Of a DNA stretch of 20,161 nucleotides, positions 1 through 20,161 are shown in pieces. The DNA lies in the IMG/VR virus record IMGVR_UViG_3300019776_000583, positions 1 to 20,161 of that record, one strand, 5' to 3'. Both the position numbers and the translations under genes were made by a program. The notes below the pieces were generated by a model. It ran no database searches and was not told the origin of the DNA. It saw nothing but the letters and a program-made list of their open reading frames with translations. Origin of the DNA: a virus. Each line of letters begins with the position of its first letter. Within the stretch, counting starts at the first letter, position 1.

Positions 1-98
1 AGCTGGCACACGCCGAGCGCCGGGCGCGCTGCGAGCGCGTGATGGCCACGCTGAAGGTGGAGCGCAAGGGTCTCGCGCTAGACGCGCAAGGCGCATAA
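1..98 (+). CDS. 3' end of an unknown gene (partial)
   Basis: An open frame (codons from base 3) enters from the left edge and stops at TAA 96-98, giving 31 residues that end in LDAQGA. The visible part is rich in Arg, Glu, Lys and Ala, which suits a charged helical C-terminus. It runs in the same direction as the HU gene that follows after about 100 bp. The product cannot be identified from so short a tail. It is called coding because the frame is open to the edge and has the G/C third-position bias of its neighbours. Confidence 0.55.
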   Translation, partial: LAHAERRARCERVMATLKVERKGLALDAQGA

Positions 99-141
99 CC
101 GCCAGATGAGCTGCGCCGAAGGCGTCAGCTCCATCGAGCAG

Positions 142-172
142 TTGGGCGGCCAACCAGATGTTGTGCTATAAG
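142..172 (+). promoter_or_regulatory. Possible promoter for the HU-like gene
   Basis: An extended -10 like element, TG-C-TATAAG (164-172), lies about 30 bp before the GTG start at 201. A weak -35 candidate, TTGGGC (142-147), sits 19 bp upstream of the -10, longer than the usual 17. This is the most AT-rich part of a GC-rich region. An imperfect dyad, CAAC-N6-GTTG (182-195), lies between the -10 and the start codon and could be an operator. All of this is inferred from motif shape. Confidence 0.35.
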
Positions 173-200
173 GTCGCAACTCAACATTAAGGTTGCCGCT

Positions 201-500
201 GTGAAGAAGCACGATCTCGTCGACACCATCGCAAAGGCCAGCGGCATCCACCGGCAGACGGTTCGCGATGTCTTGAACGCAGCTGCAGGCGCGGTGCGAG
301 ACGCATTGGCCGCCGGCGAGCCGGTGTTCCTGTTCGGCCTGGGCAAGTTGTCGATCACGCAGCGCGGAGAGAAGGCTGCGCGCAACATTCACACCGGCCA
401 GCCGGTCATCGTGCCACCCAGGAAGGTCGCCGTGTACCGCTCCAGCTCCTCGGTAGACGATGCCATCAACGCTCGAAGCCCTGCTACGGCAGAGGCGTAG
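201..500 (+). CDS. HU/IHF-family DNA-binding protein
   Basis: This 99-residue protein has the full length and layout of the HU/IHF family, small dimeric proteins that bend DNA. Residues 1-40 form the helical dimerisation half (KKHDLVDTIAKASG). Residues 46-80 form the beta-arm, with the family signature GLGKLSITQRGEKAARN, then the TG turn and VPPRKV, closely matching the HU pattern GFG...R..R.GRNP.TG....P..KV. Pro72 is at the tip region that intercalates into DNA. The start is GTG at 201, the first good start after the upstream stop, with only a weak AAGG as ribosome site. It precedes two nuclease genes, so a role in phage DNA architecture, recombination or replication is likely. HU versus IHF subtype cannot be decided. 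Confidence 0.93.
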   Translation: MKKHDLVDTIAKASGIHRQTVRDVLNAAAGAVRDALAAGEPVFLFGLGKLSITQRGEKAARNIHTGQPVIVPPRKVAVYRSSSSVDDAINARSPATAEA

Positions 501-912
501 GCAGGCCGTCGCCGCGCGCCGCAAGACGCCCGCGGATGAGGAGCACCAGCACCAGGCGGCGCTCATCGAGTGGGCTGGTATGGCGAGGCTTCCTGATGCA
601 CCTGACGTCGAGCCTGGCGCGCATGTTGCCGACTACCTTTTCGCGATCCCGAACGGCGGCAAGCGCAGCCCCCGCGCCGCTGGCCGGCTCAAGGCCGAGG
701 GGCTGAAGCCTGGCGTGTGGGACCTACATCTGGCGCTGGCCCGCGGCGGCCACCCGGGGCTATGGATCGAGATGAAGTCCAGCACCGGCTCGCTCGAGGC
801 TGATCAGAAGGCCTGGGGCGCGCGGATGAAGCTCGCCGGCTACCAGGCGCACGTCTGCCGCACGTTCGACGCAGCCAGGGCTGCCTTGGTGGCTTACCTG
901 GGCATGCGATGA
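460..912 (+). CDS. VRR-NUC domain nuclease
   Basis: This 150-residue protein matches the VRR-NUC branch of the PD-(D/E)xK nucleases. Visible family features are an N-terminal EEHQHQAALIEW helix (27-38), AIPNGGKR then AGRLKAEG (62-81), GVWDL (86-90, acidic Asp89), IEMK (103-106, catalytic Glu104 and Lys106), and a downstream Gln116 and Trp119. Stand-alone phage VRR-NUC proteins are known or proposed to cut DNA structures such as Holliday junctions. The ATG at 460 overlaps the HU gene by 41 bp, unusually long. It is kept because later in-frame starts would remove the conserved N-terminal helix. The VPDL seen in many relatives is VWDL here, with the Asp kept. Expected role: cytoplasmic DNA processing during replication or recombination. 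Confidence 0.9.
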   Translation: MPSTLEALLRQRRRQAVAARRKTPADEEHQHQAALIEWAGMARLPDAPDVEPGAHVADYLFAIPNGGKRSPRAAGRLKAEGLKPGVWDLHLALARGGHPGLWIEMKSSTGSLEADQKAWGARMKLAGYQAHVCRTFDAARAALVAYLGMR

Positions 913-1436
913 AGCGATCCGGATTCAGGTCCAAGGGCTGGGAGCCGCGGCCCACCAAGACAATCGACTACGTGCCGCGCCCGCGCTCGACCGTGGTGAT
1001 CTCGGCGACGTCGACAGCACTCATCAAGCCGCAGCCAAAGAGCCCGCCAGGGCGCAGCCAGGCCTATCGCGACCTGGCTCGCGACAAGCCCTGCATGGTC
1101 CAGGTCCCGGGCGTCTGCTGCGGCGACGCCGCCACCACCGTGCTCGCGCATAGCAACGAGGGCGCCAACGGAAAGGGCCTTGGCCTGAAGGCTGATGACG
1201 CGATCGGCAGCGCCTGGGCCTGCTTCACGTGCCACGCCTGGGTCGACCAGGGTAGGGCGCCCGCGGAAAGCAAGAAGGCCGCCATGGAGGCGGCCTTCGC
1301 AAGGCAGATCGTGGAGATCGAGCGCATCGCTGCGTCGGGCAGTCTCCGCGACCGGGCGGCAGCCCAATGGGCCCTCGACAGGATCAGGCGGGCTGAGCCA
1401 CCGCAGTCGGAGCCAGCACCTCGAAGCGCTCGCTGA
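909..1436 (+). CDS. YbcO/DUF1364-like putative nuclease
   Basis: Residues 50-115 match the DUF1364 (YbcO, lambdoid NinX-like) family: YRDLARDKPCM (53-63), then CC (70-71), AHSN (80-83), GKGLGLKADD (88-97) and WACFTCH (103-109). The Cys62/70/71/105/108 and His81/109 set is consistent with a metal-binding HNH-like nuclease fold. The family is described as putative nucleases linked to recombination genes. At 175 residues it is longer than the usual roughly 95-residue member, through a basic N-terminal extension and a charged helical C-terminus (from about 118). The ATG overlaps the VRR-NUC stop by ATGA, so the two are translationally coupled. Its last 53 bp overlap the convergent gene ending at 1384, so the C-terminal tail is less certain than the core. 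Confidence 0.82.
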   Translation: MKRSGFRSKGWEPRPTKTIDYVPRPRSTVVISATSTALIKPQPKSPPGRSQAYRDLARDKPCMVQVPGVCCGDAATTVLAHSNEGANGKGLGLKADDAIGSAWACFTCHAWVDQGRAPAESKKAAMEAAFARQIVEIERIAASGSLRDRAAAQWALDRIRRAEPPQSEPAPRSAR

Positions 1437-1626
1437 AGCCGGCCGACTCTTTCAGGGTCAACACCTTCAGGTCAGCGTCTTCGCGGCTGTCGGCCGTGGC
1501 TGCGTCGACCAGGTGCAGGCCGTCGTACTGAGCGACGACGAACTTGCCGGCTGCGCGCGCGGCCTGGATGGCAGTGTTGGTGACGCTGGCCTGGTTGGCC
1601 CGGTTAATCTGATTCAGGTCATTCAT
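1384..1626 (-). CDS. Small hypothetical protein, last gene of the leftward cluster
   Basis: This 80-residue protein is not recognised. It starts with a polar, Asn-rich segment (MNDLNQINRANQ), then an Ala-rich helix (18-28) and a possible beta hairpin, KFVVAQYDGLHLVDA (28-42). The C-terminus is a charged, Leu/Val-containing stretch. ATG at 1626 overlaps the upstream gene's stop by ATGA, which argues for a real, coupled gene at the end of the 3704-to-1384 unit. The ribosome site is weak (GAAAG). Its 3' end overlaps the rightward YbcO-like gene by 53 bp, a head-to-head arrangement with no terminator between. Confidence 0.6.
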   Translation of the reverse strand: MNDLNQINRANQASVTNTAIQAARAAGKFVVAQYDGLHLVDAATADSREDADLKVLTLKESAGFSERFEVLAPTAVAQPA

Positions 1627-1976
1627 GGTGCTGCTTTCGTGGTGATGTAGGGCTGAGCGCCCGGGGAGGGAACAAGGTGCGAGCGCGTAGTGTAGTTGCA
1701 GATGTTGCCGATGCGATCAATGCTCACGCAATATCCGAGTGACTCAAGGTGCGACCGGATCTGGCTGCTCGTCATGCCGCACTGCTCTCTCAGGCGACGG
1801 GCCTCGAGGATCAGCTCATCGGAGCCTTTGCCTGGAGGCCGCGGGTGAGGCTGCTTTATCTTGATGGCGCGAGGCGTGGCATAGTCGGCGCCGAGCACTG
1901 ACGTCACCAAGCTGTCGCGCAAAGGGGTGCGGTGCGTGATAGAGGTGCCGCTGCTGCGCTTGGGGCGGTCCTGCAT
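1623..1976 (-). CDS. Putative HTH-containing small phage protein
   Basis: This 117-residue protein has a basic, Pro-rich N-terminal half and a C-terminal helical module (about 53-95) beginning SDELILEARRL, followed by GMTSSQIRSHLES and VSIDRIGNIC. That is a plausible helix-turn-helix and is followed by an NYTTRSHLVP tail. The layout resembles short phage HTH domains that bind DNA alone or beside HNH nucleases, but no function can be assigned. A TTG at 1979 would give one more residue. The ATG at 1976 is preferred because it has GAGGA 7 nt upstream and overlaps the previous stop as TGATG. Regulator or DNA-modification adaptor are both possible. Confidence 0.68.
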   Translation of the reverse strand: MQDRPKRSSGTSITHRTPLRDSLVTSVLGADYATPRAIKIKQPHPRPPGKGSDELILEARRLREQCGMTSSQIRSHLESLGYCVSIDRIGNICNYTTRSHLVPSPGAQPYITTKAAP

Positions 1977-2350
1977 CAAGTCATCCTCGCGCCAGGCCTG
2001 GCCGGCTCTCGGTGCGACTGGGCCGCCGCGCAGATTGCGCTGGCCAGCACGTCGTACACCCGCGATCCGCCAAGGGTCCAGTTGTTGGGTGCCGCAATCG
2101 GCGTGCCGTCGTCATCGACTCGAGCGAGCTGGCCCCGACCGTCTGAGCAGCCGGAGACGCCAACCCTGCCGCGGGACACGCCGCTGGCTGTCGAGAGATC
2201 GACGAGCATGTCGACCTGCATCATCTTGTTGACGTTCTCGTAGACCCGCAGCGTGGCCGGCTGCACGACGAAAACCCCAGCCCCGCTTGGTAGGACGATC
2301 GCTTCTGGAGATGAGGTGGCCAGGAGGGCCGCGAGGATGAGGGCCTTCAC
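1976..2350 (-). CDS. Putative exported protein with N-terminal signal peptide
   Basis: This 124-residue product begins with a short positive start (MKA) and a hydrophobic core (LILAALLATS), with a plausible Ala-x-Ala-like cleavage region near residues 14-18. It is probably secreted to the periplasm or membrane-anchored. The rest is unrecognised: VFVVQPATLRVYENVNK, an Asp/Thr-rich middle, and a region with one Cys (GCSDG) and another near the C-terminus. GTG at 2350 overlaps the upstream stop as GTGA. Exported proteins in phage accessory operons can act in superinfection exclusion, but nothing in this sequence proves that. Confidence 0.65.
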   Translation of the reverse strand: MKALILAALLATSSPEAIVLPSGAGVFVVQPATLRVYENVNKMMQVDMLVDLSTASGVSRGRVGVSGCSDGRGQLARVDDDGTPIAAPNNWTLGGSRVYDVLASAICAAAQSHREPARPGARMT

Positions 2351-2679
2351 AGGGCCTCCGTCAGTCTGATGAGGGCCCTTGCCGTGCGCGCCCGGGCCGC
2401 CAGGCCTTGGCGCATCGATGTCAGGCCATCGACCAGGAGGTTGCTTCTGCGCAGGTCAAACGTGTCGCCGTTCTTGAACAGCACGCCTTGGTCTGGCTGC
2501 GCGCCGACTATGTAACGGTGCAGAAGGATTGTGATGCCACCTTCGGTGCGGGCTACGTAGAGGTGGTTGGAGGTGTTGACAATGCGCCAGACGTATCCCC
2601 GGAGCAGGTATGCGTCTTGCGGGTCGACGGTGACAACCCGCTGCCCGTAGGGCTTGCTCCTGATGATGAAGCCGCTCAT
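2347..2679 (-). CDS. Degenerate HNH-endonuclease-like protein
   Basis: The 110 residues follow the plan of phage HNH/AP2-type nucleases: VDPQDAYLLRGYVWR (18-32), a beta segment HLYVARTEGG, LHRYIVG (53-59), then the block where relatives read about VDHINGD..DNRRSNL. Here that block is VLFKNGDTFDLRRSNL (66-81). The NGD and RRSNL scaffold is kept, but the catalytic Asp-His is replaced by Leu67-Phe68. The protein therefore probably lacks nuclease activity and may bind DNA only, or it is a decayed homing nuclease. It sits in a clean ATGA-coupled chain, which suggests it is expressed and retained. Function is inferred from family resemblance only. Confidence 0.72.
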   Translation of the reverse strand: MSGFIIRSKPYGQRVVTVDPQDAYLLRGYVWRIVNTSNHLYVARTEGGITILLHRYIVGAQPDQGVLFKNGDTFDLRRSNLLVDGLTSMRQGLAARARTARALIRLTEAL

Positions 2680-2900
2680 TGGTTTCCTTTCTGCGCCATG
2701 GCGGCGTACTTCTTGCGGAGGGCCTCGGCCTTCTTTTCGCTGTCTGCATGGCGGCCTTCGGCGACGAAGACGTGGTCGACGCGCTGCAGGTCGGTGCGGT
2801 CGAAGATGGCGTAGGTATCACCGGCAGAGATGCAGAGGCCGACGAAGTGCGCGTTGCCGGCGCGCACGTGGCGGTTCATGGTGGGGGAGTTGACGATCAC
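2676..2900 (-). CDS. Small hypothetical protein
   Basis: This is a 74-residue protein if translation starts at GTG 2900, which overlaps the upstream TGA as GTGA. A longer upstream start (3014) would run in another frame across the preceding gene and was rejected. The N-terminal half looks like a beta-rich domain (HVRAGNAHFVGLCISAGDTY, then AIFDRTD). The C-terminus is a charged helix ending KKYAAMAQKGNQ. There is no recognised family. It is the third gene of the 3704-to-1384 unit. Confidence 0.66.
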   Translation of the reverse strand: MIVNSPTMNRHVRAGNAHFVGLCISAGDTYAIFDRTDLQRVDHVFVAEGRHADSEKKAEALRKKYAAMAQKGNQ

Positions 2901-3202
2901 AGCTTGGCTCCCAGTGCCTTCGCGTAGGTCTCGACGCAGTCGAGGACCTCGCGGCCGTCGGTGCAGAAGCTGGCGCCGTCGCAGGGGTCCTTGGGGCCCT
3001 GCAGCTTCGTGCACGTCACCCAGTAGGCGCTCACACCCTCGCGGTCGATGACGATGCTTGGGTGCGCGGCGGCCAGTTTCTTGGCCTTGGCGAGAGCGGC
3101 GGTGGACTTGCCGCGCTCGGACTGCAGGGTCTTGCGCAGCGCGCCGTCGTTGGCGCGCACAGGCACGCCGAAGTACTTGCCGAGGATGTTCCAGTCTGCC
3201 AT
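2897..3202 (-). CDS. Small Cys-containing phage protein
   Basis: This 101-residue protein starts MADWNILGKYFGVPV at ATG 3202, with AAGGAG in good position. It is basic in the middle (KAKKLAAAH) and carries four cysteines in the C-terminal third: WVTC, KDPC, SFC and LDC, around a DPCDGASFCTDGREVLDC block. The spacing could bind metal. Similar short DPC...C..EVL.. proteins occur in phages of high-GC proteobacteria, from memory, with no known function. It overlaps the next gene by GTGA and follows the zinc-ribbon gene by 16 bp. Confidence 0.72.
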   Translation of the reverse strand: MADWNILGKYFGVPVRANDGALRKTLQSERGKSTAALAKAKKLAAAHPSIVIDREGVSAYWVTCTKLQGPKDPCDGASFCTDGREVLDCVETYAKALGAKL

Positions 3203-3218
3203 GTGATCTCCTTGGTGG

Positions 3219-3704
3219 TTAGGCCGAGGCCTTGAGTTTGGTCTTCGCCGGCTTGCCGGCCTTGGTGAGGGTGGCCTGGTAGGCCAAGGCCTTCGCCCTG
3301 GCGGCCTCGAGCGCGTCGTTGTCGCGCACCGACTCCAGGACCGTGTCGGCCGTGTACCCGCCGATCGAGCTCGTGACACCGTTGCGCTTGTAGGTGATCT
3401 CGAGCCGGTCGGCGACGCCGTTGAAGACGGTCTTGCTCGGCTTGATCGAGACGACGTAGTGCCAGCGGTCGGGGCCCAGGCCCATGCTGCCGGTGGACAT
3501 GATGATGTTGTCGCCGGGCCTGATCTCTGAGATGGGCTTTTGGAGCAGCGAGCTCAAGAAGGCCTTGGCCGCCTTGCCGCGCTTCGTGAGCCTCAGGCCG
3601 GTGCCGCCGCAGCCGAAGCAGCGGGTGCCGTTCATGGGGTTGTAGCTGTAGTGGCCACCACCGCCGCAGCGGCCGCAGGTTTCGGTCTCGAAGATGGTGG
3701 CCAC
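3219..3704 (-). CDS. Protein with DnaJ-like CxxCxGxG zinc ribbon
   Basis: This is a 161-residue protein. Residues 10-36 hold two CxxCxGxG motifs (CGRCGGGG at 10-17 and CFGCGGTG at 29-36) separated by YSYNPMNG, a single DnaJ-type zinc-binding unit with no J domain. The remainder has a GDNIIMSTGS strand region, a WHYVVSIKPSKTVF strand, and an Ala/Lys-rich C-terminal helix. The GTG at 3704 is chosen because AGGAG lies 5 nt upstream within the repeated leader, as in the other three leader-first genes. It is the first gene of its unit, so it should be the most strongly expressed. The zinc ribbon may bind protein or nucleic acid; the target is unknown. Confidence 0.78.
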   Translation of the reverse strand: MATIFETETCGRCGGGGHYSYNPMNGTRCFGCGGTGLRLTKRGKAAKAFLSSLLQKPISEIRPGDNIIMSTGSMGLGPDRWHYVVSIKPSKTVFNGVADRLEITYKRNGVTSSIGGYTADTVLESVRDNDALEAARAKALAYQATLTKAGKPAKTKLKASA

Positions 3705-3710
3705 GTAATC

Positions 3711-3780
3711 TCCTGTTTGCGTTGACGACAGAACAAATTGTGGCACAGCCAACAGAAAGTTGTATAGGTAGTTACCCTAG
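3711..3780 (-). promoter_or_regulatory. Repeated leader copy A: dyad operator/promoter and RBS
   Basis: Read on the minus strand, this spacer holds TAGGGTAA at its 5' edge (3779 to 3772), then CAAC-TTTCT-GTTG (3762 to 3750), 7 nt, CACAAT (3742 to 3737), CTGTCGTCAACGC, and AACAGGAG just before the GTG at 3704. The same order and spacing recur at 6062-6141, 7334-7405 and 8582-8661. CACAAT preceded by TGC resembles an extended -10. No TTGACA-like -35 is present, and the dyad occupies that region, which suggests an activator- or repressor-controlled promoter. The TAG of the preceding unit (3777-3779) lies inside the element. Confidence 0.75.
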
Positions 3781-3977
3781 AACACAAGCAGGAGCAGCGC
3801 GGCGCCGCAGACTGTGATCGTCAGGCCAAGGCGGTAGGCGATCGTCAGTAGCCTGTTGGCTTTGGTGAGGTTTTTGCGTGGCCACAGCAGTGGCGCCAGG
3901 AGGCCGAGCGTCACGGACAGGCCGGAGTACAGTAGGCCCGCCACGACGACGAACAGGGCGTTGGTGTCAGCACTCAT
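3777..3977 (-). CDS. Small two-helix membrane protein
   Basis: This 66-residue protein has two clear hydrophobic segments, about 8-30 (LFVVVAGLLYSGLSVTLGLLAPLL is the core region, shown here only as a landmark by its ends LFVV and APLL) and about 47-65 (GLTITVCGAALLLLVF), joined by a basic loop, WPRKNLTKANR. That is a hairpin inner-membrane protein with the positive loop probably cytoplasmic. It could be a holin-like, exclusion or membrane-stress protein, but no family is recognised. ATG at 3977 overlaps the upstream stop by ATGA. Its TAG stop lies within the repeated leader of the next unit. Confidence 0.72.
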   Translation of the reverse strand: MSADTNALFVVVAGLLYSGLSVTLGLLAPLLWPRKNLTKANRLLTIAYRLGLTITVCGAALLLLVF

Positions 3978-4195
3978 CGTCCGCACTCCCTCAAGAACTC
4001 GCGCGCCGCGGTGTCGGCGCCCTGCTGGTCGTGCGCGCTTCGGCAGCCGTTGAGCACGCGGTCCAGGTGATCCAGGGCCTGGCGCAGCTGGCGCTCGGTG
4101 TGCGTCTCGGGGCAGCCGTGTGGCCACGCCGAGCAGGCGCGCCGGTGGCGCTCGAGGATGGCGTCGTTGCTCTGGGGGTCGATGCCAGCACTCAT
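3974..4195 (-). CDS. Small Cys/His-containing helical protein
   Basis: This 73-residue protein has cysteines at about positions 21, 28, 51 and 71 and several His residues (ERHRRACSAWPHGCPETH). The centre is a Leu-heptad-like helix, RQLRQALDHLDRVLNG. A small metal-stabilised or disulfide-free helical protein is plausible; no family is recognised. It is coupled at both ends by ATGA overlaps. Its first codons, ATGAGTGCTG, are identical to those of the next gene at 3977. Confidence 0.66.
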   Translation of the reverse strand: MSAGIDPQSNDAILERHRRACSAWPHGCPETHTERQLRQALDHLDRVLNGCRSAHDQQGADTAAREFLRECGR

Positions 4196-4419
4196 CGTGT
4201 CACCGCCTCAGCGGCGGTCTCGACCCACACTTTGGCGCCGCAGCTCAGCGGCTTGTCGGGCGAGTAGACGACCCTGCTCGGCCCGAGGATCTCGACCTCA
4301 TGGGCGTAGGTGTTGGTGCGCCCGCGCTTGACCGTGATGACGGGGTCGCGCGCTCCGGTCTTGAGGTTGGCCCTGATGATTGCCTGGTTGACGTGGACCC
4401 GGGTGATAGCTGCGCTCAT
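4192..4419 (-). CDS. Small beta-rich hypothetical protein
   Basis: This 75-residue protein alternates hydrophobic and polar residues: TRVHVNQAIIRANLKTG, PVITVKRG, HEVEILGPSRVVYS, then AKVWVETAAEAV. That fits a small beta-barrel or SH3-like fold. GGGGAG lies 6 nt before the ATG at 4419, so the start is firm. It touches the upstream stop (TGATG-type overlap) and overlaps the next gene by ATGA. No function can be assigned. Confidence 0.7.
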   Translation of the reverse strand: MSAAITRVHVNQAIIRANLKTGARDPVITVKRGRTNTYAHEVEILGPSRVVYSPDKPLSCGAKVWVETAAEAVTR

Positions 4420-4763
4420 CAGTAGCTCCCCCGCGCCAGGCGCGTCTTCACCACCGTGCGGAAGTGGCCCATGGCCAGCGGCTGCAGGCTTTCCTGCTCG
4501 ATGGTCAGCACGACACCGGAGTGTGCCGCGCGCTTCGCCAGGGCGCCCGCCTCGAGGCGCACGCGGTCGACCTCGTTGGAGGCCAGCTTGCGCTGCTGGT
4601 CGTGCAGCTCGGTCTTGAGCCGCCGGAAGCTGGCCAGGGCGCGATCAGCCTGGCCCAGGGCCTCGTGACGGGCGCCGTCGAAGCGCGCAAGCTCGCGCTG
4701 GAGGTTCTCGAGCTCGTCGAGTAGAAGGTTGCGCTCTGCGCGCAGGCGTTCAGCGTCGGTCAT
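4419..4763 (-). CDS. Coiled-coil hypothetical protein
   Basis: This is a 114-residue protein. Residues 3-85 are almost entirely a charged amphipathic helix with Leu/Ala heptads (AERLRAERNLLLDELENL; then RLKTELHDQQRKLASN), so an extended coiled coil is likely. The C-terminal 30 residues change character (GVVLTIEQESLQPLAMGH; VVKTRLARG). There is no signal peptide or membrane segment, so it is probably cytoplasmic and oligomeric. ATG at 4763 has AGGAG 4 nt upstream. It follows a 62-residue gene after a 7-bp gap. Confidence 0.72.
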   Translation of the reverse strand: MTDAERLRAERNLLLDELENLQRELARFDGARHEALGQADRALASFRRLKTELHDQQRKLASNEVDRVRLEAGALAKRAAHSGVVLTIEQESLQPLAMGHFRTVVKTRLARGSY

Positions 4764-4770
4764 GGATCTC

Positions 4771-4959
4771 CTACAGAGTGGTGGGAAGCGTCTGCTCGAC
4801 GCGGATCTCGTAGCCCAGCCGCTTGATCAGCTCGAGCGTGGGCTTGGTGAGGGTCTTGGTGCCTGCGATCTGGGCGAAGAGCTCGCCGGTGCGGCATGCG
4901 GGCTGCACGACCTTCTGGCCGTACTGCTGCTCGAGGCGGACGGTGATGTGGGTTGTCAT
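4771..4959 (-). CDS. Small hypothetical protein, 62 aa
   Basis: This 62-residue protein starts at ATG 4959, with AGGAG 5 nt upstream. Longer versions in this frame run across the preceding gene and were rejected. It contains an N-terminal strand (HITVRLEQQYG), a middle with CRTGELFAQIAG, and a compact C-terminal helix-strand unit, TLELIKRLGYEIRVEQ. The start overlaps the upstream TAA as TAATG, so expression is coupled. No family is recognised. Confidence 0.66.
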   Translation of the reverse strand: MTTHITVRLEQQYGQKVVQPACRTGELFAQIAGTKTLTKPTLELIKRLGYEIRVEQTLPTTL

Positions 4960-5456
4960 TAGAACTCCTGGTTGTAGCGATCGACGACACCCTTGACGAG
5001 GCCCCACGTGCCACCGGCCTGGGTCCAGCCGGAGGACAGCTTGTTGCGGTAGAACCGCAGCTTGCCGCGGGGCCCGTCGACGGTGATGACGCGGCGCGTC
5101 GGGGCGGCGCTGATCGAGATGATCTTGCCGATCGGGAAGTAGTCGCCGTTGAACCCTTTGCTCACCTCGTCGCCGACCTGCGGGCAGGCCATCACGTCGA
5201 AGCGCGGGCTCACGCTCGGGCCATTGTCGACGGGTATCCAGTCCTCGCCGGTGAGCGCGGTGGCGCTGGCCGCGAGGCGGGTCACGAACTCGAGGGACGG
5301 GAAGTCCCAGCGCTCGATCCATCCGGCGCCCAGCGGCTTGCCGGGCTGGCGGGCCCAGATGCTGGGGTCGCGGCCGGCGCCATCGATGTTCGTGCGGCCG
5401 TCGACGATCTCGACGACGTTGAGCTGGTTGTCCAGGCGGAAGTGGTTGACGGACAT
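4959..5456 (-). CDS. Hypothetical phage protein with beta-rich C-terminal domain
   Basis: This is a 165-residue protein. The first 80 residues contain IVDGRTNIDGAGRDPS and a Trp-rich patch (IWARQ; ERWDF). From about residue 95 it reads GDEVSKGFNGDYFPIGKI, RRVITVDGPRGKLRFYR, then GGTWGLVKGVVDRYNQEF. This resembles a recurring small phage domain ending R.Y..EF, of unknown role. AGGAG is 6 nt before ATG 5456. It begins 10 bp after the preceding stop within the 6061-to-3777 unit. Confidence 0.72.
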   Translation of the reverse strand: MSVNHFRLDNQLNVVEIVDGRTNIDGAGRDPSIWARQPGKPLGAGWIERWDFPSLEFVTRLAASATALTGEDWIPVDNGPSVSPRFDVMACPQVGDEVSKGFNGDYFPIGKIISISAAPTRRVITVDGPRGKLRFYRNKLSSGWTQAGGTWGLVKGVVDRYNQEF

Positions 5457-5466
5457 GGCGGTCTCC

Positions 5467-5754
5467 TCAGAAGGGTGCGGGGTCGGCCAGATCGCGGCCG
5501 GTGGGCGGCGCGCTGGCGGAGGCGCGCGGGAAGGGCCAGTTGAGGGCGGGCTGCTCGCGCGGCACGATCACGCCGTGCTGCTGCGACAGGTGCGGCCACA
5601 GGCCGTGCTGCTCGATCAGGTTCTCGAGCTCATCCTTCGTGCGGCGGGCGAGCGTCGAGCGGTGCAGGGTGGCCAGCGTCGCAGCCACGGCCGCCGGGTG
5701 AGTGGCAACCAGGGGCAGCGCTCGGTCGACGGCCTTCTGTTCGGACTTGTTCAT
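5467..5754 (-). CDS. Small helical hypothetical protein
   Basis: This is a 95-residue protein. Residues 1-60 are predicted helical (EQKAVDRALPLVATHP, then RRTKDELENLIEQHGLW), and the C-terminal 30 residues are Pro/Ala-rich and probably disordered (PFPRASASAPPTGRD). ATG 5754 lies 4 bp after the upstream stop and lacks a strong ribosome site, so reinitiation from the previous gene is likely. The frame continues upstream to 6000, but that part overlaps the preceding gene and is not used. Confidence 0.64.
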   Translation of the reverse strand: MNKSEQKAVDRALPLVATHPAAVAATLATLHRSTLARRTKDELENLIEQHGLWPHLSQQHGVIVPREQPALNWPFPRASASAPPTGRDLADPAPF

Positions 5755-5758
5755 GGCG

Positions 5759-6061
5759 TCAGGCCGAGAAGTCGCCGGCCTGGGTGCGGTCGTGACGGCT
5801 GAGCAGGACGGACGCATTGACGGCAGGGATCTCGTGGCGGCGCCCGGTGGCGCTGTAGCGGTCGTAGCAGACCGATAGGCGACGAAGCGCTTCCAGCAGC
5901 TCGGTGTACGTCGGCAGCACGGCGTTGTTGAGGCAGCTGTCGGCAGTGGCGATGGCCTCTTGGGCGACGGTGGGCTTGCCGGCGTCGACATCGGCCTCAT
6001 GCGCGGTTTTGGCGATGCAGGCGGCGAGGAGGGTGTTGCGGGGAATCAAGGTGCCGGACAT
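5759..6061 (-). CDS. First gene of the 6061-3777 unit, hypothetical
   Basis: This 100-residue protein starts at ATG 6061, with AGGAG 6 nt upstream inside repeated leader copy B. Sequence features are a short hydrophobic N-terminal stretch (NTLLAACIAKTA), an Ala-rich helix (TVAQEAIATADSC), and a longer helix, YTELLEALRRLSVCYDRY. There are three cysteines. There is no clear signal peptide and no recognised family. The position directly after the leader suggests it is the most highly translated product of this unit. Confidence 0.7.
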   Translation of the reverse strand: MSGTLIPRNTLLAACIAKTAHEADVDAGKPTVAQEAIATADSCLNNAVLPTYTELLEALRRLSVCYDRYSATGRRHEIPAVNASVLLSRHDRTQAGDFSA

Positions 6062-6141
6062 GTAAAACTCCTGGTTGGTTTGCTTGACAGGCGAACGAAT
6101 AGTATCAAAGCCAACAGAAAGTTGTATTGGGACAAACCCTA
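6062..6141 (-). promoter_or_regulatory. Repeated leader copy B: dyad operator/promoter and RBS
   Basis: This is the most divergent copy. On the minus strand it has TAGGG at the 5' edge (6141 to 6137), CAAC-TTTCT-GTTG (6124 to 6112, identical to copy A), 7 nt, TACTAT (6104 to 6099) in place of CACAAT, then CTGTCAAGC and CCAGGAG before ATG 6061. TACTAT is closer to a sigma-70 -10, so this copy may be the strongest or least dependent on a regulator. The TAG of the upstream gene (6139-6141) lies in the element. Confidence 0.73.
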
Positions 6142-6321
6142 TGCCGACCGAACCAGGACAACCCGCCCCGTCGAGCGATCGCGCTGGATGATGTCGCCTG
6201 GCTTGATCGGCGCGCCCGTGTCTGCGCAGCGGCCGACGAATCGGGCCGTCTCGTCGCGCGGGCCGCGGGGCTCGCCCAGCTCGCGGCGGAAGTGCCCGCC
6301 CGTGCCTCGGTAGCCGGTCAT
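6139..6321 (-). CDS. Small basic hypothetical protein, 60 aa
   Basis: This 60-residue protein has an Arg/Gly-rich N-terminal half and a C-terminal motif, RFVGRCADTGAPIKPGDIIQRDRSTGRVVLV (described by its ends RFVGRC and RVVLV). It resembles the C..(S/T)G..I..GD.I...... motif of small phage proteins that fold as a mini beta-barrel. ATG 6321 overlaps the upstream stop as ATGA. Its stop lies within repeated leader copy B. Confidence 0.64.
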   Translation of the reverse strand: MTGYRGTGGHFRRELGEPRGPRDETARFVGRCADTGAPIKPGDIIQRDRSTGRVVLVRSA

Positions 6322-6677
6322 CGGTGCACCCCGCCGGCGCGGCGATTGTTCTGCGGCGTTGCCAGGTCCCAGACGGACGCCACGCGCACGCGGCGCAATG
6401 CGCGGTAGCGCTCGCCGTAAGCAGCCTCACCCAGCGGCTTGGGCTTCGCGGGCCTGGCGCGCGGGCCCGGGCCGGCAGACCAGAGCGCGCGCGGGTACAG
6501 GCGGCCGCCATCGTCGTCTCGGCGCCAGCCGGAGATGTGGACCAGGCTCGATGTCCCCATGGTGCTGAGCTTTGCTCGGACACTGGCGACCGGGGACCCG
6601 ACCTCGGCGGCCAGCTCGCGGGCGGTCATCGGGATGCCGAGCGCGAGGGCTGCGGCGATGCGTTGGGATAGGGTCAC
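6318..6677 (-). CDS. Helix-turn-helix protein
   Basis: This is a 119-residue protein. Residues 2-45 form a typical winged-helix or HTH start: LSQRIAAALALG, then MTARELAAEVGS, PVASVRAKLSTMG. A wing-like segment follows (SLVHISGWRRDDDGGRLYP). The C-terminal half is Pro/Arg-rich with a final basic helix (YGERYRALRRVRV). It is a DNA-binding candidate regulator; similar proteins occur in phages, usually uncharacterised. GTG 6677 overlaps the upstream TGA as GTGA. Being the only clear HTH in its unit, it is a candidate to act on the repeated dyads, but that is speculation. Confidence 0.76.
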   Translation of the reverse strand: MTLSQRIAAALALGIPMTARELAAEVGSPVASVRAKLSTMGTSSLVHISGWRRDDDGGRLYPRALWSAGPGPRARPAKPKPLGEAAYGERYRALRRVRVASVWDLATPQNNRRAGGVHR

Positions 6678-7051
6678 GCCGCCGCCTTCTGGGCCAGCTC
6701 GAGGCGCGAGCCGTCGGGCGTGATGAAGCGCCCGGGGTCGAAGTCGCCCCAGGCGGCGGCGCGGGGGCCGATCAGGCGGCCTTCCTTGCGCGCGGGCAGC
6801 CAGACAGCGATGGCGTCCTGGCCGGTCAGTTCGGCGACCTTGTGGACCGCGTCGGCTAGGCTGACGTCGACCTTGCAGTAGGTGGCCAGGCCCCACTCGG
6901 CGGCGACGACCAGGGTCGGCTCGGTGTCCGAATCGATCGTCTCGCTGGTGCGGACGAAGAAGCCGTGGGTGGACAGGACCTGCAGCACGCTGTTGGCTGC
7001 GACGATGCCGAAGGCCTCAGAGGCCAGGCCGATGTTGAGGTGAACGAGCAC
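6674..7051 (-). CDS. Hypothetical phage protein, 125 aa
   Basis: This 125-residue protein begins with strand-helix VHLNIGLASEAFGIV. It continues with DTEPTLVVAAEWGLA and a helix followed by TGQDAIAVWLPARKEGRLIG. The TEPTLVV and TGQD(A/C)IAV blocks recall a small phage family of unknown function. Start: GTG 7051, because an in-frame TGA lies immediately upstream and no later start keeps the first strand. The ribosome site is poor. An ATG in another frame (7055, ATGAGTGCT) sits just before it and may matter for translation. Confidence 0.7.
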   Translation of the reverse strand: MLVHLNIGLASEAFGIVAANSVLQVLSTHGFFVRTSETIDSDTEPTLVVAAEWGLATYCKVDVSLADAVHKVAELTGQDAIAVWLPARKEGRLIGPRAAAWGDFDPGRFITPDGSRLELAQKAAA

Positions 7052-7117
7052 TCATTGCTTTCTGCTGCAGTGGGAGACTCCACTCGCCTGGGCTGGCTGC
7101 CCAAGCGGCTGGGGTCG

Positions 7118-7333
7118 TCAGCCGACGATGGTGAATCGGTGCCCTCGGCGGATGACGCAAGAGCCCGCATCCGCCTTGAACTCGACGCAGTCGACCGAGT
7201 CCGGCCAGCGCCGCGCCTCGACCTCGGGCGCGCCGAGGATGGCGCGTTCGCGCTGCCCGACAACGTCGGCCATCCGGCGCAGCAGGGAAAGACCGAAGCC
7301 GCGAGCTGGGGCGAAGGTGTGGCGGAAGTACAT
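7118..7333 (-). CDS. First gene of the 7333-6139 unit, hypothetical
   Basis: This 71-residue protein starts at ATG 7333, with AGGAG 5 nt upstream in repeated leader copy C. It contains YFRHTFAPARGFGLSLL, a basic helix (RRMADVVGQRERAI), and a C-terminal beta region (CVEFKADAGSCVIRRGHRFTIV) with two cysteines. No family is recognised. A 66-bp gap without an ORF separates it from the next gene. Confidence 0.68.
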   Translation of the reverse strand: MYFRHTFAPARGFGLSLLRRMADVVGQRERAILGAPEVEARRWPDSVDCVEFKADAGSCVIRRGHRFTIVG

Positions 7334-7405
7334 TTCATCTCCTGTAAGCGTTGACGACAGAGCCTATTGTGCACACCACAACAGCGTGTTGCGTAGGTGT
7401 TTACC
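7334..7405 (-). promoter_or_regulatory. Repeated leader copy C: dyad operator/promoter and RBS
   Basis: Minus strand: GGGTAAACACC (7405 to 7395), CAAC-ACGCT-GTTG (7391 to 7379), 7 nt, CACAAT (7371 to 7366), CTGTCGTCAACGC, and ACAGGAG before ATG 7333. The N5 loop differs from copies A and B, but the dyad arms and the 7-nt spacing are unchanged, which points to selection on arms and spacing. The TAA of the upstream gene (7401-7403) is part of the element. Confidence 0.74.
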
Positions 7406-7619
7406 CGCGACTCTTGAGGAAGTTCACGTAGTGGTCCCAGTTCGCGCTGGTCAGGAACCAGAGCGTCTTGTCGATGCCGGGCCCGATCAGGCCCCAATCG
7501 AACTTCGCTCCGGGCCGCTGCGAGTCGCGCAGCACCAGCACGTAGGGGTACGCGCCGCCGGCGCTGTGCTTCTGGACGGACGAACCGTCGGGGAGGTGGC
7601 CTTGGTAGGTGGTGGTCAT
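7401..7619 (-). CDS. Small hypothetical protein, 72 aa
   Basis: This 72-residue protein is mostly beta in character at the N-terminus (TTTYQGHLPDG; YPYVLVLRDSQ). It then has a Trp-rich C-terminal half (FDWGLIGPG, LWFLTSANWDHYVNFLK). No family is recognised. ATG 7619 follows the previous stop by 9 bp and has only a weak ribosome site, so coupling is likely. It is the last gene of the 8581-to-7401 unit. Confidence 0.65.
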   Translation of the reverse strand: MTTTYQGHLPDGSSVQKHSAGGAYPYVLVLRDSQRPGAKFDWGLIGPGIDKTLWFLTSANWDHYVNFLKSRG

Positions 7620-7628
7620 GGGTGACTT

Positions 7629-7808
7629 TCAGCTTTGGGTCGGGGGCAGCGGGATGTCGCCGGTCTTCTTGCAGTACGCCATGCAAGCCTCTTCGGACTC
7701 GTGACGCATGACGGACAAGTGCCCGGTCGGGTTGTAGCTGGACCACTTGGTGGGGTGGTGCAGTGCGGGGAGGGTCTTGCCCTCTCGCTCTTGGTGCCAG
7801 GTAGGCAT
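7629..7808 (-). CDS. Small hypothetical protein, 59 aa
   Basis: This short frame encodes 59 residues, from MPTWHQEREG to PLPPTQS. AGGAG lies 6 nt before ATG 7808, and the gene fills the space between its neighbours (10-bp and 9-bp gaps), both good support. It is rich in Pro, Thr, His and Glu. Its C-terminal third has two cysteines (EACMAYCKKTG). No family is recognised. Confidence 0.68.
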   Translation of the reverse strand: MPTWHQEREGKTLPALHHPTKWSSYNPTGHLSVMRHESEEACMAYCKKTGDIPLPPTQS

Positions 7809-7818
7809 ATCGGTCTCC

Positions 7819-8151
7819 TCAGTGTTTGATGCGGATGTAGGTCGGGCCGTCGCGCTCGCCGCCGCTCCAGCTCGGGCGCGTCATGGCGCGCACCCAGGCC
7901 TCGTGCTCGGCGATCGTCGGCTCTTCGTGACGCTCCTGGCCCGTCGAGATCCGGCCGACTGGGCCGCGGCGCACCGCCTCGTCGGAGAGCAGGTAGGTTT
8001 CGCCCGGGCCGACGAGGTACTGCTCCTCGCGGAGGTACTGGGCTGCCAGGTCGAAGCTGGTCGCTGCGACGTAGATGGCGATGTAGGGGCGGCGGCCCTC
8101 AGGCGTGGCGGGGGCGAACTGCAGGGCGCAGTAGATGCGGGGCTGGGTCAT
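7819..8151 (-). CDS. Small hypothetical protein, 110 aa
   Basis: This is a 110-residue protein. The N-terminal half forms beta strands (RIYCALQFAPA; YIAIYVAATSF) followed by a helix, DLAAQYLREEQ. The C-terminal half is charged with Trp (EAWVRAMTRPSW) and ends in TYIRIKH. AGGAG lies 6 nt before ATG 8151. No signal peptide is present. It lies after a 70-bp spacer with two hairpins. Confidence 0.7.
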   Translation of the reverse strand: MTQPRIYCALQFAPATPEGRRPYIAIYVAATSFDLAAQYLREEQYLVGPGETYLLSDEAVRRGPVGRISTGQERHEEPTIAEHEAWVRAMTRPSWSGGERDGPTYIRIKH

Positions 8152-8178
8152 CGTGGTCTCCTGGTTGACGGTCACAAG

Positions 8179-8214
8179 GGTCAGCCTCGGGGCTGACCGC
8201 TGCGACCTGCAGCG
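8179..8214 (-). other. Tandem hairpins between two leftward genes
   Basis: Two adjacent inverted repeats sit in a 70-bp spacer: an 8-bp perfect stem GGTCAGCC/GGCTGACC (8179-8186 and 8191-8198) with a 4-nt loop, and a 6-bp stem CGCTGC/GCAGCG (8198-8203 and 8209-8214) with a 5-nt loop. On the leftward transcript neither is followed by a U-run, so a classic terminator is unlikely. An mRNA processing or stability element, a protein site, or partial attenuation is possible. The stems share base 8198, so only one full stem may form at a time. Confidence 0.5.
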
Positions 8215-8221
8215 GGGGTGG

Positions 8222-8581
8222 TTAGGCGAAGGCCTCTTCTTCCGCCTCGCGGCGCTCGAGGGCGATCTCATCCTCAGGGTCGTAGGCGTCGCTGCCGTAG
8301 GCCGGCCGACCCTCTTGCCAGCGACCGAAAGCCACCGGCAGCTTGCCCAGGGCCAGGCGCGCGTTCAGTGCCGCGGCGACCGCCTCGGCGCCGGCCAGGC
8401 ACTCGCGCTCGTCTCGGCTGGTGGTGATGTAAAGCTCACGACGGTCACCGCTCTCGCTGTCGGCGACGACGTAGGCGGAGAAGCCGTACAGGTGACCGCG
8501 TGGGTTGCTGAAGTCGGCCATCTCGGGGTGACTGCCCACGACGACGATGTCGGTGCGGGCGAAAAATTGGGTGACTCGCAT
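8222..8581 (-). CDS. First gene of the leftward cluster, hypothetical
   Basis: This 119-residue protein starts at ATG 8581, with AGGAG 7 nt upstream in leader copy D. The start is beta-rich (RVTQFFARTDIVVVGSH). The middle contains GHLYGFSAYVVADSESGDRRELYITTS, given here only as the interval about residues 29-55, and a helix of Ala/Leu (AEAVAAALNARLALG). The C-terminus is strongly acidic and helical (DPEDEIALERREAEEEAFA). An acidic small early protein could be a DNA mimic or inhibitor, but that is speculative. No family is recognised. Confidence 0.72.
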   Translation of the reverse strand: MRVTQFFARTDIVVVGSHPEMADFSNPRGHLYGFSAYVVADSESGDRRELYITTSRDERECLAGAEAVAAALNARLALGKLPVAFGRWQEGRPAYGSDAYDPEDEIALERREAEEEAFA

Positions 8582-8661
8582 CTTTCTGCTCCTGTTTGTG
8601 TTGACCACAGAACAGATTGTGCCACAGCCAACAGACGGTTGTGCGTAGGTGCTTACCCTAT
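8582..8661 (-). promoter_or_regulatory. Repeated leader copy D: dyad operator/promoter and RBS
   Basis: Minus strand: TAGGGTAAGCACC (8660 to 8648), CAAC-CGTCT-GTTG (8641 to 8629), 7 nt, CACAAT (8621 to 8616), CTGTGGTCAACAC, and AACAGGAG before ATG 8581. This is the first copy, at the divergent boundary, and it still carries the TAG and TAA triplets at its 5' edge although no leftward gene precedes it. That shows the triplets belong to the repeat rather than to any one upstream gene. Confidence 0.75.
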
Positions 8662-8787
8662 GCCCCTGCATGCTGGGCCCGAGATCGTGGAGTAGGGGCA
8701 CAAGGGCCGGTCGGCGACCCTAGAATCGCGCGCATCCGGTTGCGCGCTGTTGCTACCCTGTTGCCCACGAAAGGAACCCCCCCCACA
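8662..8787 (+). promoter_or_regulatory. Divergent spacer with possible rightward promoter
   Basis: This spacer separates the leftward cluster from the rightward lysis/packaging block. TAGAAT (8721-8726) is the best -10 candidate. The hexamer 17 bp upstream is GCACAA (8698-8703), not a sigma-70 -35, although the same hexamer occurs in the -35 position of leader copy D. TGCCCCT (8661-8667) and AGGGGCA (8694-8700) can pair across a 26-nt loop. AAGGA (8771-8775) is the only ribosome-site candidate for the next gene and is set back by a run of eight C. No ORF in it is convincing. Confidence 0.4.
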
Positions 8788-9039
8788 ATGACCCCGAAAT
8801 TCTTGCCGCGTCGGCAGCTCCTGAAGCTGTGGAGCGTGCGCATCCAGGGCCTGTGGGCTGCCGCGTGCGGGGCGTACGTCGCACTGCCCGCGGAGCAGCA
8901 GGCCGCCCTGGCCGCGCTTGTCGGACTCGGCGGCGACGGCGGGGTTGCGGCACTCAGTCTCTTCGCCCAGGCCTCGATCGCGATCAGCGCCGCGACGATC
9001 GCAGCGCGCGCGACCCGCCAGCCGGGGCTCGACGCATGA
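8788..9039 (+). CDS. Putative holin-like small membrane protein
   Basis: This 83-residue protein has a basic N-terminus (MTPKFLPRRQLLKLWS), a first hydrophobic region (about 17-32, GLWAAACGAYVALP), an Ala-rich amphipathic or second hydrophobic segment (36-47), and a third, VAALSLFAQASIAISAATIAARA, at about 53-75 (positions given instead of the full string). It ends RQPGLDA. This matches small phage holin-like proteins of the pattern ..LQ..G...GAW..LP...Q... and R..KQP. It lies first in the block that contains the endolysin, which supports a holin role: timed permeabilisation of the inner membrane. The ribosome site is unusually distant, which may lower expression. Confidence 0.68.
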   Translation: MTPKFLPRRQLLKLWSVRIQGLWAAACGAYVALPAEQQAALAALVGLGGDGGVAALSLFAQASIAISAATIAARATRQPGLDA

Positions 9040-9419
9040 GTGAGGCGGACAAGAGCCAGGGCGTTGACCCATCCCAACTCGCCCTGGCCCTCGAGCGGCT
9101 GCGCGCGGTCAGCAGCGATGTCGCAGAAATGAAGTCGTCGATGATCCAGATGGCCGGCGCGGTCACCCGGCTCGCGGTCATGGAGGAGCGCCTCGGGTCT
9201 AGCCGCGAGGCGCTCGAGAGAGCTTTCCGAGAGATCACTGATCTACAGGGTCGAGTCAAGACGATCGAGGGCGCCCAGCCCGCCCACGCGCAGACATCGC
9301 GCTGGGTGCACCAGGCGGTCGGACTCATGATCGCGGCGGTGATGGGAGCTGTCGCAAGCGGCGTGATCCGCAGCCCTCGAGAGTCGTCCCCCGTGCCTGT
9401 GATCGAGCAGCGCAAATGA
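9036..9419 (+). CDS. Coiled-coil membrane protein in the lysis block
   Basis: This is a 127-residue protein. Residues 10-80 form a long helical, heptad-like region (LALALERLRAVSSDVAEM, then RLAVMEERLGSSREALERA). A transmembrane segment follows near 92-112 (WVHQAVGLMIAAVMGAVASG), leaving a short polar C-terminal tail. A tail-anchored coiled-coil protein next to a holin is common in phages and may modulate lysis or be a second holin. ATG overlaps the holin-like gene by ATGA. The family is not identified with certainty. Confidence 0.7.
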   Translation: MSEADKSQGVDPSQLALALERLRAVSSDVAEMKSSMIQMAGAVTRLAVMEERLGSSREALERAFREITDLQGRVKTIEGAQPAHAQTSRWVHQAVGLMIAAVMGAVASGVIRSPRESSPVPVIEQRK

Positions 9420-10120
9420 CGCTCATCAAGCGCCTGCCCCTGAACGAACTGGGCCGAGACCTCATCGTCGGTGACGTGCATGGCGAGTTCGCCCGGCTCG
9501 AAGAGCTTCTCGCGGCAGCTGCGTTCAACCCCGCGCGCGATCGCCTGCTTTCTGTCGGAGACCTCGTCGACCGGGGCCCGGACAGCGACCAGGCCCTCGA
9601 GTGGATCGCCAGGCCCTGGGTCCATGCGGTGATGGGCAACCACGAGCTGATGGCCATTGCGCATGCGTGCGGCGGCGGCGATGACGCGGCTCACCACGTC
9701 ATCAACGGCGGCCAGTGGATGGCTGGCCTGGATGCCGACATCAGGTCGGAGTACGCCGAGGCGTTTTCTCGGTTGCCATTGGCTATCGAGGTGCAGACTG
9801 CGCGCGGCCCGATCGGGATCGTGCACGCCGACGTGCCGCCCGGCATGTCGTGGAGCGCCCTGGCCGCCGAGCTCGATGCCGGCGATCGCGCGTCGGCGAA
9901 CTGGCTGCTGTGGTCGCGCGAGCGGCTCGAGGCCGCAGTCCGTGGCGACGGCACGCCCGACGTCGCAGGCATCCGCCGGGTCTACGTGGGGCACACCCCG
10001 GTCAAGACGCCGGTCGCTGTGGGCAACGTCTGCTACATCGACACCGGCGCCTGCTTCGGAGGCCCGATGATGCTGATCAACGCGGCGACGGGCGCTCTGG
10101 TCGCGACGCAGGGCGGCTGA
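9416..10120 (+). CDS. PPP-family metallophosphatase (lambda PP-like)
   Basis: The 234-residue protein carries the complete PPP metallophosphoesterase signature: GDVHG (19-23), GDLVDRG (48-54), GNHE (74-77), a metal His at VHAD (137), and GHT (192-194). Size and motif order match the lambda phosphatase and PrpA group, cytosolic two-metal phosphatases acting on phosphoproteins. All metal ligands are present, so activity is expected. It is coupled to both neighbours (ATGA in front, TGATG behind) and lies between a membrane protein and the endolysin, an unusual location for this enzyme. Substrate is unknown; diadenosine tetraphosphatase-type activity is a less likely alternative. Confidence 0.93.
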   Translation: MTLIKRLPLNELGRDLIVGDVHGEFARLEELLAAAAFNPARDRLLSVGDLVDRGPDSDQALEWIARPWVHAVMGNHELMAIAHACGGGDDAAHHVINGGQWMAGLDADIRSEYAEAFSRLPLAIEVQTARGPIGIVHADVPPGMSWSALAAELDAGDRASANWLLWSRERLEAAVRGDGTPDVAGIRRVYVGHTPVKTPVAVGNVCYIDTGACFGGPMMLINAATGALVATQGG

Positions 10121-10740
10121 TGGATGTCCGGACCCTGATCGCCTGCGGCGTGGGGCCGACACAGGCCCGCCGCTTCGCAGCCCCCCTGGCTGCCGCGTGC
10201 GCCCGTTTCGGGATCAACGCGCCGGCTCGCATCGCCGCATTCGTGGCCCAGTGCCGGGTCGAGAGCGCCGAATTCACGCAGCTCGAGGAGAGCCTGTACT
10301 ACCGCGACCCTGGGCGCATCGCAGCCATCTTCCCTGGCAGGGTCAAGGGCGTGGCCGCGGCGCAGCCCCTGGCGCGCAACCCACAGGCCCTGGCCAACGC
10401 GGTCTACGCCGGCCGGCTCGGCAACGGCGACGCGGCGAGCGGGGATGGCTGGCGCTTTCGAGGTCGCGGGCTCAAGCAGCTGACGGGGCGCTCCAACTAC
10501 ACCGAGGCGGCTGCCGCCCTGGGCCGCCCCTACGTCGAGCAGCCCGGACTGGTGGCCGAGGACGCAGACGCATGCCTGACCGCGGCCTGGTACTGGCACA
10601 AGACGGGGTGCTCCGCTCTGGCCGACGCATGGCAGATCGACGAGATCACGCGCCGCGTCAACGGGCCCGGGATGCTGCAGGCCGCGACGCGCCGGTCCCA
10701 CTCCGACGAGGCGCTCTCAGAGCTCGGGCGGCTCGCGTGA
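10120..10740 (+). CDS. GH19-type endolysin
   Basis: This 206-residue protein matches glycoside hydrolase 19-type phage lysozymes. It has an AAFVAQCRVESAEF helix (39-52), the LEESLYY block (56-62), LANAVYAGRLGNGD (91-104), GWRFRGRGLKQLTGRSNY (110-127) and the C-terminal AAWYWHKTGC then ITRRVNGP (176-183). Glu48 and Glu57 are at the positions expected for the catalytic pair. The usual His before the first Glu is replaced (RVES). No signal peptide or SAR domain is visible, so it should need a holin to reach peptidoglycan. The ATG at 10120 overlaps the phosphatase stop as TGATG. It acts by cutting the glycan backbone at lysis. Confidence 0.92.
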   Translation: MDVRTLIACGVGPTQARRFAAPLAAACARFGINAPARIAAFVAQCRVESAEFTQLEESLYYRDPGRIAAIFPGRVKGVAAAQPLARNPQALANAVYAGRLGNGDAASGDGWRFRGRGLKQLTGRSNYTEAAAALGRPYVEQPGLVAEDADACLTAAWYWHKTGCSALADAWQIDEITRRVNGPGMLQAATRRSHSDEALSELGRLA

Positions 10741-10822
10741 AAATTCTTCGCGCATCACGGAACTCACTACCCGGCATCGAGTCACACCGAGGACGGGGAA
10801 TGTCCCCCGCCCAGGAGTAGAG
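10741..10822 (+). other. Short spacer after the endolysin with small hairpin
   Basis: This 82-bp gap follows the endolysin. It can form a GGGGA/TCCCC stem (10795-10799 and 10803-10807) with a 3-nt loop. There is no T-run, so it is not a clear terminator. AGGAG (10812-10816) serves the next gene. A 27-codon frame beginning at GTG 10737 crosses it but has no support as a gene. Confidence 0.35.
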
Positions 10823-11080
10823 ATGCTGGAGATTTTGATGTGGGCCGCGGTGGTGATGTCGGCTGTCGCGCTGGGGTTGGCGTGGTGGATCTCGCGAGAG
10901 TCCGCCGAAGCCATCCGCCGCCTCGAGGACGCCCTGCGCGGCGACCGAGAGGGGTGGTGGTCGCTGACAAGCAGGCTGGCCGAAGTCTCGGTCGACATGA
11001 CTGACCTGGCCTCGACCGTCGGCCTGCGCCGGGCCAAGCCCCGGGAGCGCCAGAATGCGTGGGAGCACAAGCTGCAATGA
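10823..11080 (+). CDS. Small membrane-anchored helical protein, possible spanin-like
   Basis: This 85-residue protein has one N-terminal membrane segment (about 3-23: ILMWAAVVMSAVALGLAWWI is the core) followed by a charged helix (SRESAEAIRRLEDALRGD) and a polar C-terminus. The N-in, periplasmic-helix topology and its place right after the endolysin fit a short i-spanin or a lysis accessory. It is shorter than typical Rz, and no nested outer-membrane lipoprotein partner was found. AGGAG is 6 nt before ATG 10823. Confidence 0.62.
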   Translation: MLEILMWAAVVMSAVALGLAWWISRESAEAIRRLEDALRGDREGWWSLTSRLAEVSVDMTDLASTVGLRRAKPRERQNAWEHKLQ

Positions 11081-11337
11081 GGCCGTCCGAGATGAAGGTC
11101 CTCGAGTTGCTGCGCATCCACCAGCCAATCGCGAGGCGGGAGCTGGCAGCGTTGCTGAAGATCGCACCCGCCACGGCGTCGGTGCATCTGCAGTCGCTCA
11201 AGCGGCAGGGCCTGGCCACAGGCTCGGGCCACGGCTGCGGCTCTGTCTGGAGGCTCTGCACGGGTCGCAGGGCGGGAGCCGCCGGCGCTAGCGGGCCGAT
11301 GGTCAACGACGTCTTCAGCTTCGCGGCGAGCCTATGA
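11077..11337 (+). CDS. Winged-helix DNA-binding protein
   Basis: This is an 86-residue protein. Residues 1-60 match a MarR/ArsR-style winged helix: PSEMKVLELLRIHQPI, ARRELAALLKIAPATASVHLQSLKRQG (helix-turn-helix, 19-45), then a wing ending CGSVWRLC. The remaining 25 residues are flexible. It probably binds DNA as a dimer and could regulate the late block. ATG overlaps the previous stop by ATGA. Confidence 0.8.
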   Translation: MRPSEMKVLELLRIHQPIARRELAALLKIAPATASVHLQSLKRQGLATGSGHGCGSVWRLCTGRRAGAAGASGPMVNDVFSFAASL

Positions 11338-11645
11338 GCCTGAACTGCCAGCAGGGCGACATGGCCCGCATCATCCGCAGCGAGGCCGGCAACCGCGACA
11401 AGATCGTGCAGTGCGTGCGCGCGATCGGCCCGAAGAAGGTGCTGTGGCCTGACGATCGGTTCACCGATGAATATCTGTGGGAGATCGACCGCGATCTGCC
11501 GCGCATGGATGGCCGCACGACGAGGATGATCCCCGACAGCTGCTTGCGCCCGATCCGCGACCAGCCGGGAGAGGACGAGATGCTACGCATCGCTGGGCGT
11601 CCGCGTGAGGTAGAGGCGCCAAGGGTTCCGGAGACGATGCGATGA
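11334..11645 (+). CDS. Conserved small phage protein
   Basis: This is a 103-residue protein. The beginning, LNCQQGDMARIIRSEAGN, and the later blocks YLWEIDRDLP and SCLRPIRDQPGEDEML recall a short beta-barrel protein frequent in prophages of high-GC proteobacteria, of unknown role. The tail is Pro/Arg-rich. ATG overlaps both neighbours by ATGA, so it is part of the continuous rightward operon. The family resemblance is from memory and should be treated as such. Confidence 0.74.
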   Translation: MSLNCQQGDMARIIRSEAGNRDKIVQCVRAIGPKKVLWPDDRFTDEYLWEIDRDLPRMDGRTTRMIPDSCLRPIRDQPGEDEMLRIAGRPREVEAPRVPETMR

Positions 11646-11926
11646 CGCACAGCATCTTCGGCATTCCAATCGTCATCGAGTGCGGGAGGCCGCGCTATCA
11701 GCTGCCGGATGACCTGCCACTGCCACCAGCCTACCGCCAGAAGTTCAACCTCTGGGCGCGGGACTTCCTGGGGAGTCACCCGCCGCTCATTGGGGACGGC
11801 CAGTCGATCGCGATCAATGGGCGCCTCCACATGAATCGGAAAACCTTTGAGATGATCAAGCACCGAGTCACAAAATCGACGGAATGGAGCGGCTCTATGC
11901 AGCCCTCGGTGAGGGCCCGCCGGTGA
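11642..11926 (+). CDS. Hypothetical phage protein, 94 aa
   Basis: This 94-residue protein is unrecognised. It has SIFGIPIVIECGRPRYQLPDD and LPPAYRQKFNLWARDFLG at the N-terminus and centre, then a basic C-terminal segment, HMNRKTFEMIKHRV, and a Ser/Arg tail. It is flanked by an ATGA overlap in front and a GTGA overlap behind. The fold is probably mixed alpha/beta. Phage proteins of this size in a late operon are often dispensable or host-directed. Confidence 0.66.
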   Translation: MTHSIFGIPIVIECGRPRYQLPDDLPLPPAYRQKFNLWARDFLGSHPPLIGDGQSIAINGRLHMNRKTFEMIKHRVTKSTEWSGSMQPSVRARR

Positions 11927-12129
11927 CCGCCGCGCCCCACCAGCAGCGCGTCATCGAAGAGAAGCGCGAGCTCGACGAGAAGCTGCACAAGCTGACCACG
12001 TTCCTGGCCACCGCAGCGAGCGCGCAGGTCAGCCTGGTTGAGGCCCGCCTGCTGCACGAGCAGCTGAACCACATGCTGCAGTACAGCCGCGTGCTGCAGC
12101 TGCGCATCAAGCTGTGGGAGGGGGGTTGA
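11923..12129 (+). CDS. Small helical phage protein, 68 aa
   Basis: This 68-residue protein is almost all helix: HQQRVIEEKRELDEKLHKLTTF, given by interval 6-27, then an Ala-rich segment, then LLHEQLNHMLQYSRVLQLRI. It resembles a short phage family of pattern QQRV..EK.EL..K...L..F......L...QL..M..YS..L..RI. An ATG at 11884 would add 13 residues overlapping the preceding gene. The GTG at 11923 is preferred because it forms the GTGA overlap seen throughout the operon and starts where relatives start. Confidence 0.74.
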   Translation: MTAAPHQQRVIEEKRELDEKLHKLTTFLATAASAQVSLVEARLLHEQLNHMLQYSRVLQLRIKLWEGG

Positions 12130-12347
12130 GTACGCCCGCACGCAATGCCTGGCGGTGGATCACCGGAGCCGGCCTGCCGCCAGAGCCTCCATCCCCGTAC
12201 AGGCTCGTTGGAATTCGATCCGGCTGGCAGGTTCGGCTGTCTCCGGTGGGTCATGGCCTTGTGGCGCCTCACGCCACGGCTCCCAACGCGCTCCACAGGG
12301 CTGCTCAGCGATGGCTGCTCGGCATCAGGTGGGAGATGCTGCAGTGA
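12126..12347 (+). CDS. Small hypothetical protein with TTG start
   Basis: This is a 73-residue protein with Trp, Arg and Pro (NAWRWITGAGLPPEPPSPYR; then SGWQVRLSP). TTG 12126 overlaps the previous stop as TTGA and is preceded by GGGAGGGGGG, a strong ribosome site. A GTG at 12114 is possible but would overlap further. It is unrecognised. The ordered overlaps on both sides are the main evidence that it is real. Confidence 0.6.
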   Translation: MSTPARNAWRWITGAGLPPEPPSPYRLVGIRSGWQVRLSPVGHGLVAPHATAPNALHRAAQRWLLGIRWEMLQ

Positions 12348-12607
12348 GCGAACAACCCAACCAGCGGCGCGTCATGATGAGCCTGCTCGCCCAGTGTTTT
12401 GAAACGCTCCTGGCCGAGCAGGCGCATCAGCCGGGCCGGCCGCTCACCATGACGGTCTCAATCGACGGCAAGGCCCCGCCAGGATTCCCTCGCGGGGAGC
12501 TGTTGAGTGTCGGCACCAATGGCTCTCGCAACATCGCGGTCGACCCCCTGAAGGTGCTGGCCTGGATGCGCAGAGTCGGTGCGGCGGCAGCGCAGAAGGG
12601 GGCCTGA
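12344..12607 (+). CDS. Small hypothetical phage protein, 87 aa
   Basis: This is an 87-residue protein. An N-terminal helix (RRVMMSLLAQCFETLLAEQ) is followed by strands TMTVSIDGKAPPGFPRGELLS and NIAVDPLKVLAWMRRVG. The PGFPRGELLSVG block recurs in small phage proteins of unknown function, from memory. GTG 12344 overlaps the previous stop as GTGA. It lacks membrane segments and cysteine clusters. Confidence 0.7.
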   Translation: MSEQPNQRRVMMSLLAQCFETLLAEQAHQPGRPLTMTVSIDGKAPPGFPRGELLSVGTNGSRNIAVDPLKVLAWMRRVGAAAAQKGA

Positions 12608-12780
12608 TGGGCCTGCCCTACGACATCGCCAGGTGCAAAGGCACGCAGCACCCGCTGTGCCAGGCCTGCCGCCGGCGTGAGCCCGGTCACCCGGAGCGGC
12701 AGCCGTACATGGCCCCACCGATCGAGCATGGCTACTGCGTGCATCGCATCGCGCCGCCGCTGCCACGAGGTGTGGCGTGA
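12607..12780 (+). CDS. Small zinc-ribbon-like phage protein, 57 aa
   Basis: This short gene has 57 residues, from MGLPYDIARC to PLPRGVA. Cysteines at 10, 18, 21 and 43, with PLCQACRRREPGH in the centre, make a compact metal-binding module likely. The YDIARC.GT.HPLC..CRRREPGH pattern is one I associate with small conserved phage proteins without known function. ATG 12607 overlaps the upstream TGA as TGATG. The next gene overlaps by GTGA. Confidence 0.76.
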   Translation: MGLPYDIARCKGTQHPLCQACRRREPGHPERQPYMAPPIEHGYCVHRIAPPLPRGVA

Positions 12781-13025
12781 GCCCTTTCAAGCCAGGCTTC
12801 GTGCCAGAGGGGTGGGACAGGGGAGATCGCCTGCTCGTCTCCTGGCCGCCCGTCGCCGGTCGCGACAGGGCCCGCGGCTATCTGCGCCAGGCTGATGTGC
12901 GGCCGCTGGGGCCCCATGACCAGGTCAATGAACGGCACGTTGCGCTTGTCCTGATTGAGCCAGGCCAAGAGGATGACGTGAAGCGATGGCTGGCCTGGTG
13001 GCATGAGGGATTGGCACGTGGCTGA
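12777..13025 (+). CDS. Hypothetical protein, 82 aa
   Basis: This 82-residue protein contains FVPEGWDRGDRLLVSWPP, a charged linker (AGRDRARGYLRQADVRP), VNERHVALVLIEPGQ, and a Trp-rich C-terminal helix, DVKRWLAWWHEGLARG. It starts at GTG 12777 in a GTGA overlap and ends inside the start of the small terminase gene. No family is recognised; a compact alpha/beta fold is likely. Being directly upstream of TerS, it may be co-translated with it. Confidence 0.66.
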   Translation: MSPFKPGFVPEGWDRGDRLLVSWPPVAGRDRARGYLRQADVRPLGPHDQVNERHVALVLIEPGQEDDVKRWLAWWHEGLARG

Positions 13026-13671
13026 GAGGGGCGACATCGACTGGACCGCCATCGAGCGGCACTACCGCGCCGGTGAGCTGTCTCTCAACGAGATCGCCAA
13101 GCGGTACAGTGTTTCCAGGCCTGGCATCCAGAAGCGGGCTGAGCGCGAGGGCTGGGTCAGGGACATCTCGAAGAAGATCGAGCAGGCCACGCAAAACAAG
13201 GTCATCGTGGCGGTTGCCAAGCAGCAGGTTGCCACCGAGTTGCCAGTGGCAACCAGGATGGCAGAGAAGGCCTACGTCGATGCCTACTCGGATGCCTCTG
13301 CAGCGGTGGACATGCAGCAGCGCGCCGACGTCAGGAGGGCGCTCGAGGTGCAGCGCTCGATGCTCGACGAGCTGGAGGCGCTGACCGACCCGAAGTTCAG
13401 GCCGTTCCTGGAGGCGATGGCTGAGGCGCTGGACGAGTCTGGGCCGGCGGCCAGCGGCGGCTGGAAGAACGACAAGATCAACGAGCTCTATCGCTACGTC
13501 ATCAGCCTGGCCGGAAGAATCAAGATGGCCAAGGAACTCGGCGCCGCGCACGGGGTCTACCTGCCTCTGCAGCGCAAGATGTTCAAACTCGACGAGAGCA
13601 AGAGCCTGGCGCCATTTGAGGAGATGCTGTCCCGGCTTGGGGAAGAACAGATGCAAAAGGAGCGCGCTTGA
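13018..13671 (+). CDS. terS: Terminase small subunit (TerS)
   Basis: This 217-residue protein starts MAERGDIDWTAIERHYRAG and has an HTH at about 21-45 (LSLNEIAKRYSVSRPGIQKRA, followed by EGW). That is the typical DNA-recognition module of phage small terminases. A long helical oligomerisation region follows, ending in a basic, Leu-rich tail. TerS binds the packaging site and loads TerL onto it. GTG 13018 is chosen over ATG 13003 because GAGGGA lies 7 nt upstream and relatives begin at M-A-x-R-G-D. The TerL gene is about 2.65 kb downstream rather than adjacent. Confidence 0.85.
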   Translation: MAERGDIDWTAIERHYRAGELSLNEIAKRYSVSRPGIQKRAEREGWVRDISKKIEQATQNKVIVAVAKQQVATELPVATRMAEKAYVDAYSDASAAVDMQQRADVRRALEVQRSMLDELEALTDPKFRPFLEAMAEALDESGPAASGGWKNDKINELYRYVISLAGRIKMAKELGAAHGVYLPLQRKMFKLDESKSLAPFEEMLSRLGEEQMQKERA

Positions 13672-14138
13672 AGAAGGTCACCGTCTACGAGGTCAGCCAG
13701 ACCGTCCGCACGATCGCCGGCACACATGACGAGATCCCGATCCACGAGATGCGCATGGATGGCGGCCGCGCCTGGGGCAACCCGGGCGGCGGAGACACGT
13801 TCGTGCGCTACAGCCTGCCGGTGACGCACGTTGTCGAGGAGCGCGTCGAGGATGGCTTCACGCACCGCGCGGACAGCTACGTGGCCGTCGGGCCGCGACT
13901 GCTTGAGCTGATTGGGCCGGCTGTCAACAAGGCGCTGAGCGACCGGCTGCGCGTGGAGACGCGGTCGATTGAGCGCCTGCTGCAGGAGAAGCGCGAGCTG
14001 ACCGAGAGCCTGGCCAGGAAGCGATCGATCGCCGAACACCAGGCCGAGGTCGCCCATCAGCTGGAGCAGCGCATCGGGAACTTTCGCGAGGCCAGCCTAC
14101 TCAGACGCATCTGGCGCGCCATTCGGCGTGACATCTGA
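13668..14138 (+). CDS. Hypothetical coiled-coil protein between terminase genes
   Basis: This is a 156-residue protein. The N-terminal 80 residues are beta-like (KKVTVYEVSQTVRTIAGT; TFVRYSLPVTHVVEERVEDG). The C-terminal half is a charged coiled coil (RSIERLLQEKRELTESLARK, then VAHQLEQRIGNF) with a basic tail, RRIWRAIRRD. It uses TTG at 13668 in a TTGA overlap with TerS, with AGGAG 5 nt upstream. No family is recognised. The position invites a link to packaging, but the sequence does not show one. Confidence 0.74.
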   Translation: MKKVTVYEVSQTVRTIAGTHDEIPIHEMRMDGGRAWGNPGGGDTFVRYSLPVTHVVEERVEDGFTHRADSYVAVGPRLLELIGPAVNKALSDRLRVETRSIERLLQEKRELTESLARKRSIAEHQAEVAHQLEQRIGNFREASLLRRIWRAIRRDI

Positions 14139-14146
14139 GGAGCAAC

Positions 14147-14467
14147 ATGAACCCGAAGACACGAGGCGGCATAGCCGCAGCGATGGCAATGATGGCCATC
14201 ATGAGCGGCTCGCCTGCCGCAGCATCTGGCCCGTCGCGCATCCGCGCCGAGCCGATGCGCACTTCGCCCGCCCGGCCCCGCCCCTCGCGCGACAAGATCC
14301 GCGACACCGAGCGCATGCGCCGCGCCGAAGAGAGGCGCCTGATGCGTGAGCGCAAGCGCCTGGCAGCCCGGGCCGCTGGTGGCTGGGTGTCGAGCGATGC
14401 GTGGCTGTCCCGCTTGCAGCTGAGCCAGGCCGTGGCCGCTCGCGAGCTCGATGGGCGGCTGTCTTGA
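14147..14467 (+). CDS. Basic hypothetical protein with hydrophobic N-terminus
   Basis: This 106-residue protein begins with a Met/Ala-rich hydrophobic stretch (about 8-27, GIAAAMAMMAIMSGS then PAAA) that could be a signal or membrane segment. A Pro/Arg region and a very basic helix follow (DTERMRRAEERRLMRERKRLA). The final part is WVSSDAWLSRLQLSQAVAARE. AGGAG is 4-5 nt before ATG 14147. It could be exported and bind nucleic acid or envelope, but nothing is decisive. Confidence 0.64.
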   Translation: MNPKTRGGIAAAMAMMAIMSGSPAAASGPSRIRAEPMRTSPARPRPSRDKIRDTERMRRAEERRLMRERKRLAARAAGGWVSSDAWLSRLQLSQAVAARELDGRLS

Positions 14468-14694
14468 GCGCCTGGCGCAGCGGCCCGCCGCCCTCTGTCG
14501 GGTGGTGGCCAGCGAGCACGATTCGGGACCCGAATGCCGTGAGGTGGTGGGACGGCAAGCTCTGGAGCATGTCTGCGCGGAGCGGGTGGTGCGCATCAGA
14601 GGTGATGTTCAGTGCCCAAGGGAAGTCGCCCAACCAAGAGGACATCCAGTGGCGCGACCGCCCGAAGTCGTGGCCCAAGAGGAGCATGACATGA
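14464..14694 (+). CDS. Small Trp-rich phage protein, 76 aa
   Basis: This 76-residue protein with seven or more Trp reads AWRSGPPPSVGWWPAS, then AVRWWDGKLWS, and later IQWRDRPKSW. The SVGWWPAS...RWWDG..WS pattern is familiar from short phage proteins of unknown function. TTG 14464 overlaps the previous stop as TTGA. Longer upstream frames overlap the preceding gene and were not used. The C-terminal end overlaps the next start by ATGA. Confidence 0.72.
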   Translation: MSAWRSGPPPSVGWWPASTIRDPNAVRWWDGKLWSMSARSGWCASEVMFSAQGKSPNQEDIQWRDRPKSWPKRSMT

Positions 14695-14954
14695 TGGAAG
14701 TGACCAGGGAGCCGGTGGAGGTCCAGAGCGCACCCGCCGTCATGCCAGCCCTCCCCACGGGCATGACCCTGCGCGCCTACTTCGCGGCCCATGCGCCCGA
14801 CGTGCCTGGCGATTTCCAGCAGCGACGCAAGACCGTCGTGGTCGACACGGGCATGGGCCTGAAGCGCATCGAGAGCGGGCTCGAGTCGAGGCTGGAGTGG
14901 ATCGTCCGCTGGCGCCTCGAGTACGCCGACGCCATGATCAAGGCGTTCAAGTGA
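14691..14954 (+). CDS. Hypothetical protein, 87 aa
   Basis: This 87-residue protein starts MMEVTREPVEVQ at ATG 14691 with AGGAG 6 nt upstream. The centre reads MTLRAYFAAHAPDVPGDF, a motif I recognise from small phage proteins that begin TLRDYFAA.A...P. The remainder is a charged helix (RLEWIVRWRLEYADAMIKAFK, as an interval near 66-87). Function is unknown. It overlaps both neighbours (ATGA and GTGA). Confidence 0.74.
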   Translation: MMEVTREPVEVQSAPAVMPALPTGMTLRAYFAAHAPDVPGDFQQRRKTVVVDTGMGLKRIESGLESRLEWIVRWRLEYADAMIKAFK

Positions 14955-15052
14955 AGCTCTCCTGGAGAAGCCCGCGGTTCTTCTTCCGCGGCGGCCTGTT
15001 CCTGCAGGTCTGGGGCAAATGGTATCGGGTGTTGAAGTGGGGGCCGACGTGA
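14951..15052 (+). CDS. Tiny hypothetical protein, 33 aa
   Basis: This frame of 33 residues begins at GTG 14951 (GTGA overlap with the previous stop) and ends at TGA 15050-15052, itself overlapped by the next GTG. It encodes KLSWRSPRFFFRGGLFLQVW followed by GKWYRVLKWGPT, a basic and aromatic peptide. The double coupling fits the surrounding pattern and is the main support. Without it, the downstream GTG would lack a translating ribosome. It may be a small membrane-active protein or only a coupling leader. Confidence 0.5.
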   Translation: MKLSWRSPRFFFRGGLFLQVWGKWYRVLKWGPT

Positions 15053-15390
15053 TCGGCCGCCGCTCATTCCTGGCCGGAATCCTTGGCGCCGCTGCAGCGC
15101 CGGCGATCGTCAAGGCTGAGAGCCTGATGAAGATCATCGTGCCGCGGCAGGCGCTGTACACGGGCGAGCTTGGGGCGATCGACGGCTTCAGGATCGTGAC
15201 CTCGAACACGATAGCGCGCGAAATGCTGCAGCATGCCGGCCCGCTGCTGCTGATGCGGCGGTTCTCCGCCTGTCTCCCGATGCCGCCGCCGGACTACCCG
15301 ACCATCAAGTTCAGAAGGCGCGCTGGCCCCACCTTCTCCGAATCAACAATCTTGCACGATCTCCTGAGAGGAGACAGAAAGACAACATGA
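15049..15390 (+). CDS. Protein with Tat-like twin-arginine leader
   Basis: This is a 113-residue protein. The N-terminus, IGRRSFLAGILGAAAAPAIV (2-21), has the twin-Arg-x-Phe-Leu core of a Tat signal, a hydrophobic stretch, and a possible cleavage near KAES. Short phage proteins with RRSFL.GIL.A..APAIV.A..LM are common from memory and unexplained. The rest (KIIVPRQALYTGEL; then a mixed region with PPPDYPTIKF) is unrecognised and longer than usual for that group. GTG 15049 overlaps the preceding stop as GTGA. Confidence 0.68.
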   Translation: MIGRRSFLAGILGAAAAPAIVKAESLMKIIVPRQALYTGELGAIDGFRIVTSNTIAREMLQHAGPLLLMRRFSACLPMPPPDYPTIKFRRRAGPTFSESTILHDLLRGDRKTT

Positions 15391-15794
15391 ACAAACCCCA
15401 TAAGCACGCCGCAGTCATCAAGGCTTGGGCCGATGGCGCGGAGATCGAGTTCCTGAATAATTCCACCAACAGTTGGCAGGCAGTGACGCTCGACAATTCT
15501 CCTCTGTGGAGCTTGTCCACCCAGTACCGCGTGAAGCCGAAGCCCAGGATTGAGCGCATCCGGGTGGCGCTGATGCACAGTGGAAAGGGCTCTCATTGGA
15601 CCATGCTCGTGAGCACAGATGAAGACGCCGTATGGGCGGGGAACATGCCGGCCTTCCGCCGCTGGCTGTGCGACTGGCAAGAGATCGAGCTGCCGGAGCC
15701 GGTGAGTGTCCTCTCGAAATTCGAGGAGGCGTTCAATCAGCGCGCGCATAACCCCATCGATGACTTCCTGATCAGGATGGGCTCGGTATGCTGA
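15387..15794 (+). CDS. Hypothetical phage protein, 135 aa
   Basis: This is a 135-residue protein. The first half, HAAVIKAWADGAEIEFLN, NSWQAV, PLWSLSTQYRVKP, is a recognisable small domain of many phages (pattern I.AWA.G.E.......W.......P.W....YR.KP), of unknown function. The second half contains HWTMLVSTDEDAVW, RRWLCDWQEIELPEP and an acidic tail. ATG 15387 overlaps the previous stop by ATGA. A single domain plus extension, cytoplasmic, is the simplest reading. Confidence 0.76.
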   Translation: MNKPHKHAAVIKAWADGAEIEFLNNSTNSWQAVTLDNSPLWSLSTQYRVKPKPRIERIRVALMHSGKGSHWTMLVSTDEDAVWAGNMPAFRRWLCDWQEIELPEPVSVLSKFEEAFNQRAHNPIDDFLIRMGSVC

Positions 15795-16048
15795 GGCGCA
15801 GTCCCGCCACCTCCACCCTGCTGGGTGCGCTCTGGCGATGCGTCGCCATGACGGCCATCATCGCGGTGCTGATCCCTCTCGTCTGGATCGGCATCTCGAT
15901 GCGCCTCGTGATCAACTCCCCGAAGATCGCCTGGCACGCCATCGATGACTGGCGCTTTCACCAACGCCGACACCCCGGGTGCGACTACAGGCTGAGCCAG
16001 TCCATCCGGCTGCACTGGCGCATCTGGCTGCGATCGGAGGGTCTCTGA
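15788..16048 (+). CDS. Small single-pass membrane protein
   Basis: This 86-residue protein has a hydrophobic helix (about 18-40, VAMTAIIAVLIPLVWIGISM) after a basic N-terminus, then a hydrophilic C-terminus rich in Arg, His and Trp (HAIDDWRFHQRRHPGCDY; LHWRIWLRSEG). By the positive-inside rule the topology is ambiguous. It starts at ATG 15788, 7 bp inside the previous gene. No family is recognised. A lysis or packaging accessory role is possible by position only. Confidence 0.62.
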   Translation: MLRRSPATSTLLGALWRCVAMTAIIAVLIPLVWIGISMRLVINSPKIAWHAIDDWRFHQRRHPGCDYRLSQSIRLHWRIWLRSEGL

Positions 16049-16329
16049 TGATCCGCAACGCAGTGCTGCGCGCGCGGCATGAGGCCAGCCTCGGCATCAC
16101 GAGGGATCACATCGATTCGGGGATCGCTGCGATGCTGCTCGAGGAGAAGAGCAACAAGCAGATGGTGGCCGCCACCGGGGTGCCGAACACCACGATCAAC
16201 CACCGGCTGCTGGCGATGTCCAGGCGGGCCGGGGCGAGGACGCGCGTGGGCCTGGCTCTGGCGCTGCAACGACAGCTGTGGTCGGAAGGCGCTGCCGATG
16301 GCCGCCAGGTGGCCGCGGTAGCCCGATGA
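16048..16329 (+). CDS. LuxR-like HTH protein upstream of TerL
   Basis: This is a 93-residue protein. Residues 27-70 resemble a GerE/LuxR-type helix-turn-helix: AAMLLEEKSNKQMVAATGVP, then NTTINHRLLAMSRRAGARTR. The KSNK.(I/M)...(G)...(T)(I/V)..(H/N)...(M) arrangement is clear. No sensor domain is present. GGAGG lies upstream of ATG 16048, which overlaps the previous stop as TGATG. It could regulate the late operon or be part of a split packaging recognition module. Terminase linkage is by position only. Confidence 0.76.
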   Translation: MIRNAVLRARHEASLGITRDHIDSGIAAMLLEEKSNKQMVAATGVPNTTINHRLLAMSRRAGARTRVGLALALQRQLWSEGAADGRQVAAVAR

Positions 16330-19300
16330 CTGAAGACGATCCCAAGCTCGCCGGCCTGAAGCTCCTCAGGGACAACCTGGAGGTCTACAGCGCCCACTGC
16401 CTGAAGGTGAAGACCAAGGACGGCCGCATCGTTCCGTTCATATGGAACCGCGCCCAGCGCTTCGTGCACGCCCAGCTCGAGGAGCAGCGCAAGCGGCTCG
16501 GCTTCGTGCGGGCCTTGATCTTGAAGGGCCGTCAACAGGGCATCAGCACCCTGGTTGGGGCCCGCTTCTACCATCGCACAACGATGAACCTCGGCCAGCA
16601 GGCCTTCATCGTGACGCACGAGCAGAAGGCGACCGACAACCTCTACCAGATGGTGAGGCGCTACCACGACCACAACCTGATCCCGATCAGCACCGGCGCG
16701 ACCAACGCGAAAGAGTTGATCTTCGACCTGCTGGATGGAGGCTACAAGCTGGCCACCGCGGGCACCAAGGACGTCGGACGATCGAACACTGCGCAGCTTC
16801 TGCACGGCTGCTTGGGGGCGGGCGCCCTGGTAATGATGGCGGATGGATCGCTGCGCGCGATCGAGACCTTGGAGCCTGGCGACGTGGTCCGAACGCGCCG
16901 CGGCTTCGAGGCGCCGGTCAAGGGGATCAGCTGGCACTCGGGCTCGACCCGTGAGCTGCGCATTGCGATGAACGGGCTGCGCCTGCGCGCCACCGACAGC
17001 CACAAATTCTGGACTCGCCGTGGGATGGTCGCTCTGGCTGACCTGCGCGTCGGCGACGAGCTCGGCTTCCCGGTGCGCGAGATCACCGAGGAGATCTTGA
17101 CGACCCGATTCGCCTGCGATCCGACAGTGCGCGCCCACGGCGGCGGGAGGTCCGAGGCGCCTGGCCCAGAGTCCATGCCATTGACATTCGAGCTCGGCCG
17201 CATGTTGGGCCTGTACCTGGCAGAAGGGCACGTTGACCTGCAAACCAAGGCGCCCCATGCGCCGGCGGCCGTGATCTTCGCCTGCCACGAGCGCGAGCTC
17301 GAGCGCAACACCGCTTGGGTGCGCGAGGTTGGCGGCTTCTCGTCGCTGTCCGAGCGCTCGAACAAGGGCAGCAAGACGCGAATGACGAACGCCTATGGCC
17401 GGCAGTTCGCGAGCTTCGTGCTGCGCATGTGCGGCCGCAACGGCGGCAAGCACTTGCCCCACGAATGGTGGCGGATGCCGCGCGAGTTCGTTCGCGGCCT
17501 GCTGGTCGGCTACCTGGCTGGCGATGGGCACTGCTCGCCGGAGCGTGATCGACGCATCCAGGCGCCGTCTATCGTGCCGGCCATCGCCTACGGCATGCGC
17601 GACGTCGTGGCTGCACTCGGCTACGGGTTCCCGTCGGTCAGTTTCCGCGACGCCAGGCAGAGAGGAGGCCGCAACGAGAAGGCCCAGTACACGCTGCGCA
17701 TCACGGGCTCTGCGGTCGACGCGATCGCGCCGATGCTTGGCTGGGAGATGCCTCCACGCAGCAGGGCCGTACACGACACCCGGATTCAGGGTGGCTACGC
17801 CTGGCTCGCCATCGACTCGATCGGCGATCCGGCAGATGAAATGGTCTGGGACATCGAGGTCGACCACCCTGACCACGACTACTGCCTGACACAGTGCGCC
17901 ACCAGCAACAGCGAATTCGGCTTCTGGGCCAACGCTCAGAGCCACCTGGCCGGCATCGGCAACACCATCGTCGACGCCGCCCCGACGGAGATCATCCTCG
18001 AGTCCACCGGCAACGGCCTGGGCAATGCGTTCCACCTGATGTGGCAGGACGCGGAGGAGGGCAAGGGTCTCTACATCCCGATCTTCGTGCCATGGTTCTG
18101 GCAAGAGGAGTACCGCGCCCCAGTTCGAGCCGACCTTGAACTTTCCGATGCCGACATCGCATACCGCGACTGCCACGGCCTCGACATGGAGCAGATGCAG
18201 TGGCGGGCCAACAAGATCACCAGCTACGGCGACGGGTTCGCGTGGCTCTTCGATCAGGAGTACCCGGCGTGTGTGGTGGCGGGAACGCGCGTTGGCACGA
18301 GCGCGGGGCTGATCAAGATCGAAGACGTGGCCTCCGGTATGGCGGCGACAATGGGCGCGATCGAAGCCAGCAACAAGCAGCCGCCGTCTCAGATCTTCAA
18401 GCTCACCACCTCGCTGGGGTATGAGTTCAGGGGAACCTGGGATCACCCGGTCTTCACGGCGGGCGGGGTCCTGCTGCCGATGATGTCTTGCAAAGGGGTC
18501 GACATCAGGCTGCAGCCGCCGATGCTTGCCGAGGCGCAGCACGTCGAGCGCTGGCGCGAGTTCGGGGTCGACAGCTCGATCCGCGTCGAAGAAGACTTCG
18601 GCCTGCTGCTGGGCCTCTTTATGGGTGATGGGTCGCTGTACGACGGCTGCGTCAGCTTCTGCTGCGACGCCAGGGACGGTGATGTGGTCGCCGAGTGCCA
18701 GCGTCTTCTGCAGGATGTGCTGGGCATATCTTCTGCGACGCGACAGGTCGGCAGCAAGGGCGGCGGCGTCGAGGTCAGGGCGCAGCGCAAGGAGCTCACG
18801 GCCGTCTTTGACAGGCTTGGCCTGCTGCGTGACGGGGCTGGCAACTCAGGCCGCAAGCGCATGGTCTGCGTCCCGGAATGCATCTGGCGCTCTCCGCGGC
18901 CCGTGGTGATCCAGTTCCTTCGGGGCCTCTTCGAGTCTGACGGGTTCAATGGCTACGGGCATCCGCGCGTCACTCTGTTCAGCAAGCACAAGGACTTCCT
19001 CGGCGGCACACAGCTGCTGCTGCTTGCGCTCGGCATCACGTCGAGGCTGGGTCTCGAGACAAGCAGGAAGGGCGACAAGACTCACGTCGGCTACAGCCTG
19101 ACGATGCGCCGCAATGAGTCGATCAAGTTCAACGAGGTGGTCGGCTTCATCTCGAAGCGCAAGTCCGACAAGGCTGCCTCGTGGCGTGCGGTTGGCAAGA
19201 CCGGAGCTCGGCGCCTCGAGATCGAGATGGTCGATCGCGTCGCGTCGGTGGTCGAGGACGGCTTCGAGGCAACCTACGACATGACGGTCCGCGGAGGCGA

Positions 19301-20015
19301 GGCCTTCGATGCGAACGGCATCCTGACGCACAACACCGCAGCTCTCGCATTCCAGACCGGCACGATGAACCCGCTGTGCTCGCCGCACTTCGTGAGCTCG
19401 GCAGCCAACGGCGACTTCTACGACGAGGCCGGCGCCCTGATCATCGGCTGCGACCCGGCGAGCGACGGCGCCAGCACCAAGGACCGGACCTGCATCGTCT
19501 TCCGCCGCGGCCGCGTGGTGTTTCGTGTGGAGTACCACGACAAGCTCAGCTCGATGCAGGTCGCCGGCAAGCTGGCCAACTACTACGCAGAGTTCGATCC
19601 TGACGCGATCTTCGTGGACAAGGGCGGCATCGGCACTGGCATCGTGGATCGCTTGCAAGAGCTGCAGATTCCTGTGATCGGAGTGATGTTCGGGGAGGCC
19701 GCAAGCGAGCCCGACATCTACGCCAACAAGAAGGCCGAGATGTGGTGGCGAATGAAGGATTGGTTCGAGGAGAAGCCGAACCGCATCGTCAACAACCCCG
19801 CGTTCATCAGCGACATCTGCGCGCCGCAGCCCGACGTCTCGAGCAACGGGCGCAAGCTCCTCGAGTCGAAGGAGAAGCTCGAGAAGCGCCAGATCAGAAG
19901 CCCTGACGGCGGCGACGCGCTGGCCCTGACGTTCGCCGAGAAGGTCATGTCCAAGGCAGCTATGGCGGGCAGCACCAAGACGTCGCACGAGACGGCATCC
20001 AAGGCCGGCTACTGA
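16326..20015 (+). CDS. terL: Terminase large subunit (TerL) carrying two inteins
   Basis: One uninterrupted frame of 1229 residues encodes a phage large terminase, the ATP-driven packaging motor and nuclease. Extein 1 (1-161) has the deviant Walker A ILKGRQQGIST (65-75). Intein 1 is C162-N528. Extein 2 (529-648) has Walker B EIILESTGNG (catalytic Glu559) and the coupling and linker region, ending FDQEYPA. Intein 2 is C649-N1003. Extein 3 (1004-1229) is the RNase H-like nuclease with acidic residues Asp1043 (GCDPA), Asp1098 (FVDKGG) and Asp1197 (GGDAL). The exteins total 507 residues, normal for TerL, so splicing of both inteins is needed for a functional protein. ATG 16326 overlaps the HTH gene stop by ATGA. 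Confidence 0.95.
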   Translation: MTEDDPKLAGLKLLRDNLEVYSAHCLKVKTKDGRIVPFIWNRAQRFVHAQLEEQRKRLGFVRALILKGRQQGISTLVGARFYHRTTMNLGQQAFIVTHEQKATDNLYQMVRRYHDHNLIPISTGATNAKELIFDLLDGGYKLATAGTKDVGRSNTAQLLHGCLGAGALVMMADGSLRAIETLEPGDVVRTRRGFEAPVKGISWHSGSTRELRIAMNGLRLRATDSHKFWTRRGMVALADLRVGDELGFPVREITEEILTTRFACDPTVRAHGGGRSEAPGPESMPLTFELGRMLGLYLAEGHVDLQTKAPHAPAAVIFACHERELERNTAWVREVGGFSSLSERSNKGSKTRMTNAYGRQFASFVLRMCGRNGGKHLPHEWWRMPREFVRGLLVGYLAGDGHCSPERDRRIQAPSIVPAIAYGMRDVVAALGYGFPSVSFRDARQRGGRNEKAQYTLRITGSAVDAIAPMLGWEMPPRSRAVHDTRIQGGYAWLAIDSIGDPADEMVWDIEVDHPDHDYCLTQCATSNSEFGFWANAQSHLAGIGNTIVDAAPTEIILESTGNGLGNAFHLMWQDAEEGKGLYIPIFVPWFWQEEYRAPVRADLELSDADIAYRDCHGLDMEQMQWRANKITSYGDGFAWLFDQEYPACVVAGTRVGTSAGLIKIEDVASGMAATMGAIEASNKQPPSQIFKLTTSLGYEFRGTWDHPVFTAGGVLLPMMSCKGVDIRLQPPMLAEAQHVERWREFGVDSSIRVEEDFGLLLGLFMGDGSLYDGCVSFCCDARDGDVVAECQRLLQDVLGISSATRQVGSKGGGVEVRAQRKELTAVFDRLGLLRDGAGNSGRKRMVCVPECIWRSPRPVVIQFLRGLFESDGFNGYGHPRVTLFSKHKDFLGGTQLLLLALGITSRLGLETSRKGDKTHVGYSLTMRRNESIKFNEVVGFISKRKSDKAASWRAVGKTGARRLEIEMVDRVASVVEDGFEATYDMTVRGGEAFDANGILTHNTAALAFQTGTMNPLCSPHFVSSAANGDFYDEAGALIIGCDPASDGASTKDRTCIVFRRGRVVFRVEYHDKLSSMQVAGKLANYYAEFDPDAIFVDKGGIGTGIVDRLQELQIPVIGVMFGEAASEPDIYANKKAEMWWRMKDWFEEKPNRIVNNPAFISDICAPQPDVSSNGRKLLESKEKLEKRQIRSPDGGDALALTFAEKVMSKAAMAGSTKTSHETASKAGY
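16809..17909 (+). mobile_element. Intein 1 in TerL with LAGLIDADG endonuclease
   Basis: The intein is 367 residues. It starts at Cys162 of TerL with block A CLGAGALVMMADGSLRAIE and LEPGDVV. Block B is RATDSHKFW (Thr62-x-x-His65 of the intein). Two LAGLIDADG helices follow, LGLYLAEGH (acidic Glu139) and LLVGYLAGDGH (Asp239), so a homing endonuclease is likely. Block F is VWDIEV plus HDYCL. The C-terminus is CATSN, with Ser529 as first downstream extein residue. It sits at HG|SE of the ATPase domain, between Walker A and Walker B. The penultimate residue is Ser, not His, a deviation from the Hint consensus. Boundaries come from motif logic, not experiment. Confidence 0.92.
18270..19334 (+). mobile_element. 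Intein 2 in TerL with LAGLIDADG endonuclease
   Basis: The intein is 355 residues, starting at Cys649 with block A CVVAGTRVGTSAGLIKIED. Block B is GTWDHPVF (Thr56-x-x-His59). LAGLIDADG helices are LLGLFMGDGS (Asp120) and FLRGLFESDGF (Asp224), both acidic residues kept. Block F is YDMTVRGGEAFDANG, and the end is canonical ILTHN followed by Thr1004. It splits QEYPA|TAALAF, where the ATPase half passes into the nuclease half. It shares only the family motifs with intein 1, so the two are independent insertions rather than a tandem copy. Predicted functional splicing: Cys1, TxxH, penultimate His and Asn are all present. Confidence 0.95.
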
Positions 20016-20023
20016 GGATGAAC

Positions 20024-20161
20024 ATGGACCCACGCATCTACCTGCGCCTTGCGCCGTACGCCGTCATCCTGGGCCTGTGCCTGGGCCTGTGGAGCGCCAT
20101 CAACTGGGGCCAGGGCCACAAGGTCGCGAGGCAGGCTGCGGAGGCCGCGATCGTGACCCTG
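20024..20161 (+). CDS. Spanin (Rz)-like gene, 5' part
   Basis: The frame starts after TerL and is cut by the window edge, with 46 residues visible. It has a short N-terminal part (MDPRIYLRLAP), a hydrophobic segment (YAVILGLCLGLWSAINW) and the start of a charged helix (GHKVARQAAEAAIV). An N-terminal membrane anchor before an Ala-rich periplasmic helix is the design of Rz-type i-spanins. ATG 20024 is preferred, with GAGG 6-7 nt upstream. ATG 20018 is the alternative. Without the rest, other membrane-anchored coiled-coil proteins cannot be excluded. Confidence 0.6.
   Translation, partial: MDPRIYLRLAPYAVILGLCLGLWSAINWGQGHKVARQAAEAAIVTL

Follow-up and report, generated by a model that had tools for sequence, protein, structure and literature searches.

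The window, a stretch of 20,161 nt, is part of an 84,161-b virus record that carries an integrase gene (Phage_integrase, E 3.7e-19), and the phage is therefore temperate; its host probably belongs to the Burkholderiales. The minus strand of the window holds four copies of one cassette, c1 to c4 (Table 1), each directly upstream of the first gene in a block of small leftward genes. No function is assigned to the genes of these blocks, and the protein encoded within the cluster at 4959-5456 has no relatives in IMG/VR and, among named phages, only distant ones. The DNA of the window matches no named phage, and no close named member of the phage family was present in the phage collection searched.

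Table 1. Predicted elements of the four cassettes, the first genes behind them, and the paired dyads of the HU promoter
Feature	Position	Strand	Basis or context
c1 GGGT box GGGTAACTACC, start 15 nt upstream of dyad	3767..3777	-	cross-phage comparison
c1 dyad CAAC-TTTCT-GTTG, putative operator O1	3750..3762	-	exact match; about -32 to -20
c1 putative -10 box CACAAT after TGC	3737..3742	-	sequence; no -35 found
c1 Shine-Dalgarno AGGAG, for GTG start at 3704	3710..3714	-	sequence
First gene of c1 block, CxxC-rich 161-aa protein	3219..3704	-	block 3704 to 1384
c2 GGGT box GGGTTTGTCCC, 15 nt upstream of dyad	6129..6139	-	cross-phage comparison
c2 dyad CAAC-TTTCT-GTTG	6112..6124	-	exact match
c2 putative -10 box TACTAT after TGA	6099..6104	-	sequence
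c2 Shine-Dalgarno AGGAG, for start at 6061	6068..6072	-	sequence
First gene of c2 block, 100 aa, no assigned function	5759..6061	-	block 6061 to 3777
c3 GGGT box GGGTAAACACC, 15 nt upstream of dyad	7396..7406	-	cross-phage comparison
c3 dyad CAAC-ACGCT-GTTG	7379..7391	-	exact match
c3 putative -10 box CACAAT after GTG, not TGn	7366..7371	-	sequence
c3 Shine-Dalgarno AGGAG, for start at 7333	7339..7343	-	sequence
First gene of c3 block, 71 aa, no assigned function	7118..7333	-	block 7333 to 6139
c4 GGGT box GGGTAAGCACC, 17 nt upstream of dyad, 2-nt insertion	8648..8658	-	cross-phage comparison
c4 dyad CAAC-CGTCT-GTTG	8629..8641	-	exact match
c4 putative -10 box CACAAT after TGG	8616..8621	-	sequence
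c4 Shine-Dalgarno AGGAG, for start at 8581	8589..8593	-	sequence
First gene of c4 block, 119 aa, no assigned function	8222..8581	-	block 8581 to 7401
HU-promoter dyad CAAC-CAGAT-GTTG, directly upstream of TGCTATAAG; HU gene 201-500 downstream	151..163	+	dyad scan
HU-promoter partner dyad CATC-GAGCA-GTTG, exactly 19 bp upstream, 7/8 arm bases	132..144	+	offset analysis

Layout and uniqueness of the cassettes

Read along the minus strand, each cassette is made up of a GGGT box, the dyad CAAC-N5-GTTG, 7 nt, a -10-like CACAAT or TACTAT, a leader, AGGAG, and a start codon. A preliminary description of this DNA had recognized the four leader copies, and all lie where it placed them (pattern matches at 3737-3762, 6099-6124, 7366-7391, and 8616-8641). 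The gap of 7 nt between dyad and -10 box in four of four cassettes, the position of the dyad at about -32 to -20, and the absence of a -35 element are likewise borne out, the last by a sigma-70 scan of both strands of 3000-9000 in which no -35/-10 pair was found. Other details need amendment. The loop, described as variable, does differ in its letters (TTTCT in c1 and c2, ACGCT, CGTCT), but its last two are CT in all four copies and it is thus not free. The upstream TAGGG(TAA) is present but reads CGGGTAA in c3 and TAGGGTTT in c2, and the common order is not accompanied by wholly uniform spacing, c4 having 2 extra nt between GGGT box and dyad. The -10 box is of the extended TGn type in c1, c2, and c4 and lacks this extension in c3. 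The TAG of TAGGG is also the stop codon of the upstream gene in c1 and c2, as is the TAA of the GGGT box region in c3.

In the window, four sites match the pattern CAAC-N5-GTTG-N7-YAYWAT exactly, and these are the only exact matches in the entire 84,161-b record, in which the pattern read backwards has none. With up to three mismatches allowed, 10 matches are found in the window against 1.65 (maximum 6) in shuffled sequence. The cassettes form the top direct-repeat family in a repeat search, and a profile built from the four copies, as had been suggested, scores them at 53-70 and the rest of the record at no more than 11.5. An exact scan of IMG/VR with a longer cassette string gave no match. 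The TTGAC of the conserved leader was considered as the start of a plus-strand promoter and rejected, because inspection by eye shows no suitable -10 at a distance of 16-18 nt, in agreement with the sigma-70 scan.

The dyad elsewhere and its association with a CI-like repressor

Profile and dyad scans of the whole record revealed some 10 exact dyads and several sites with one mismatch, most of them in promoter-like intergenic DNA and occurring in both orientations; the excess (10 against 1.25 expected) is restricted to a spacer of 5. The preliminary description saw joint control of the leftward cluster, which is retained here, but the predicted regulon is wider and takes in HU, ERF/YqaJ recombination, replication, and the repressor's own control region. 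Dyads outside the cassettes precede genes whose neighbors encode ERF, YqaJ, SSB, RdgC, and replication proteins. A typical one, at 75937, lies in the interval between the boxes of TTGCGC-16-TATACT, the -35 of which bears a second dyad, and the same dyad-in-promoter layout is found in the records G001, G002, and G011. The 13-mer dyad of c1 is itself present in G001 and G002.

Outside the window, on the minus strand at 79607-80077 of the record, lies the gene for a 156-aa HTH_3 protein (E 3e-14; PHROG repressors) that has no match among named phages. A divergent ORF at 80185 stands beside it in an immunity-like region, and dyads are located between the two: CAACACTCCGTTC at 80106 together with AAAACTTTTGTTG, these copies being 1-2 mismatches off. 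The layout is equal in G001 and an exact dyad occurs in G002, the repressor intergenic region thus bearing dyads in G000, G001, and G002. The protein resembles the repressors of 434 and P22 (C2) in sequence and fold (PDB 1per, 3jxb), and residues Q30, R33, W35, and E36 of its recognition helix are invariant in seven relatives, which fits the constancy of the dyad arms. A Pfam search found HTH families only and no C-terminal LexA-like peptidase domain, so that induction via RecA cleavage is not expected; the C terminus is of low confidence in the structure model.

The distribution of the dyad follows that of this protein. Relatives of the repressor were first found in two records, both with a CAAC-N5-GTTG excess of their own, and observed versus expected numbers among repressor carriers are 6 versus 0.6 (G001), 11 versus 0.8 (G002), 10 versus 3 (G011), 12 versus 2.6 (G017), 11 versus 2.3 (G018), and 6 versus 0.25 (G019). 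Enrichment in repressor-carrying records is confined to the CAAC arm with spacer 5, and no other spacer shows it. Four portal relatives without a repressor match (G012-G015), prophages of Polaromonas, Janthinobacterium (two), and Hydrogenophaga, have no dyad excess. These relatives reside in bacterial genomes, and one portal relative, in Polynucleobacter UK-Kesae-W10, also carries the repressor; it came from a profile search, a pattern search of bacterial genome contigs having given no repressor relative. That genome contains 39 exact dyads, eight of them in the prophage of ~64 kb, and all six of its occurrences of CAACAAAATGTTG fall within the prophage. A hold-out set was drawn from a wider repressor alignment, and 11 of 11 loci found via the repressor protein alone show a dyad excess (2-6 versus 0.1-0.6), some of these being near-identical and representing fewer than 11 independent phages. 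In the reverse direction, IMG/VR was scanned by DNA pattern alone for dyad pairs at a distance of 19 bp. Of the 37 loci returned, four carry relatives of the repressor, three of them new (E 1e-33 to 1e-48) and one in an already known record; in a control scan at 21 bp a strong repressor match was found at 0 of 80 loci.

From these comparisons, the dyad is most likely the operator of the phage's own CI-like repressor at 79607-80077. The idea of a dispersed promoter set that is jointly controlled by a phage-coded regulator through a protein-binding dyad is thereby upheld, but the best candidate for that regulator lies outside the window. The HTH proteins put forward earlier fare less well. Among the dyad-bearing records examined, none contains a relative of either the 11077-11337 or the 16048-16329 protein; the one at 6318-6677 does have relatives in four loci, but these are weak (38% over 50 aa) and restricted to those four, and it is possibly a minor player, for example at the GGGT box.

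Dyads frequently occur in pairs. The preferred distance to a second dyad is 19 bp (12 of 31 sites, z 4.3), with counts of at most 2 at the next-ranked offsets among those listed, and the peak is present across all records (19 of 66, z 4.2) and again in the hold-out loci (15 of 40, z 4.0). In early-type promoters, the upstream dyad overlaps the -35 and the downstream dyad fills the spacer. Tandem dyads in IMG/VR are commoner at 21 bp (at least 120 loci) than at 19 bp (37 loci), so that raw virosphere counts are no evidence for the 19-bp distance, whose support comes solely from the connection with the repressor gene and from the profile of offsets within phages. The cassettes of the window have, at 19 bp, a degenerate second dyad over the -10 (4-6 of 8 arm bases), which is suggestive of a second operator that we do not claim; the G019 cassettes show no degenerate dyad at this offset.

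Proposed control of the cassettes

We consider it probable (roughly 0.8) that the cassettes are dispersed promoters of small-gene blocks that are under the control of the phage CI-like repressor and silent in the lysogen. According to this model, c1-c4 would act as promoters of the four leftward blocks by means of a -10 only, with TGn in three, and the symmetric operator CAAC-N5-GTTG would occupy the -32 to -20 stretch of each. Repressor dimers on the operators would exclude RNA polymerase in the lysogen; with the repressor lost, at induction or in a fresh infection, all blocks would open together with the other operator-bearing promoters. A second element near -42, GGGTWWnnnCC, would serve a further factor, perhaps an activator substituting for the -35. 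The sequences themselves show the positions of the elements, their conservation, and the association of the dyad with the repressor gene; binding of the dyad by the repressor, repression through that binding, and use of the -10 boxes are what we infer. A Cro-like protein, or another with the same half-site, could bind the dyad instead. With a CI-like repressor as the best candidate regulator, the dyad is more likely to be an off-switch in the lysogen than to be needed for expression.

An extension of this model is dual control, in which the repressor at the dyad would be joined by a class II-like activator, of phage or host, at GGGTWWnnnCC near -42. We regard this as a serious possibility, at somewhat less than even odds. 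Upstream of the dyad, the GGGT box starts at a distance of exactly 15 nt in c1-c3, G001, G003, and two G019 promoters, of 17 nt in c4, and of 25 nt (10 bp further away) in one copy, from a G006 promoter. It stands 35 nt from the -10 in c1-c3, in both G019 copies, and in two copies from L244. Between phages, the box (65%) and the dyad (62%) are the parts most alike and the leader (39%) the least. The L244 copies retain box and -10 with degenerate dyads (6/8 and 4/8), so the dyad is inessential to some cassettes of such shape. Being centered near -42, beside the absent -35, the box weakly suggests a class II-like activator site in place of the -35, and it probably binds some further factor besides the repressor; as a separate conserved element, it may be where the earlier proposal of a needed phage-coded regulator holds. 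Against dual control, no regulator could be assigned to the box, the sample comprises ten copies from about five phages, and the box might be the operator of a second repressor or part of a transcription end point. More tentative still is the broader proposal that the cassettes form self-contained modules with two inputs, an activator box at -42 and a repressor operator at -26, ahead of an extended -10, that this phage family copies them before accessory blocks, and that, in addition, the 19-bp paired palindromes constitute an undescribed immunity system of a Burkholderiales temperate phage family.

Were the dyad itself an activator site, the reading toward which the preliminary description leaned, a phage-coded HTH protein at -32 to -20 would turn the promoters on during infection, and both the lack of a -35 in the cassettes and the constant 7 nt from dyad to -10 would accord with this. 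We nevertheless find it unlikely: promoters with good -35 and -10 boxes (that at 75937 and those of G001, G002, and G011) also have the dyad, located in their spacer or over their -35, its position overlaps polymerase, it tracks the gene of the CI-like repressor, dyad-bearing relatives lack two of the three HTH proteins proposed, and three of the four copies have an extended -10. Less probable than this is a history of mere recent duplication, in which one leader with promoter and ribosome-binding site was copied and the dyad has no regulatory meaning. Leader letters are indeed shared within the phage (68%) and not between phages (39%); the leader is homogenized, the copies are consequently not independent, and duplication accounts for part of their likeness. 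However, phages with differing leaders and loops still share a conserved GGGT box and dyad, and the dyad is enriched genome-wide and at unrelated genes in relatives. In our reading, the likeness of the leaders points to duplication, and selection appears to have kept the GGGT box and dyad.

Repeated promoters that lack a -35 are typical of phage-coded polymerase or alternative sigma systems, and the sigma-70 scan gave no -35/-10 pair, but such an origin seems marginally less credible again, because the boxes still fit a sigma-70 -10 (TAnnAT-like with TGn), the symmetric dyad occurs in ordinary -35/-10 promoters too, and no RNA polymerase gene was noticed among the record genes searched. Least probable of all is a role of the repeats as leader elements in RNA (a hairpin, an attenuator, or a riboswitch) and not as promoter DNA: inverted repeats can give rise to hairpins and the leader is conserved within the phage, but its predicted folding does not surpass that of shuffled sequences (z 0.74, 0.31, 0.74, -1.14), it has no Rfam match, and it lies downstream of a dyad that is itself upstream of the likely transcription start and occurs in both orientations.

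Relation to known repressor systems

Taken as a whole, the sequence evidence points to a dispersed operator regulon like those of P1 and L5, a symmetric operator of 434 type, and composite promoter cassettes. An immunity repressor, its operator, and much of a regulon are thus predicted from sequence alone for a phage family with one member in a sequenced Polynucleobacter isolate, and immunity groups and prophage induction become testable. Through the composite cassette, a temperate phage would need to copy just one small promoter to bring added accessory blocks under lysogenic control.

The C1 regulon of P1 has 22 dispersed operators that are asymmetric 17-mers, ATTGCTCTAATAAATTT (PMC8546580). 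As predicted here, a single lysogeny repressor there serves many operators at separate lytic-gene promoters genome-wide. The present sites, unlike the asymmetric ones of P1, are symmetric dyads of 13-15 bp with arms CAAC/GTTG, in many cases arranged in pairs at 19 bp, and the repressor, unlike C1, is a small HTH_3 protein. Mycobacteriophage L5 has more than 20 asymmetric sites, including stoperators, which are bound by a monomer, are oriented with transcription, and are proposed to block elongation (PMC9283540). It shares with our phage the many short sites at promoters and in short intergenic gaps of one temperate phage, whereas the sites described here are palindromic and most are at promoter-like sequences. 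Because the dyads do not show the asymmetry of P1 and L5 sites, the system would work like these two without being a member of either.

Class II activation of PRM by lambda cI involves a site centered near -42 and adjacent to a -35 that is weak or missing, a position similar to that of the GGGT box, to which no protein is assigned. The repressor described here differs from SOS-cleavable lambda-like CI proteins in that no peptidase domain was detected. It shares the HTH fold with the repressor of 434 and with P22 C2, but its sites are dispersed and not gathered in OL/OR clusters, and the C-terminal peptidase domain was, again, not detected. The arms of the 434 operator are ACAA...TTGT and resemble the (A)CAAC...GTTG(T) found here. 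The 14-bp ACAA-N6-TTGT of 434 is, however, replaced at best by ACAA-N7-TTGT, which is one base wider.

Dyads and GGGT boxes in related promoters

At two promoters of the locus L244 (positions 539 and 1826), the distance of 35 nt between the GGGT box (GGGTWWnnnCC) and the -10 is unchanged, despite a dyad that has become degenerate in both. To judge from this pattern of sequence conservation, the box may therefore be of greater importance than the dyad at these promoters. In G006, a relative found by its portal protein, dispersed TGCTACWATTTGTTG promoters precede homologues of the cluster genes of the window, and their dyad, CTAC-N5-GTTG, overlaps the -10 itself.

Tandem dyads in viral contigs

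A scan of IMG/VR viral contigs found tandem CAAC-N5-GTTG dyads spaced by 21 bp at more than 120 loci at least, making this arrangement commoner than the 19-bp spacing preferred in repressor-carrying phages. A near-identical nested palindrome, gtggtcgatcatttgttcttaac...GTTGgttaagaa, enclosing paired dyads, recurs across many contigs without the repressor.

Other frames of the record

The ORF divergent from the CI-like repressor gene was matched by neither Pfam nor PHROG, and has relatives at 32-44% in three related phages. The two very large frames may encode polyvalent ejected proteins. By domain matches, the terminase large-subunit frame (window 16326-20015) carries two intein-like insertions.

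Coordinates of the features
Feature	Location	Remarks
TGCTACWATTTGTTG promoters, G006	L039:10132-10190, 12442, 14944, 18070
Nested palindrome, contigs without repressor	L071-L073, L075-L077, L079, L083, L086, L088, L094, L095, L103
ORF opposite repressor	record 80185-80541 (L008:4185-4541)	Cro position
Very large frame	record 48331-57660 (L006)	3109 aa; downstream of structural genes
Very large frame	record 58173-64790 (L007)	2205 aa; downstream of structural genes
Intein-like insertion 1	terminase residues 162-211	Hint_2
Intein-like insertion 2	terminase residues about 684-1003	Intein_splicing with LAGLIDADG_3
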